Source: Paracoccaceae bacterium
GTDB taxonomy: Bacteria > Pseudomonadota > Alphaproteobacteria > Rhodobacterales > Rhodobacteraceae
Direction of reading: 5' to 3'
DNA length: 53,774 nt
NCBI GenBank assembly: GCA_018607905.1
Contig: JABBAP010000041.1
Coordinates: forward strand, 1 to 53,774
The translations under genes were made by a program, and so were the position numbers. Shown piece after piece: positions 1-53,774 of this stretch; within the stretch, counting starts at the first letter, position 1, and each line of letters starts with the position of its first letter. The notes under the pieces are model-generated. The model was not told where the DNA came from, made no database searches, and saw nothing but the letters and a program-made list of their open reading frames with translations.

Positions 1-1
1 C

Positions 2-157
2 TTCGCCAAGCACAACCACCCGAATTGGCGCTTCATGTGCAAATACAGGCGCGCTGTCTCAAAGGCGCTGACGGGATACAAGACTTTCAGACGGTCAAAT
101 CGAAAGATGATCCAACCTCAAACGTGGTACTGCCGCGTGGTACTATTGGGTATTTAA
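2..157 (+). CDS. Possible C-terminal end of an unidentified protein
   Basis: An open frame runs in from the window edge and stops with TAA at 155-157. The 51 residues are basic and aromatic (they begin FAKHNHPNWRF). I do not recognise a family. The stretch has no start codon in the window and could equally be non-coding DNA beside the tRNA gene. It is listed only because the frame is open to the edge and its composition is protein-like. Confidence 0.22.
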   Translation, partial: FAKHNHPNWRFMCKYRRAVSKALTGYKTFRRSNRKMIQPQTWYCRVVLLGI

Positions 158-210
158 CCCACACCACCAAACCCCTTATCTATATAGTAAATATGGCCAT
201 ACAGGGGTGG

Positions 211-298
211 TGGCGGAGACGAAGGGATTCGAACCCTCGAACGCTTGCACGTTACTCCCTTAGCAGGGGAGCGCCTTCGACCACTCGGCCACGTCTCC
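211..298 (-). tRNA. tRNA-Ser (anticodon GCU)
   Basis: Read on the minus strand, the acceptor arm GGAGACG (298-292) pairs with CGTCTCC (221-215). It is followed by discriminator G and an encoded CCA at 213-211. The D-arm region has TGGCCGAGTGG, the anticodon loop is CTGCTAA (anticodon GCT) on a CTCCC/GGGAG stem, and the T arm contains GGTTCGAATCC. The 88-nt length with an extended variable arm is typical of a type II serine tRNA. It decodes AGC and AGU. It lies just downstream of xsc and its terminator, on the same strand, so it is probably transcribed separately. Confidence 0.97.
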
Positions 299-357
299 GC
301 CGACGGGTCTATTGGGAAGAACCTCCCAAAACAAGCGTAAAAACCACTCAAAGCAAC

Positions 358-386
358 AAAAAAGGGCCCCGCGAACGGAGCCCTTT
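358..386 (-). terminator. Intrinsic terminator of xsc
   Basis: On the minus strand, AAAGGGCTCCG (386-376), loop TTCG and CGGGGCCCTTT (371-361) form an 11-bp stem with one G-T pair. The stem is capped by a very stable C(UUCG)G tetraloop and runs into a T tract. It begins 24 nt after the xsc stop codon and ends xsc before the tRNA gene, so xsc is not followed here by the pta gene it often accompanies. Confidence 0.9.
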
Positions 387-410
387 GAAATCTTAACCAA
401 TCAGGTCAGC

Positions 411-2189
411 TTAAACAGCTTGCTTCTGCATGTCGGCTTTGTCGATGCCAGCAACTTTCACTGGGTTCTTCATCGCATCGCGGCGGAACGGGTCACCCAG
501 CTCTTGGTTGATCATTGCTTCGATCAACGTCGTGATGCCGTTTTCCATTTGATCCTTGATCGCCTGTGCCAGCGCCGCTGTCAGCTCGTCCTGTGTGCGT
601 GCAACCACGCCCTTCAGACCACATGCCGTTGCGATACCCGCGTAGGACACATCTTCGTCCAACTCAGTGCCAACAAAGTTATCATCGAACCACAATGTAG
701 AGTTCCGCTTTTCAGCACCCCACTGGTAGTTGCGGAACACGATCTGTGTGATCGCAGGCCAATCGCCACGACCAATCGCTGTCAACTCGTTCACGGAAAT
801 ACCGAACGCGCCGTCACCCGCAAAACCAACAACCGGTACAGTCGGCTGACCGATTTTCGCACCAACAATGGATGGCAAACCATAGCCACACGGACCAAAC
901 AGGCCCGGTGCCAGATACTTGCGGCTGTCGTTGAACGACGGATACGCATTACCGATCGCACAGTTGTTGCCGATATCAGATGAAATGATCGCCTCAACTG
1001 GCAACGCTGCCTGAATTGCACGCCACGCCATACGCGGAGCCATCCACTCAGGTTTGGCCGCACGCGCACGCACGTTCCAATCCGTACCCGGATCGTCTGC
1101 CTCGTCTGTCATAGATGTCAGCTCTTGCGCCCATGCAGATTTCGTCGTCGCGATTGTGTTCTTACGTTCCGCACGACCCGCATCACCAGCGCCATCGGCC
1201 AGCTTGCCAGAAATCGCGTTTGCAACTTTCGCCGCATCACCAACGATACCTACAGTTACCTTTTTCGTCAGACCAATGCGATCTGGGTTCAAATCAACTT
1301 GGATGATTTTCGCGTCTGTCGGCCAGTAATCAATGCCGTAACCAGGCAGCGTCGAAAACGGGTTCAAACGTGTACCCAAACACAACACAACGTCAGCTTT
1401 GGAAATCAATTCCATGCCGGCTTTGGAGCCGTTGTACCCAAGCGGGCCCGCGAACAACGGGTGGTTGCCTGGGAACGCATCATTGTGCTGGTAACCAACA
1501 CATACTGGCGCGTCCAAAGTTTCTGCCAAAACGCGAGACGCCTCGATGCCACCTTTAGACAAAATCGCACCAGCGCCGTTCAGGATCACTGGGAATTTCG
1601 CACTCGACAACAAATCAGCCGCGGATTGAACCGCATCAGAACCGCCCTGTGGCAATTCAAAATCAACAACAACTGGCAACTCGATGTCGATCACTTGTGT
1701 CCAGAAATCCCGTGGGATGTTGATTTGCGCAGGTGCAGACGCACGCTTGGCTTGCATGATCACACGGTTCAGCGTTTCTGCGATCCGCGATGGGTCACGC
1801 ACTTCTTCTTGGTAGGCAACGCAATCCGCGAACAGGTTCATCTGCTCCATCTCTTGGAAACCGCCCTGCCCGATTGTTTTGTTCGCCGCTTGTGGCGTGA
1901 CCAACAACAACGGTGTGTGGTTCCAATAAGCAGTCTTAACTGGCGTTACAAAGTTCGTGATACCTGGGCCATTTTGCGCAATCATCATAGACATCTTGCC
2001 AGTGGCGCGCGTGTACCCGTCAGCCATCATGCCGCCAGATGTTTCGTGCGCACAATCCCAGAACGTGATGCCCGCGTCAGGAAAGATATCAGAAATAGGC
2101 ATCATGGCAGAGCCGATGATCCCGAAAGCATTGTCGATACCATGCATTTGCAGCGTTTTTACAAAAGCTTCTTCGGTTGTCATTTTCAT
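411..2189 (-). CDS. xsc: Sulfoacetaldehyde acetyltransferase
   Basis: This cytoplasmic thiamine-diphosphate enzyme converts sulfoacetaldehyde and phosphate to acetyl phosphate and sulfite, the desulfonating step of taurine and related C2-sulfonate breakdown. The 592 residues have the POX/acetolactate-synthase three-domain order. The N-terminal part carries the Xsc-type run GIIGSAMMPISDIFPDAG and an active-site Glu in CAHETSGG. The C-terminal part has the TPP site GDGAFG with a downstream Asn in FRNYQWG. Length fits Xsc (about 590). The N-terminus is Xsc-like rather than acetolactate-synthase-like. Two ATGs lie six bases apart (2189 and 2183) and neither has a clearly better ribosome site. The gene is monocistronic here, with its own terminator and a 323-bp upstream gap. 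The class III aminotransferase at 8682 may supply sulfoacetaldehyde from taurine, but this is inferred. Confidence 0.93.
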   Translation of the reverse strand: MKMTTEEAFVKTLQMHGIDNAFGIIGSAMMPISDIFPDAGITFWDCAHETSGGMMADGYTRATGKMSMMIAQNGPGITNFVTPVKTAYWNHTPLLLVTPQAANKTIGQGGFQEMEQMNLFADCVAYQEEVRDPSRIAETLNRVIMQAKRASAPAQINIPRDFWTQVIDIELPVVVDFELPQGGSDAVQSAADLLSSAKFPVILNGAGAILSKGGIEASRVLAETLDAPVCVGYQHNDAFPGNHPLFAGPLGYNGSKAGMELISKADVVLCLGTRLNPFSTLPGYGIDYWPTDAKIIQVDLNPDRIGLTKKVTVGIVGDAAKVANAISGKLADGAGDAGRAERKNTIATTKSAWAQELTSMTDEADDPGTDWNVRARAAKPEWMAPRMAWRAIQAALPVEAIISSDIGNNCAIGNAYPSFNDSRKYLAPGLFGPCGYGLPSIVGAKIGQPTVPVVGFAGDGAFGISVNELTAIGRGDWPAITQIVFRNYQWGAEKRNSTLWFDDNFVGTELDEDVSYAGIATACGLKGVVARTQDELTAALAQAIKDQMENGITTLIEAMINQELGDPFRRDAMKNPVKVAGIDKADMQKQAV

Positions 2190-2512
2190 GGGTAGAGCGT
2201 CCTATAGTTAAAGCGCACATCGCGCGGCCAGATACCAAAAAAGGGCGCAAGAATCCCCCGCCCCATGGATTTGTTCCTTAAAGGCAATATCCAGCGCCAA
2301 GTCTGTAGGGCCAGTTGCCGCATCAGATGATTCCAGAGGGTGAGTTTTGGGAGATTGAAAGGTTTATTGAGACTTTGGGTATTATTTTTTGATGATTTTT
2401 CGTATTTCACATAAATTGTTTTTGCTTCCCGCTACTTTCCTTACGTTTGGCATAGGAAGCGAATGATGCCACCACCACTCATTCAACAACCCAAATAAAA
2501 GGTCTCGATGCT
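2190..2512. other. Intergenic region upstream of xsc
   Basis: This 323-bp gap separates xsc from the 3' end of merR, both on the minus strand. It must contain the xsc promoter and the merR terminator. I see an A/T-rich stretch at about 2360-2430. I do not see the direct repeats expected for a TauR site, nor a convincing gene. The short open frame at 2186-2410 has no protein character and overlaps the xsc start. Confidence 0.5.
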
Positions 2513-2923
2513 TTAGCCCATATCCTCAGACGGGCCATCGCTCATCAGCGCATCCAACATCGGGCAGTTTGCAGCGCCCTCGTCACAGTTTCGCGACAAG
2601 CTCTGCAAGGCCCTGCGCAAAATAACGAGGTTCTTAATTTTAGTGTCTATCTCAATGAGATGGTCTTCTGCCAAAGACTTTACTTCAGTGCAGGATCGGC
2701 TCTGCTCCCCCGTCAGCGTTTGAAAAACCTGTATGATCGCAATCGGGAAACCCAGATCCCGGCACCTTTTCACAAATCGCAGCTTTGCAATTCCATCACG
2801 GGTATAAAGCCGCCTGCCCGCCGCCGAACGATCAGGCTTGGCAACAATTCCTTCGCGCTCGTAATAGCGAATAGTTTCGATATTTACGCCGCTCAACTCC
2901 GAGGCTTTTCCAATCGCAAACAT
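2513..2923 (-). CDS. merR: MerR-family mercury-type transcription regulator
   Basis: This DNA-bending regulator probably activates merF and the GDCCVxC gene in response to Hg(II). The 136 residues open with a winged helix-turn-helix (FAIGKASELSGVNIETIRYY), followed by a dimerisation helix around residues 75-110. Three cysteines, C78 (SRSCTE), C113 (RNCDE) and C120 (ANCPML), match the layout of the three Hg ligands of MerR (C82, C117 and C126 in Tn501). The gene is divergent from merF, with the operator between them, and its start codon lies 6 bp from the predicted -35 box of merF. Binding of another thiophilic metal is possible, but the neighbouring MerF favours mercury. Confidence 0.88.
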   Translation of the reverse strand: MFAIGKASELSGVNIETIRYYEREGIVAKPDRSAAGRRLYTRDGIAKLRFVKRCRDLGFPIAIIQVFQTLTGEQSRSCTEVKSLAEDHLIEIDTKIKNLVILRRALQSLSRNCDEGAANCPMLDALMSDGPSEDMG

Positions 2924-2928
2924 TTAAC

Positions 2929-2959
2929 TTGCTCCTGTAGTGGCTACAGGAAGTAAAAA
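2929..2959 (+). promoter_or_regulatory. MerR-type operator-promoter with 19-bp spacer
   Basis: The -35 box TTGCTC (2929-2934) and -10 box TAAAAA (2954-2959) are separated by exactly 19 bp. The dyad CCTGTAG-TGG-CTACAGG (2934-2950) occupies the spacer. The overlong spacer with a central dyad is the hallmark of promoters that MerR proteins activate by untwisting DNA. It drives merF, and it also overlaps the region just upstream of merR, which allows autoregulation. Confidence 0.85.
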
Positions 2960-3011
2960 ACATCGTGACCACAAGCGCAACGACCAAATTGGGCCTTATG
3001 GAGACCAATAA

Positions 3012-3221
3012 ATGAAGAACAAACTCTTAACTTTGGGTGTTGGTGGTACAGTGCTGGCATTGTTATGCTGCTTCACTCCGATTTTACCAATCGTCCTTAC
3101 CGCTTTGGGCCTGACTGGTGTGCTTAGCGTCATTTATTCTGATGCCATTCTTCTACCAATATTGGCACTCTTCATTTTTCTGACGGGATATGCGCTATGG
3201 CAAATCAAGAAATCAAAGTAG
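3012..3221 (+). CDS. merF: Mercury transport protein MerF
   Basis: A 69-residue inner-membrane protein that moves Hg(II) into the cytoplasm. Two hydrophobic helices (about residues 5-32 and 40-62) flank a short turn. The vicinal cysteine pair C19-C20 in LLCCFTPI is the MerF signature. The C-terminus ends QIKKSK, without the second Cys pair found in longer MerF proteins. A ribosome site (GGAG, about 3000) precedes the ATG. The gene overlaps the next by 25 bp, so the two are translationally linked. There is no merT, merP or merA beside it. Confidence 0.85.
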   Translation: MKNKLLTLGVGGTVLALLCCFTPILPIVLTALGLTGVLSVIYSDAILLPILALFIFLTGYALWQIKKSK

Positions 3222-3421
3222 TTTTGCAATCCAATCTTACATGCCCATCTTGTGGACATGCAAAAACCGAAACGATGCCAACCGATGCCTGCCAGTGGTT
3301 CTATGAATGCACATCTTGCCAGACTATCTTAAAGCCATTGCAAGGCGACTGCTGCGTATTTTGCTCTTACGCCACTGTGCCCTGTCCACCGATCCAAGAA
3401 GGGAATTCCTGTTGCGGTTAG
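3197..3421 (+). CDS. GDCCVxC-domain small cysteine-rich protein
   Basis: A 74-residue protein with ten cysteines. An N-terminal CPSC (C16, C19), a middle pair (C38, C41), the family motif GDCCVFC at residues 50-56 and a terminal CC at 72-73 make it look like a zinc-ribbon or metal-binding protein. Proteins with the GDCCVxC motif are often encoded beside merF and are annotated as mercury-associated, but no biochemical role is established that I know of. It starts inside the merF 3' end. A cytoplasmic Hg(II) acceptor or chaperone is a reasonable inference. Confidence 0.82.
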   Translation: MANQEIKVVLQSNLTCPSCGHAKTETMPTDACQWFYECTSCQTILKPLQGDCCVFCSYATVPCPPIQEGNSCCG

Positions 3422-3452
3422 CCAATGCAACAAAAGTTAACGCCAAAAGTGC

Positions 3453-3496
3453 CATACACATGCCATACGCTTTGCATACGTTTTGCATACACTTTG
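3453..3496. repeat. Four tandem 11-bp repeats (CATACnnnTTG type)
   Basis: CATAC begins at 3453, 3464, 3475 and 3486, exactly 11 bp apart. The units are CATACACATGC, CATACGCTTTG, CATACGTTTTG and CATACACTTTG. The array lies between two convergent genes, GDCCVxC and serB. An 11-bp period puts each unit on nearly the same DNA face, as in PhoB-type boxes, but no gene start lies nearby. A weak A/T-flanked hairpin follows at about 3511-3530. The array is too short and gapless to be CRISPR. Confidence 0.7.
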
Positions 3497-3567
3497 CGGA
3501 CATTTTTTAGGCCCAAAAAACGGCTTTTTCAGCCCCAGATTAACCCAGCGGCCTTAACGAACCCGCC

Positions 3568-4446
3568 TTATCCGTTAACGAATTCCGTCTCTTTATAGCC
3601 CTGAAGATACAACAAACCCGTCAAATCCACGTGGTTGAGCCGCAGCGCAACCTCGGCTGCCACAACGGGTTTCGCATGCAGCGCCACACCCGATCCCGCA
3701 AGGTGCAACATGCCCAAATCATTGGCCCCATCACCCACTGCAATCACGTCTTCTGGCGTCAGTCCGTGCGCCGCAACAATCTCGTTCAGCGCATCCACCT
3801 TTGCCTGCTTCCCAAGCACAGGTATACCGTGTTCCCCCGTCAGTTTTCCGTCTTTTTGCAGCAACGTATTCGCGCGGTTTTCGTCAAATCCCAACTGCGC
3901 CGAAATCGCTTGGGTAAAGTCCGTAAATCCCCCCGAAACCAACGCCGCGTAGGCTCCGTTTTTGCGCATCGTCGCCACCAATTCCGCCCCACCAGACATC
4001 AACGTAATCCGAGTGTTTAGCACATCGTCAATCACCGAAATAGGCAGCCCTTTCAACAGGCTAACCCGTTCTTTCAGCGCCGCCTCAAAGTCCAATTCAC
4101 CGTTCATCGCCCGCGCCGTAATCCCAGAAACACGTTCCCCCACGCCCGCCTCTGCCGCCAGCTCGTCAATGCACTCTTGCTGGATCATCGTGCTGTCCAT
4201 ATCCGCCAAAAGCACCTGTTTGCGACGCCCCAAAACAGGCTGCACACAAAAGTCGATTCGCATCCGCTGCAACCCGCGCCACAGCACCTCGAATCCTTGC
4301 ACGGGATCATCAAAATACAGATCACAAGCCTCATTTTCAGCCAACCAATCGATTTTTTTGTGGTCCAATTTGCTTCCGACAGATGCGATTATTTCGCCGT
4401 TCAAACGGGGTTCATCAGGCTTACAAATAAGGGTCGCAACGTACAT
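3568..4446 (-). CDS. serB: Phosphoserine phosphatase
   Basis: Cytoplasmic HAD-superfamily enzyme for the last step of serine synthesis, 3-phosphoserine to serine. It has 292 residues. An N-terminal ACT-like region (about 1-70) precedes the HAD core with the nucleophile motif LADMDSTMI (the two Asp of DxDST). Motif II is [10 protein letters not shown], and the acidic motif is [14 protein letters not shown]. It lies divergently from serC-serA, so all three genes of the phosphorylated serine pathway sit together. The start ATG at 4446 gives a normal N-terminus ([10 protein letters not shown]). Confidence 0.95.
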
Positions 4447-4550
4447 TCAAAGGTCCAAATCAGGTGTCATTTACGCCGCTTTATTTCCAAAAAACGGCAC
4501 AAACACCAGCATTTCTTGTTGCAGCCCCCAAAAAACCCCCCTAAACGCAG

Positions 4551-4602
4551 CAGTGGGACACCCTTCCCCAACGAAGGGCACATGACTGTAAGGTTACCAC
4601 TG
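4551..4602 (+). promoter_or_regulatory. serC leader-like RNA structure covering the start site
   Basis: CAGTGG (4551-4556) can pair with CCACTG (4597-4602), which abuts the serC ATG at 4603. Inside lies a hairpin CCCTTC (4561-4566)/GAAGGG (4573-4578). The ribosome site AAGG (4590-4593) is held in a small GTAA/TTAC hairpin. An alphaproteobacterial leader motif upstream of serC-serA, whose last stem overlaps the ribosome site, is known (Rfam serC family). The match here is by layout only and was not checked with a covariance model. Confidence 0.45.
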
Positions 4603-5742
4603 ATGACATATCCAAAGCCGGACACCCGTCCGCAAAACCCCCGTTTTTCCTCTGGCCCCTGCGCGAAACCACCTATGTGGTCTCTTGATGCGTTGAACGA
4701 TGCTCCTTTGGGCCGTTCTCACAGGGCCGCAATCGGCAAAGATAAACTCAAAACTGCCATTGAATCCACCCGCGAAGTGCTTGGTATTCCAGCAGAATAC
4801 AAGATCGGCATCGTACCTGCATCCGACACGGGCGCGGTCGAAATGGCCATGTGGTCCATGCTCGGTGCACGCGGCGTGACAATGCTGTCGTGGGAGAGTT
4901 TTGGCGCAGGTTGGGTCACCGATGTGACCAAACAACTCAAACTCGACGTGACCCACCACCACGCCGATTATGGCCAGCTTCCCGACCTGTCTGAGGTCAA
5001 TTTTGACGATGATGTCGTCTTCACATGGAACGGCACAACGTCAGGCGTTCGCGTCCCGAACGGCGACTTTATTCCATCGGATCGCGCTGGCCTAACCATT
5101 TGCGATGCCACCAGCGCCGCCTTCGCCCAAGACCTCGCGTGGGACAAACTCGATGTCACAACATTCTCTTGGCAAAAAGTGCTTGGCGGCGAAGCTGCTC
5201 ACGGTGTTCTGGTCCTATCCCCGCGCGCCGTCGAACGGCTCGAATCCTACACACCTGCTTGGCCCCTACCAAAAATATTCCGCCTTACAAAAGGTGGTAA
5301 ATTAATCGACGGTATCTTCACTGGTGCAACGATCAACACCCCATCGATGCTCTGCGTCGAGGACTATCTTTTCGCCCTCAACTGGGCCAAATCCGTTGGC
5401 GGGCAAGCGGGCCTTCAAGCCCGCGCCGACGCAAACCTTGCAGCTATTGAGGACTTCGCGGACTTAACGCCTTGGCTGGAATTTCTTGCTCAAGACGCCG
5501 CGACACGATCCAACACATCCGTCTGCCTAAAGTTCACAGATGAACGGATCAAGGACGGCGCGGCCTTTGCAAAAGCCGTCGCCAAACGGCTCGATGATGC
5601 AGGCGTTGCTTATGATATTGGCGCCTACCGCGATGCCCCAGCTGGCCTGCGCATCTGGTGTGGCGGCACAGTTGAAACCAGCGATGTCGCGGCCCTGATG
5701 CCGTGGATCGACTGGGCCTTCAACGCCGAAATTAGCTCTTAA
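4603..5742 (+). CDS. serC: Phosphoserine aminotransferase
   Basis: PLP enzyme that converts 3-phosphohydroxypyruvate and glutamate to phosphoserine. I use ATG 4603 ([10 protein letters not shown]), with AAGG about ten bases upstream, giving 379 residues. ATG 4582 is an in-frame alternative. The alphaproteobacterial type is shown by [15 protein letters not shown] at the N-terminus, GRSHRA, and the PLP lysine in [15 protein letters not shown]. The downstream serA starts 58 bp later, so the two are probably co-transcribed, possibly under the leader structure just upstream. Confidence 0.93.
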
Positions 5743-5800
5743 AAACAACGGTGGGGTAAACACCCCGCCACCCAAAACATAAATCAAAGGAACGCCCAAA

Positions 5801-7396
5801 ATGGCCCCTAAAGTACTCGTATCAGACAAACTTAGCCCAACAGCTGTTCAAATTTTCCGCGACAATGGTATCGAAGTGGATTTCGAACCAGACCTCGGGA
5901 AGGACAAGCTCGAACTCCTTAAACGTATCGGCGAATATGATGGGCTCGCCATCCGTTCCGCCACCAAAGTCACCGAAAAAATCCTCGCGAATGCCACCAA
6001 CCTTAAGGTCATTGGTCGCGCAGGTATTGGTGTCGACAACGTCGATCTGAACGCCGCGTCTCGCAAGGGCGTGATCGTCATGAACACACCTTTCGGCAAC
6101 TCCATCACCACCGCCGAACACGCCATCGCCATGATGTTTGCAGTCGCGCGCCAAATCCCCGAAGCCTCGGCATCAACCCACGCAGGCAAGTGGGAAAAGT
6201 CTAAATTTATGGGCGTTGAACTTACTGGCAAAACGCTCGGTCTCATCGGCTCGGGTAACATCGGATCCATCGTCGCATCCCGCGCATTGGGGCTAAAGAT
6301 GAAGGTCGTCGCCTACGATCCTTTCTTGTCCGAAGAACGCGCTGCAGATCTTGGCGTGAAAAAGGTCGAGCTGGATGATCTGCTCAAACTCGCGGATTTC
6401 ATCACCTTGCACGTTCCCAAAACCGACAAAACTGCAGGGATGATCAACGCAGAGGCTATCGCCAAAATGAAGCCAGGTGTGCGCATCATAAACTGTGCCC
6501 GTGGTGGCCTTGTGGACGAAGACGAGCTGGCAGCAGCCCTGAAATCTGGTCACGTAGCAGGGGCAGCCTTCGATGTGTTCGCCGTTGAACCCGCCACAGA
6601 CAGCCCCTTATTCAATCTGCCAAACGTCGTTGCCACACCACACCTTGGCGCGGCCACTACCGAAGCCCAAGAAAACGTCGCGTTGCAGGTCGCAGAACAA
6701 ATCAGCGATTACCTCAACAACGGCGCGGTCACCAACGCGATCAACATGCCGTCGATCACCGCAGAAGAGGCGCCGATCCTCTCGCCTTTCGTGAAACTCG
6801 CCTCCCACCTTGGCGCGTTTGTCGGCCAAATGACCGAAGAAGCAATCGAAAGCATCAACATCCTTTACGATGGCAAAGTATCCGAGATGAACACCAAGGC
6901 GCTGAATTCCGCCGCAATCGCGGGCGTGATGAAAGCGCAAAACCCCGAAGTCAACATGGTCTCCGCACCCGTGCTCGCCATCGAACGGGGCATCAAATGT
7001 TCAACCACTACACAGGAAAAATCGGGCGTCTTTGACAGTTTTATCAAGCTGACGGTGAAGACCCCAACGTCTGAACGCACCATCGCGGGCACGGTATTTT
7101 CCGACGGCAAACCACGGTTTATCCAAATCAAAGGCATCAACATCGACGCCGAAGTCGGCCGCCACATGCTCTACACCACCAACGAAGATGTGCCGGGCAT
7201 TATCGGGACATTGGGCCAAACGATGGGCGAAAGCGGTGTCAACATCGCGAACTTTACACTGGGCCGCAAAGACGCAGGCAAAGATGCAATCGCGTTGTTG
7301 TACCTAGATGCGCAACCCCCTGCCGAGGTTCTAGAAAAGCTCAAAACCACGGGCATGTTCCAACAAATCAAACCGCTGGAATTCGACGTCGCATAA
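5801..7396 (+). CDS. serA: D-3-phosphoglycerate dehydrogenase
   Basis: First enzyme of serine synthesis: oxidises 3-phosphoglycerate with NAD+. The 531-residue long form has a substrate domain, a Rossmann domain (GLIGSGNIGS, about residues 147-156), catalytic Arg and Glu in the CARGGLVDEDEL region, and His in ATPHLGAATTE. An intervening domain follows, and a C-terminal ACT domain (DVPGIIGTLGQTMGESGVNIANF region) probably senses serine. Ribosome site AAAGGA lies about ten bases before ATG. A strong bidirectional terminator follows. Confidence 0.96.
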   Translation: MAPKVLVSDKLSPTAVQIFRDNGIEVDFEPDLGKDKLELLKRIGEYDGLAIRSATKVTEKILANATNLKVIGRAGIGVDNVDLNAASRKGVIVMNTPFGNSITTAEHAIAMMFAVARQIPEASASTHAGKWEKSKFMGVELTGKTLGLIGSGNIGSIVASRALGLKMKVVAYDPFLSEERAADLGVKKVELDDLLKLADFITLHVPKTDKTAGMINAEAIAKMKPGVRIINCARGGLVDEDELAAALKSGHVAGAAFDVFAVEPATDSPLFNLPNVVATPHLGAATTEAQENVALQVAEQISDYLNNGAVTNAINMPSITAEEAPILSPFVKLASHLGAFVGQMTEEAIESINILYDGKVSEMNTKALNSAAIAGVMKAQNPEVNMVSAPVLAIERGIKCSTTTQEKSGVFDSFIKLTVKTPTSERTIAGTVFSDGKPRFIQIKGINIDAEVGRHMLYTTNEDVPGIIGTLGQTMGESGVNIANFTLGRKDAGKDAIALLYLDAQPPAEVLEKLKTTGMFQQIKPLEFDVA

Positions 7397-7402
7397 AACA
7401 CC

Positions 7403-7432
7403 AAAGGGCGCATTCTAAACAATGCGCCCTTT
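7403..7432. terminator. Bidirectional terminator between serA and alkB
   Basis: AAAGGGCGCATT (7403-7414), loop CTAAAC and AATGCGCCCTTT (7421-7432) form a perfect 12-bp stem between two convergent genes. A or T runs at both arms allow it to act for both strands. Confidence 0.92.
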
Positions 7433-7456
7433 GCTTCAATGTTCCTAAAATACCTC

Positions 7457-8587
7457 TTAACGCGGCTGCGGGTTCAGCGCCTTGTTGTAGGGATGCCAAT
7501 CCTCCACATCCTCGTAATACTTGCGCCGCCAATCGCGCACACGCGGGTTCATGAACCGTTTCCAAACTGGTGGAAACGACGCCATGATCGTCATGATCGG
7601 ATAGCTATAGGGCAGTTGCGGGGCCTCGTCATCGTCGTAAGTTTGCAGTAACGGATACCGCCGATTGGGTTTGTAATGGTGATCCGAATGACGCTGCAAA
7701 TTTATCAATACCAAATTGGAATACCGATGCGCTGCGTTCCAAGAATGGCGCGGCAAAACATGCTCATATTTTCCGCCACCCAAATGACGACGGGTCAGGC
7801 CGTAGTGTTCGATATAATTCACCAATTCCAACTGCCAAATAGCGACGAACGCTTGCAGACAGAACATCCCGACACCCGTCCAGCCGCCGATCAAAAACGC
7901 AAGAATTAGGAACCCAAACTGAAAGGCTGCATACTTCCAGAACGGATTACTGCGGTGGCTTGCTGGCAGTTTTTTGCGTGCCAACATCGCCGCTTCTGCG
8001 CCCAGTGCGGATTTGAAACACGCAACCAGAACACGGGGGAAAAAGCGGTGAAACCCTTCGTTATAACGCGCAGTCACAGGGTCGCGCGGCGTCCCAACAT
8101 ACGAATGATGCACCAGCAAATGTTCGCTGCGAAAATGCCCGTACAGAACCATCGTCATCAAGAAATCACCCAAAAACCGTTCAAAACGGGATTTCTGGTG
8201 CATCAATTCATGGGCGTAATTAATGCCAATCGATCCGCTCGCAATCCCGATGGTCCCCATGAAAATCCACGACTGTGCAGCCGTCAAACGATCTGTTGTG
8301 CAGGCATAATAAAGCCCGCCGAAAACTAGAATAAATTGCACAAAAGGCCAAATCAGCGTGATCGCAGTGTACCATTTCAGATCATCGTCACTAGCATCCA
8401 CATCGGGATTATCCGTGCGCAATCCAGCGACGAAATCGATCAACGACGTGGCCCACCAGCCATAGATCGGCGTCAGCCACAGCCAAGCGCCCCCATACCA
8501 TCCCGCGACAGCCAAGATCGGCACATAGGTCAGGCAAATCCAAAAAGGGAGTGCCGCGACAAGATCGGTTCGAATGGGTTGGGCCAT
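7457..8587 (-). CDS. alkB: Alkane 1-monooxygenase (AlkB type)
   Basis: Integral-membrane non-heme diiron enzyme that hydroxylates the terminal carbon of medium-chain alkanes, using electrons from rubredoxin. The 376 residues show about six hydrophobic spans. All histidine boxes are present: HELMH, HFRSEHLLVHH, the AlkB-specific NYIEHYG, and LQRHSDHH near the C-terminus. No rubredoxin or rubredoxin reductase gene is next to it. It is slightly shorter than well-studied AlkB proteins (about 400). The start ATG lies 7 nt after a long hairpin whose 3' arm contains the likely ribosome site, which suggests control of translation. Confidence 0.92.
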   Translation of the reverse strand: MAQPIRTDLVAALPFWICLTYVPILAVAGWYGGAWLWLTPIYGWWATSLIDFVAGLRTDNPDVDASDDDLKWYTAITLIWPFVQFILVFGGLYYACTTDRLTAAQSWIFMGTIGIASGSIGINYAHELMHQKSRFERFLGDFLMTMVLYGHFRSEHLLVHHSYVGTPRDPVTARYNEGFHRFFPRVLVACFKSALGAEAAMLARKKLPASHRSNPFWKYAAFQFGFLILAFLIGGWTGVGMFCLQAFVAIWQLELVNYIEHYGLTRRHLGGGKYEHVLPRHSWNAAHRYSNLVLINLQRHSDHHYKPNRRYPLLQTYDDDEAPQLPYSYPIMTIMASFPPVWKRFMNPRVRDWRRKYYEDVEDWHPYNKALNPQPR

Positions 8588-8593
8588 GATGCC

Positions 8594-8635
8594 TGCTCCA
8601 GTTTTTCGGGCAACTTGCCACGAAAAACTGGAGCA
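8594..8635 (-). promoter_or_regulatory. Long hairpin that would mask the alkB ribosome site
   Basis: TGCTCCAGTTTTTCG (8594-8608) and CGAAAAACTGGAGCA (8621-8635) are perfect 15-bp inverted arms, and the 12-nt centre adds a GGCA/TGCC pair. In the alkB transcript the 3' arm contains GGAG about 11 nt before the ATG, so folding would hide it. There is no T run after the stem in the minus direction, which argues against a simple terminator for the upstream aminotransferase gene. It could be an RNA switch, an operator, or an mRNA stabiliser. Confidence 0.75.
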
Positions 8636-8681
8636 AACAATTCAAATTGCAAGCAGTGCTTACCTTAGCCGCAAACTGTTA

Positions 8682-10034
8682 TCAGCTTACCGCAGTTAGG
8701 CCCGCATCAATTGCGTTCAAGATCACATCCACATCTGCCTCTGAAATCACCAGCGGCGGCGACAACAGAACATTCGGGCCAGAAACCCGCAGCATTGCAC
8801 CTTTCTCATAAGCAACCTTTTGAACGGCCTGACCAAAACTCGGATCCATCGGCTCTTTGGTGTCGCGATCTTTCACAAACTCCAAAGCCGTCATCAAACC
8901 ATGCGCGCCACGCACATCGCCAATCGCGTTGTGTTTTGCCATCAAGCGTTTTGCGCCTTCAAACATCTGCGTTCCGCGCGCAGTTGCATTCGTGCGCACA
9001 TCCAAACGTTCTGTTTCTTTCAAACACGCAATCGCCGCCGCCGCCCCAACGGGGTGCGCGGTATAGGTGTAACCGTGCCCAACAAACCCCTCAGCGCCCG
9101 CTTTTTCAAACGCTTCGGCCACGTGATTTGCAATCATACAGGCCCCAAACGGATAGTACCCGTTTGTAATCGCCTTTGCGGTACACATGAAATCTGGCTG
9201 CACACCCCAATGGCGCGAACCCGACCAATCACCGGTACGGCCAAACCCTGTAATCACCTCATCCGCGATCATTAGAATGCCGTGCTTGGTACACAAATCG
9301 CGCATCCCCGGCATGAAGGTTTCGTGTGGTACCATGATGCCACCCGCACCCAAAATTGGTTCCATGATGAACGCCGCAATGGTGTTCGGGCCTTCAAACA
9401 GGATCTCGTCTTCGGCCGCTTGCAGGATCAACTGCGCCAGCTTTGCAGGATCGGCTTCATTGAATGGATTGCGATAGGTGTAGGGCGCTGGCAAATGGCG
9501 ACATCCTGGCAACAACGGCTCATACGCTGTGCGGAATTTATTGTTGCCGTTCACCGATGCACCGCCGAAATGCGTGCCGTGATAGCCCTTTTTCAGGCTC
9601 AGGAATTTCGTGCGGGTCTGATCACCGCGAACCTTGTGATACTGACGCGCCAACCGCAACGCCGTTTCCACGGAATCCGATCCACCAGACGTAAAAAACG
9701 CACGGCCCATACCCTCTGGCTCAAAGAACTCGCGCAGCATCCAAGACAGCTCAATCGCGGCGTCATTCGACGTGCCAGAAAACGACGAATAATACGGCAA
9801 CTGGTCCATCTGTTTTGTGATCGCTTCTTTGATCGGATCACAAGAATAGCCAAGGTTCACGTTCCACAAACCGCCAACCGCATCGACCATTTCATGCCCA
9901 TCAATGTCAGTAATCCGCACACCAGACGCGCCCGTGATAATCGCAGGTGGGTTTGCTTGTTGTTGGCCTTGATGGCTCATCGGATGCCACATGTGGCGGG
10001 CGTTATTTTCGCGCAGGAAGTTGTCGTCTTTCAT
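8682..10034 (-). CDS. Class III aminotransferase, possibly taurine--pyruvate type
   Basis: PLP enzyme of 450 residues that moves an omega-amino group to pyruvate or a similar acceptor. Fold type I features include TSGGSDSVETALRLARQYH, GYHGTHFGG, the Asp of IADEVITGFGRTG, and the PLP lysine in CTAKAITNGYYP. The opening WHPMSHQ and overall style fit the omega-amino acid:pyruvate group that includes taurine--pyruvate aminotransferase. The xsc gene 6.5 kb away could use its product, sulfoacetaldehyde. The gene is followed 23 bp upstream by an IclR gene that faces the TTT operon, so its substrate may instead be linked to that operon. Substrate is unresolved. Confidence 0.75.
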   Translation of the reverse strand: MKDDNFLRENNARHMWHPMSHQGQQQANPPAIITGASGVRITDIDGHEMVDAVGGLWNVNLGYSCDPIKEAITKQMDQLPYYSSFSGTSNDAAIELSWMLREFFEPEGMGRAFFTSGGSDSVETALRLARQYHKVRGDQTRTKFLSLKKGYHGTHFGGASVNGNNKFRTAYEPLLPGCRHLPAPYTYRNPFNEADPAKLAQLILQAAEDEILFEGPNTIAAFIMEPILGAGGIMVPHETFMPGMRDLCTKHGILMIADEVITGFGRTGDWSGSRHWGVQPDFMCTAKAITNGYYPFGACMIANHVAEAFEKAGAEGFVGHGYTYTAHPVGAAAAIACLKETERLDVRTNATARGTQMFEGAKRLMAKHNAIGDVRGAHGLMTALEFVKDRDTKEPMDPSFGQAVQKVAYEKGAMLRVSGPNVLLSPPLVISEADVDVILNAIDAGLTAVS

Positions 10035-10056
10035 AGTCTTATCCTTTCAAAAGCGG

Positions 10057-10830
10057 TCATTCCGCCGCGTGCTGAGCCTGCGCATCCTGTGCGCCGTAAA
10101 TTCTGGAAATTGATGCGGCCGCTGCCACCACATGCATGGCGATGTGATCGCCCACCGATACGTTGAAACGCGACGTTGGTGCAGCCACCGCAATCGCGCC
10201 GCAAACAGCGTTGTTCATATTGAAAACCGGTGCAGCCGTGCCGACAACATCTGTTTCAAAGGTACCAAGCGCACGGGCATATCCATTGCGCCGCGCGCAT
10301 GCCACGGCATCCAAAACTGATTCGCGCGTTAATGGCGTTTCATCCGTGAATTGTTCAAACGAACGCCCTAGCATGGCGTTTATCTTTTTTGGCTCAACTT
10401 GGCTCAGCAGGGCGATGCCAGAAGCTGTCGCGTGAAGCGGAAGCAGTGACGCAGGGTCTATATAAACCCGCGTTCCTTTTACTGTGGTCTCTACAATTTG
10501 AACTTCGCTCAACGCGGTGCCTTGAACATGCGTGAGGTGCGCCGTTTCGCCAGTATCTTTAACCAATTGCGTAAGGATGTTTTTTACTGCAGCTTCAACG
10601 GGATACGTCAATTCTCGCACCATGGCTAACCGTGTAACGGCAGGCCCTAAATGATACCCTCGTGTCAATGGATCTTGTTCCAGAAAACCCTGTGATTCCA
10701 ATGCTGCCAAATATCGTTGCACCGTGGCTTTGTCCCGATCCAGCAACCGCGCCGCTTCCGACAGGCCAACGGATGTTCGCGTCTCCGAGAACAACTCCAA
10801 TACCCCCAGTGCCTTGTCGACGGTGCTCAC
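10057..10830 (-). CDS. IclR-family transcription regulator
   Basis: A 257-residue regulator with an N-terminal winged helix-turn-helix (VDKALGVLELFSE ... DKATVQRYLAALESQGFLEQD) and the C-terminal IclR effector domain (about residues 75-245). Residues around HATASGIALLS and the later CGAIAVAAP segment match the family. It is transcribed away from tctC and just before the class III aminotransferase, 22 bp apart. It most likely controls both units through the dyads in the 133-bp gap. The effector should be an intermediate of the neighbouring catabolic operon. Confidence 0.9.
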   Translation of the reverse strand: MSTVDKALGVLELFSETRTSVGLSEAARLLDRDKATVQRYLAALESQGFLEQDPLTRGYHLGPAVTRLAMVRELTYPVEAAVKNILTQLVKDTGETAHLTHVQGTALSEVQIVETTVKGTRVYIDPASLLPLHATASGIALLSQVEPKKINAMLGRSFEQFTDETPLTRESVLDAVACARRNGYARALGTFETDVVGTAAPVFNMNNAVCGAIAVAAPTSRFNVSVGDHIAMHVVAAAASISRIYGAQDAQAQHAAE

Positions 10831-10891
10831 AATTTCGCCCTTCGTTGCAAATGATACGGTTTTTGTTTGACATTAACGATACGTTTGCGCA

Positions 10892-10924
10892 ATCATTATT
10901 TCAACCGCTGGATTGAATAATGAT
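10892..10924. promoter_or_regulatory. Inverted repeat, likely IclR operator
   Basis: ATCATTATTTCAA (10892-10904) faces TTGAATAATGAT (10913-10924), a 12-bp dyad with one bulged base, between the IclR gene and tctC. A second imperfect dyad lies nearby: TTGCAAATGATACG (about 10845-10860) against CGATACGTTTGCGCAA (about 10877-10892). Together they fill the divergent promoter region. Assigning them to the adjacent IclR protein is inference. Confidence 0.6.
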
Positions 10925-10963
10925 CCACGGTGCAAAAATCAAAGGACAACTAGGGAGTCCCCA

Positions 10964-11905
10964 ATGAACAAGTTTCTGACCGTAGCAGCCACTGCTGCTT
11001 TGACGGCCGCCAGCTTTGCTGCGCCAGCCGTTGCTGAATACCCCGAAAAACCCGTCAACTTTATCGTGCCTTGGCCTCCGGGTGACCTCGAAGACGTGCT
11101 GACACGCATGATCGCCGAAGACTTCCAAGCAGAGTACGGCGTTGCGGCAGCCGTTGTGAACAAACCGGGCGGCGGTGGCGGCCCATTCCCAGGTGCAATC
11201 GAGGTGGCAACAGCACCATCCGATGGTTACACAATTGGGTCCTTCGTGATGGGCGTGCCTTTGGTCGGCCACCAAATCGGTATCCCAGAACTCAGCCCGG
11301 AAAAATTTGATCCGCTGGGCATTTTTGTAACCTACCCATTTGTTCTGGCAGCCGCAGCTGATGCGCCGTTCAAAACAATCAGCGAAATGGCGGAACATGC
11401 GAAATCCAACGAATTGGCTCTCGGCCATTTTGGTGCGCCACTGATCCCAACCAAAGTTACGCTCGCCTATGCAAAGGCAGCGGGTTTTGAATGGGGTTCA
11501 GAAGCCGCATTTGATGCGCTTGATTGTAACACTTTGGCCTCTGGCGATGCAGACGTGATCAACACCACGCTACAATTGATCTTGCCTTGCTTGGACTCCG
11601 TCACAGTCCTGACCTCGTTCACCTCTGATCGGATTTCACTGACTCCAGACACACCAACAATCACCGAAGTGAACCCCGCTTTGGCGATGACACTGTGGAA
11701 CGGCTTGTTCGTGAACAAAGACACACCACAAGACGTGCGCGAAAAAATCATCGCTGTTGCCAAGAAAACAATGATGTCTGATCGTGCGCAAGAAGTGGCC
11801 AAAACAACTGGCGCACAAGTTTACTGGCAGGATGCAGCGTCATCCGCAGAACAAGTGGCATCAGATATTGCCAAGCTTGCTGAAATCAACGGCATGTTGG
11901 AATAA
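10964..11905 (+). CDS. tctC: TTT-family solute-binding protein (TctC)
   Basis: Periplasmic binding protein of a tripartite tricarboxylate transporter. I choose ATG 10964, preceded by AGGGAG. It gives a classical signal peptide (MNKFLTVAATAALTAASFA, cleavage near AVAEYPEKPV). The mature part has the TctC openings YPEKPVNFIVPWPPG and VVNKPGGGG. It has 313 residues. Two cysteines (DALDCNTL and ILPCLDSV) may form a disulfide. It is the first gene of an eight-gene operon and is followed by a terminator-like hairpin, which would let it be made in excess over the membrane parts. TTT systems usually carry carboxylates; the ligand here is unknown. Confidence 0.92.
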   Translation: MNKFLTVAATAALTAASFAAPAVAEYPEKPVNFIVPWPPGDLEDVLTRMIAEDFQAEYGVAAAVVNKPGGGGGPFPGAIEVATAPSDGYTIGSFVMGVPLVGHQIGIPELSPEKFDPLGIFVTYPFVLAAAADAPFKTISEMAEHAKSNELALGHFGAPLIPTKVTLAYAKAAGFEWGSEAAFDALDCNTLASGDADVINTTLQLILPCLDSVTVLTSFTSDRISLTPDTPTITEVNPALAMTLWNGLFVNKDTPQDVREKIIAVAKKTMMSDRAQEVAKTTGAQVYWQDAASSAEQVASDIAKLAEINGMLE

Positions 11906-11919
11906 ACAAAACAGAGTCA

Positions 11920-11950
11920 AAGCCGGCCCCTTTATACGGGTCGGCTTTTT
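11920..11950 (+). terminator. Partial terminator between tctC and tctB
   Basis: AAGCCGGCCC (about 11920-11929) pairs with GGGTCGGCTT (11938-11947) and is followed by T residues. It lies 14 bp after the tctC stop and 22 bp before tctB, so it probably lowers readthrough into the operon. Confidence 0.82.
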
Positions 11951-11971
11951 CTATTTAGACTCGGGGCAGGC

Positions 11972-12487
11972 ATGAACACGCAAACCATCAAAACCAAACC
12001 GGGCGAAATCCTGTTCATTGCGGCCTTCTTCCTGTTCTCGGCATTTCTGCTCTCCCAACTTGGTGAACAAGCGACGTTCAAACCCAAAGGCAAGTTCTTT
12101 GCCCAGCCCGCAGTTTGGCCCGGCATCAGCGTATTCGGCATGACCCTGTTTGGCGGCCTGCATCTGCTAACCCGTTACAAACACCGCGTCGGCGGCACAG
12201 GCGCAGAATTCACAACGTGGTTGCGCGCCCTCGAATTCGTCGCGTGGTTCATGGTCTATGTCTATGCCGTTCCCAAATTCGGCTACCTTCCCTGCACGCT
12301 CCTCTTTACCACCGCGTTGGGTTTTCGCATGGGGTATCGCAAAACCTCCACGTTGCTTTGGGCCACGTTCGCTGGCCTAATGATCGTCTTCATTTTCAAA
12401 ACACTGCTCGGTGTTAAAATCCCAGGCGGCGCGATTTACGAATATCTGCCCGATGCCCTGCGCAACTTTATGATTGTGAATTTCTGA
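11972..12487 (+). CDS. tctB: TTT-family small membrane subunit (TctB)
   Basis: A 171-residue inner-membrane protein with four predicted helices (about residues 12-32, 45-65, 85-115 and 125-145), the normal size and topology of TctB. It sits between tctC and tctA and ends one base before the tctA start. With TctA it forms the membrane part of the symporter fed by TctC. Sequence conservation in this subunit is low, so the call relies on position, size and hydrophobicity. Confidence 0.88.
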   Translation: MNTQTIKTKPGEILFIAAFFLFSAFLLSQLGEQATFKPKGKFFAQPAVWPGISVFGMTLFGGLHLLTRYKHRVGGTGAEFTTWLRALEFVAWFMVYVYAVPKFGYLPCTLLFTTALGFRMGYRKTSTLLWATFAGLMIVFIFKTLLGVKIPGGAIYEYLPDALRNFMIVNF

Positions 12488-12488
12488 C

Positions 12489-13970
12489 ATGGAAGTCCTC
12501 CTCTCCAGCTTTGGCATCCTCGCACGGTGGGACGTGGTCGCGGCCCTGATCATCGGCTCTGTCGGTGGTGTCATCATCGGCGCAATTCCCGGTGTCGGCG
12601 CAGCAGTTGCCATCGCAATCCTGCTCCCCGCCACCTTCATTTTCGATCCAATCGTCGGGCTCACTGCCCTGCTCGGCATTTACGGATCATCCATGTACGG
12701 CGGCGCAATTCCCGCAATCCTGATCAACACACCGGGCACAGCCGTTAACGCCCTCACCACCTACGACGGCTACCCAATGACACAACGTGGCGAAGGCCGC
12801 CGCGCTCTCGCCCTCGCCTATTCCGCCAGCTTTTTCGGCGGCGTTTTCGCGATCCTTTGTCTAATCCTGCTCTCGCCCCTGCTCGCCAGTTTTGCAAAAA
12901 ACTTCGGCAGTCGTGAAATCTTCCTCGCCGCCCTCCTCGGCATTGTTCTTGTGATCGTGGCACACCGTGGCCAAACCCTCATCGCCGCCGCTTTTGCGTG
13001 TTTCGGTATCTGGCTGCAAACCATCGGCCTCGCGCTTGATTACTCTAAAACCTACACTTTCGGGCAAAGCTGGCTCTCCTCTGGCGTGAACCTTATCGTC
13101 GTGGTCCTCGGCCTGTTCGCCATCTCCCAAGCCTTCGTTTTGTTAATTGACAAAGACAACTCCCCCAAGGCCGAACCGATGTCAGGCAGTATCTTCCAAG
13201 GCTTCAAAGAATTGATGCAGCACAAACGCGTTGTCACCATCAGCTCGTCCTTTGGCGTGGTCATGGGCATGATCCCGGGCGTCGGCGAATTCACTGCGCA
13301 ATTCATGTCCTACACCACGGCACGCCGCCTCTCCAAAACACCCGAACAGTTCGGCAACGGCTCTCCAGAAGGCCTCATCGCATCCGAAGCCGCCAATAAT
13401 GCCGTTCCCCCTGCCGCAATGATCCCACTCCTCGCGCTCGGCATCCCAGGCGAGGCTCTCACTGCCATGATGCTCTCGGTCTTTTACGTCCACAACGTCG
13501 TGCCCGGGCCGCAACTGTTTAGCGGTCAACTGGATTTCGTCGTCGCCCTCTACATCGCGCTTCTCATCCTCAATGTGCTGGTCCTCGTCTTCCTCCTCTT
13601 TTCAACAAACTTGCTGCTAAAAATCATCCAAATCCCAACACGGTTCTTGGGCGTCGTCGTCCTCACCCTGTCCTTCGTCGGCGTTTATTCCCTGCGAAAT
13701 TCAGTCACGGATTGCATCATGGCCGCCTGCATCGGCGTGCTCGGCTTCATCATGAAACGCCTGAATTTGCCCATCGTCCCGATTATCCTTGGCATGGTTC
13801 TGGGCGAGATTATGCAAAACAAATTGCGCACCTCTATGCTGCGCGTGAAAAACCCGTTCGACATGATCGACCGCCCCATCGCGTTCATCCTGTTCTGCCT
13901 TATCCTCATCGTCCTGTTCGGCCACTTTCGCCGTATCTGGATGGAACAAAAAGCTGCGAAATCACAATGA
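12489..13970 (+). CDS. tctA: TTT-family large membrane subunit (TctA)
   Basis: A 493-residue permease with about a dozen hydrophobic segments. It carries the TctA signatures GAIPGVGAAVAIAILLP near the N-terminus and the repeated MGMIPGVGEFTAQFMSY near the middle. Other family runs are GIYGSSMYGGAIPAILINTPG and SEAANNAVPPAAMIPLLALGIPG. It couples uptake to an ion gradient. Its TGA overlaps the ATG of the aldehyde dehydrogenase gene (ATGA, 13967-13970), tying transport to the catabolic enzymes in one transcript. Confidence 0.94.
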   Translation: MEVLLSSFGILARWDVVAALIIGSVGGVIIGAIPGVGAAVAIAILLPATFIFDPIVGLTALLGIYGSSMYGGAIPAILINTPGTAVNALTTYDGYPMTQRGEGRRALALAYSASFFGGVFAILCLILLSPLLASFAKNFGSREIFLAALLGIVLVIVAHRGQTLIAAAFACFGIWLQTIGLALDYSKTYTFGQSWLSSGVNLIVVVLGLFAISQAFVLLIDKDNSPKAEPMSGSIFQGFKELMQHKRVVTISSSFGVVMGMIPGVGEFTAQFMSYTTARRLSKTPEQFGNGSPEGLIASEAANNAVPPAAMIPLLALGIPGEALTAMMLSVFYVHNVVPGPQLFSGQLDFVVALYIALLILNVLVLVFLLFSTNLLLKIIQIPTRFLGVVVLTLSFVGVYSLRNSVTDCIMAACIGVLGFIMKRLNLPIVPIILGMVLGEIMQNKLRTSMLRVKNPFDMIDRPIAFILFCLILIVLFGHFRRIWMEQKAAKSQ

Positions 13971-15451
13971 CCACACAAGCCCAAATTGATACGATCCGTG
14001 CGCAAATAATTGCCCCACAACAGCTGTTCATCGGCGGCAAACACGTTGCAGGAACCGCTGATCCAATGGGCGTCACATCCCCCATCGACGGATCAAACCT
14101 CACCACAATCGCCAACGCAACCGCATCCGAAGTAGACACCGCCGTCGCCTCCGCACGCGCTGCATTCAACGATGGGCGCTGGTCTAATCTGCCCCCTGCT
14201 GCCCGCAAAAAAGTCCTGTTTGCCATCGCCGACGGGATCGAAGCAGATGCACTCGCACTGTCTATCCTCGGCGTGCGCGACAACGGCACAGAATTCAACA
14301 TGGCCTATAAGGCCGAGGCTGGCTCCGCCGCAGGAACCTTCCGCTACTACGCCGAGGCCATCGACAAAGTATCGGGCGAAATCGCCCCAACCGCGCCAAA
14401 TACCCTCGGCCTTGTTCACCACGAACCCGTGGGCGTTGTCGGCGCAATCATCCCGTGGAACTTCCCGCTGATGATCGGCGCATGGAAACTCGCACCCGCC
14501 CTCGCCGCTGGTAACTCGGTTGTGTTAAAACCATCCGAAACCGCCTCGCTCTCCCTGCTCCGCCTCGCCGAAATCGCATCGGCTGCTGGCCTGCCAGACG
14601 GTGTGCTCAACGTCGTCACTGGCGATGGCCGCATCGCAGGCGACGCCCTTGCACGCAGCATGGATGTCGATGTGCTCGCCTTCACAGGTTCAGGCTTCAC
14701 AGGCCGCAAACTGTTAGAGGCCTCCGCCCAATCAAACCTAAAACGTGTCTATTTGGAGCTCGGTGGAAAATCCCCGAACATCGTTTTTGCAGACGCGCCA
14801 GACCTCGACCAAGCCGCCAAAGTCTCTGCCGCTGGCATCTTTCGCAATTCAGGCCAAGTCTGCGTCGCAGGCTCGCGCCTTTTGGTCGAACGCTCCATCC
14901 ACGATGATTTTGTCGCCGCAATGAAAATCCACGCCGAAGCCTTCAAAGTCGGCGATCCGCTCGATCTGCAAACCCAAATCGGCGCAATCAACTCCGAACG
15001 CCAACTCGAAGGCAACCTCTCCCTTACCGCCGCCGCCGTATCCGAAGGTGCAGAATGCATCACCGGGGGCGAACGCATCCTTGGCCAAACAGGCGGCACC
15101 TACATGGCACCAACGATCCTGAAAAACGTCCTGCGCACCAACACCGTTTTCAAAAACGAAGTCTTCGGCCCCGTCCTCGCCGTCACCCCGTTTGATACTG
15201 AAGCAGAGGCAATCGCACTGGCAAACGACAGCGATCTCGGCCTTGCCGCAGGGGTTTGGACAGCCGATTTATCCCGCGCGCACCGCATGATCCGCGCTGT
15301 TCAAGCAGGGGTCGTGCACGTGAACACCTACGGCGGCGCGGACAACACCGTACCGCTTGGCGGACACAAACAATCGGGCAATGGATCAGATAAATCGCTC
15401 CACGCGCTGTCGAAATACACCAACCTTAAAACCGCATGGATTCAGCTGTGA
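13967..15451 (+). CDS. NAD(P)+-dependent aldehyde dehydrogenase
   Basis: A 494-residue ALDH-superfamily enzyme that oxidises an aldehyde to the acid. The catalytic Cys is in GQVCVAGSR and the general-base Glu in LELGGKSPN. The cofactor-binding region has IIPWNFPLMIGAWKLAPALAAGN and FTGSGFTGR. The chosen ATG overlaps the tctA stop. The 3' end overlaps the following phospho-lyase gene by 16 bp. Position next to the phospho-lyase suggests that it takes the aldehyde that enzyme releases. Candidates are succinate semialdehyde, 2-aminoadipate semialdehyde or a short aldehyde. Confidence 0.93.
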   Translation: MTTQAQIDTIRAQIIAPQQLFIGGKHVAGTADPMGVTSPIDGSNLTTIANATASEVDTAVASARAAFNDGRWSNLPPAARKKVLFAIADGIEADALALSILGVRDNGTEFNMAYKAEAGSAAGTFRYYAEAIDKVSGEIAPTAPNTLGLVHHEPVGVVGAIIPWNFPLMIGAWKLAPALAAGNSVVLKPSETASLSLLRLAEIASAAGLPDGVLNVVTGDGRIAGDALARSMDVDVLAFTGSGFTGRKLLEASAQSNLKRVYLELGGKSPNIVFADAPDLDQAAKVSAAGIFRNSGQVCVAGSRLLVERSIHDDFVAAMKIHAEAFKVGDPLDLQTQIGAINSERQLEGNLSLTAAAVSEGAECITGGERILGQTGGTYMAPTILKNVLRTNTVFKNEVFGPVLAVTPFDTEAEAIALANDSDLGLAAGVWTADLSRAHRMIRAVQAGVVHVNTYGGADNTVPLGGHKQSGNGSDKSLHALSKYTNLKTAWIQL

Positions 15452-16728
15452 CCCCAACCACAAAATCCCTTCTTGATCGTCGCGATGCCGTGCTTGGCCC
15501 AAACATGTCCACGTTTTACGAAGACCCTGTTCATCTGGTAAAAGGTGCCGGCGTTTGGCTTTGGGATGCGGACGGCAAAAAATACCTGGATTGCTATAAC
15601 AACGTCCCGCACGTCGGCCACTGCCACCCGCACGTTGTTGACGCAATCGCCAAACAAGCCGCCACATTAAACACCCACACACGCTACCTGCACGAAGGCA
15701 TTCTCGATTACACCGAACGCCTAACCGCCACGTTCGACGACCCGCTAAACACCGCGCTTTTGTGCTGCACAGGATCCGAAGCAAACGACGTTGCCCTGCG
15801 CATGGCCGAGGCCGTGACAGGCAAAACAGGCATCATCGCCACCGATCACACCTACCACGGCAACACCTCCACCGTGTCGCAGCTTTCCACCACCAACACG
15901 CCAAAACTCGGCCAAAGCAACCACATCCGTTTTGTGCCAACCCCCGACAGCTATCGCCCAGCCTCAAACGATCCCGCGCAATTCTTTGCCGATCAAGTCA
16001 GCGCCAAAATCGCTGAATTACAGGCATCTGAGCACGGTTTCGCCGCGCTCATCCTCTGTCCATTTTTCGGCAACGAAGGCTTCCCTGATCTGCCCGCAGG
16101 GTTCCTCGATGCGACACTCAAAGCGGTGCATGCCGCGGGCGGCATCTTGATCGCAGACGAAGTTCAACCCGGTTTTGGCCGCCTCGGCTCCCACTTTTGG
16201 GGCCACCAGTTTCAGGGCATCACACCCGATGTCGTGACCCTCGGCAAACCTATGGGCAACGGCCACCCCGTTGCTGGCGTCGTGACCAGCGCCGACATCA
16301 TGCATGAATTCCGCACCGCATTTCGGTATTTCAATACATTTGGCGGCAATCCAGTGTCTTGCGCCGCCGCAATGGCCGTTATGGATGTGATCGAGTCCGA
16401 GGGTCTGATGACCCGCGCCGCAGATGTCGGAGCCTACGCCAAAGACGCGATGCAATCTCTTGCAAACAAACATGAAATCATCGGCGACGTTCGCGGCAAA
16501 GGCATGTTCTTTGGCGCAGAACTTGTCACCGATCGCGCCACCAAAACCCCCGCCACGGATTACATCTTGCGTGTCATCGAAGAACTGCGAAATCGGGGTA
16601 TTCTGCTGAACAAGATTGGCGTTCATTACAACACACTAAAAATCCGGCCAAATCTGCAATTCAACCGCGAAAACACGGATCAGCTGATTGAAACGCTCGA
16701 TGCGGTCCTGACAGATATTCAACCATGA
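15436..16728 (+). CDS. Class III PLP enzyme of the amino-alcohol-phosphate phospho-lyase type
   Basis: A 430-residue enzyme of the aminotransferase class III fold. It reads closest to human ETNPPL and PHYKPL, which are not transaminases: they eliminate ammonia and phosphate from O-phosphoethanolamine or 5-phosphohydroxylysine to give an aldehyde. Shared stretches (from memory) are GSEANDVALR, DHTYHGNTS, DEVQPGFGRLGSHFWGHQFQG, the PLP lysine run LGKPMGNGHPVAGV, FNTFGGNPVSC and GDVRGKGMFFGAEL. The kinase gene directly after it, overlapping by 4 bp, would make the phosphorylated substrate, and the ALDH before it would oxidise the product. A true aminotransferase is the alternative. The exact substrate is unknown. 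Confidence 0.82.
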   Translation: MDSAVTPTTKSLLDRRDAVLGPNMSTFYEDPVHLVKGAGVWLWDADGKKYLDCYNNVPHVGHCHPHVVDAIAKQAATLNTHTRYLHEGILDYTERLTATFDDPLNTALLCCTGSEANDVALRMAEAVTGKTGIIATDHTYHGNTSTVSQLSTTNTPKLGQSNHIRFVPTPDSYRPASNDPAQFFADQVSAKIAELQASEHGFAALILCPFFGNEGFPDLPAGFLDATLKAVHAAGGILIADEVQPGFGRLGSHFWGHQFQGITPDVVTLGKPMGNGHPVAGVVTSADIMHEFRTAFRYFNTFGGNPVSCAAAMAVMDVIESEGLMTRAADVGAYAKDAMQSLANKHEIIGDVRGKGMFFGAELVTDRATKTPATDYILRVIEELRNRGILLNKIGVHYNTLKIRPNLQFNRENTDQLIETLDAVLTDIQP

Positions 16729-17666
16729 AACGGGCCCATCAAGCGCTGGAAAATTGGGATATTCAGCCCACAGATGTGAACCTTGCGGCAGAGCGTGAAA
16801 ACAAGGTCTACCGTGTCACAACCCCAAACGGCGATTACGCCCTACGCCAACATCGCGCAGGATATCGCACAGACGCAGAGCTGGCGTCTGAACTAATCTG
16901 GATGGCCGCAGTAAAGGCTTCGGGCCTAGATGTTCCACAGCCGATTGCTGCCAAAGACGGCACATTCCTAACGGTCATCGACAGTGTTCAATTCGACATC
17001 CTCACATGGTTGCCAGGTCGCCAGCTTGGCGCACACGGCACGCCTCTCGACCTCGAAAATCCAGAACAAACCTTCCGCACGCTTGGCCAATCCATGGCGA
17101 AATTACACAACGCCTCCGACGCATGGACACCGCCCACAGATTTCACCCGCCCCGCATGGAACGCAGACGGCTTAATTGGTGAAACCCCGCTGTGGGGCAG
17201 ATTTTGGGATAACCCAACGCTCGCACATGGCCAGAGAGAACTGCTCGAATCCTTTCGCGCGAAAGCCTGCGCCGCGTTAAAAGAAGGCGACCATGATTTC
17301 GGCCTTATCCACGCCGATATGTTGCGTGAAAACGTACTTGTCGACGGCGAGATCCTGCGCATTATCGATTTTGACGATGGCGGTCACGGCTTTCGTTTGT
17401 TCGAGCTGGCGACCACATTATTCCGCGTCAAAGACGAACCAAACTCGGTTGAATTAACCACTGCGCTGATCGACGGATACCAATCCATTCGCCCCATCAA
17501 CATCACCCATTTACCACTGTTCATGGCCTTGCGCGCCTGCACCTATGTCGGGTGGATCGTCACGCGCATGGAACTGCCAAATGCCGAAAAACGCAATATC
17601 GAACACATCCAAAACGCCACGCAAGCCGTTGCAAAATGGTTAGAAACGGAGCTTTCACATGTCTGA
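16725..17666 (+). CDS. Phosphotransferase (aminoglycoside/hydroxylysine kinase family)
   Basis: A 313-residue APH-family small-molecule kinase. The N-lobe carries NKVYRV and the Lys/Arg region YALRQHRAG. The C-lobe has the catalytic loop LIHADMLRENVLV and the metal-binding IIDFDDGG. The family includes 5-hydroxylysine kinase, choline kinase and homoserine kinase II. It overlaps the phospho-lyase gene (ATGA) and the next gene by 8 bp. The simplest reading is that it phosphorylates the hydroxyl of an imported amino alcohol for the phospho-lyase. Antibiotic resistance is unlikely in this context. Confidence 0.85.
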   Translation: MKRAHQALENWDIQPTDVNLAAERENKVYRVTTPNGDYALRQHRAGYRTDAELASELIWMAAVKASGLDVPQPIAAKDGTFLTVIDSVQFDILTWLPGRQLGAHGTPLDLENPEQTFRTLGQSMAKLHNASDAWTPPTDFTRPAWNADGLIGETPLWGRFWDNPTLAHGQRELLESFRAKACAALKEGDHDFGLIHADMLRENVLVDGEILRIIDFDDGGHGFRLFELATTLFRVKDEPNSVELTTALIDGYQSIRPINITHLPLFMALRACTYVGWIVTRMELPNAEKRNIEHIQNATQAVAKWLETELSHV

Positions 17667-18891
17667 CAAAACCATCCTCATAATCGGTACATACGACACC
17701 AAAGACGACGAACTGTTGTACATGGCCGAGCGCATCATTACCATGGGCGGTGGCGTGATGACGATGGATATCAGCGTGCTTGGTGATCCAACCCAAGCCT
17801 GTGATATTTCCAAACATGATGTGGCAGCAGCAGCCAACAGCTCCATCCAAGCCGCCATCGATTCAGGCGATGAAAACACAGCGATGCAAATCATGGCACG
17901 CGGCGCATCCACAATCGCCGCGCAACTTCAATCGGGCGGGAAATTTGACGGCGTCGTAATCCTCGGCGGAACGATGGGAACAGACGTGGCGCTTGATGTG
18001 TGCCAAGCCCTCCCGATGGGCGTGCCAAAATACGTCGTATCCACCGTGTCTTTCTCTCCGATCATCCCCGCAGAACGCCTATCTGCGGACATCCAAATGA
18101 TCCTTTGGGCAGGGGGTCTCTACGGCCTTAATTCCATCTGCAAAGCCGCCCTTTCCCAAGCCGCAGGCGCAGTATTAGGGGCGGCACGCGCCGTGGAGCC
18201 TCCTGCAATGGACAAGCCAATTGTCGGGATGACATCGCTAGGATCATCCTGCCTAAGATATATGAAATTTCTAAAACCCGCCCTAGAAGATCGCGGTTTT
18301 GAGGTCGCCATTTTCCACGCCACAGGCATGGGCGGCATGGCATTTGAATCCCTCGCCGCACAAGGCAAATTCTGCTGCGTTATGGATTTCGCTTTACCCG
18401 AACTTGGCAACCTTTTGGCTGGCTCAGTCATCAATGGTGGCACGGATCGTATGCTAAACGCAGGCCGCGCTGGCACGCCGCAAATTGTTGCACCTGGCTG
18501 CCTTGATCTTATTGATTTTGCGGGTTGGCAAGACATTCCCGAACGCTACCAAGATAGACCCTTCCACGAACACAACCGCCTTATTAAGTCTTCCGCGCTC
18601 AACAACGACGAACGTCGCGAAACAGCTCAAGCCGTGGCTGAACGAATGTCTCAATCTTCCGCGCCAAATCACTTTATTATGCCTCTACAAGGTATTGAGG
18701 AATGGGACAAAGAAGGCGATGTGGCTTATGATCCAGAAGGGCTTTCTGCATTCACAGACGAAGTGCGCAAAGTCATGAAAGGGTCAATCGCTTACACAGA
18801 AATCGACGCGCATATCAACGATCAAGCCTTCGCCGATACCGCGCTTGAAATATTCGATGCTTGGTGCGCCGATGGCACCGTAGTAAAGTGA
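17659..18891 (+). CDS. Tm-1-like ATP-binding domain protein (UPF0261)
   Basis: A 410-residue protein of the UPF0261/Tm-1-like family, named after the N-terminal half of the tomato protein that inhibits tobamovirus replication. Visible hallmarks are the start KTILIIGTYDTKDDELLYMAE, the glycine-rich GGTMGTDVALDV, KYVVSTVSFSP, and FHATGMGGMAFE in the second half. The bacterial function is not established. Often its partner is a TIM-barrel protein, here absent; instead it sits between a kinase and a flavoprotein. Overlaps at both ends (8 bp before, GTGA after) show that it belongs to the operon. It may act on a phosphorylated or nucleotide-activated intermediate, which is inference. Confidence 0.88.
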   Translation: MSDKTILIIGTYDTKDDELLYMAERIITMGGGVMTMDISVLGDPTQACDISKHDVAAAANSSIQAAIDSGDENTAMQIMARGASTIAAQLQSGGKFDGVVILGGTMGTDVALDVCQALPMGVPKYVVSTVSFSPIIPAERLSADIQMILWAGGLYGLNSICKAALSQAAGAVLGAARAVEPPAMDKPIVGMTSLGSSCLRYMKFLKPALEDRGFEVAIFHATGMGGMAFESLAAQGKFCCVMDFALPELGNLLAGSVINGGTDRMLNAGRAGTPQIVAPGCLDLIDFAGWQDIPERYQDRPFHEHNRLIKSSALNNDERRETAQAVAERMSQSSAPNHFIMPLQGIEEWDKEGDVAYDPEGLSAFTDEVRKVMKGSIAYTEIDAHINDQAFADTALEIFDAWCADGTVVK

Positions 18892-20831
18892 CGTCTCCCT
18901 ACGATATTCTGTTTGAACCCGTAAAAATTGGGCCTGTCACTGCACCCAATAGGTTTTACGCCGTACCTCATGCGACAGGCCATGGATGGCATGAGCCAAA
19001 CGGTTCAATCGCTTTGCGGGCAACCAAGGCCGAAGGCGGCTGGGGTACAATTATTAACCCAATGACCGAAATATCTGCCGACGCAGACATGGGCAATCAT
19101 CCATTAGATAGACTTTGGGATGATGCAGACATTCCACGCCATGTGGCGAATGTTCAGGCGATCAAATCTCATGGCGCATTGGTCGGGATAGAACTGGCCC
19201 ACGGCGGAATGCGTGCACGGAACTATCATTCTGGCCTCCCTGTCAAAGGCCCGTCCGGTGGGCATATATTACGGCCAGAAATTCCCATGTTCACCCGCAA
19301 GATGGACAAATCGGACATTGCTGAATTTCGTGAGAACCACAAAGCAGCGGCGCGGCGCGCCAAACAGGCCGGATATGATATCCTTTATGTTTACGCTGCA
19401 CATGATCTGTCTTTGCTCAGCCACTTCCTGTCGCCAAACAACAATCATCGCACAGATGAATATGGCGGCAGCTTTGAAAACCGTATTCGTCTGTTGCGCG
19501 AAACCCTTGAAGATACCTTAGAAATTGCCGCAACTGACTGCGCAGTCGCCGTGCGATTTAGTGTCGATGAACCTGACAAAGCCAATGGCATTCGCCACAC
19601 TGGTGAAGGGCGCGATGTCATCGAAGCGCTCGCCGAGTTGCCTGATTTATGGGATATCAACATCGCAGGCTGGCCTTCTGACAGTCAAACCGCACGCTTC
19701 GCAGATGAAGGATATCAACTTCCGTTCATGGACTTCGTCAAATCTGTCACAACCAAACCCGTCGTCGGGGTCGGTCGGTACACATCGCCAGATGCAATGG
19801 TGTCAAACATCCGCAAAGGGCGGCTCGATCTGATTGGCGGTGCGCGCCCTTCAATTGCCGACCCATTTCTGCCAAACAAAATTCGTGACGGCAAAATTGA
19901 GGCAATTCGCGAATGCATCGGTTGTAATGTTTGCGTATCAATGGACGCGTACGGTGTGCCGTTGCGCTGCACCCAAAACCCGACAATCGCAGAAGAATGG
20001 CGCCGCAATTGGCATCCCGAAAATATTCCCACATCAAAAACGCTGAAATCCTATCTTATTGTGGGTGCTGGCCCTGCAGGATTGGAATGCGCATGGACCT
20101 TATTGCGGGCTGGTAACACCGTCACAATCGCTGAAGCACGCGATGTCGCTGGTGGCCGCATCACCCGTGAAAGTGCGTTGCCCGGCCTGTCATCATGGGC
20201 ACGGGTACGTGACTATCGCACCTATCAATTGGGCCAATCAAGCAACGCTACCCTGTATCTATCGAGCGCGCTTTCTGCGTCAGATATCGCCGAGTTTGAT
20301 GCTGATCATGTCATTATTGCCACCGGCTCTTCTTGGGTGGCTGAGACGCCAATGCTGACGCCAGATGACATTATGGATGGCTTACTACCCACTAATTCTG
20401 TTCAAATTTATGACGATGATCATTTTTACATGGCAAGTGTTCTGGCCGAGCATATTGCCCTAGCTGGGTTAGATGTGTCCTACACAACCGCGCAACCTGT
20501 CGTTGCTGGTTGGACTGATTTCACCCTAGAACAAGATCGCATTATTGCTCGGCTCAATGCTCTTAATGTGCCGATGCACGTGAATACACCGTTTTCGACT
20601 CTGCAATCTGGTACCGTTTTACATGTCGGTCATCGCGCCCCGAATGATAGCTTGTTTGGCGAAACCCGTGACCTGCTCGGAGAAGAAAACGTAACGCTGT
20701 GCGGCGATGCGCTGGTCCCCGGGACGATCCAAGCAGCTGTTCATTCCGGGCATCGCATCGCGCGGCAGTTGCTGGGTGATCCATTGGCGGGGAACACGGT
20801 AAATCGCGAAGTTCCACAAATCCTGCTTTAG
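18888..20831 (+). CDS. Trimethylamine-dehydrogenase-like flavoprotein with [4Fe-4S] cluster
   Basis: A 647-residue Old-Yellow-Enzyme-type FMN barrel followed by a [4Fe-4S] site and a C-terminal dinucleotide-binding domain (LIVGAGPAGLECAW). I start at GTG 18888, which overlaps the previous stop (GTGA). The cluster cysteines are C343, C346, C349 and C361. Y169, H172, W262 and D265 align with the TMADH active site (Y169, H172, W264 and D267). The Cys that links FMN in TMADH (C30) is Ala29 here, and two of the three aromatic substrate-cage residues (Y60 and W355) read Met59 and Asp353. So it is probably an amine dehydrogenase or demethylase that donates electrons to ETF, but not for trimethylamine. 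Alternatives are dimethylglycine- or N-methylproline-demethylase-like enzymes. Confidence 0.85.
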   Translation: MTSPYDILFEPVKIGPVTAPNRFYAVPHATGHGWHEPNGSIALRATKAEGGWGTIINPMTEISADADMGNHPLDRLWDDADIPRHVANVQAIKSHGALVGIELAHGGMRARNYHSGLPVKGPSGGHILRPEIPMFTRKMDKSDIAEFRENHKAAARRAKQAGYDILYVYAAHDLSLLSHFLSPNNNHRTDEYGGSFENRIRLLRETLEDTLEIAATDCAVAVRFSVDEPDKANGIRHTGEGRDVIEALAELPDLWDINIAGWPSDSQTARFADEGYQLPFMDFVKSVTTKPVVGVGRYTSPDAMVSNIRKGRLDLIGGARPSIADPFLPNKIRDGKIEAIRECIGCNVCVSMDAYGVPLRCTQNPTIAEEWRRNWHPENIPTSKTLKSYLIVGAGPAGLECAWTLLRAGNTVTIAEARDVAGGRITRESALPGLSSWARVRDYRTYQLGQSSNATLYLSSALSASDIAEFDADHVIIATGSSWVAETPMLTPDDIMDGLLPTNSVQIYDDDHFYMASVLAEHIALAGLDVSYTTAQPVVAGWTDFTLEQDRIIARLNALNVPMHVNTPFSTLQSGTVLHVGHRAPNDSLFGETRDLLGEENVTLCGDALVPGTIQAAVHSGHRIARQLLGDPLAGNTVNREVPQILL

Positions 20832-21877
20832 CGTTTCACGACCACATCCCACACTTTACGCATCACCGTCGGCAAATCCGTCGGTGAAAACTGATCCCGC
20901 GACAAGAACGACCCGACCAAGGGATCGCCCGCAACGCCTTCGGCCACAAACACCGCCAGCTCCAGATGGAAATGCGTGAACGTGTGGCGCACTTCGCCAA
21001 CCTCGCGCCAATCCCCATCCATCGGCGGCTCCCCTTGCACTGGCTCTTCGCGCCATTCACTTCCGGGCCACCCCAGCATCCCACCCAGCAATCCCTTATC
21101 AGGCCGCCGTTCAATCAAAACCGCCCCATCAACACGGATCGCCACAAACGCCACACCTTGGCGCACGGGTTTCGGCTTTTTCGGCGTTTTGCGGGGAAAC
21201 GTCGCCCCGTCCCCAGCCTTGCGCCCTTCGCAATTTTCCAGCCAAGGGCAAATCCCACAAGCTGGCGATCGTGGTGTGCAAATCGTTGCGCCTAAATCCA
21301 TCACCGCCTGCGCATAATCCCCACAGCGTTCATTCGGCGTTAGCCCATCCGCCAAGCCGCGCAAAACTTCCTTTGATGCAGGCAACGGCTCCTCAACACG
21401 GTAATACCGCGCCATCACCCGTTCGACATTTCCATCCAACACCACAGCACGGCGATCAAACGCAATCGATGCAACCGCTGCTGCCGTGTACGGGCCAATT
21501 CCCGGTAACTTTAGCAATGCCTCGTAACTATCTGGAAATACGCCATCCAGGTCCGAGGCAACAACCCGCGCGCATTTCAACAAATTGCGGGCACGCGCGT
21601 AATATCCGAGGCCCGCCCATGCCGCCATCACATCGCCGTCCTGCGCATCGGCCAAATCAGTTACCGTCGGCCACCGCGCCACAAATTTGCGAAAATAGTC
21701 TTTCACGGCTGCCACAGTGGTTTGCTGCAACATCACTTCGGACATCCAAATGTGATAAGGATCAGGCAAAACCCCTGCTTTTCGGTCCAAAGGCGATACG
21801 CGCCAAGGCATTTCGCGGGCGTGAATATCGTACCAATCCAGCAAGACATCTGCCTGTTGTGTCATTTTATAACGCAA
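20828..21877 (-). CDS. mutY: A/G-specific adenine DNA glycosylase
   Basis: Removes adenine mispaired with 8-oxoguanine. It has 349 residues: an HhH-GPD glycosylase domain with EVMLQQTTV, LPGIGPYTAAAV and the catalytic Asp in VLDGNVERV, then the iron-sulfur loop CTPRSPACGICPWLENC, and a C-terminal NUDIX-like domain for 8-oxoG recognition (about 225-349). ATG at 21877 or 21865 (MTQQ) could be the start. The 3' end overlaps the flavoprotein gene by 4 bp on the opposite strand. It is divergent from the DUF721 gene, as in many alphaproteobacteria. Confidence 0.95.
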   Translation of the reverse strand: MRYKMTQQADVLLDWYDIHAREMPWRVSPLDRKAGVLPDPYHIWMSEVMLQQTTVAAVKDYFRKFVARWPTVTDLADAQDGDVMAAWAGLGYYARARNLLKCARVVASDLDGVFPDSYEALLKLPGIGPYTAAAVASIAFDRRAVVLDGNVERVMARYYRVEEPLPASKEVLRGLADGLTPNERCGDYAQAVMDLGATICTPRSPACGICPWLENCEGRKAGDGATFPRKTPKKPKPVRQGVAFVAIRVDGAVLIERRPDKGLLGGMLGWPGSEWREEPVQGEPPMDGDWREVGEVRHTFTHFHLELAVFVAEGVAGDPLVGSFLSRDQFSPTDLPTVMRKVWDVVVKR

Positions 21878-21958
21878 TTTTTATCACCCAAACCCGTGTA
21901 TTCTGTGACATAGAGCCTACGTCAGCATAAAGTAACGTGAATCATCGGATAAGACAGC

Positions 21959-22498
21959 ATGCCTGCCCCAAAAACGCAAAAATCAACTTCTAAGCCCAAG
22001 CGCCCCAAACGCCTGAGCCGTGGTTTTGCGCAAACAGGCGGTATTCTCAGCTCGCAAATCCGCAAAGCATCCGAAACACGCGGCTTTTCAGAAACACGAC
22101 TTTTAACCCATTGGTCCGAAATCGCAGGCAGCGCGGTCGCGAAAATCGCACGGCCAGTCAAGGTCGGTTACACGCGCCAAGGCATGGGCGCGACGCTCAC
22201 TTTGTTAACGACCGGGGCAAACGCACCGATGGTGCAAATGCAATTGCCGCAAATCCAAGAACGCGTAAACGCAACCTATGGATACGCCGCTATCAGCCGC
22301 ATTCACGTGACCCAAACCGCTCCCACAGGTTTTTCCGAAGGGCAGGCATCCTTTGAGCATGACAAACCAAAGAAACGCGCGCTTGCGCCACAAGAAAAAG
22401 CAGAAGTTCAAACAACCGTCTCGAATGTGACAGATGAGGGCCTGCGTGCCGCATTGGCCACTTTGGGCGAAAACATCCTAACCAAACCCCGTACCTGA
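21959..22498 (+). CDS. DUF721 (DciA-like) protein
   Basis: A 179-residue basic protein with the DUF721 domain at about residues 15-120 (RGFAQTGGILSSQIRKASETRGF ... THWSEIAG). Members of this family include DciA, the replicative-helicase loader/operator of bacteria that lack DnaC. The gene is between mutY and dsbA, an arrangement common in alphaproteobacteria. A role in helicase handling at the origin is likely by family, though the C-terminal part is variable. Confidence 0.82.
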   Translation: MPAPKTQKSTSKPKRPKRLSRGFAQTGGILSSQIRKASETRGFSETRLLTHWSEIAGSAVAKIARPVKVGYTRQGMGATLTLLTTGANAPMVQMQLPQIQERVNATYGYAAISRIHVTQTAPTGFSEGQASFEHDKPKKRALAPQEKAEVQTTVSNVTDEGLRAALATLGENILTKPRT

Positions 22499-22517
22499 AT
22501 ACAGAGAGGATCTCAAA

Positions 22518-23123
22518 ATGATCACCCGCCGCACAGCACTGGCCACACTGGCCGCAACGACCCTGCCCGCGTCAATTTCATTGGCACAGGATGACGCCGT
22601 AGAAGTTAAAGAGATGATTTCAGGTAACCCTGACAGCGCTGTCACAGTGATGGAATACGCGTCATTCACCTGTCCGCATTGCGCCAGCTTTCACGCCAAC
22701 ACCTACCCGCAACTGAAAGCCAACTACATCGACACCAACAAAATCAAATTCGTCTACCGCGATGTCTATTTTGATCGCTTCGGCCTGTGGGCATCTATGA
22801 TCGCTCGGTGTGATGACACGAAATTCTTCGGCGTTGCTGATATGTTGTACAAACGTCAGGCCGAATGGTCCCGTGCTGGCGATCCAGCCGAAGTTGTTGC
22901 AGCCATGCGCAAAATCGGCCTTTTGGCTGGCCTTACGAACCAACAGATGGACGATTGCCTGAACAATCAGAAAATGGCCGAAGCATTGGTCGCGCGGTTC
23001 CAAGAAACATCAACCGCAGATGAGGTGACCTCTACGCCGACGCTGTTTGTGAACGGGACCAAATATTCCAACATGGCCTATACCGAACTTGCTGCAATCA
23101 TCGAAACTGAACTCGGCAACTAA
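22518..23123 (+). CDS. DsbA-family thiol-disulfide oxidoreductase
   Basis: Periplasmic thioredoxin-fold protein of 201 residues. The N-terminus MITRRTALATLAATTLPASISLA is a signal peptide with a twin-arginine-like RR. The active site is CPHC in ASFTCPHCASFH, and the cis-Pro loop is TSTPTLFVNG. It adds or isomerises disulfides in exported proteins. It starts 20 bp after the DUF721 stop, so they are probably co-transcribed. A stable terminator follows. A third cysteine pair (IARCDD and DDCLNN) sits in the helical insert. Confidence 0.9.
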   Translation: MITRRTALATLAATTLPASISLAQDDAVEVKEMISGNPDSAVTVMEYASFTCPHCASFHANTYPQLKANYIDTNKIKFVYRDVYFDRFGLWASMIARCDDTKFFGVADMLYKRQAEWSRAGDPAEVVAAMRKIGLLAGLTNQQMDDCLNNQKMAEALVARFQETSTADEVTSTPTLFVNGTKYSNMAYTELAAIIETELGN

Positions 23124-23129
23124 GCAAAC

Positions 23130-23162
23130 GAACCCTCCATAAATTGTGGTGGAGGGTTCTTA
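23130..23162 (+). terminator. Terminator after dsbA
   Basis: GAACCCTCCA (23130-23139) pairs with TGGAGGGTTC (23150-23159), a perfect 10-bp stem, followed by TTA. It ends the DUF721-dsbA unit. Confidence 0.87.
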
Positions 23163-23213
23163 ACATTAGGGGTAGGCTTCCCAAAACATCGTTCCTGTCG
23201 GAGGCCTCCCCAA

Positions 23214-24350
23214 ATGTCCAACTCCCCTTTAAACGGCCTTCGCGTCGTTGAACTTGCTCGCATTTTGGCTGGCCCTTGGGCAGGTCAAACCCTCGCCGAT
23301 CTTGGCGCCGAAGTGGTGAAAATCGAAGCCCCCGAAGGCGACGATACCCGCAAATGGGGGCCTCCCTTCATTGATCGCGGTGATGACGTTGCCGCTGGTT
23401 ATTTTCATGCCTGCAATCGGGGTAAAAAATCAGTCGTCGTTGATTTTCGCACACCAGAGGGCAAAGCAGATCTCCTCGGCCTTATCGCAGAAGCGGACGT
23501 GGTGATCGAAAACTTCAAAGTCGGCGGCCTCGCGAAATACGGCCTTGATTACGAATCCCTAAAATCTGCCAACCCGCGTCTAATCTATTGTTCCATCACA
23601 GGATTTGGCCAAACAGGCCCCTACGCCCCACGCGCTGGCTACGATTTTCTGATGCAAGGCATGTCTGGCCTGATGTCCGTCACAGGTGAAATCGGCGGCG
23701 AACCGCAAAAATACGGCGTCGCTGTCACAGATGTTTTCACGGGGCTCTATTCCGTTATCGCGATCCAAGCCGCCCTTTCACACCGTGAAAAAACAGGGCG
23801 CGGCCAACACATCGACATGGCGCTTTTGGATGTCGCAACTGCGGTCACGGCCAACCAAGGCTTCAACACGCTCGCCACAGGCAAAGCTCCGGGCCTCACA
23901 GGCAACGCCCACGTCAACATCGTGCCCTACCAAGTATTCCCAACATCGGACGGCCATGTCATTGTCACCTGCGGAAATGATGGGCAATACAGCCGTTTTT
24001 GCAAAGTCTTGGGTCGCACCGACCTCATCGCCGATCCCCGCTTTGACACGAACCCAAACCGCGTCACCAATCGCGAAATCCTTGTGCCGATTTTGCAGGA
24101 TGAAACCGTCAAACACACCAAAGCGCATATCTTGGAAGCCTGCGAAGCTAACACCGTGCCCGCTGGCCCGATCAACGACATGAACGAGCTGTTCGCCGAT
24201 CCCCACATCCAATCGCGCGGCATGCAAATGGAACTCGAAGGCCTGCCCGCCATCCGCTCCCCGATGCGTTTTTCAGATTCAGAACTCGCCACAAAAACTG
24301 CCGCCCCAAAACTCGGCGCGCACACAGACGAAATCCTCAAACGCGGCTAA
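23214..24350 (+). CDS. CaiB/BaiF family (class III) CoA-transferase
   Basis: A 378-residue family III CoA-transferase that moves CoA between an acyl-CoA and an organic acid. Visible family features are LNGLRVVELARILAGPWAGQTLADLGAEVVKIE at the N-terminus (only part is family-specific), NRGKKSV, VVIENFKVG, the likely catalytic Asp in AGYDFLMQGMSG, and the C-terminal GAHTDEIL. It is alone on the plus strand after the dsbA terminator and convergent with the TRAP operon. The partner acids are not evident from sequence. It could serve the acyl-CoA genes at 27.5-30 kb. Confidence 0.92.
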   Translation: MSNSPLNGLRVVELARILAGPWAGQTLADLGAEVVKIEAPEGDDTRKWGPPFIDRGDDVAAGYFHACNRGKKSVVVDFRTPEGKADLLGLIAEADVVIENFKVGGLAKYGLDYESLKSANPRLIYCSITGFGQTGPYAPRAGYDFLMQGMSGLMSVTGEIGGEPQKYGVAVTDVFTGLYSVIAIQAALSHREKTGRGQHIDMALLDVATAVTANQGFNTLATGKAPGLTGNAHVNIVPYQVFPTSDGHVIVTCGNDGQYSRFCKVLGRTDLIADPRFDTNPNRVTNREILVPILQDETVKHTKAHILEACEANTVPAGPINDMNELFADPHIQSRGMQMELEGLPAIRSPMRFSDSELATKTAAPKLGAHTDEILKRG

Positions 24351-24378
24351 CTTCTTCTGGCCAAAAATATCTCGGGGT

Positions 24379-24395
24379 TTGGGGCAGCGCCCCAA
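24379..24395. terminator. Hairpin between convergent CoA-transferase and dctM
   Basis: TTGGGGC (24379-24385), loop AGC and GCCCCAA (24389-24395) form a perfect stem between the two convergent 3' ends. The neighbouring GGCCAAAAATATCTCGGGG text resembles a sequence that I recall recurring at gene ends in Rhodobacteraceae. Confidence 0.65.
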
Positions 24396-24400
24396 GACGA

Positions 24401-25726
24401 TTAACCCATCTGCGACGGTAAAAACAACGCCAGTGCTGGGATCGCCAGCAACAACGCCAAACGCAGAATGTCCATGATCCAAAACGGCGTCACACCTTTG
24501 AAAACAGTGGCAGTAGACACATCGCCAACCACACCTTTCAGAACAAACACGTTCAACCCAACAGGCGGCGTGATCAAACTGATCTCGGTCACAACAACTA
24601 CGATGATACCGAACCAAACAGGATCAAACCCAAGCCCGCCTTCACCCGCCACCAGCGGGAAAAAGATTGGCACAGTCAGCAGCAACATCGACAAGCTCTC
24701 AAAGATACAGCCCAGCACGATGTAAATCGCGATGATAAACGTCATCACAACCCACGGCGCAACATCATACGCCGTAACCGCACCGCGCAATGCTTCGGGC
24801 AGGCCCGCGACATTTACAAAGTTGGAAAAGATCCACGCACCGATCAAAACACTGAACAGCGATGCCGTCGTGATCGACGTTTCACGCAACACTTCGAACG
24901 TGCCAGAAAACGTCAGCCCACCGCGCAGCAGCGCGATCAAAAACGCACCCGCCGCACCCATGCCAGCGGCCTCGGTTGGGGAAAATGCCAGATGAATTGG
25001 CCAGAAATCCAGCGCACCATAAAGCCCGCCAATTACAAGGAAGAACAGCAGCAAAACAGCCCAAACACCCTTGAGCGCCGAAATCCGTTGCGCACCCGTT
25101 GAACGGGGGCCAGCAGGGCCAGCTTCAGGATTGCGCATCACCGAATACTTCACTGCGATCAGGTAAAACAGAATACCGATAAATCCCGGGATAATGCCTG
25201 CAATAAACAGCTTCCCGATAGAGGTTTCCGTCAGCAATCCATAGATCACGAGGATAACAGAGGGCGGAATCAGAATGCCCAAGGTACCACCCGCGGCAAT
25301 CGACGCGGTGCTCAAACTATCGGCATACCCGTATTTGCGCATCTCTGGCATCGCCACCTTTGACATGGTCGCAGCCGTCGCCAATGATGATCCAGAAATC
25401 GCGGCGAACCCACCACAAGCCACAATCGTTGCCATCGCCAAGCCACCACGGAAATGCCCCAGAAATGCGTTTGAAACCTGATACAATTCGCGGCTAATAC
25501 CGCCTTTGTTCACGAACAACCCCATCAGCACAAACAACGGCACCACGGACAGGCCGTAATCCTGCGAGGCATCAATCATCAGTCGTGCCACCATCGAAAT
25601 GGAACCGCGAAAGCTGGTTTCAAACATGAACCCAACCATACCAACCAGCCCCATTGCAAAGGCAATCGGCATACGCAGCAGCACCAAAAACAGAACGGCT
25701 GCAAATCCTATAAGGGACTCGGTCAT
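24401..25726 (-). CDS. dctM: TRAP transporter large permease (DctM)
   Basis: A 441-residue inner-membrane protein with about 12 hydrophobic helices, the ion-coupled channel part of a TRAP system. It has typical runs such as AAISGSSLATAATMSKVAMPEM, AAGGTLGILIPPSVILVIYG and TEISLITPPVGLNVFV. Its ATG overlaps the end of the DctQ gene (4 bp). Gene order on the minus strand is dctP-dctQ-dctM. The substrate is set by DctP. Confidence 0.95.
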   Translation of the reverse strand: MTESLIGFAAVLFLVLLRMPIAFAMGLVGMVGFMFETSFRGSISMVARLMIDASQDYGLSVVPLFVLMGLFVNKGGISRELYQVSNAFLGHFRGGLAMATIVACGGFAAISGSSLATAATMSKVAMPEMRKYGYADSLSTASIAAGGTLGILIPPSVILVIYGLLTETSIGKLFIAGIIPGFIGILFYLIAVKYSVMRNPEAGPAGPRSTGAQRISALKGVWAVLLLFFLVIGGLYGALDFWPIHLAFSPTEAAGMGAAGAFLIALLRGGLTFSGTFEVLRETSITTASLFSVLIGAWIFSNFVNVAGLPEALRGAVTAYDVAPWVVMTFIIAIYIVLGCIFESLSMLLLTVPIFFPLVAGEGGLGFDPVWFGIIVVVVTEISLITPPVGLNVFVLKGVVGDVSTATVFKGVTPFWIMDILRLALLLAIPALALFLPSQMG

Positions 25727-26238
25727 CGCGCAGCCTCCACATAATTTGGGGCAAACATCAGGGCCAAACCGCGCAGGATCAGGGCCACCATCGTTGCAAA
25801 TGTCATAATCGCAATGAACCAGCTTAGGTAAAACACCGGCCAGTTCAGATATTCAGTCGTGTCACCGTAGGATTGCGCACGCTTCGCCAAAACCACCACG
25901 CGGCTCGCAGGCCAATACAGCATCACACCACAAATCAGCGACATCGCTGCGTCTCTCCAACGGATCATATTTATCTTTTCAAACAGCCCGTCCAGCAAAT
26001 CCACACTGATATGCCCGCCCTTAAAAGACATGGACGGCATCACAGAAAACACAATCACAGCCATCGACATGCGGGTCAGTTCTGTTGCGGCCTCAATCGG
26101 GGCGTTTATCGTGGATCGCAAAACCACATCGCAAAACGTCATCGCCATCAAAAAGAACAACGCGATGCAGGATACAAAAATAGGCAGCTGAGCTGCCATA
26201 CGAATAAGGGAGGCCAAACGGTCCATAATTACTCTCAA
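25723..26238 (-). CDS. dctQ: TRAP transporter small permease (DctQ)
   Basis: A 171-residue membrane protein with four predicted helices, the usual DctQ size. Family-like stretches are FCDVVLRSTINAPIEAATELTR and the FKGGHISVDLL motif. It is translationally coupled to dctM and separated from dctP by 40 bp with a stable hairpin. Confidence 0.92.
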   Translation of the reverse strand: MRVIMDRLASLIRMAAQLPIFVSCIALFFLMAMTFCDVVLRSTINAPIEAATELTRMSMAVIVFSVMPSMSFKGGHISVDLLDGLFEKINMIRWRDAAMSLICGVMLYWPASRVVVLAKRAQSYGDTTEYLNWPVFYLSWFIAIMTFATMVALILRGLALMFAPNYVEAAR

Positions 26239-26245
26239 ATGACGA

Positions 26246-26270
26246 CTGGCGCGGGGCTAACCCGCGCCAG
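26246..26270 (-). terminator. Hairpin between dctP and dctQ
   Basis: CTGGCGCGGG (26246-26255), loop GCTAA and CCCGCGCCAG (26261-26270) form a perfect 10-bp GC-rich stem. There is no T run on the minus strand, so it probably protects the dctP message or reduces readthrough rather than fully terminating. Confidence 0.8.
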
Positions 26271-26278
26271 AAATTGTC

Positions 26279-27289
26279 TTACTTCGCCATCTCGGCTTGA
26301 ACCATTGCATAGGCTGCTTCGGCGTCTACGCCTTTGGCAGCCAGCTCGGCTTTCACGCTTGCGATCACTTTGTCTGCAATCACTTTGAACGCTGCGATGT
26401 CATCTGCGGATGCCTCAACAACCACGTTATCAGATTCCATCGTTGCCTTTACGCCAGCAGCATCTGCCGCGTCCCATGCAGCACCCGCCATACGGCTCAG
26501 TGCTTCACCGAAAACTTCGCTTTCGAGCGCAGCCTGTGTATCGGCTGGCAGAGCGTCGAACTTTTCTTGGCTCATCAACAAAGAGAACGCACCACGGTAA
26601 AAACCACCTGGCATCGTGTAATAGTTTTCAGCAACTTCGGTCAGCTTAAAGCTTTTGCGACCTTCAGCTGGCATTGTCACAGCATCGGCTGCACCAGAAT
26701 CGAGCGTTTCGTAAACCTTGGGTGCTGGTACACGAATACCAACAAGACCCAATTCAGCGCCAACATCACCAGCAACACCACCGCCAATGCGGGTTTTCAT
26801 GCCGCTCATGTCGGCCATGGTGTTGATTGGCTTGTTAGAGTGGAACTGTCCAGGGCCGTGGGTCATCAAACCGATAACCTTCACGCCTTTATGCTCGTCC
26901 AACGCTTTCAAATGGGCCTCGTAAACACGCCAGTACGCAACAGACGCTGCCTCTGCACTGCCTTCATACCCTGGCAATTCGATCAGCTTTGTCGCAACGA
27001 AACGACCTGGGTTATAGCCTGAAAAAGTCCAAGTCATGTCGGCCGCGCCGTCCAAAACCAAATCCATTTGTGCAGGTGGTGGGGCCAAACCGTATTTGAT
27101 CTCGGCTGTTACCTTACCGTCAGTTGCCGCTTCCATCATTTCGATCAGCTTTGGCCACATGATCGCATTCATCGAATGGCTCGGCGGCGCCCAGCTAGAA
27201 ATATTCAGCGTCACATCTTGCGCATACGCGCCTACAGATGCAGTCAACGCAACCGCGGTGGTTGCTAGGAATTTTGTAAACTTAGACAT
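26279..27289 (-). CDS. dctP: TRAP transporter solute-binding protein (DctP)
   Basis: Periplasmic binding protein of 336 residues. The signal peptide is MSKFTKFLATTAVALTASVGAYA, with mature start near QDVTLNISSWAPPSH. The family Arg used for carboxylate binding is expected in the GMKTRIGGGVAG region, followed by LGLVGIRVPAPKVYETLDSGAADA, a DctP-family hallmark. The ligand is likely an organic acid. The upstream 177 bp hold two inverted repeats, and the neighbouring acyl-CoA genes suggest an acid that is activated to a CoA ester. Confidence 0.93.
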   Translation of the reverse strand: MSKFTKFLATTAVALTASVGAYAQDVTLNISSWAPPSHSMNAIMWPKLIEMMEAATDGKVTAEIKYGLAPPPAQMDLVLDGAADMTWTFSGYNPGRFVATKLIELPGYEGSAEAASVAYWRVYEAHLKALDEHKGVKVIGLMTHGPGQFHSNKPINTMADMSGMKTRIGGGVAGDVGAELGLVGIRVPAPKVYETLDSGAADAVTMPAEGRKSFKLTEVAENYYTMPGGFYRGAFSLLMSQEKFDALPADTQAALESEVFGEALSRMAGAAWDAADAAGVKATMESDNVVVEASADDIAAFKVIADKVIASVKAELAAKGVDAEAAYAMVQAEMAK

Positions 27290-27338
27290 ATGACCTCCCA
27301 GTCAGTAATCGACACGTGTTACACAGTGTCGTTCAATT

Positions 27339-27354
27339 CGTTACATTTGTAACG
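27339..27354. promoter_or_regulatory. Palindrome upstream of dctP
   Basis: CGTTAC-ATTT-GTAACG is a perfect 6-bp-arm palindrome 50 bp before the dctP start. It is a likely operator for a dimeric regulator; the protein is not identified. Confidence 0.55.
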
Positions 27355-27406
27355 TTTTATCAGCTTTGCAAGCAAGAACTACAATCAGACATATCACAAT
27401 CTATTC

Positions 27407-27434
27407 AATAATCGTCTCATATGCAACGATTATT
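27407..27434. promoter_or_regulatory. Second inverted repeat upstream of dctP
   Basis: AATAATCGT (27407-27415) and ACGATTATT (27426-27434) are perfect 9-bp arms 10 bp apart, about one helical turn. The repeat sits between dctP and the thioesterase gene, both on the minus strand, so it may be a distal operator for dctP. Confidence 0.55.
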
Positions 27435-27466
27435 CTTTTGGCAGGTTTTTTGGCCAGAAAACTGGT

Positions 27467-27886
27467 CTAAATCACCATCAAGCTTTCAATGCGCGACCGC
27501 ACGCTCGCGGGCCATGCAACAGCCTTCTTTTTGCTGAAATCAATACAGACCAACGTAATCAAGGCTTTCAAACGCTCTTCGTCCCCACATCGACACGAGA
27601 TGTTAAAGGCAAGGCTGGAGCGACCCAACTTGTCCAACCGCAGCTGAAAATCAAGCCGATCTTCCAAGTAACTCGCCTCAAAGAAATCCGTTTCGATACG
27701 AACAGAGGGAACCGTCACATGCAGATCCTGTTGCATCTGGTTGAATGAAATCCCAACCTTTTCCTCAAAGAATTGCTCCACGGTCAGGTTCAGCATTTCG
27801 TAATACCGTGGATAAAACACGATCCCAGCAGGATCACAGTGTTGGAACCGCACGATTTGATAGGTCGAATGAACTTTATCTGGCAT
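27467..27886 (-). CDS. Acyl-CoA thioesterase, 4-hydroxybenzoyl-CoA type
   Basis: A 139-residue hotdog-fold thioesterase. The catalytic Asp is in FQHCDPAGIVFYPRYYEM, the signature of the 4-hydroxybenzoyl-CoA/YbgC group. It hydrolyses an acyl- or aroyl-CoA to the free acid. Its ATG overlaps the stop of the preceding multifunctional enzyme gene, so it is translated with it. The CoA ester is unknown; a salvage role for stalled CoA intermediates is possible. Confidence 0.88.
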   Translation of the reverse strand: MPDKVHSTYQIVRFQHCDPAGIVFYPRYYEMLNLTVEQFFEEKVGISFNQMQQDLHVTVPSVRIETDFFEASYLEDRLDFQLRLDKLGRSSLAFNISCRCGDEERLKALITLVCIDFSKKKAVAWPASVRSRIESLMVI

Positions 27887-29853
27887 TAATTTTTACCCTG
27901 TTTGGCGGCAAACATTGGCCCACCTTTGTGGCGCGGAAACCCATAGCCGTTGATCATGACAACATCTATCGCTTCCGCGCTTTGCGCGATGCCTTCAGCC
28001 AAGATCGCCTGACCCTCTGATGCCATCGCAGCTAAAATACGGGCCATGATCTCATCCGCATCAAAACTGCGTCGCGTCACACCGCTGGCGGCGGATTCTT
28101 CTAAAATAATCGCCTCGACAATCGGATCAGGCTCACCGCGCCGCGATCCCTCAGCATATGAAAACCAGCCGCTTCCGGTCTTTTGCCCGAACCGTCCCAG
28201 CTCACAAATCCGATCGGCAATCCTCACGTACCTCTCCTTTGGGTCGCGCGTTGGCGCACGCCGTTTGCGCGCCGCCCAGCCGATATCCAGCCCCGCCATA
28301 TCCTGCATCGCGAAAATACCCATCGGGAAACCATAGGCCTTCATCGCTGCATCCACATCTTGCGGTGCCGCACCGTCCTCAACCATGTAATCACATTCAC
28401 GCCGATACGCAGACAGAATGCGGTTGCCGATAAACCCGTCACAAACGCCCGCAGGCACGCTAATTTTGCGCAACATTTTGCCCAGCGCAAACCCTGTTGC
28501 CAGCACATCAGCCGCCAACCCGTCAGGGCGCACAATTTCCAACAACTTCATCACATGCGCTGGGGAAAAGAAGTGTAGCCCAATCACGCGGCTTGGGTCC
28601 GCCACACTCGCTGCAATTTCGTTCACATCCAGATACGACGTGTTCGTCGCCAGCACCGCATCGGGCCGCGTCACGCGCTCCAGTTCAGCAAATACCTGCT
28701 TTTTCACGTCCATGTCCTCGAACACGGCCTCGATCACCAAATCAACATCCGCTAACGCATCGTAAACGAAATCACCGCTGAACATGCCCAGCAAAGCCAT
28801 GCGTTTATCTGCAGAAATCAGCCCCCGTTTCATGCTTGCGGTTAACGTATCCGCCACACGATCCTGCCCAGCCTTCAACGCCACCGCATCCCGCTCAATC
28901 ATCGTCACCGACAGTCCCGACAACAGCAGCGCCACACAAATACCAGCCCCCATCGTACCGCCGCCAATCACACCAACATAGCGCAACGCACGCGGCGCAA
29001 CCCCTTTGACTGCGGCAACTTTGCCAACGGATCGTTCGGCGAAAAACACGTGTCGCAACGCCGCAGATTGCGGATCGGCCATCAACTCCATGAAAATTTC
29101 GCGCTCATTGTCTAACGCTGCAACACCGCTCAACCGAACCGCATCTGCTACCGCATCAACCGCGCAAATAACCGAGTTTTGCCCGCGCGCCTTAGCGACC
29201 AATTTCCCAGCAATCGCTCCCCAAGCATCGGCATCCAACGCATCCACAGGGCCGCGATCCACCAGTGCAACAGGCAGACCGTTGCCAGAAATACCCTTGG
29301 CAAACGCCACCGCATCACCGCGCAAATCACCCGTCGCAACCTGATCAACCAACCCACAAGCCGCAGCATCCGCCGCGCCAATCGGTTTGCCCGTTGCAAC
29401 CATTTCCGCAGCTTTCGCAACAGGAACCAAACGCGGCAAACGCACCGTGCCACCTGCCCCGGGGATCAAGCCAAGATGCACCTCGGGCACACCCATTTTC
29501 GCCTTTGGATCGGCCACACGGTAGTGACAGCCCAACGCCACTTCCAAACCACCGCCCAGCGCCGTTCCGTGTATCGCCGCAACCCAAGGCTTTTTCGCAC
29601 GCTCAACCTGCAAAACCACATCAGGCAAACCAGGTGCCGCCATCGGTTTGCCAAATTCGGAAATATCCGCGCCCGCCATAAACGTGCGCCCCGCCGCGAT
29701 CAACACAACAGCTTGTACCGCATCATCACCGTCCGTTTGGGAAACGGCATCCGCCAACCCCAACCGAACTGCGTGGCTCAGCGCGTTAACAGGCGGATTA
29801 TCTACCGTGACAATCGCGACTTCATTTTCAATCTCAATTGTCACTGCATTCAT
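27886..29853 (-). CDS. Bifunctional enoyl-CoA hydratase / 3-hydroxyacyl-CoA dehydrogenase
   Basis: A 655-residue beta-oxidation enzyme. Residues 1-190 form the crotonase domain (FMAGADISEFGKP and LGGGLEVALGCHYRVA, the oxyanion-hole segments). Residues about 285-470 are the NAD-binding dehydrogenase (VIGGGTMGAGIC), followed by HFFSPAHVMKLLEIV with the catalytic His, and C-terminal 3HCDH domains. It ends shortly after FPRHKGGPMF, so it seems about 30-45 residues shorter at the C-terminus than the FadJ/FadB-like proteins I recall. The stop overlaps the thioesterase start (TAATG), so truncation looks settled rather than recent. Confidence 0.92.
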   Translation of the reverse strand: MNAVTIEIENEVAIVTVDNPPVNALSHAVRLGLADAVSQTDGDDAVQAVVLIAAGRTFMAGADISEFGKPMAAPGLPDVVLQVERAKKPWVAAIHGTALGGGLEVALGCHYRVADPKAKMGVPEVHLGLIPGAGGTVRLPRLVPVAKAAEMVATGKPIGAADAAACGLVDQVATGDLRGDAVAFAKGISGNGLPVALVDRGPVDALDADAWGAIAGKLVAKARGQNSVICAVDAVADAVRLSGVAALDNEREIFMELMADPQSAALRHVFFAERSVGKVAAVKGVAPRALRYVGVIGGGTMGAGICVALLLSGLSVTMIERDAVALKAGQDRVADTLTASMKRGLISADKRMALLGMFSGDFVYDALADVDLVIEAVFEDMDVKKQVFAELERVTRPDAVLATNTSYLDVNEIAASVADPSRVIGLHFFSPAHVMKLLEIVRPDGLAADVLATGFALGKMLRKISVPAGVCDGFIGNRILSAYRRECDYMVEDGAAPQDVDAAMKAYGFPMGIFAMQDMAGLDIGWAARKRRAPTRDPKERYVRIADRICELGRFGQKTGSGWFSYAEGSRRGEPDPIVEAIILEESAASGVTRRSFDADEIMARILAAMASEGQAILAEGIAQSAEAIDVVMINGYGFPRHKGGPMFAAKQGKN

Positions 29854-29865
29854 TTTGGATATTCC

Positions 29866-30984
29866 TTACAAAACTGCGTCCAACGCGTTGCGCAACTTGG
29901 TAACGGCCCCGTCGACATCATGCAACTTGTCCAACCCGAACAAACCCAAACGGAATGATTTGTAATCCTCTGGCTCGTCACACATCAACGGAACACCTGC
30001 CGCAATCTGCATGCCTTCAGCGGCAAATTTGCTGCCATTCTGGATGCCTGGATCTTCGGTATAAGAAACCACCACACCCGGTGCACCAAACCCTTCGGCG
30101 GCAACCGAAACGATACCTTTTTCAGCCAACATCGCACGCACCTTCGCGCCCAATTCCAACTGCTCATCACGCACTTTATCGAACCCGTATTCCTTGGTTT
30201 CAACCATTGTGTCGCGAAAGCTGCGCAACGCATCCGTTGGCATTGTCGCGTGATAGGCGTGACCACCATTTTCATAGGCTTGCATGATCGAATACCACTT
30301 GCCCAAATCCACCGCGAACGAGCTGCTTTGCGTATCGCCAATTTTGCTAAGCGCATGATCAGACATCATCACCAAACCCGCAGATGGCGATGCAGACCAA
30401 CCCTTTTGTGGCGCAGATATCAGCACATCCACACCAACAGCTTTCATATCGACCCACGCACACCCCGACGCAATACAATCGAGCACGAACATTCCGCCAT
30501 AAGAATGCACAGCATCCGTCACCGCCTTGATGTAGTCATCAGGCAGGATCATCCCGCTTGATGTTTCAACGTGGGGCGCAAAAACGATATCTGGTTTTTC
30601 CTCACCAATCTTGGCCACGACTTCATCAATCGGTGCAGGGGCAAACGGAGATTGATGGGCATTCGCCACGCGGCGTGCTTTCATCACCGTTTCGGATTCC
30701 GCAATCCCGCTCGCATCAAAAATCTGCGTCCAACGGTATGAAAACCACCCGTTGCGGATAACCATCGCGTTTTTGCCCGCCGCAAACTGGCGTGCAACCG
30801 CTTCCATGCCATAGGTTCCGCCACCGGGCACAATCGCAACACCATCGGCGTTATACACCTCTTTCAGCATGGCATTGATATCCAGCATCACGCACTGAAA
30901 CGCCTTGCTCATGTGGTTCAGCGATCGGTCGGTAAAGACCACTGAAAATTCCATCAAACCATCTGGGTCAACATTCGAGTTCAT
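29866..30984 (-). CDS. Class V aminotransferase (serine/alanine--glyoxylate type)
   Basis: A 372-residue PLP enzyme. Features are the N-terminal glycine-rich IVPGGGTYGMEAVARQ, the PLP Asp in FVLDCIASG and the lysine in ISAPQKGWSASPSAG. The family includes alanine--glyoxylate, serine--pyruvate and 2-aminoethylphosphonate aminotransferases. It lies 12 bp before the beta-oxidation gene on the same strand and 60 bp after paaX-like regulation, so it likely belongs to the same catabolic set. Substrate is unknown. Confidence 0.85.
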   Translation of the reverse strand: MNSNVDPDGLMEFSVVFTDRSLNHMSKAFQCVMLDINAMLKEVYNADGVAIVPGGGTYGMEAVARQFAAGKNAMVIRNGWFSYRWTQIFDASGIAESETVMKARRVANAHQSPFAPAPIDEVVAKIGEEKPDIVFAPHVETSSGMILPDDYIKAVTDAVHSYGGMFVLDCIASGCAWVDMKAVGVDVLISAPQKGWSASPSAGLVMMSDHALSKIGDTQSSSFAVDLGKWYSIMQAYENGGHAYHATMPTDALRSFRDTMVETKEYGFDKVRDEQLELGAKVRAMLAEKGIVSVAAEGFGAPGVVVSYTEDPGIQNGSKFAAEGMQIAAGVPLMCDEPEDYKSFRLGLFGLDKLHDVDGAVTKLRNALDAVL

Positions 30985-31044
30985 GCGCTGTCTCCTATCT
31001 AAAAATCATTCTGCCGCCGTTTAGTGTGCCCAAACCGCGACCTG

Positions 31045-31809
31045 TTAACGTATCTCGGTATCAAACCAATCATCTGCAGCGGGCGCTAAATCCGCCAACA
31101 ATTGATGTACAACCGTCCGGCAGTCTTCGCCTTGCCATCCCTTAGGGAAAAAGCCGAGCGGTAAATCTGCGTGTCGAAGCACCAATCGACGCCATTGATG
31201 CACAATCAACAGCCGTAAAACAGCAGCGTCCAGCGGCGAAAGATTACGTGGTGAAATATCTTGTAGCACCCCAAACAGATCGCGGTACCCTTGCAAAACA
31301 TCTTGCGCGCCAATTCGGGCCTTTACCCAATCAGGAATATTTTCAAACTGCCCCGACATCACAAATCCGTCCGGCACAGCCTGTTGGGCCTTTGTTAGAT
31401 AGGTACGACCACCCAAACTAATGGCATCGCTAGACACATCTTCGATTGCATTTTGCATCACGATCACCTGCCAACCATCCGACGAGCCAGCACTTTTTGC
31501 ATAAATCCGTTTTGTCGCAGGCTCAAAATCCGACGCGCTCTTTTGCGTCAATTGATAGAAACTCAGCCGTCCCTTTTTGGTCCGCTCAATCAACCCGTCT
31601 TTGGTTAATCGCGACATTGCCACGCGAAAGGCCTCTGGCTTTACGCCCATTTCGGCGGTCAAAATCGCCAGCGTGCTCGATGCAACGACGCCACCGCGTT
31701 GCACAACTGCATCGCCAAAAATGGTGATCACGACGGACCACACACGAATGCGGCTCAATTCGACCAACTGGCGAATGGCTTGCTTGCTCTGAAGGGTCCC
31801 CTGCGTCAT
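31045..31809 (-). CDS. PaaX-family transcription regulator
   Basis: A 254-residue protein of the PaaX family, best known as the phenylacetyl-CoA-responsive repressor of phenylacetate genes. It has an N-terminal winged helix (ILTAEMGVKPEAFRVAMSRLTKDGLIERTKKGRLSFY region), a central PaaX domain and a C-terminal PaaX_C part (LSPLDAAVLRLLIVHQWRRLVLRHADLP). It is upstream of and co-directional with the aminotransferase and beta-oxidation genes and divergent from the PaaI-like gene. No phenylacetate epoxidase genes are in the window, so another CoA ester may be the signal. Confidence 0.9.
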   Translation of the reverse strand: MTQGTLQSKQAIRQLVELSRIRVWSVVITIFGDAVVQRGGVVASSTLAILTAEMGVKPEAFRVAMSRLTKDGLIERTKKGRLSFYQLTQKSASDFEPATKRIYAKSAGSSDGWQVIVMQNAIEDVSSDAISLGGRTYLTKAQQAVPDGFVMSGQFENIPDWVKARIGAQDVLQGYRDLFGVLQDISPRNLSPLDAAVLRLLIVHQWRRLVLRHADLPLGFFPKGWQGEDCRTVVHQLLADLAPAADDWFDTEIR

Positions 31810-31853
31810 GCTCTCTTTATAACGTCAATGTGTGGGACTACCACGGGGGAAAT

Positions 31854-32291
31854 ATGTCGCAAACCAGCTTTTCAATCGAAGACGGCAAAGCATTGCTGCA
31901 AAACGCTTTTGCACCTTGGGTGCTTGCGCAAAACTTAACGCCAGAAACCCTTGGCAAAGCCCAAGCAACTTTCACCCTTCCAGCCAACGAAGACCTCGCT
32001 TTGCGCGGTGGCCCCGGCGCTGGTTTAATCTGTGGTCAAGCCATCGCGGCCGCCGCCGATACCGCAACAGTTATCGCGCTTGCAGGGGCGAACGGACGGT
32101 TTCGAAACTGCACCACGGTTGATTTATCCGTAAACTACCTGCGCCCGCTTCCGATGGGCGACACCAAAATCACGGTGGATATCGAAAGCAACGGTCGCAA
32201 GCTCGCCACCTGCCGCCTAACGATCCAATCACATTCCAGTCAAAAACCCGCCGCACTGGCAACCGCAACATTTATGTATCTTGAGGATTAA
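31854..32291 (+). CDS. PaaI-type hotdog thioesterase
   Basis: A 145-residue hotdog-fold protein. I start at ATG 31854 (MSQTSFSIEDG), with GGGGGA just before it, rather than the upstream ATG 31830. The stretch GGPGAGLICGQAIAAAADTATVIAL is the PaaI-like active-site region, and VDLSVNYLRPLPMGD is the family beta-strand. It lies divergent from the PaaX gene, 44 bp apart. Its 3' end overlaps lpxK by 20 bp on the other strand. It probably hydrolyses an acyl-CoA; the substrate cannot be read. Confidence 0.85.
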   Translation: MSQTSFSIEDGKALLQNAFAPWVLAQNLTPETLGKAQATFTLPANEDLALRGGPGAGLICGQAIAAAADTATVIALAGANGRFRNCTTVDLSVNYLRPLPMGDTKITVDIESNGRKLATCRLTIQSHSSQKPAALATATFMYLED

Positions 32292-33276
32292 CAACCGCCG
32301 CCATCGCCTCGATCAGCGTTGTGTCATCTGACAGCTCCAGCCGCACAGGCAAAGTTATCACTTTATGCCGCCAGCCTTTGGGCAACCGAACGGCATCTTT
32401 TTCCGTTGTCACCATCTGTGCGCCCATTTGCGCAGCCTCGGATTCCATTCGACGCAGCAGCGTTTCCGACAGGGTCTCGTGATCCCCAAATGACCGCGTT
32501 CCAACAACATTTGCACCCGTCGCACGAAGGGTTTCAAAAAACTTCTCGGGCCGTCCAATCCCTGCAAAGGCAAACGCGCGCAGATCATGCCACAGCATCC
32601 CAGTTTGCAGCGGCTCGAGCGCTCCTTTGATATGCGGAATGTCGGCGAAATCCTTCATTCGTCCAGCAAACTCACGCTGCGCTTGCTGCGGCCCGATGCT
32701 TAACACCAAATCGGCCACCAGCATGCCATCGCACACGCCTTGCCGCAGCGGGCCAGCAGGCAACAGCCGTTCATTGCCGAACCCAACGCCTGCATCCACC
32801 ACCATAATCGTGAAATCTTTGATCAAATCGGGGTTCTGCATCCCATCATCAAGGATCAACACTTCGGCCCCAGCCGCAATCGCCGCCACTGCCCCAGCGG
32901 CGCGATCCTTCGCAACCCAACACGCACCAAATGCGGCCAGCAGCAACGGTTCATCCCCGACATCGCTGGCCGTATGATCCACCTCATCAACCCGAAGCGG
33001 CCCAACTTCAGACCCGCCATACCCCTTAGAAATGACATGCGCCGCAACGCCCAATTCATTGAACACATTCAACAGTTTGATAACCGTAGGTGTCTTTCCA
33101 GTGCCGCCAACATTGATATTGCCCACACAAATAACAGGCACAGACACCCGTAAATGTTTGCCTTTCCGCTGGCGTCGATCGCTCAGAACACGCCACAGGA
33201 TCGAAAGCGGATGCAAAACATTGGCCCAAAAACCGGCCTTGGATGGCGGGTTAACCCAAAACGCAGGCGCTCTCAC
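32272..33276 (-). CDS. lpxK: Tetraacyldisaccharide 4'-kinase
   Basis: Inner-membrane kinase that adds the 4'-phosphate to the lipid A precursor. It has 334 residues with an N-terminal membrane-associated helix (FWANVLHPLSILWRVLS region) and a Walker A in GNINVGGTGKTP. A downstream LILDDGMQNPDL matches the LpxK catalytic region. It overlaps waaA by 4 bp (ATGA), so the two lipid A/Kdo steps are coupled. Confidence 0.95.
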   Translation of the reverse strand: MRAPAFWVNPPSKAGFWANVLHPLSILWRVLSDRRQRKGKHLRVSVPVICVGNINVGGTGKTPTVIKLLNVFNELGVAAHVISKGYGGSEVGPLRVDEVDHTASDVGDEPLLLAAFGACWVAKDRAAGAVAAIAAGAEVLILDDGMQNPDLIKDFTIMVVDAGVGFGNERLLPAGPLRQGVCDGMLVADLVLSIGPQQAQREFAGRMKDFADIPHIKGALEPLQTGMLWHDLRAFAFAGIGRPEKFFETLRATGANVVGTRSFGDHETLSETLLRRMESEAAQMGAQMVTTEKDAVRLPKGWRHKVITLPVRLELSDDTTLIEAMAAVVNPQDT

Positions 33277-34556
33277 AACGGGGCTCCCATCGGTAGATGA
33301 TCCCAGATCGCCTCGACCAACGCATCGGTCGCATCCGCGCCCTCAGAACTGACCATCCACCCCGCATGCGCCATTTCCGCCGCACGATCAGGGATCACCA
33401 ATTCCGTCACGGCCTCGACCAAGGACGACACCGACGCGACCTCAATCGCAGCGCCCGCATCGCGTAATCGCAGATAAATATCGGCATAATTATCAACATG
33501 CGGCCCGTGCATAATCGCAGACCCCAAATTCGCCGCCTCTAACGGCGGATGCCCGCCACGTTCAACCAACGACCCACCCAAAAAGCACACGGCAGCCATT
33601 TGGTACCAAAGGCCCAGCCCATCAAACCCTTTTGCGATAATCACATCCGTTCTGGGCGGTAAGTCATCCAAATCGCTACTATGTTTGAAATGCAGCCCAA
33701 TCGTTTTACAGCCCTCAGCAATGCGATCCGTTTCCTCTGGATCAGCAGGAACGATGATCAACATCAAACGATGTGTGTGGCGCAATGCGGTGCGATGCGC
33801 CTCCAAAATTAAATCAATTTCTTCCGAACTTATCTTGGCCGCCAACCAAACGGGCCGCCCATCCAACTGCTTTGCCAGCCGAGATCGTCGCTTTTCATCA
33901 TGAGGCAACGCCAGTGCTTCTTCGCACAATATCCCCATCACCGTTGCGTCTGCGCCAAAATGTTTGACCTGTTTCAACGCCACTTCATCGCTGACCAGCA
34001 CCTGATTAAAACTGCGCAACACAGGTTTCCCGATGCTTGGCAGCCATCGAAATTGCGGATTGGCCTGATCAACATCCGCAACATTCGCTAATATCGCAGG
34101 AATGTTGCGCGTGGACACTTCGCTGTTCATAACAGGCATCAAAACATCATCGACCCAAACACAAATATCAGGCATCCAATGATCCAGAAATCGTTCCACA
34201 GCAGCGGGTTTGTCAAATGGCGCGTATTGATGCAGCACACCCTCGGGCATCCGCAACGCAAAAACAAAATCCTGAATTTGATCCTGCGTCGTCACCAAAT
34301 ACGAGATTTCGGGCATCTCACTGCGGCATTGCCCGATGATCCCCACAAGGTTAAGCGCGCCCTTTAAATCCTTCACATGAAACCAAATAAGCGTGCCGAC
34401 TGGGCGGGGCAAACCCGGTTTCCCACGCCGTTCATCCACGCGGCTCGCGTCTTCGTCACCACGCGCCACACGTCGCGCCAAATCATGCTGGGCCAGTGGC
34501 GCAGTGATCCGCGCCGCACCGCGCAAAAGGGTTTCGCCAAGGCTTTTAGAAGGCAT
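33273..34556 (-). CDS. waaA: 3-deoxy-D-manno-octulosonic acid transferase
   Basis: Adds Kdo to lipid IVA at the inner membrane. It has 427 residues: a GT-B glycosyltransferase with the N-terminal acceptor domain (TLIWFHVKDLKGAL), the middle FNQVLVSDEVALKQ, and the C-terminal CMP-Kdo region with GGSLVERGGHPPLEAANLGSAI. Many WaaA proteins carry a longer N-terminus with a membrane anchor; here the anchor seems weak and replaced by a basic amphipathic start. It precedes lpxK in the same transcript. Confidence 0.93.
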   Translation of the reverse strand: MPSKSLGETLLRGAARITAPLAQHDLARRVARGDEDASRVDERRGKPGLPRPVGTLIWFHVKDLKGALNLVGIIGQCRSEMPEISYLVTTQDQIQDFVFALRMPEGVLHQYAPFDKPAAVERFLDHWMPDICVWVDDVLMPVMNSEVSTRNIPAILANVADVDQANPQFRWLPSIGKPVLRSFNQVLVSDEVALKQVKHFGADATVMGILCEEALALPHDEKRRSRLAKQLDGRPVWLAAKISSEEIDLILEAHRTALRHTHRLMLIIVPADPEETDRIAEGCKTIGLHFKHSSDLDDLPPRTDVIIAKGFDGLGLWYQMAAVCFLGGSLVERGGHPPLEAANLGSAIMHGPHVDNYADIYLRLRDAGAAIEVASVSSLVEAVTELVIPDRAAEMAHAGWMVSSEGADATDALVEAIWDHLPMGAPL

Positions 34557-34596
34557 GAGCAGGCTCCATAGGATGCTGATTTATGCCACGCGACGG

Positions 34597-35373
34597 CTAA
34601 ACCGCCAAGTGTTTCAAAAACGGCGCGCGCAACGCTGGCGCACAGGCAATCATTCCAGGTATTTTCGCGCCCGTCGAATTGTAAACGGGAACGTCTCCCT
34701 TGGCATCAAACACTGCCGCCCCAGCCTCGGTGCAAATCAAATCGCCAGCCGCCACATCCCACTCCCACGCAGGGCGAAACGTCAACATTGCATCAAACCG
34801 TCCATTCGCAATCAGCGCCAACCGATACGCCAGTGATGAACGGAAATTGCGTTTCACAGGGGGCACGCCACCCGCCCAATGTTCGGCGTTCAACATCGGT
34901 TTTGCCGCCAAAACCTCGGCCTTGGCCAAATCATCCACGTTACTTGGCGCGATCGGCTCGCCATTCAATGTCGCCCCGCCCCCGCGCGTCGCAGCAAAGG
35001 TCATTTTCTTGGCGGGCAAATGCACCACCGCCGCCGTAACAACACCTTTTTCTGCCACTGCAAACGAATGCGCGAAATTTTCGTGCCCCATAATAAAAGA
35101 CCGCGTTCCATCAATCGGATCCAGAATAAACACCCGATCACAGTCCAACCGCGCCAGATCATCGTCGGTTTCCTCTGACAGCCAGCCATAATCGGGCCGC
35201 GCCGCCTTTAGACGCGTTTCCAACATCGCGTTTACTTCCATGTCGGCGACGGTCACAGGGCCTTGATCCCCGTCCTTTTCCCAGGTTTCAGGATCGTTCT
35301 TGAAATACTTCAGCGCGATGTCACCTGCCGCGCCAGCAACATCCAAAAGCAGTTCCAGATCATGCACCGGCAA
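34597..35373 (-). CDS. Inositol-monophosphatase family phosphatase (CysQ-like)
   Basis: A 258-residue Mg2+-dependent sugar/nucleotide phosphatase. Metal sites are the Glu in LSEETDDD, the FILDPIDGTRSF motif (two Asp) and the C-terminal WDVAAGDLICTEAGA. The family includes inositol monophosphatase, histidinol-phosphatase and CysQ (3'-phosphoadenosine-5'-phosphate). Position between pmbA and waaA is conserved in related genomes as far as I recall. CysQ fits a sulfur-rich metabolism but is not proven. Confidence 0.88.
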   Translation of the reverse strand: MPVHDLELLLDVAGAAGDIALKYFKNDPETWEKDGDQGPVTVADMEVNAMLETRLKAARPDYGWLSEETDDDLARLDCDRVFILDPIDGTRSFIMGHENFAHSFAVAEKGVVTAAVVHLPAKKMTFAATRGGGATLNGEPIAPSNVDDLAKAEVLAAKPMLNAEHWAGGVPPVKRNFRSSLAYRLALIANGRFDAMLTFRPAWEWDVAAGDLICTEAGAAVFDAKGDVPVYNSTGAKIPGMIACAPALRAPFLKHLAV

Positions 35374-36703
35374 TGGTTAATCCTTCCACCAGCAGGCTCG
35401 GGACAACACGGCTCAAATGGCTTCGTGCATCATTCGCAGCAATCATATTTTTCAACATATCGCGCAGGTTACCCGCCACAGTGCATTCATTTACTGGGCC
35501 AGTTACCGCGCCGTTTTCCACCCAAAACCCAGATGCCCCGCGCGAATAATCACCCGTGTTCGGATTAATGGTGGACCCGATCATCGACGTGATTATCAGC
35601 CCCGTTCCCATCTGCGCGATCAACTCATCGCGGCTATATTCGCCCTGCGTCAACGACAGGTTTCCCGAAGACGGTGATGGCGGTGATGAAACCCCACGGC
35701 TGGCATTGCCGGTGCTTTCCATCCCCAATTTTCGCGCTGTCCCCAGATCGAGCGTCCAACCCTGCAACACCCCATCCTTCACGATCATTCGCTGTGCCAC
35801 GGGCAGGCCTTCGCCGTCAAACGGACGGCTGCCAGCAACCCGCGCACGGTGGGGATTTTCAACAAGTGACATCCCGCTTGGCAAAACCTGCTCGCCCAGC
35901 GCGTCTTTCAGAAAGCTAGACCCACGCACAATCGCCGAACCGTTCACCGCCCCAACCAAATGCCCGATCAGGCTCGCGGCAATCCGCTCATCAAACAAAA
36001 CGGGATACGCACCCGTCGGTGGTCGCGTCGCGCCAGCGCGTGCAACCGCGCGTTCCCCTGCCAATTGCCCGATACTCGCAGCATCTGGCAGATCTGCGAA
36101 ATGGCTCCGTGCCTCGCCAGAATAATCCCGTTCCATCGTCAGGCCTTCGCCCGAAATGGCCACGCAAGATGTGGAATAGGAGCCGCGACGATACCCGCCG
36201 CGAAACCCGTTACTTCCCGCTAAAAACAACGATGTATCGCTGAAACCTGAACCAGCGCCTTGTGCCTTTGAAACACCTTCAACCGCCAAAGCAGCCGCTT
36301 CGGCCTCAATCGCCATGCGCTGCAAGTCTTCGGCTGCGGGCGCATCGCCACCATCAAACAGCTCCAGAGCGTCGACATCCCAATCCGTCGCCAATTGGCT
36401 CGGTTCAGCCAATCCACAGGTCGGGTCTTCTGGCGCTTCTTTGGCCATTGCAACGGCCCGTTCGGCCATCGTTGCGATGCTCACGGCGCAATCATCTGAA
36501 ATCGAAACACAGGCTTGGCGTGCGCCCATCAAAACACGCAGTCCCAGATCAATCCCCTCTGATCGCTCAGCATGTTCCAGCGCACCTTCGCGCACTTCTA
36601 TCGAAACGGATGTGCCTTTTGCGATCAACGTGTCGGCGGCATCCGCACCCGCACGTTTCGCCGCATCTAAAACCTGTTCTGCCAATTCTGCCAGCTTCGT
36701 CAT
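35360..36703 (-). CDS. pmbA: TldD/PmbA-family metalloprotease subunit
   Basis: A 447-residue protein of the TldD/PmbA family, in which TldD and PmbA (TldE) form a heterodimeric zinc protease that cleaves unfolded peptides and matures some RiPPs such as microcin B17. I start at ATG 36703 (MTKLAELAEQ), preceded by AGAAGG, rather than 36739. The TldD-type HExxxH zinc motif is absent, so it is the PmbA-like partner. Features are VSIEVREGALEHAERSEG and GASGFWVENG near the end. It overlaps the phosphatase gene by 14 bp. Confidence 0.9.
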   Translation of the reverse strand: MTKLAELAEQVLDAAKRAGADAADTLIAKGTSVSIEVREGALEHAERSEGIDLGLRVLMGARQACVSISDDCAVSIATMAERAVAMAKEAPEDPTCGLAEPSQLATDWDVDALELFDGGDAPAAEDLQRMAIEAEAAALAVEGVSKAQGAGSGFSDTSLFLAGSNGFRGGYRRGSYSTSCVAISGEGLTMERDYSGEARSHFADLPDAASIGQLAGERAVARAGATRPPTGAYPVLFDERIAASLIGHLVGAVNGSAIVRGSSFLKDALGEQVLPSGMSLVENPHRARVAGSRPFDGEGLPVAQRMIVKDGVLQGWTLDLGTARKLGMESTGNASRGVSSPPSPSSGNLSLTQGEYSRDELIAQMGTGLIITSMIGSTINPNTGDYSRGASGFWVENGAVTGPVNECTVAGNLRDMLKNMIAANDARSHLSRVVPSLLVEGLTIAGA

Positions 36704-36740
36704 GCTTTTATCCTTCTGATCCCGCCACCAATACGACAAA

Positions 36741-36764
36741 CGGCAGGGCTACAAAACCCTGCCG
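36741..36764 (-). terminator. Hairpin between DUF2125 gene and pmbA
   Basis: CGGCAGGG (36741-36748) and CCCTGCCG (36757-36764) are perfect 8-bp arms with an 8-nt loop. On the minus strand TTTG follows. It probably ends the DUF2125 transcript. Confidence 0.7.
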
Positions 36765-36790
36765 CGCATGTTTTAACGAACTAAAAACGG

Positions 36791-38233
36791 TTACTTTACG
36801 CGCTGCCCATTCGCGAGGATCGCACCGCCCTTTTTCATCTCGATCTTGGACGTCAGGTGATCGGTTCCGTCACCCCCTGGCACAGTGAACATGCCAGACA
36901 TCATCTTAACCATTTGCCCTTGTTGCTGTGGCACCAAACCCAGTGCAACCAACTTGTTCAACAGCCCAACGCCGCCTTTCAGATCAAGGTTCACTTCACC
37001 AACTGGCTCTGGCGGAAACTTGGAATTATCCAGCGTCGCAGCGCCCGTTCCATTGAAAGACGCCCCTGCGATTTTCAGCGTAATATCGTTGATTGTCACT
37101 TCTGAAATTTCGGCAGGCATACCACGTGCTTCGTCTATTTTCATCAGGTCGACCAGCCACTTAACCTTCGTTGTTAAATCAAGATTGAGGGTCGCTTTTT
37201 CCCGTGGCAGCGATCCTGTCGGATCAACCATGCCCCAAATTGTATCGGAGGCCTTAAGCCCGAAAAACCCAAGCTGAATCCGCGCATCTGCGGGTGTATC
37301 TGCTTGTGCCAACGGCATTTTCAGCGCCATCGTTGACTGATCCACGCCAATCTGAAACGGCGGCAACGGCAGGTCTTTCATCTTAACACTGTAATCAAAA
37401 TCATTGCCTGTGCCCTGCATCGCCAGCTCGCCGCCTTGAATACTGAATGACCCCGCACCACTGCCCGTCGTGCCTTCTACAAAGACCCGCGCATCTGGGG
37501 AATCCATGTCGATCGTCGAACTGGTGCTCCCCATCGAATAGGTCATCAACATATTGCGCGTGCCGTTAAACATTTGCTCCATGTTCTCTTGTGAAACCAG
37601 ATCAATATCAAACTCTGACGCAAGATTGTTGTACGCCGATACCATCGACATCTGCATATCTTTGTCATTCAGCGAATACGTCAAGTTTAGCCCTGCCGCC
37701 TTTGCAATCCCCTTGGAATTTCGAACATCCCCGCCTGTGTTTTGGTACTGTGCCACAACATCCGAAAACGCAAAATTCATCGTCAGGCTAGGCGCGGCTG
37801 TGGTGGCCAGCATGTTCAGGGCAGCTGCGGAAAAATCATGATTGCGCGCATCTTTTGTGCCCGAAATGATATGCGTCATCTCCCCAAGGGTCATAATCAT
37901 GTCCATCGCTGGCTGCTCGCCTTTGGGATCAATCTTAAAACTCACTGATTTTGGGTAGGTCATGGAAACCTTATCGCCGCCAATTTCCTCTGCACGAATA
38001 AAGGCGATTTTATACTCCCCCTCATTTTGTGGCGTGGTCATCGTCACGTCTTTCCACTCAACCGTGCCACCAGAAACCGTTTTCGCCCCCAATGCAACGA
38101 CCACACCCGAAGCTGCCATTTCGCTCACATATTCCTGCACCACCTCCTCTGCCAAGGCCTGTGCAAACACGGGCGATGCAAATGAACTGGCCAGCAAAAC
38201 GACCAAAGAAAACTGATTTTTATAAAATGACAT
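36791..38233 (-). CDS. DUF2125 family exported protein
   Basis: A 480-residue protein; I start at ATG 38233 (MSFYKNQFSL), with GGAGG just before it. A signal peptide (SLVVLLASSFASPVFA) exports it. The rest is beta-rich and polar, with LPLPPFQIGVDQSTMALKMPLA near the middle and a glycine-rich end. DUF2125 proteins are common in Rhodobacteraceae and have no known function. The layout resembles periplasmic AsmA-like or lipid-contact proteins, but that is only an impression. It is divergent from the amidinotransferase gene. Confidence 0.8.
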   Translation of the reverse strand: MSFYKNQFSLVVLLASSFASPVFAQALAEEVVQEYVSEMAASGVVVALGAKTVSGGTVEWKDVTMTTPQNEGEYKIAFIRAEEIGGDKVSMTYPKSVSFKIDPKGEQPAMDMIMTLGEMTHIISGTKDARNHDFSAAALNMLATTAAPSLTMNFAFSDVVAQYQNTGGDVRNSKGIAKAAGLNLTYSLNDKDMQMSMVSAYNNLASEFDIDLVSQENMEQMFNGTRNMLMTYSMGSTSSTIDMDSPDARVFVEGTTGSGAGSFSIQGGELAMQGTGNDFDYSVKMKDLPLPPFQIGVDQSTMALKMPLAQADTPADARIQLGFFGLKASDTIWGMVDPTGSLPREKATLNLDLTTKVKWLVDLMKIDEARGMPAEISEVTINDITLKIAGASFNGTGAATLDNSKFPPEPVGEVNLDLKGGVGLLNKLVALGLVPQQQGQMVKMMSGMFTVPGGDGTDHLTSKIEMKKGGAILANGQRVK

Positions 38234-38384
38234 AACGCCTCCAATAGAAAGATAAGTAGCGTGAAAACCACGACACCCGCCAAGGTGCAATACCCGATAG
38301 CATTTCACAAAAAGAATCCCGTTGCAATTTAACGCATCTTCCTATTTCTGGCAGTGACGAATTTCACTAGGGGAAACATGAAAA

Positions 38385-39506
38385 ATGGCATGGTCTGCAG
38401 ATAAAACCGAAGTCAAAAGCTGGAACGAATGGGATCCTTTGCGCCACGTGATCGTGGGCCGCGCCGATGATTGCCACATCCCACCCGCAGAACCTGCGCT
38501 CGATGCCAAAGTCCCCGAAGATTCCGACATGCGCGGTCAATGGGGCCGTCGCCCGCAAGAAACCATCGACAAAGCAAATGAGCTGTTGGACAATTTCGCA
38601 GGCCTACTGGAAAAGCGCGGCATCCGCGTGGATCGCCCAACCCCCACAGATTTCGCACTTCCCGCGACAACACCCGATTTCCACACCGAAAGCCAGTTCG
38701 GCTGCATGCCACCCCGCGATGTGCTGCTTACGGTTGGCCATGAAATTCTAGAAGCAACGATGTCCTATCGTTGCCGCTGGTTTGAATATCTGTGTTACCG
38801 CCCGCTGATGCAGCAGTATTGGGAAGAAGACACCAACTTCCGCCACGAAGCCGCGCCAAAACCGCGCCTAACCGATGCGGATTATCACCCCGATTACCTG
38901 TCTGAAAAAATCGGCGACACGAAACGCCTTGAATGGGCCGCCAAGAAATTCTTCGTCACCACAGAAGAAGAACCGCTTTTCGATGCCGCAGATGTTTTGC
39001 GTTTTGGCAAAGACCTTGTCGTGCAGCACGGCTTTACGACAAACCTCAAAGGCATCGAATGGCTGCGTCGCCACTTCCCCGATCACCGCGTTCACACTGT
39101 GAATTTTCCGGGTGATCCGTACCCGATCCACATCGACGCGACCTTTACACCGCTGCGCCCGGGCCTGATCTTGAACAACCCACAGCGCCGCCTGCCCGAG
39201 GAACAACGTAAGATGTTCAACGACAACGGCTGGGAAATTGTTGATGCGGCACAACCCGCGCACAACGCCCCGCCGCCACTGTGTTATTCCTCAACATGGC
39301 TGTCGATGAACGTCCTCGCGCTCGATCCAAAAACCGTCTGCGTCGAAGCATCCGAAGTCTATCAACAAGACCAATTCGATAAACTCGGCCTCGAAGTCAT
39401 CCCAGTAGAACTCCGCGACGCCTACGCCTTTGGCGGCGGCCTGCACTGCTGCACCGCCGATGTATACCGCGAAGGCGACTGCGAAGATTACTTCCCAAAT
39501 ATGTAA
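38385..39506 (+). CDS. Glycine-amidinotransferase-like (AGAT family) enzyme
   Basis: A 373-residue enzyme that closely follows vertebrate L-arginine:glycine amidinotransferase. It has FDAADVLRFGKDLVVQ with the catalytic Asp (D203), DPYPIHIDATF with the catalytic His (H249), STWLSMNVL, and GGGLHCCTADV with the nucleophile Cys (C355). It would move an amidino group from arginine to an amine, for example to make guanidinoacetate. Acceptors other than glycine occur in this family (cyanobacterial toxin enzymes CyrA and SxtG), so the product is open. The gene is monocistronic with its own terminator. No guanidinoacetate methyltransferase is nearby. Confidence 0.9.
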   Translation: MAWSADKTEVKSWNEWDPLRHVIVGRADDCHIPPAEPALDAKVPEDSDMRGQWGRRPQETIDKANELLDNFAGLLEKRGIRVDRPTPTDFALPATTPDFHTESQFGCMPPRDVLLTVGHEILEATMSYRCRWFEYLCYRPLMQQYWEEDTNFRHEAAPKPRLTDADYHPDYLSEKIGDTKRLEWAAKKFFVTTEEEPLFDAADVLRFGKDLVVQHGFTTNLKGIEWLRRHFPDHRVHTVNFPGDPYPIHIDATFTPLRPGLILNNPQRRLPEEQRKMFNDNGWEIVDAAQPAHNAPPPLCYSSTWLSMNVLALDPKTVCVEASEVYQQDQFDKLGLEVIPVELRDAYAFGGGLHCCTADVYREGDCEDYFPNM

Positions 39507-39513
39507 TTTGTAG

Positions 39514-39538
39514 GGTGCGCATTCATTGCGCACCTTTT
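39514..39538 (+). terminator. Terminator after the amidinotransferase gene
   Basis: GGTGCGCA (39514-39521), loop TTCAT and TGCGCACC (39527-39534) form a perfect stem followed by TTTT. It starts 8 bp after the stop codon. Confidence 0.92.
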
Positions 39539-39573
39539 ACCCATGGGTTTTAGGTAAGGCCTCGACTTAAAAC

Positions 39574-40155
39574 TTACATATTGGCCAATGCAGTCTCTGC
39601 TGAAATGACAGCGTATTTCCAATACCGAATTGGGCTTGCTGCTGCGGGCGTACCCAAACCAAAGTAGGCGGCCCAATTGGCTTGATATGCAGCAACTGTG
39701 TCTCCAGCCCCCACCAATGCCGTTAGCATGGTCGTGAATTCGTCTGAGTTTCTGTTGTTCTTGTACCGCCCAGGCGCGGCCGTAGCGGCAGGCGCAACTC
39801 GGTCGAGATAGTTTCCCAGCGTATAATTTACACCGCCTGCGGCGCTATATGACATCAAAACGCAGTACCTTCGCGCACCCGCAGTGCTTAAATCGTACCA
39901 CGGTATCACCGAAAAATGGTGTAGGGGGTTTTCCATTTGAAAATGCCACAAAGCGACTTGTGATTGTGTGTTCGATATCGACAGCGCTGCTGGAATATCG
40001 GCGGGCGCTGCAATGAGCGTTCCTGCGCCCAAGTCCGTCTGCGCACTACCGTACATTCGCGCTGAAAGCGCTCCGTAACACTGCGCGCAGTCGCTTATAC
40101 CCCTCAGTGCACCATCGTTTTCAATCACTTGGATAACATCAATACCACTTGCCAT
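39574..40155 (-). CDS. Unrecognised protein of 193 residues
   Basis: I do not recognise a family. The sequence is rich in Ala, Ser, Asn and aromatic residues. It has a CAQC pair near residue 24 (SDCAQCYG), ALWHFQMENPLHHFSVIPWYD in the middle with three His, and a Tyr/Asn-rich central part (GGVNYTLGNYLDR, RYKNNRNSDEF). There is no signal peptide or membrane span. Composition is unlike its neighbours and the upstream 100 bp are very A/T-rich, so it may be acquired. The conserved-looking Cys/His content could mean an enzyme or metal site. Confidence 0.6.
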   Translation of the reverse strand: MASGIDVIQVIENDGALRGISDCAQCYGALSARMYGSAQTDLGAGTLIAAPADIPAALSISNTQSQVALWHFQMENPLHHFSVIPWYDLSTAGARRYCVLMSYSAAGGVNYTLGNYLDRVAPAATAAPGRYKNNRNSDEFTTMLTALVGAGDTVAAYQANWAAYFGLGTPAAASPIRYWKYAVISAETALANM

Positions 40156-40254
40156 ATCAAAACCTCAATAAATTCTATTAATGATAAAAGTTTGACACGA
40201 AAATCGATATTTTTCAAGTTAAAGTAGAGTAATTCTACCAACCAAACTTTGTTG

Positions 40255-40502
40255 ATGCCCACCGGCTACCGCAAAAGTATTCGTCAGAAATGGCGTAAAG
40301 AAATCCATGCCATCCTTGCTGATCACACCCGCGTTTCAGCCTTGTAATCCCAACAATCTACCGTGCTGGCCCGCTGCGGCTGTCGTTATTTTCGACCATC
40401 GCACAATTTGGAACAGCCGAAGACCTCACGCTTGGTGACCTAAAAATCGAGCTGTTTTTCCCTGCCGATGCTGAAACTGTAGAGGCCCTAAAAGCCCTAT
40501 AA
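40255..40502 (+). pseudogene. Small gene broken by a frameshift
   Basis: From ATG 40255 a basic stretch (MPTGYRKSIRQKWRKEIHAI) runs to a stop at about 40345. An overlapping second frame then reads on without a stop from about 40335 as FSLVIPTIYRAGPLRL, continues FSTIAQFGTAEDLTLGDLKI and ends with TAA at 40500-40502. Both pieces look coding, and together they would give about 82 residues. One added or lost base near 40330-40345 would join them. I do not recognise the family. Sequencing error cannot be excluded. Confidence 0.45.
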
Positions 40503-40592
40503 TTTCCAAAATCCTTCCCTGAAACCTCAGGTTGTGATATTCAGCCCCCATTGAATACAAATTTTTTCGAACTCATTTCAGGGGGCAACCTA

Positions 40593-41930
40593 ATGGCAAT
40601 CCGTTTTTCAGACCGCAAAACCCAGCGATTCTATTTTCATGATGCTGACCAAAACAAAGACCGATCTTACGTTCTTATTTACGGCGACGAGGTGGACACC
40701 TCGAGCGGCTCTAACCACATGGGCGCGGGTCACACACCCGTCACCTATCGGGGCCGAAAAGGTGCGCTAAAGAACTATAAAATCGACGGTACCCAACAAG
40801 CGGCCCTCAGCAAAACCCGCGCCCTAGAAACCTATTTCCTCGATGTAGGCCAAGGCGACGCCGCATTTGTTGTCACCCCCAACAACACCAAAATCCTGAT
40901 CGACGGCGGCCTGTCTCGCTCTACCGCTGAATTTCTGATCTGGAAATACCGCCTCGACGAAGACAACACGCTCACCATCAACCACCTATTTTTGTCCCAC
41001 GCCGATGCGGATCACGTGGCCGGGCTGATCCCGATCTTAAACCACCCCAAAATCACCGTTGAACACGTTTGGCACAACGGCATCGGCCTGTACGATAGCG
41101 GCCATAACGAGGCGCTGGGCACAGTCACAAACGGCCACCTGATCACTACGCACGACACCGTTGCCAATCTAGCGGGCGAGGACCTAACCCACACTTTCAC
41201 CAAATGGATAGACGCCATCACGACGCAAGGCGCCAGCTATCACGCGCTCGATCAATCGATGGGTGATGTCGATGTCGGCGATCCAGCGATCCGCATGGAA
41301 ATCATCGGCCCATTGAAAGAACCGAACGGCAGTTTCAAATGGCTCAAGGGAAAATCCCACACCATCAACGGCCACTCCTTGATGCTGCGCCTGCACCACG
41401 GCCATGCGCGGTTCCTGTTTTCAGGCGACAGCAATGTCGAAGGCGGCGAACACCATTTGGAACATCCAGGTGCCGCGTTAAAACTCGACTCTCACGTCTT
41501 CAAAACACCCCACCACGGCAGCCACGAATACCACTTTCCGTTCCTGCAGGCCGTGCGCCCGCTCATTTCCGTCGTATCCTCGGGCGATAGCCCCGATCAC
41601 GGCCACCCGCGCGCCAGCTTCCTCGGGGCAATCGGTGCAGCGGGCCGCATCGCAGGCGATCACCTGCTATTTTCCACAGAAATCGCTGCAACCTTTTCGG
41701 AAACGGGCGATGCACCCGTCGATGAACCAGCCCCAGATGCCGACGCTGATCCCGATCTGATGTACTCGTCCTCGGCGCTCAATTCGCAAGCACACGCGCG
41801 GTTCAAAAAGAAACTTTCAGGCATCATCAACGTGCGCTCAGACAGCAAATCGCTTTATGCCGCGCGGCGTGTCACGGCCAGCTACCAGTGGGAATCCTAC
41901 GACCCGATCGACGTCACCAAAGTAACCTAA
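40593..41930 (+). CDS. Soluble ComEC-type metallo-beta-lactamase-fold hydrolase
   Basis: A 445-residue protein; I start at ATG 40593 (MAIRFSDRKT), with AGGGGG ahead, rather than 40551. An 80-residue N-terminal beta-rich part precedes an MBL domain: TYFLDVGQGDAAFVV, LFLSHADADHVAGL (HxDxDH metal motif), FLFSGDSN and KTPHHGSHEY. This order is that of the C-terminal domain of ComEC and related competence hydrolases, but there are no membrane segments. A 90-residue tail follows with an acidic linker (DEPAPDADADPDL). Such free-standing proteins may be nucleases or phosphodiesterases, some linked to defence. It follows a frameshifted small gene. Confidence 0.82.
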   Translation: MAIRFSDRKTQRFYFHDADQNKDRSYVLIYGDEVDTSSGSNHMGAGHTPVTYRGRKGALKNYKIDGTQQAALSKTRALETYFLDVGQGDAAFVVTPNNTKILIDGGLSRSTAEFLIWKYRLDEDNTLTINHLFLSHADADHVAGLIPILNHPKITVEHVWHNGIGLYDSGHNEALGTVTNGHLITTHDTVANLAGEDLTHTFTKWIDAITTQGASYHALDQSMGDVDVGDPAIRMEIIGPLKEPNGSFKWLKGKSHTINGHSLMLRLHHGHARFLFSGDSNVEGGEHHLEHPGAALKLDSHVFKTPHHGSHEYHFPFLQAVRPLISVVSSGDSPDHGHPRASFLGAIGAAGRIAGDHLLFSTEIAATFSETGDAPVDEPAPDADADPDLMYSSSALNSQAHARFKKKLSGIINVRSDSKSLYAARRVTASYQWESYDPIDVTKVT

Positions 41931-42673
41931 ACAGGCACACTCCGCCCGATCACCCAACCGTCTTGGCGCAACCAACGCCGCAGGGGGCTGAACACCACGA
42001 CGAACGCGATCCAGAAGCTCAGCAAACACCAAACGGCGGGCTGTTCGTGGATATTATCCGTCAGCAGCGCCGCCAAAACAGGGCCGACCAAATACTGCAC
42101 AGCGGTAATTTTCCACGCGCCGTAAACCAACGGCGCGATGAAAACCATGATCGAATAGGGCACCAGCGCATTCGGGAACCAGCGCACAATCGGGTTCCAG
42201 TGATCCGCAAACCCATTGCCCCACCCGTTGAACGGAAACTGCCACGCCAAATGCCAATTGCCCGAAAACGTGCAAAAATCTAGCCCACACATCGCGCGAT
42301 GCCCCGCGCAAACCTCGCCCCCCGTCACAGGGCGCAATTGCAAAAACATCAAAATCGCCGCCACCGCGCAGGCACCATAAACCCAGCCCTGCACCCGTTG
42401 GCGCACATCATCCGACACGAAATGCAGCGCCAACGCATTGAAAAAGAACGGGTGAAACATCAGATGCGCAAAACTCAACCGGCTGACCCACAGATTTTCG
42501 GACTGCCCGCATTGATCAATCGAGCCGTAGGACACAGCCTGCAAAACCTCCATCCCGCTAAAAAATCCCAGCGTCAGCCACAGCGCTTTTGGTTGCCCGC
42601 GAAACGCAGCAAACCCCGTGATCCCAATTCCAGCGACCGCAAAAACAGCGGACGCTTCAGCGCTCCAACACAT
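41927..42673 (-). CDS. Multi-pass membrane protein of unknown function (DUF5765/DUF6629-like)
   Basis: A 248-residue protein with about seven hydrophobic helices. The start MCWSAEASAVFAVAGIG and the following LWLTLGFFSGMEVLQAVSYGSIDQC resemble a family of bacterial proteins that open with MCW/MCF and a conserved EVLQ stretch. Several Cys and His residues (DQCGQ, GGEVCAGHRAMCGLDFC, NWHLAW) face the membrane region. No function is known. The 3' end overlaps the metallo-hydrolase gene by 4 bp in convergent orientation. Confidence 0.7.
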   Translation of the reverse strand: MCWSAEASAVFAVAGIGITGFAAFRGQPKALWLTLGFFSGMEVLQAVSYGSIDQCGQSENLWVSRLSFAHLMFHPFFFNALALHFVSDDVRQRVQGWVYGACAVAAILMFLQLRPVTGGEVCAGHRAMCGLDFCTFSGNWHLAWQFPFNGWGNGFADHWNPIVRWFPNALVPYSIMVFIAPLVYGAWKITAVQYLVGPVLAALLTDNIHEQPAVWCLLSFWIAFVVVFSPLRRWLRQDGWVIGRSVPV

Positions 42674-42823
42674 GATAAATTCCTGAACTCAATTCGTACG
42701 CCAATCTTAATCCAGTGGAAAAATCACGTCCATCGGTTTTGGTTGGGCTGCGCAAAATCGGCAAGAACCTTGCACATCAAATGAAAACAAACCAAAGTTG
42801 CCTGAAAAACAGGAGACTTCAAA

Positions 42824-43081
42824 ATGGGTATCACCAGCATTATCGTTCTACTAATTGTCGGCGCCGTCGCAGGTTGGCTGGCAGGCCAAATCGTCAAGGG
42901 CTTCGGCTTTGGCCTTGTGGGCAATATCGTGGTCGGCATCGTCGGCGCATTTGTCGCCTCGTTTATCCTGCCTAAAATCGGCCTTGCTATTGGCGGCGGG
43001 TTGATCGGCAACATCATCAACGCCACAATCGGCGCTGTGATCTTGCTGTTTCTGCTTCGTTTGGTGCGCAAAGGCACCTAA
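42824..43081 (+). CDS. GlsB/YeaQ/YmgE family membrane protein
   Basis: An 85-residue protein with three glycine-rich helices (about 4-22, 28-48 and 56-78). GAVAGWLAGQIVKGFGFGLVGNIVVGIVGAFV is the transglycosylase-associated-protein signature. Members respond to general or acid stress; mechanism is unknown. A ribosome site (AGGAG) precedes ATG. The TauD-type gene starts 3 bp after its stop, but joint function is not obvious. Confidence 0.9.
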   Translation: MGITSIIVLLIVGAVAGWLAGQIVKGFGFGLVGNIVVGIVGAFVASFILPKIGLAIGGGLIGNIINATIGAVILLFLLRLVRKGT

Positions 43082-43084
43082 CAC

Positions 43085-43915
43085 ATGGCCCCCATCGTCA
43101 CCCCGATGACAGGAACCGTCGGCGCAGAAATCACCGGCGCAGATGTGCGCAACGACGCCCATTGGCCGATCATCCGCCAAGCCTTCGTCGATCATTCCGT
43201 TATCACCATCCGCGCCCAAGACATCACGCCAGACGATCACCTTGCGTTTGCACGGCGCTGGGGCGACATCAACGTGAACCGCTTTTTCAAGGCGCTCGAC
43301 ACCCATCCAAACGTCGCCGTTGTTTTGAAAGAAGCAGATCAAACAACCGCGATTGGCGAGATGTGGCACACCGATCATTCCTACGACACGGCCCCTGCCA
43401 TGTGCTCGATTCTGCACGCGATTGAATTGCCGGCCTATGGCGGCGACACCTGCTTTTCCTCGCAATACGCAGCCTACAACGCGCTGTCAGACCCGATGAA
43501 AACTTTCCTTGGCGGGCTAAGCGCGTGGCACTCCTCCCGCCATGCCTTCGGTGCTGCGACGCTGGACCACGAACAGGCCAAGGGCGGACGGCTTAACAAC
43601 CAAGAAAACGCCACCCAAGACGCGCTGCACCCCGTTGTCATCACCCACCCGCTGTCAGGGCGCAAAGCCCTTTACGTGAACCCAGATTTCACCACACACA
43701 TCGAAGGATTGGCCAAAGCCGAATCCACCGCCCTGCTGTCGTTCCTGTACACCCACTGCCAAAACCCCGATTACCAATGCCGCGTCCGCTGGCAACAAGA
43801 CGACATAACCATGTGGGACAACCGCGCCCTCTGGCATAAAGCAATCAACGACTACGCTGGCCACCGCCGCTACATGCACAGAGTAACGGTCGAGGGATCT
43901 GTGTTGAACCGATAA
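43085..43915 (+). CDS. TauD/TfdA-family Fe(II)/2-oxoglutarate dioxygenase
   Basis: A 276-residue non-heme iron oxygenase. The metal ligands are His and Asp in EMWHTDHSY and the distal His in RALWHKAINDY. The 2-oxoglutarate Arg is in RRYMHRVTV. Family members hydroxylate taurine (releasing sulfite), 2,4-D or alkyl sulfates. The presence of xsc makes a sulfonate substrate attractive, but no sulfonate ABC transporter is adjacent and the substrate residues cannot be read with confidence. Confidence 0.88.
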   Translation: MAPIVTPMTGTVGAEITGADVRNDAHWPIIRQAFVDHSVITIRAQDITPDDHLAFARRWGDINVNRFFKALDTHPNVAVVLKEADQTTAIGEMWHTDHSYDTAPAMCSILHAIELPAYGGDTCFSSQYAAYNALSDPMKTFLGGLSAWHSSRHAFGAATLDHEQAKGGRLNNQENATQDALHPVVITHPLSGRKALYVNPDFTTHIEGLAKAESTALLSFLYTHCQNPDYQCRVRWQQDDITMWDNRALWHKAINDYAGHRRYMHRVTVEGSVLNR

Positions 43916-43961
43916 CTGAGGTGGCTTGGAGACCGGATTGTTGGTTTTCCGCGATCCACTA

Positions 43962-43988
43962 AATGTCAGCTTTTGACGCTATGACATT
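43962..43988. promoter_or_regulatory. Inverted repeat upstream of the DegT-family gene
   Basis: AATGTCA (43962-43968) and TGACATT (43982-43988) are perfect 7-bp arms in the 171-bp gap before the aminotransferase gene. It could be the terminator-side hairpin of the dioxygenase gene or an operator. The surrounding DNA is A/T-rich. Confidence 0.4.
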
Positions 43989-44086
43989 CATGGTGTTTCT
44001 TAGTACCTCTTGGTATCAAGGTGAAAAAACGCACCTACTTTTGGTCGTGCTTAACAATTCAATCGAACTAAATGTAAGATGGTAAT

Positions 44087-45256
44087 ATGCAAAAGCTTCC
44101 AAATTTAACCGCTGCTGAAGCCATACCAGATGCCGCCATGGCTGAGGTCGAGCGAATTCTACAAACAGGCGATCTATTTAGATACAGCTCTGATCAGTCA
44201 CCTGTCACACTGTTAGAAGCTGAATTTGCCCAAGCACTTGGAAGTAAGTTCGCGTTGGCAGTTTCATCTTGTTCGGCAGCGCTATTTCTTTCGCTAAAGG
44301 CGCTACAGCTTCCCCGCGATGCAAAAGTTTTGATTCCTGCATTTACTTTCGCAGCCGTCCCTTCTGCGGTGATACATGCAGATTGCATCCCAATTCTGTG
44401 TGAATGCGGTAGCGATTATCGGATCGATCTGGCTGACTTTGAAAAAAAGATTCCTGAGTGTTCTGCAGTCATCATCAGTCACATGCGCGGACATACTTCC
44501 AATATGGATGCGATCATGGAGTTATGTGACAATGCTGGCATTCCAGTAATCGAAGATGCCGCGCACAGTCTTGGCACGACTTGGACCGGGCGAAACATTG
44601 GTACAATTGGGAAGATCGGGTGCTTCAGCTTTCAGTCATATAAATTGCTAAACGCAGGCGAAGGCGGCATCATGATCACTGATGACGAAGATCTAATAGC
44701 TCAGGCCATTATCATGTCCGGAGCCTATGAGCATAACTGGCAAAAACATCCAGTTCTTCATTCGGCATTTGCAAAGTGGCAAAATCAGCTACCACTGTAC
44801 AACTTGCGCCTAAATACGCTCTCTGCAGCCTTGATTCGACCGCAACTTGACGCCATGCCTGACCGTGTAAAGCTGGGGCGTCGGAACCATGACCATGTTG
44901 CTGCGCACCTTGCCAATTGCGCCTGGATTGCGGTGCCATCCGCATTGCAGCCTGAAAAAAGAGCGCCCGATTCAATTCAGTTTAATTTGCTCAATATGAC
45001 CGACGCGCAGGTTGATGGCTTTGTCGAACAAGCCGCTACGTTGGGCTTGAAAGTACAAGTTTTTGGCCGCTCAACCGATAACGCTAGAGCATTTTGGAAT
45101 TGGAATTTCTTACGCAGCAATCCTGACCAACCCAAAACGCGTGCGATGCTAAACCGCGCTTGTGACGTGCGCCTTCCAACCCGGCTTAGCCTTGATGAAT
45201 GTGATGTGGTCGCAGAAACAATTCTTGATGCAATCGATACAACCATGAAAGCCTGA
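44087..45256 (+). CDS. DegT/DnrJ/EryC1/StrS-family aminotransferase
   Basis: A 389-residue PLP enzyme of the sugar-aminotransferase family. It has FALAVSSCSAALFLSL, FTFAAVPSAVIHADC, VIEDAAHSLG with the PLP-binding Asp, and the lysine in FSFQSYKLLNAGEGG. Members usually make amino sugars for surface polysaccharides or secondary metabolites. No sugar-nucleotide genes are near. Codon choice is more A/T-rich than that of neighbours (for example CTATTTAGATACAGC near 44172), suggesting transfer. It stands alone between a 171-bp and a 114-bp gap. Confidence 0.88.
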   Translation: MQKLPNLTAAEAIPDAAMAEVERILQTGDLFRYSSDQSPVTLLEAEFAQALGSKFALAVSSCSAALFLSLKALQLPRDAKVLIPAFTFAAVPSAVIHADCIPILCECGSDYRIDLADFEKKIPECSAVIISHMRGHTSNMDAIMELCDNAGIPVIEDAAHSLGTTWTGRNIGTIGKIGCFSFQSYKLLNAGEGGIMITDDEDLIAQAIIMSGAYEHNWQKHPVLHSAFAKWQNQLPLYNLRLNTLSAALIRPQLDAMPDRVKLGRRNHDHVAAHLANCAWIAVPSALQPEKRAPDSIQFNLLNMTDAQVDGFVEQAATLGLKVQVFGRSTDNARAFWNWNFLRSNPDQPKTRAMLNRACDVRLPTRLSLDECDVVAETILDAIDTTMKA

Positions 45257-45370
45257 TTGTTTCAAAAATTCCGCAACTTTGGGAAGCTTTTGTTTGCAGG
45301 GCATTCGGAAGCGGAGGTTGATCTACTTGTAGCGCATTCACTTTGTCCGCAAAGCCGCCACTCATTAAAT

Positions 45371-46162
45371 CTACCGCCCAAACGTCGTAGACGCCCACCA
45401 GCTCTCGTAGAAATGTTCACTGCCCTCGGCCATCCGCTCAATTTTCACCGAGTTCAGCATAACCCGCGACCCAGCCGCAAACGGTACAGTCGCCATGCCT
45501 CTGTCATCGGTCTGAACTCGCGTTTGCACCACGCCGTCTGCCTTGGTGAACACGTTGATCGGGTAATTCGGCATCGCTTTGCCCCGCCACAACAATTGCA
45601 CCTTCACAGATGTCGTCCCGTCGTAAGGCGACCCTTGCACGACCACTTCAAACGGCAAACCAACGGCGCGATCAATGCGGCCTTTAAACGGACCGACCTG
45701 CACCAACGCCTTTGCGTTGCGGGTGTATTTCTCGGAAATTCCGATCTCGGGCAATCCATCCGCGCGATGCTGATCCAGAACGAAATCCAACCCCTCGGCC
45801 TTTAGATAGGTCGCCAGCAGATCGGGCCGCGCCTTGGTAAATTTCAACGTATCGGGTTGTGAATGATACGCCAAAACCTGCAATCCCGCCGCTGGTTCCT
45901 TGTCTTGATACGCAGGTCGATCCCCCGCCCGCCCGTCATAGTTTTGCGTTTTTCCACCCGCCGTCACGGTGAACGATTTGAACCGCTGTTTCACAAACGG
46001 GTATTCCGAGCCGCCAAAATCTTGCCCGACGCGCAGCTCAACCGCAACTGGTTGCCCGCTCTCAAGCGTATAGTCTTTGGCTTCCATCCAGAACTCATGC
46101 GCCACCAATGGACCTGCCATTAGAAATGCCATAGACAGTGCAAAACCACCCAACTTAACCAT
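45371..46162 (-). CDS. DUF4198 periplasmic protein (NikM-like)
   Basis: A 263-residue exported protein. The signal peptide MVKLGGFALSMAFLMAGPLVA ends before HEFWMEAKDYTLESG, so the mature N-terminus begins with His, as in DUF4198/NikM-like nickel and cobalt handling proteins. The rest is beta-rich. It is divergent from the hupE-like gene, 16 bp between the starts, which also supports a metal-uptake role. Which metal is carried cannot be told. Confidence 0.84.
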   Translation of the reverse strand: MVKLGGFALSMAFLMAGPLVAHEFWMEAKDYTLESGQPVAVELRVGQDFGGSEYPFVKQRFKSFTVTAGGKTQNYDGRAGDRPAYQDKEPAAGLQVLAYHSQPDTLKFTKARPDLLATYLKAEGLDFVLDQHRADGLPEIGISEKYTRNAKALVQVGPFKGRIDRAVGLPFEVVVQGSPYDGTTSVKVQLLWRGKAMPNYPINVFTKADGVVQTRVQTDDRGMATVPFAAGSRVMLNSVKIERMAEGSEHFYESWWASTTFGR

Positions 46163-46178
46163 AACAGACCCCTTCCAA

Positions 46179-47333
46179 ATGATGCCTTACCACCGATATA
46201 GCGCGATCCGCGTCTTTGCCATCCTTTTCAGTATTTTGACGATGGCGGTCCCCGCGCAATCGCACGAAAACGCGCCTGCAATCATCGACATGAGCGTGGA
46301 CGGCGCGAACCTTGTCATCACCATAGACGTAAACGTGGAATCGCTGATTTCTGGCACCGCAGACGAAGCATTCAGCGGCGAAACCGAAGAGGGCGCAGAG
46401 GAATACCTCCGCCTACGCGACCTGTCCGCTGCCGATCTGTCGACCGCCTATAAATCCTTCGCCAACACCTACCGCGACGGCCTCATGCTCTCGGTTGACG
46501 GCGCAGCTGTCCCGCTCAGCGCCGACACACCAGAAATTCCAGAAACAGGTGATGTCGCAGTCGCCCGCATTTCCACGCTCAGCTTCACCGCAACGCTGCC
46601 CGCCACAACGGGCGAACTAAGATGGACCTATCCAGCCGAATACGGCGACAGCATCCTGCGTTTGTTCGTCCCAAACAGTGAAGAATTCCCGGAACCAACA
46701 CTCGCAGATTTCGTCCCACGCGACACATCCGCCAGCGTCGACCTCGCCAATATCGCGCCGCAATCCCTTGGCACGGTGATCTTGGATTACATCGTCGCAG
46801 GGTTCGACCACATCATCCCCAAAGGCCTCGACCACATCCTGTTTGTGATCGGCCTGTTCCTGCTCTCCGCCTACCTGCGCCCATTGCTGACACAAGTCAC
46901 CATGTTCACGCTCGCCCACACGATCACCCTTGCGCTGGGCGCGCTCGGCTACGTCAAAATCTCGGGCAGCATCGTTGAACCCCTCATCGCGGCCTCGATC
47001 ATTTTTGTCGCGGTCGAAAACCTGTTCACCGAAAAACTCTCCCCGTGGCGGCCCTTCCTCATCTTTGGGTTTGGCCTGCTGCACGGCCTCGGCTTTGCCT
47101 CCGTGCTCGGCGATTTCGGCCTGCCCGCCGCACAGTTCATCCCCGCCCTAATCGCCTTCAACGTGGGTGTAGAAATTGGCCAGCTGAGCGTCATCGCCGT
47201 CTGCTTCTTTGCGGTCGGCTACTGGTTCCGCGACAAGGATTGGTATCACCGCGTCATCGTGATCCCAGCCTCGCTCGCCATCGCGATTATCGCAACCTAC
47301 TGGCTGTTAGAACGCACAGGTTTCATCGGGTAA
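46179..47333 (+). CDS. HupE/UreJ-family membrane protein
   Basis: A 384-residue protein; the start is ATG 46179 or 46182 (MMPYHRYS). A signal peptide ends near VPAQSHENAPA and a periplasmic domain of about 190 residues follows. The C-terminal half has six or so helices with the HupE signature DHIIPKGLDHILFVIGLFLLS, TLAHTITLALGALG and FGLLHGLGFASVLGDFGLP. HupE proteins take up nickel or cobalt for hydrogenase or urease. Neither enzyme is seen in the window. Confidence 0.88.
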   Translation: MMPYHRYSAIRVFAILFSILTMAVPAQSHENAPAIIDMSVDGANLVITIDVNVESLISGTADEAFSGETEEGAEEYLRLRDLSAADLSTAYKSFANTYRDGLMLSVDGAAVPLSADTPEIPETGDVAVARISTLSFTATLPATTGELRWTYPAEYGDSILRLFVPNSEEFPEPTLADFVPRDTSASVDLANIAPQSLGTVILDYIVAGFDHIIPKGLDHILFVIGLFLLSAYLRPLLTQVTMFTLAHTITLALGALGYVKISGSIVEPLIAASIIFVAVENLFTEKLSPWRPFLIFGFGLLHGLGFASVLGDFGLPAAQFIPALIAFNVGVEIGQLSVIAVCFFAVGYWFRDKDWYHRVIVIPASLAIAIIATYWLLERTGFIG

Positions 47334-47340
47334 ATTCTGC

Positions 47341-48498
47341 TTAGTGATCCGAATACGGGTCCAGTGAATCGCGCAAACCATCGCCCAAAAAGTTGAACGC
47401 CAGCACGACAAAAATCACGGGCAGCATCGGGATCGCGGTCCACGGATAAATCTCGATCGACGCCAGGTTCTGCGCGTCGTTCAGCATCACACCCCAACTC
47501 ACGGCAGGGGCCCGCAACCCCAGCCCAAGGAACGACAGCGCCGTTTCCCCAAGGATCATCGCAGGGATCGACAGCATCGCGCTGGCAATCAAATGGCTCG
47601 CAAAATTGGGCAACAAATGCTTGCGAATAACCCGCTCAGGCTTCGCACCCATCATTTCAGCGGCACGCACAAATTCTTCCTCGCGCAGCGCCAAAAACTT
47701 TGATCTCACGGCACGCGCCAGCCCTGGCCAATCCAACAGCCCAAGGATGATCGAGATGATAAAGAACACCGCCACAGGCCCCCAATGGCTCGGCACGGCG
47801 GCCGACAACGCCAACCACAACGGCAACTCAGGAATGGATCGCAACACCTCGATAATGCGGTTCACGGTCCAATCCGTACGCCCGCCGAAATACCCAGCAA
47901 TCCCGCCGATGGTGATGCCCAGAATAAACGACACCGTAATCCCGATCAAACCAACCGTCAGCGACAACTGCGCGCCGTACAGTATGCGGCTAAAAATATC
48001 GCGCCCGAGCCGATCCGCGCCCCACAAAAATACGGTTGCCCCTTCGGGCGCACAGAACAAATGCGTGTCCGACTTGATAAAGCCCATCAATCGGTATTCG
48101 CGACCCTCACAAAAGAACTCCAACTTGGCGGGGTTCGCCGTGTCCTTCACGTAATTCCACTGAAAATTCACCAAATCAGGTTTGGCCGTGATCGGATAAA
48201 CATACGGCCCGATGAACGATCCTTCGTGCCACAGGTTCAGGCTTTGTGGCTGCGCATACAGATGATCTGCGTTGCGTTCATTCGGCGTATACGGCGTAAT
48301 AAATCCCGCAAATGGCAGGCTAAGATAGGCCAGCAACAGGAACACACCCGACCAAAGCCCCAGCTTATGGCGTTTGAATTTCCGCCAAATCAGCAGCCAG
48401 TTTGGGGCATCCAAATCAGGGCGATCCAGCGCCTTGATATCCTCATTCGGATCATAGGGGTCTTGGTCCACATAATGCTGGTTTGAAAGATCGCTCAT
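47341..48498 (-). CDS. Peptide/oligosaccharide-type ABC transporter permease (DppC-like)
   Basis: A 385-residue permease; the start is ATG at 48498-48496 (MSDLSNQHYVDQ). It has an unusually long N-terminus with a large periplasmic loop (about residues 75-165), then the BPD_transp_1 core (GADRLGRDIFSRILYGAQLSL) and the EAA loop LREEEFVRAAEMMGAKPERV. It would pair with the DppB-like permease directly upstream. No binding protein or ATPase gene is next to it. Because of one extra G in a run at 48504-48511 it reads in frame from the upstream permease, making one fused frame from 48852 to 47341. Confidence 0.87.
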   Translation of the reverse strand: MSDLSNQHYVDQDPYDPNEDIKALDRPDLDAPNWLLIWRKFKRHKLGLWSGVFLLLAYLSLPFAGFITPYTPNERNADHLYAQPQSLNLWHEGSFIGPYVYPITAKPDLVNFQWNYVKDTANPAKLEFFCEGREYRLMGFIKSDTHLFCAPEGATVFLWGADRLGRDIFSRILYGAQLSLTVGLIGITVSFILGITIGGIAGYFGGRTDWTVNRIIEVLRSIPELPLWLALSAAVPSHWGPVAVFFIISIILGLLDWPGLARAVRSKFLALREEEFVRAAEMMGAKPERVIRKHLLPNFASHLIASAMLSIPAMILGETALSFLGLGLRAPAVSWGVMLNDAQNLASIEIYPWTAIPMLPVIFVVLAFNFLGDGLRDSLDPYSDH

Positions 48499-48852
48499 TT
48501 GCGCCCCCCCCATCCGAATTCGCGGATCAAGCAGCATCAACAGCACATCCGAAACCATCGTCCCAATCAACGTCAGCCCCGCCACAAACAACAGGATAAA
48601 CCCAGCCAAAAACTGGTCCTGCGATTTCAACGCGGTCAACAACGCAGGCCCAATCGTTTGCAAACCAAGCACAACCGAAACCAGAACCGACCCCGAAATC
48701 AACGCAGGCAACAGGTTGCCGATATCCGCCACAAACGGGTTCAACGCCATGCGGAACGGATATTTAAACGTCCGTTTTATCGGCCCAACACCTTTGGCCC
48801 GCGCCGTATCGACATAGGGTTTTGACAATTCGTCCAGCATGTTGGCACGCAA
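48495..48852 (-). pseudogene. 5'-truncated ABC permease (DppB-like) joined by frameshift to the next gene
   Basis: Only about 117 C-terminal residues of a roughly 330-residue DppB-type permease remain, beginning LRANMLDELSKPYVDTARAKG at the break and including the EAA region and the last two helices. TTG 48852 can only be a nominal start. With seven G instead of eight at 48504-48511 the protein would end RIRMGGRK with a TGA overlapping the ATG of the next permease (ATGA), the normal pattern. The observed eight bases fuse the two genes. Upstream the sequence changes abruptly to another gene on the other strand. Confidence 0.8.
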
Positions 48853-49578
48853 GAAGCCGAAATCAATTCAATCCTGAAAAACGCTGGCATTGAAAACATC
48901 GACACCAACTTTAACGCCTTCATCGTGAAATCTGGCGGCGATACAATGCTGGTGGATGCAGGCCCGCGCGATCTGTTCGGCGAAACCTGCGGATTCCTCG
49001 GTGACGCGTTAGCCGAAGCAGGCATCGCAAACGACGACATCACGCACCTGTATTTCACTCACCTTCACCCCGATCACATCGCGGGCGCCTTAACAAAAGA
49101 CGGCCAAGCGGTTTTTGAAAAGGCCCAGATGATCGTATCCGAAGCCGATCACAAATTCTGGTCATCCGAGGTTTTCACCGACGAAACCTTGATCCAATGG
49201 CAGGGCCTCGCGAAAGCCAGCATCGCCGCTTACGCGGGCCGCACCGAGCAAATCAAAGACGGTGACACGCTGATCAAAGGCATCACCGCACTGAACTTGC
49301 CAGGCCACACACCGGGCCACATGGGGTTCCGCGCCGACGATGGGTCAGACAGCTTTGTGCACGTCGGCGATATCGCCCACGCCCAAACTTTGCAGTTCAC
49401 CAACCCCGAAATCGGCATCGCTTTTGATATCGACATGGACACGGCCCGCGCCACACGCAAACGCACGCTCGACATGATCGCTACCGATGGTATGAAAATG
49501 TCAGGCGGCCACATGCTGCAACCAAACATCGGCACTTTGAAACGTGCTGGCAGTGGCTACACTTTCGTAAAAGGTTAA
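48853..49578 (+). CDS. Metallo-beta-lactamase-fold hydrolase lacking its N-terminus
   Basis: The MBL domain is readable from about 48853 (EAEINSILKNAGIENIDTNF) but has no good start before ATG 48925, which would cut into the first strand. The metal motif is YFTHLHPDHIAGA, with GHTPGHMGF and VHVGDIAHAQ downstream. About 35-50 residues seem to be missing at the front, exactly where the truncated permease begins on the other strand. The protein may be inactive or made from an improvised start. Substrate is unknown. It is followed 5 bp later by an SDR gene. Confidence 0.8.
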   Translation, partial: EAEINSILKNAGIENIDTNFNAFIVKSGGDTMLVDAGPRDLFGETCGFLGDALAEAGIANDDITHLYFTHLHPDHIAGALTKDGQAVFEKAQMIVSEADHKFWSSEVFTDETLIQWQGLAKASIAAYAGRTEQIKDGDTLIKGITALNLPGHTPGHMGFRADDGSDSFVHVGDIAHAQTLQFTNPEIGIAFDIDMDTARATRKRTLDMIATDGMKMSGGHMLQPNIGTLKRAGSGYTFVKG

Positions 49579-49582
49579 AACC

Positions 49583-50335
49583 ATGAAAAATAAATCCGTC
49601 ATCATCACAGGCGCCAGCCGTGGCATAGGCGAGGCCGCCGCACGTAAATTCGCGCAACTCGGTGCCAAAGTCCTGTTATGCGCGCGCTCCTCAGCTGCAA
49701 TCGAAACAATCGCCGCCGAAATAAACGCCGCGGGGGGAACCGCACGCGCGCTGGCAACAGATGTGGCAGATTACGACCAAGTCCAAGCCGCCATCGAGTT
49801 CGCAAAATCCGAATTTGGCAGCGTCGATATCCTGATCAACAACGCAGGCATGCTCGAACCTGTTGAACGCTTAGAACACGCCACCGTTGATGCGTGGGAC
49901 ACCATCATCGACGTAAACGTCAAAGGCGTTTTCTACGGCATCCGCGCCGCCCTCCCGATCATGAAAACCGCAGGCGGTGGCACGATCATCACCATCGGAT
50001 CGGGTGCCGCTACCTCCGCGCTTGAAGGATGGTCGCATTACAACACATCCAAAGCCGCCGTTCACCACCTCAGTGCGTGTTTGCACGGCGAAGAAGGCGA
50101 AAACGGCATCCGCGCTTTGGTTCTGTCACCTGGAACAGTTGCAACGCAAATGCAGCGTATCATCAAGAAATCTGGCGTGAACCCCGTCAGTAATCTGGAG
50201 TGGGAGGACCACCGACACCCCTCCGTAATCGCCGACACCCTCGTTTGGATGTGCACGCCTGACGCGGACGATTTCCTTGGCGATGTTGTGCGCCAAAGCG
50301 ACCCAGAAATCCTTGCACGTTTGGGCCAAAAATGA
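49583..50335 (+). CDS. Short-chain dehydrogenase/reductase
   Basis: A 250-residue classical SDR. It has the cofactor motif TGASRGIGEA, NNAGMLEP, catalytic Ser in GSGAATSALEG, and YNTSKAA with the catalytic Tyr and Lys. It reduces or oxidises an alcohol/carbonyl with NAD(P). It overlaps the next gene by 4 bp (ATGA), so the two likely share a function. The substrate is unknown. Confidence 0.93.
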   Translation: MKNKSVIITGASRGIGEAAARKFAQLGAKVLLCARSSAAIETIAAEINAAGGTARALATDVADYDQVQAAIEFAKSEFGSVDILINNAGMLEPVERLEHATVDAWDTIIDVNVKGVFYGIRAALPIMKTAGGGTIITIGSGAATSALEGWSHYNTSKAAVHHLSACLHGEEGENGIRALVLSPGTVATQMQRIIKKSGVNPVSNLEWEDHRHPSVIADTLVWMCTPDADDFLGDVVRQSDPEILARLGQK

Positions 50336-51042
50336 TCGACGTCAGCAATGCCAACGGCCAATGGCGCGTCACGCTAAACCGCCCCGACAAAGCCAACGCG
50401 TTGTCTCCCGAAATGCTGCGCGCCGTTGCCGATGCCGCCGCCGCTGCCCACGCTGATCGCGAACTGCGCAGCTTTGTCATCACGGGCGCAGGGGATCGTG
50501 TGTTTTGCGCAGGCGCAGATGTTTCTGGCGGCGAAGACATGTTTGAATTCACCCGCGATCAAGTCTGGATAGATGCCTCTCAAAACATTGCCGATCTGCC
50601 CTGCCTAACAATCGCCGCCCTAAACGGAACGCTTGCAGGGGGCGGCTTTGCCCTCGCGCTCGCCTGCGATATGCGCATCGCCACACCACAGGCAAAATTC
50701 TTTTACCCCGTCCTAAAACGCGGCTTCCTTCCACAACCCAATGACGTGAAACGCATGGCGGCCCTGTGTGGCACGGCGCAGGCAAAAATGATCCTGATGG
50801 CAGGTCAAAAACTGGTCGCGGATGACGCCCTTCGCATCGGCCTGATCGACCGCATCGTGGAATTAGCAAATTTCAATGACACCCTCGCCAGCATGACAAC
50901 AGACGCAGCAGCGGCAAAACCCCAAAGCATCGCCGCGATCAAACGGCTGTTTGATGATCTGTCCGAGGAAGCGCTGAATGAGTGTTACGAGGCCGCCTAT
51001 TTCGACGACCCAGCAGCGATCGCGAAAATCACACGGCGTTAA
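50332..51042 (+). CDS. Enoyl-CoA hydratase/isomerase family protein
   Basis: A 236-residue crotonase-fold protein. The oxyanion-hole segments are FCAGADVSGGED and AGGGFALALACDMRIA. It is somewhat short compared with a typical hydratase (about 260). Catalytic Glu residues of a hydratase are not clearly in place, so an isomerase or hydrolase role is possible. It is translationally coupled to the SDR gene and convergent with an Lrp regulator, overlapping by 14 bp. Confidence 0.88.
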   Translation: MIDVSNANGQWRVTLNRPDKANALSPEMLRAVADAAAAAHADRELRSFVITGAGDRVFCAGADVSGGEDMFEFTRDQVWIDASQNIADLPCLTIAALNGTLAGGGFALALACDMRIATPQAKFFYPVLKRGFLPQPNDVKRMAALCGTAQAKMILMAGQKLVADDALRIGLIDRIVELANFNDTLASMTTDAAAAKPQSIAAIKRLFDDLSEEALNECYEAAYFDDPAAIAKITRR

Positions 51043-51493
51043 GCGGCAGCGCGGTGGTTTCCTTCACCTGCTCCATCACGAAACTGGCCGACATATCAGA
51101 CACCTTCACCTTGGCGATGAAGCGTTTGTAAAACGCATCGTAATCCGCCATGTCCGCCACCTGAATGTGCAGCAAATAATCCAGATCGCCCGTCATCCGA
51201 TAGGCCCCCGTGATTTGCGGCATCATCCGCACCGCACTGGCGAATTGATCCATCCAATCCGCATCGTGGCTGTCCGTGCGCACCTGCACAAAAACCGACA
51301 GCTTTAACCCCAGTTTCATCGGATCGAGCAAAACCACGCGGCCCTTGATCCAGCCCTCTTCCTCCATCAACTTTATCCGCCGCCAACAGGCATTACGCGA
51401 CAAGTTCACCTGCTCGCTTAACGCATCAAGCGGTTGGTCAGCGTCTTTTTGCAAGATTTCAAGAATGCGGATATTTATGGGATCAAGTTTCAT
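51029..51493 (-). CDS. Lrp/AsnC-family transcription regulator
   Basis: A 154-residue regulator, starting at ATG 51493 (MKLDPINIRILEILQKDAD). The helix-turn-helix is LDALSEQVNLSRNACWRRIKLMEEEGWI and the RAM effector domain (about 65-145) follows. Such proteins sense amino acids. The targets are not evident. It may act on the adjacent gene pair or on distant genes. Confidence 0.92.
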   Translation of the reverse strand: MKLDPINIRILEILQKDADQPLDALSEQVNLSRNACWRRIKLMEEEGWIKGRVVLLDPMKLGLKLSVFVQVRTDSHDADWMDQFASAVRMMPQITGAYRMTGDLDYLLHIQVADMADYDAFYKRFIAKVKVSDMSASFVMEQVKETTALPLNAV

Positions 51494-51541
51494 ATCCAAT
51501 CGAATAGCGCAGGACACCATCCCAAAACAAGCCCCGTTCGT

Positions 51542-52483
51542 TCATCCTCGTCCGTGGGGCGCATCCCAATCAATCACCGGCCCAGCAGGCACGATCCCCA
51601 GCGGATTGCGCAGCTCGGACGGCGAAAAATATCCCTGTTTGTAAATATCGAAATTCACAGTCTGCGCCACGCCGCGCATCTGGTAAATTTCCCGCGCATA
51701 GCCCCACAGATTTGGATAATCCATCAAACGATGCAGATTGCATTTGAACGCGTAATGATAGGCCACGTCAAACCGCGCCAAGGTCGGAAACATCCGCAAA
51801 TCAGCCTCGCTAAACCGATCCCCACACAGATATCGCGACCCAGCCAAATGCGCCTCGACCTTGTTCATCGTCGCAAACACATCCGCCACGCCCTTATCGT
51901 ATGCCTCTTGTGTCCGCGCAAACCCCGCGCGGTACACACCGTTGTTAAACGTCGAATAAATCAGCTCATTCCATTCATCTATCTGCGGGGCCAAATCATC
52001 AGGATACAAATCCCCGCCAAACGCAGCGTTCAACATCCGCACGATATCCGCGCTTTCATTGTTCACGATCACGCCCGTTTGCTTATCCCACAAAACGGGC
52101 ACTGTGATGCGCCCCGTGTACGCGGGTCGATGCCGCCCATAGACCTCGTGCACCGCCATCACACCCAACAGCGGATCGTCAAACGCGCCATCCGCATCAA
52201 ACACCCAGCCCTGCGCTGTGCGCCGCGGCTTGGCGTAACTCACCGAAATCGCGTCTTCCAGCCCCAACAGCGCCCGCGTTAACAGCGCGCGGTGCGCCCA
52301 CGGGCAATTCCACGCCACAAACAAATGATATCGCCCTGCCTCAGCGGCAAAACCGCTCTGCCCGATCCAATTTCGAATACTTGACGCCTTGCGCTTAAAT
52401 TCGCCGCTCGTTTCGCTGTCTGGGGCAGGGTCTTCTTCGAAATACTGCCCATCAATCATCACACCCATAGTCTTTTGCACCAC
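51542..52483 (-). CDS. Glutathionyl-hydroquinone reductase-like GST
   Basis: A 313-residue Xi-class glutathione transferase. The N-terminal thioredoxin-like domain carries the active site NCPWAHRA (Cys). The region WDKQTGVIVNNESADIVRML binds glutathione. The all-helical C-terminal domain ends FSPSELRNPLGIVPAGP. Enzymes of this class remove glutathione from glutathionyl-hydroquinones. ATG 52483 or 52468 (MGVMIDG) could be the start. Confidence 0.9.
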   Translation of the reverse strand: MVQKTMGVMIDGQYFEEDPAPDSETSGEFKRKASSIRNWIGQSGFAAEAGRYHLFVAWNCPWAHRALLTRALLGLEDAISVSYAKPRRTAQGWVFDADGAFDDPLLGVMAVHEVYGRHRPAYTGRITVPVLWDKQTGVIVNNESADIVRMLNAAFGGDLYPDDLAPQIDEWNELIYSTFNNGVYRAGFARTQEAYDKGVADVFATMNKVEAHLAGSRYLCGDRFSEADLRMFPTLARFDVAYHYAFKCNLHRLMDYPNLWGYAREIYQMRGVAQTVNFDIYKQGYFSPSELRNPLGIVPAGPVIDWDAPHGRG

Positions 52484-52541
52484 TTTCTGTTTAGAAGATC
52501 ACAATGCGCAAATGGGGCGCGCGTCAAGTCTGGTGGGACCG

Positions 52542-53774
52542 ATGAATTTTGACAATCCGATGATACAAACTGCACTAGAATACTGGATCTTGGGCCGTGA
52601 CCTCGCACTTGGCTGGTTAACCAGCCCTGCCGCATGGTCGCAATTCGGCCTGCTGATCCTTGCGTATTTCACCGCAAAATACGTGGCCAAACGGCTTGAT
52701 CCGGTGTTTTTGCGGCTGTTAACACCGCCCGCAGAACAAGAAAACCTCATCGCTACATCGCGCCGTTTCGTGCTGATTTTCTTGCCCCTCCTGCTGCCGT
52801 TGCTCGCCTATGCTTTCACGGGTATCGGCGAACAGATCACCCGATCCGTGTTCGGGTCTGGCGCAGTGATCGCATTTGGCAAACGCCTGTTTATCCTGAT
52901 GGCAGCACGCATCTTTGTTGATAAAATCATCTACGATCCGTTCCTTAAACTGCTCGGCAAATACGTCCTCCTCCCCTTCGCCCTGCTTTACGCGCTCGGC
53001 ATTCTCGATCCTGTCGTTCTGTACCTGTCCGAGTTCGTGATCGGCGTCGGAAACATCAAATTCTCGATCATGGCGATCATTCGCGGCGTCGTGTTTGGCT
53101 CCGTTCTGTTCTGGCTGGGCAGTTGGTCAAACACCCAATCCGCCAGCTACATCAAAACCCAAGAAGAGATGCGCCCCGCCACCCGTGAACTCGCCGCCAA
53201 AGCGGTTGAATTGGTCATTTTTGGCGCAGCATTTTTACTGCTGATGAACATCATGGGCATCAACCTATCGTCCCTCGCAATCCTTGGTGGTGCAGTGGGC
53301 GTTGGCCTAGGTTTTGGCCTGCAAAAGATTGCCTCAAATTTCATCTCGGGCATCATTTTGTTACTCGAAGGCCAAGCCACCGTCGGCGATTATGTTGCCC
53401 TTGATGGCGGCGAAGCAGGCACGATCATCAAGATGACCGCCCGCGCCACAATCCTAGAAACCTATGACGGGCGTTGGATCGTGGTCCCGAACGAAGATTT
53501 CATCATCACGCGCGTCGTAAACTATTCCGACAGCGGCTCCGCCAATCGGTATGAGGCAGATTTTTCAGTATCTTACGATACGGACATCAACCTCATTCCT
53601 GACATCGTGGAAAAGGCTGTCGCCAAACACAAAGACGTGCTCGATACCCCTTTCCTACCCGATTGTGAATTGCGCGGCTTTGGCGACAATGGCATCGACT
53701 TTGCCGTGGAATTCTGGGTCGAAGGCATCGACGATGGCCCCAATAAATACACCTCTGATGTGTTGTTCCTGATC
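52542..53774 (+). CDS. Mechanosensitive channel of the MscS family (3' end outside window)
   Basis: The frame is open from ATG 52542 to the last base with no stop: at least 411 residues. Several hydrophobic helices at the N-terminus precede the MscS core: the pore helix with LGGAVGVGLGFGLQKIASNFISG is the Ala/Gly-packed pore, followed by the beta domain with VGDYVALDGGEAG and IVVPNEDFIITRVVNYS, and a C-terminal alpha/beta vestibule. It releases solutes on osmotic downshock. The extra N-terminal helices resemble larger MscS-like channels. Confidence 0.88.
   Translation, partial: MNFDNPMIQTALEYWILGRDLALGWLTSPAAWSQFGLLILAYFTAKYVAKRLDPVFLRLLTPPAEQENLIATSRRFVLIFLPLLLPLLAYAFTGIGEQITRSVFGSGAVIAFGKRLFILMAARIFVDKIIYDPFLKLLGKYVLLPFALLYALGILDPVVLYLSEFVIGVGNIKFSIMAIIRGVVFGSVLFWLGSWSNTQSASYIKTQEEMRPATRELAAKAVELVIFGAAFLLLMNIMGINLSSLAILGGAVGVGLGFGLQKIASNFISGIILLLEGQATVGDYVALDGGEAGTIIKMTARATILETYDGRWIVVPNEDFIITRVVNYSDSGSANRYEADFSVSYDTDINLIPDIVEKAVAKHKDVLDTPFLPDCELRGFGDNGIDFAVEFWVEGIDDGPNKYTSDVLFLI

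Follow-up and report, generated by a model that had tools for sequence, protein, structure and literature searches.

A conserved gene unit with a phospho-lyase-like enzyme and an APH-type kinase in a Paracoccaceae bacterium, and its probable role in aromatic amine catabolism

Organization of the locus

The window analyzed here is the whole 53,774-nucleotide stretch of contig JABBAP010000041.1 from a Paracoccaceae bacterium (assembly GCA_018607905.1). Eight intact, co-directional genes at positions 10964–20831 form a single tight cluster encoding a tripartite tricarboxylate-type transporter (TTT; tctCBA), an aldehyde dehydrogenase (ALDH), a phospho-lyase-like PLP enzyme, an APH kinase, a Tm-1-like protein (Tm1) and a flavoprotein resembling trimethylamine dehydrogenase (TMADH). 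The features of the region are as follows:

8682..10034, minus strand: class III aminotransferase (AT3); Aminotran_3, PRK07481; belongs to the conserved unit
10057..10830, minus strand: IclR-family regulator, divergent; IclR_C and HTH_IclR
10910..10926, plus strand: candidate IclR operator GGATTGAATAATGATCC, pseudo-palindromic; conserved intergenic box
10964..11905, plus strand: tctC, periplasmic binding protein of the TTT system; TctC, 69.7 bits
11972..12487, plus strand: tctB, small membrane subunit; TctB, 37.4 bits
12489..13970, plus strand: tctA, large membrane subunit; TctA, 428.5 bits
13967..15451, plus strand: aldehyde dehydrogenase, proposed arylacetaldehyde dehydrogenase; Aldedh, 535 bits
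15436..16728, plus strand: PLP-dependent phospho-lyase-like class III enzyme; nearest solved chains 5g4i and 6tor
16725..17666, plus strand: APH-fold small-molecule kinase; APH, 107.1 bits
17659..18891, plus strand: Tm-1-like UPF0261 protein; UPF0261 N and C domains
18888..20831, plus strand: TMADH/histamine-dehydrogenase-like FMN, 4Fe-4S flavoprotein, accessory; 3k30, 585.5 bits; TMADH, 457.4 bits

In profile searches each of the eight genes scored above its own Pfam cut-off (TctC, TctB, TctA, Aldedh, Aminotran_3, APH, the N and C domains of UPF0261, and Oxidored_FMN), with all three transporter components present in the window and TctB as the weakest match (37.4 against a cut-off of 29.1). 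The tctC–tctB and tctB–tctA gaps are 66 and 1 bp, and the following genes overlap by 4 bp (tctA–ALDH), 16 bp (ALDH–PLP enzyme), 4 bp (PLP enzyme–APH) and 8 bp (APH–Tm1). The last overlap, between Tm1 and the flavoprotein, is 31 bp with a TTG start at 18861 and 4 bp (GTGA) with a GTG start at 18888, the latter being the start that we prefer. The matches and spacing thus bear out a sequence-only reading of this DNA that had described an eight-gene cluster facing an IclR gene, and the 4–16 bp overlaps that it gave from tctA onwards are exact if the flavoprotein starts at the GTG. The UPF0261 family is uncharacterised; one of its relatives is Tm-1, a virus-resistance protein of tomato.

The IclR gene lies opposite tctC, with 133 bp between them. 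The box in this interval is found at a level of at least 13/17 in 42 of 51 IclR-divergent intergenic regions, a count to be read with the fact that the consensus was derived partly from the same regions. It is the sole exact copy in the window's own genome, so no exact second copy accompanies the homoprotocatechuate (hpa) genes discussed below. Eight sites with two mismatches occur in this genome, none of them on contigs with hpa genes, and the scan gave nine matches overall compared with five for a reversed control; a wider IclR regulon is therefore unsupported.

Conservation of the unit

Seven markers (AT3, IclR, tctA as the marker for the transporter, ALDH, PLP enzyme, APH kinase and Tm1) are found together inside one stretch of about 20 kb at 18 of the 60 loci fetched for the window's family and at 20 of the 80 taken from named genomes, two sets that share some loci. 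This recurrence indicates clustering beyond chance. Conserved co-occurrence had been set beforehand as a test of the operon, and the unit genes are indeed kept together, also in cultured species such as Amylibacter cionae and Ruegeria pomeroyi. The limits of the operon shift, however. Its clustered genes recur as proposed, but AT3 belongs to the conserved unit, which it accompanies in 24 of 28 unit-linked loci (as does IclR), whereas the flavoprotein, found in 1/28 unit-linked and 5/80 named-genome loci, is an optional add-on outside the conserved core. A kinase gene is present within the stretch in 78 of the 80 named-genome loci. PLP loci devoid of unit genes are also common (32/60 in the window's family, 30 of these 32 lacking hpa genes). 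The transporter varies between versions of the unit: TTT genes occur in 28/80 loci and an APC-type amino acid permease, which takes their place, in 22/80, and the two are never found together (0/80). In view of this exchange, the carboxylate cargo proposed earlier for the TTT system is putative.

Enzymes of the unit

The solved chains nearest to the PLP enzyme are the phospho-lyases 5g4i and 6tor, a phospholyase and an ethanolamine-phosphate phospho-lyase (ETNPPL/A1RDF1 group), with scores of 408.8 and 366.6 bits compared with 203.7 for the next family, about twice the score of any other class III enzyme among the matches listed. As judged from sequence, the enzyme is closer to phospho-lyases than to transaminases. 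Lys271, which we take to be the catalytic PLP lysine, and Asp241, presumably also a PLP-site residue, are invariant in 14 aligned orthologues. In a phylogenetic tree, 37 of the 47 linked PLP sequences, including that of the window, fall into one supported clade of 42, and most rhizobial outgroup members are hpa-linked. Direct reading of the kinase sequence shows that the HxDxxxxN and DFDD motifs are intact (HADMLREN and IDFDD). These scores, together with the near-constant presence of the kinase gene (78/80), support the earlier suggestion of consecutive kinase, phospho-lyase and ALDH reactions as the probable chemistry of the unit. Identity of the PLP enzyme with a PbfA-type ammonia-lyase was rejected (211.7 against the NCBIfam NF049939 cut-off of 525).

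AT3 exceeds the PRK07481 cut-off (703.8 against 575), and its nearest solved chains are 6s54, an aspartate aminotransferase family protein, and 5lh9, an omega transaminase. The ALDH has 5iuu as its nearest solved chain, and is 68% identical to the ALDH adjoining rhizobial hpa genes. Its score is 345.4 against the succinate-semialdehyde model and higher, about 420, against the phenylacetaldehyde models, a weak comparison because it stays below every named ALDH cut-off among those shown.

Association with homoprotocatechuate genes

On four rhizobial plasmids, a Tm1-HAD-AT3-PLP-APH array adjoins hpa ring-cleavage genes, accompanied by IclR and the APC permease in three cases and by an HpaB-type hydroxylase gene in one. 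With unit-linked loci defined by the unit genes alone, hpa genes are nearby in 29/65 unit-linked compared with 2/15 unlinked loci of named genomes, and in 8/28 compared with 2/32 loci of the window's family. The significance of the two differences is modest (p about 0.035 and 0.038), some loci belong to both sets, and genomes that are related do not count as independent. Complete units of the TTT type have hpa genes within reach in 4/20 cases, those of the APC type in 20/22.

The association extends beyond the immediate neighborhood. hpaF, an isomerase gene, is carried by 25/27 genomes with a fetched linked locus, by 14/32 with unlinked loci only and by 77/268 of all others. Across 295 genomes, 88 have both Tm1 and strong hpaF, 13 Tm1 only, 14 hpaF only and 180 neither (odds ratio 87, or 53 without our own cut for strong hpaF, a best E under 1e-20). 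As a control, Tm1 correlates with homogentisate dioxygenase with an odds ratio of 10.9 in the same genomes. Among HmgA-positive genomes only, the Tm1/hpaF counts are 85 both, 9, 11 and 96 neither (odds ratio 82). HpaB is uncorrelated with Tm1 (10/101 compared with 19/194, odds ratio 1.0).

The window's own genome encodes homologues of HpaD, E, F, G, H and I that are 52–77% identical to the rhizobial proteins, with CHMI, FAA_hydrolase and HpcH_HpaI domains confirmed. It also encodes a decarboxylase that is 54–62% identical to decarboxylases found among hpa genes and is nearest to a solved DOPA decarboxylase (358.4 bits). A search for HpaB, the 4-HPA 3-hydroxylase, gave no match in this draft genome of 95.88% completeness; a phenolic amine would consequently lack a ring hydroxylase, which a catecholic amine would not need. 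PF08028, considered as a possible second type of 4-HPA hydroxylase, has 11 matches in this genome, of which the best, the sole one inspected, resembles an ordinary acyl-CoA dehydrogenase. The neighborhoods and genome-wide partners of the unit point to aromatic amines that feed homoprotocatechuate cleavage, a co-occurrence that by its nature does not name a substrate.

The flavoprotein

The flavoprotein is closest to histamine dehydrogenase (3k30, 585.5 bits, compared with 457.4 for TMADH). Residues are given in TMADH numbering. The FMN domain, the four 4Fe-4S cysteines (CIGCNVC...C) and the Tyr169-His172-Asp267 set of this family are kept. In contrast, Cys30, which forms 6-S-cysteinyl FMN in TMADH, is replaced by Ala, and only Trp264 remains of the aromatic cage formed by Tyr60, Trp264 and Trp355, with Tyr60 replaced by Met and Trp355 lost in a gap of one residue; the neighboring Asp is aligned to an Asp of histamine dehydrogenase. 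Identity with trimethylamine dehydrogenase was rejected on these residues.

The gene occurs in seven other loci, every one with Tm1 nearby, and six of the seven (some of them near-copies of each other) also have a dimethylglycine-dehydrogenase-like (DAO-GcvT) gene, compared with 3/150 loci lacking the flavoprotein. N-demethylation, the role proposed earlier, thereby gains indirect support. With the partner from L148 as the query, eight other loci gave full-length matches of 67–72%; in one more locus, L107, the match covers part of the query (64% over 376 aa) and fell below our length limit. A search for a close orthologue in the window's own genome gave a best match of 44%. Histamine dehydrogenase deaminates a primary amine, and it is well conceivable, if on balance doubtful, that the flavoprotein is likewise an amine dehydrogenase and not a demethylase. 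The relatedness to 3k30 and the aligned Asp favor such a function, as does locus L106, a tctCBA-Tm1-flavoprotein arrangement where AT3, PLP and kinase matches are absent from the stretch (its other ORFs were not identified), but the demethylase-like gene in 6/7 loci argues against it. Such a dehydrogenase would amount to a third deamination route for the imported amine, compatible with the pathway proposed below.

Proposed pathway and alternatives

We infer that the unit, whose gene content, conservation, phospho-lyase relatedness and hpa association are documented above, probably constitutes a catabolic route for aromatic ethylamines, including those of the noradrenaline/octopamine type, into homoprotocatechuate meta-cleavage. 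The importer, TTT here and the APC permease in most rhizobial versions, would take up an amine of the phenol or catechol type. Where a β-hydroxyl group is present (octopamine or noradrenaline, or synephrine or adrenaline after N-demethylation), the APH kinase would phosphorylate the hydroxyl, and the PLP enzyme would eliminate the phosphate to give an enamine that hydrolyses to ammonia and an arylacetaldehyde. Amines that have no β-hydroxyl group (tyramine, dopamine) may instead be converted directly to the aldehyde by AT3, and the stretches with AT3 but devoid of PLP and APH genes (L099, L111, L114 and L115) are what such parallel entry would lead one to expect. The ALDH would then produce (di)hydroxyphenylacetate, to be cleaved and degraded by HpaD-I encoded elsewhere in the genome. 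The flavoprotein may be an optional N-demethylating or amine-oxidising module, and IclR would control the unit through the conserved box. This proposal is based on the phospho-lyases as nearest known relatives of the PLP enzyme, the kinase gene in 78/80 loci, the hpa linkage and the hpaF co-occurrence. Counted against it are the few TTT-type units near hpa genes (4/20), the missing HpaB match, the lack of a second exact IclR box, the correlation of Tm1 with homogentisate dioxygenase and the nature of the transporter, since TTT systems are generally credited with carboxylates. It seems rather unlikely that the locus is a full route for catecholamines or phenolamines that carry an N-methyl group (adrenaline, synephrine), in which the flavoprotein would demethylate, the kinase and ATP activate the benzylic hydroxyl, the PLP enzyme free the arylacetaldehyde and the TTT system carry the amine.

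A carboxylate substrate would suit the TTT system better, and the sequence-only reading had offered 4-amino-3-hydroxybutyrate, yielding succinate, as an example. An N-methylated hydroxy-amino acid such as a demethylated carnitine would then be imported, converted by kinase and phospho-lyase to succinate semialdehyde and oxidized by the ALDH. The dimethylglycine-dehydrogenase-like gene of the flavoprotein loci fits such a route, as does a distant relative on an E. coli plasmid, where kinase and PLP enzyme lie near genes for GABA transaminase and succinate-semialdehyde dehydrogenase. This relative is, however, outside the clade of the window's PLP enzyme, the ALDH model scores lean, weakly, the other way, and the example is unsupported because the unit tracks hpa genes (29/65 compared with 2/15 loci; 88 genomes with both Tm1 and hpaF); we regard this route as quite improbable. 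An aliphatic amino alcohol, such as ethanolamine or 5-hydroxylysine, is an improbable substrate but a slightly better candidate, considering that the nearest solved enzymes include an ethanolamine-phosphate phospho-lyase and that 32 of 60 family PLP loci have no unit genes, 30 of them no hpa genes either. The hpa association would then be a by-product of catabolic islands, which is difficult to reconcile with its persistence among homogentisate-pathway genomes and with the mostly hpa-linked rhizobial outgroup.

Class III enzymes characterised so far are mostly transaminases (PMC8154272), and the PLP enzyme could by that token be an ordinary transaminase with an unrelated role for the kinase. 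The roughly twofold higher phospho-lyase scores among the matches listed, the kinase gene in 78/80 stretches and the presence of AT3 as a separate transaminase-type gene in the unit make this very improbable.

Comparison with known systems

Activities that cleave octopamine and synephrine have been described in bacteria (EC 4.2.1.87 and EC 4.2.1.88). We know of no sequence for either, and the full N-methylamine route, if true, would supply genes for both. Kinase/phospho-lyase-type chemistry is known, but to our knowledge the genes for it on adrenaline- or octopamine-like amines have not been pinned down; among the matches listed from the open-licence literature there was no paper on such a route for octopamine, synephrine or noradrenaline. 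If correct, the aromatic amine assignment would point to candidate genes by which bacteria degrade octopamine, noradrenaline and their N-methyl derivatives, carry the chemistry over from aliphatic amino alcohols to aromatic ones, place the UPF0261 family in a defined catabolic context and suggest amines as possible cargo of a TTT system.

PbfA, an (R)-1-hydroxy-2-aminoethylphosphonate ammonia-lyase, shares with the window enzyme the class III PLP fold, and with its proposed reaction the lyase action on a β-hydroxy amine and the aldehyde product, but needs no kinase (PMC8154272), and its model is not matched at cut-off by the window enzyme.

Among amino alcohol routes, animal hydroxylysine kinase reportedly acts with the PHYKPL/ETNPPL phospho-lyases (Veiga-da-Cunha 2012), and Erwinia reportedly has both a phospho-lyase and a kinase for amino alcohols (Jones et al. 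1973). An APH-type kinase and a class III PLP phospho-lyase that give an aldehyde would be common to these routes and to the unit described here, but the latter combines them in a single operon with a transporter, ALDH and Tm-1-like gene, with aminotransferase and regulator alongside, and is linked to aromatic ring cleavage instead of aliphatic substrates. Pseudomonas reportedly degrades aromatic biogenic amines via homoprotocatechuate (Cuskey and Olsen 1988; Arcos et al. 2010). The general route, from amine through arylacetaldehyde and arylacetate to homoprotocatechuate meta-cleavage, is the same as that proposed here, with another transporter and other deaminating enzymes, and we know of no kinase or phospho-lyase genes assigned to the Pseudomonas route.

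Gene order and enzyme identities

All eight genes that the sequence-only reading assigned to an operon at 10964–20831 are found with intact reading frames, but an aminotransferase gene behind the facing IclR regulator had been omitted:

8682–10034, same strand as IclR, class III aminotransferase (AT3), located behind IclR
10057–10830, opposite to and facing tctC, IclR regulator
10910–10926, between IclR and tctC, candidate IclR box (window copy)

The tctC and tctB genes are 66 bp apart, and tctB and tctA 1 bp. From tctA onwards successive overlaps are 4, 16, 4, and 8 bp; the gene of the Tm-1-like protein (Tm1) overlaps the flavoprotein gene by 31 bp with a TTG start at 18861, or by 4 bp with a GTG start at 18888.

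The proposed phospho-lyase-like character of the PLP enzyme is supported by scores of 408.8 and 366.6 bits to the solved phospho-lyases 5g4i and 6tor (ethanolamine-phosphate phospho-lyase), against 203.7 bits for the next solved match, dialkylglycine decarboxylase. In the three alignments, the PLP protein and both phospho-lyases have in common a motif, Asn-x-x-x-Arg-[Tyr/Phe]-Leu (R83), that the decarboxylase lacks. The kinase (APH) has the APH fold with intact motifs, AT3 is nearest to the solved chains 6s54 and 5lh9, the latter named omega transaminase, and the aldehyde dehydrogenase (ALDH) is nearest to 5iuu, an indole-acetaldehyde dehydrogenase, and also to KauB. For the Tm-1-like protein, the solved matches are Tm-1 and a second UPF0261 chain; it is not known to catalyse a reaction.

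Conservation and phylogeny of the unit

When the PLP protein was searched against 295 genomes of the Rhodobacteraceae, 135 matched at E ≤1e-60. The family set comprises 60 stretches of at most 20 kb around PLP matches in 59 genomes, drawn mainly from the higher-ranking matches, with some on short contigs left out. Marker genes were called by tblastn with identity limits of our own setting, and a locus was termed unit-linked if at least one of Tm1, AT3, tctA, ALDH, or an amino acid permease (APC) gene stood beside the PLP gene, as in 28/60 loci. In these 28, the co-occurrence of enzyme genes expected from the sequence-only reading holds for APH (28), Tm1 (25), and ALDH (24), but not for the flavoprotein (1); AT3 is found in 24, IclR in 24, tctA in 21, and a HAD hydrolase in 6. 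The seven markers (AT3, IclR, tctA, ALDH, PLP, APH, and Tm1) are complete in 18 of the 60 family loci.

A named set, the best 80 of at least 590 loci from named GTDB genomes (titles mostly Rhodobacteraceae and Rhizobiales), shares part of its loci with the family set, and contains APH in 78/80, Tm1 in 60, IclR in 57, AT3 in 56, ALDH in 55, HAD hydrolase in 36, tctA in 28, APC permease in 22, and the flavoprotein in 5. No locus held tctA and the APC permease together. The HAD hydrolase, which accompanies the unit in many genomes (e.g., at 7955–8605 in locus L092) and is absent from the window's unit, might clear stray phospho-amines. The closest among the matches listed, Amylibacter cionae (82%) and a Rhodobacteraceae MAG (83%), both have the unit without the flavoprotein, and mutY is the next gene listed past Tm1. 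Immediately behind the aminotransferase, the window also encodes a fatty-acid-desaturase-family membrane protein (7457–8587), whose gene adjoins the unit only in L145 and L146, Amylibacter-type relatives, among the best 80 of at least 590 named loci.

A tree of 87 PLP proteins places the window's in a supported clade of 42 (support 99/90), made up of 37 unit-linked rows, out of 47 in the tree, and 5 others. In an adjacent clade of 28, 27 members are unlinked and often lie near pncB/pncA-like genes, as judged by eye (PLP/kinase pairs in L053, L055, L059, L066, L069, L073, L075, L076, L078, L083, and L086). No transporter or ALDH gene was detected next to the pairs of this clade, the neighbouring genes read like nicotinate salvage, and the unlinked copies may have kept or altered their function. 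Rhizobial PLP proteins, mainly linked to homoprotocatechuate meta-cleavage (hpa) genes, branch outside both clades, and the aromatic linkage may therefore be old.

A 17-bp GGTTYRAATAATGAACC-like box matches at 13 or more of 17 positions in 42/51 IclR-divergent intergenic regions, a count that is descriptive only, since some of the regions scored had also supplied the consensus, and regions overlap between sets; the maximum of 50 shuffled controls per region was 11–14. The window box is the sole exact copy in its genome, so the hpa genes apparently do not share it.

Linkage to homoprotocatechuate genes

On four Rhizobiaceae plasmids the unit set adjoins hpa ring-cleavage genes; in three of these the APC permease replaces the tctCBA (TTT) transporter, and in one an HpaB-type 4-HPA hydroxylase gene also lies within the stretch. 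The stretches of the Ruegeria pomeroyi and Gemmobacter plasmids had no hpa-annotated gene in an incomplete gene table. With linkage defined by unit genes alone, hpa genes occur in 8/28 linked versus 2/32 unlinked family loci (p 0.035), and in 29/65 versus 2/15 among the best 80 of at least 590 named loci (p 0.038). Complete six-gene units have hpa genes in 20/22 cases for the APC type, but only in 4/20 for the TTT type. Among 31 hpa-cluster stretches, five (L050, L124, L128, L133, and L136) contain an aromatic-amino-acid-decarboxylase-like gene and seven, including L039 and L125, a second, LigB-like dioxygenase gene (named by eye).

Counted as present at a best E <1e-20, which drops 14 of 116 matching genomes, hpaF (CHMI isomerase) is found in 25 of the 27 genomes from which a linked locus was fetched and in 77 of the 268 remaining ones, most of them unscreened for the unit, compared with 14 of the 32 with unlinked fetched loci only. 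Across the 295 genomes, Tm1 and hpaF occur together in 88, one alone in 13 and 14, and neither in 180 (odds ratio 87); with all 116 hpaF genomes the counts become 90, 11, 26, and 168 (odds ratio 53). Part of this signal reflects aromatic degraders in general, since the control homogentisate dioxygenase gives an odds ratio of 10.9 with Tm1, but inside homogentisate-positive genomes the Tm1–hpaF ratio is still 82.

The window's source genome, a 95.88% complete draft, encodes HpaD, HpaE, HpaF, and HpaR-like proteins on one contig and HpaG, HpaH, and HpaI on another, with CHMI, FAA_hydrolase, and HpcH_HpaI domains confirmed. It also encodes a PLP decarboxylase that is 54–62% identical to those amid hpa genes in five loci, and whose nearest solved matches are DOPA decarboxylase (358.4 bits) and tyrosine decarboxylase (310.7). 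HpaB had no match in this 95.88% complete draft; it occurs in 29/295 genomes and is unrelated to Tm1 (10/101 with Tm1, 19/194 without), which suggests that the family's substrates are either already catechols (dopamine, noradrenaline, adrenaline) or handled by another hydroxylase. In L237 (contig C40 of the same genome), HpaG/H/I stand next to a luciferase-like monooxygenase and a flavin reductase, with a ThDP enzyme, a hydrolase, and an ALDH also nearby (read by eye); these neighbours look like a separate degradation cluster.

The flavoprotein

The flavoprotein gene recurs near Tm1 in 7/157 other loci. A DAO-GcvT protein of about 820 residues, nearest to dimethylglycine dehydrogenase (424.3 bits), is present in 6/7 of these versus 3/150 flavoprotein-less loci (p 3e-8), a comparison between loci that are non-independent (L150/L154 are near-copies from sister MAGs, and L031/L183 are close in the tree) and include some duplicates. 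The partner lends support to N-methyl chemistry, and, indirectly, to the earlier proposal of the flavoprotein as an N-demethylase; it is missing from the window, and its best match in the source genome reaches 44%. In the numbering of trimethylamine dehydrogenase, Tyr169, His172, Asp267, and the iron-sulphur cysteines are retained. The cysteine that binds FMN is lost, as are two of the cage's three residues, which excludes that enzyme; the protein may be a demethylase or an amine dehydrogenase. In the flavoprotein-bearing unit L148, the operon includes a cytochrome P450, with a 2Fe-2S protein beside it; the DmmA-like domain of this 2Fe-2S protein scores 32.8, just below the cut-off of 33.

Proposed mechanism and comparison with known routes

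We propose that the kinase would phosphorylate a hydroxyl group neighbouring a primary amine, and that the PLP enzyme would then remove the phosphate to give an enamine, which would yield an aldehyde and ammonia. A beta-hydroxy aryl ethylamine would in this way become an arylacetaldehyde, and proceed through ALDH to HpaD; for a plain aryl ethylamine, the aminotransferase alone would suffice. Consistent with two exchangeable entries, AT3 occurs without PLP/APH in L099, L111, L114, and L115, among 17 Tm1-centred stretches, and PLP/APH without AT3 in, e.g., L031, L183, and L199, although in some single-entry genomes the absent genes may be located elsewhere. The E. coli plasmid NZ_CP107722.1 (L116) carries a more distant kinase/PLP pair with genes for an SDR oxidoreductase, an ABC transporter, GABA transaminase, and succinate-semialdehyde dehydrogenase, and is a candidate for the aliphatic route of the sequence-only reading.

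Among the open-licence papers listed, none dealt with a kinase/phospho-lyase route for octopamine, synephrine, or noradrenaline. Precedents exist both for kinase/phospho-lyase routes and for amine catabolism linked to homoprotocatechuate; the joining of both in one conserved unit looks new.
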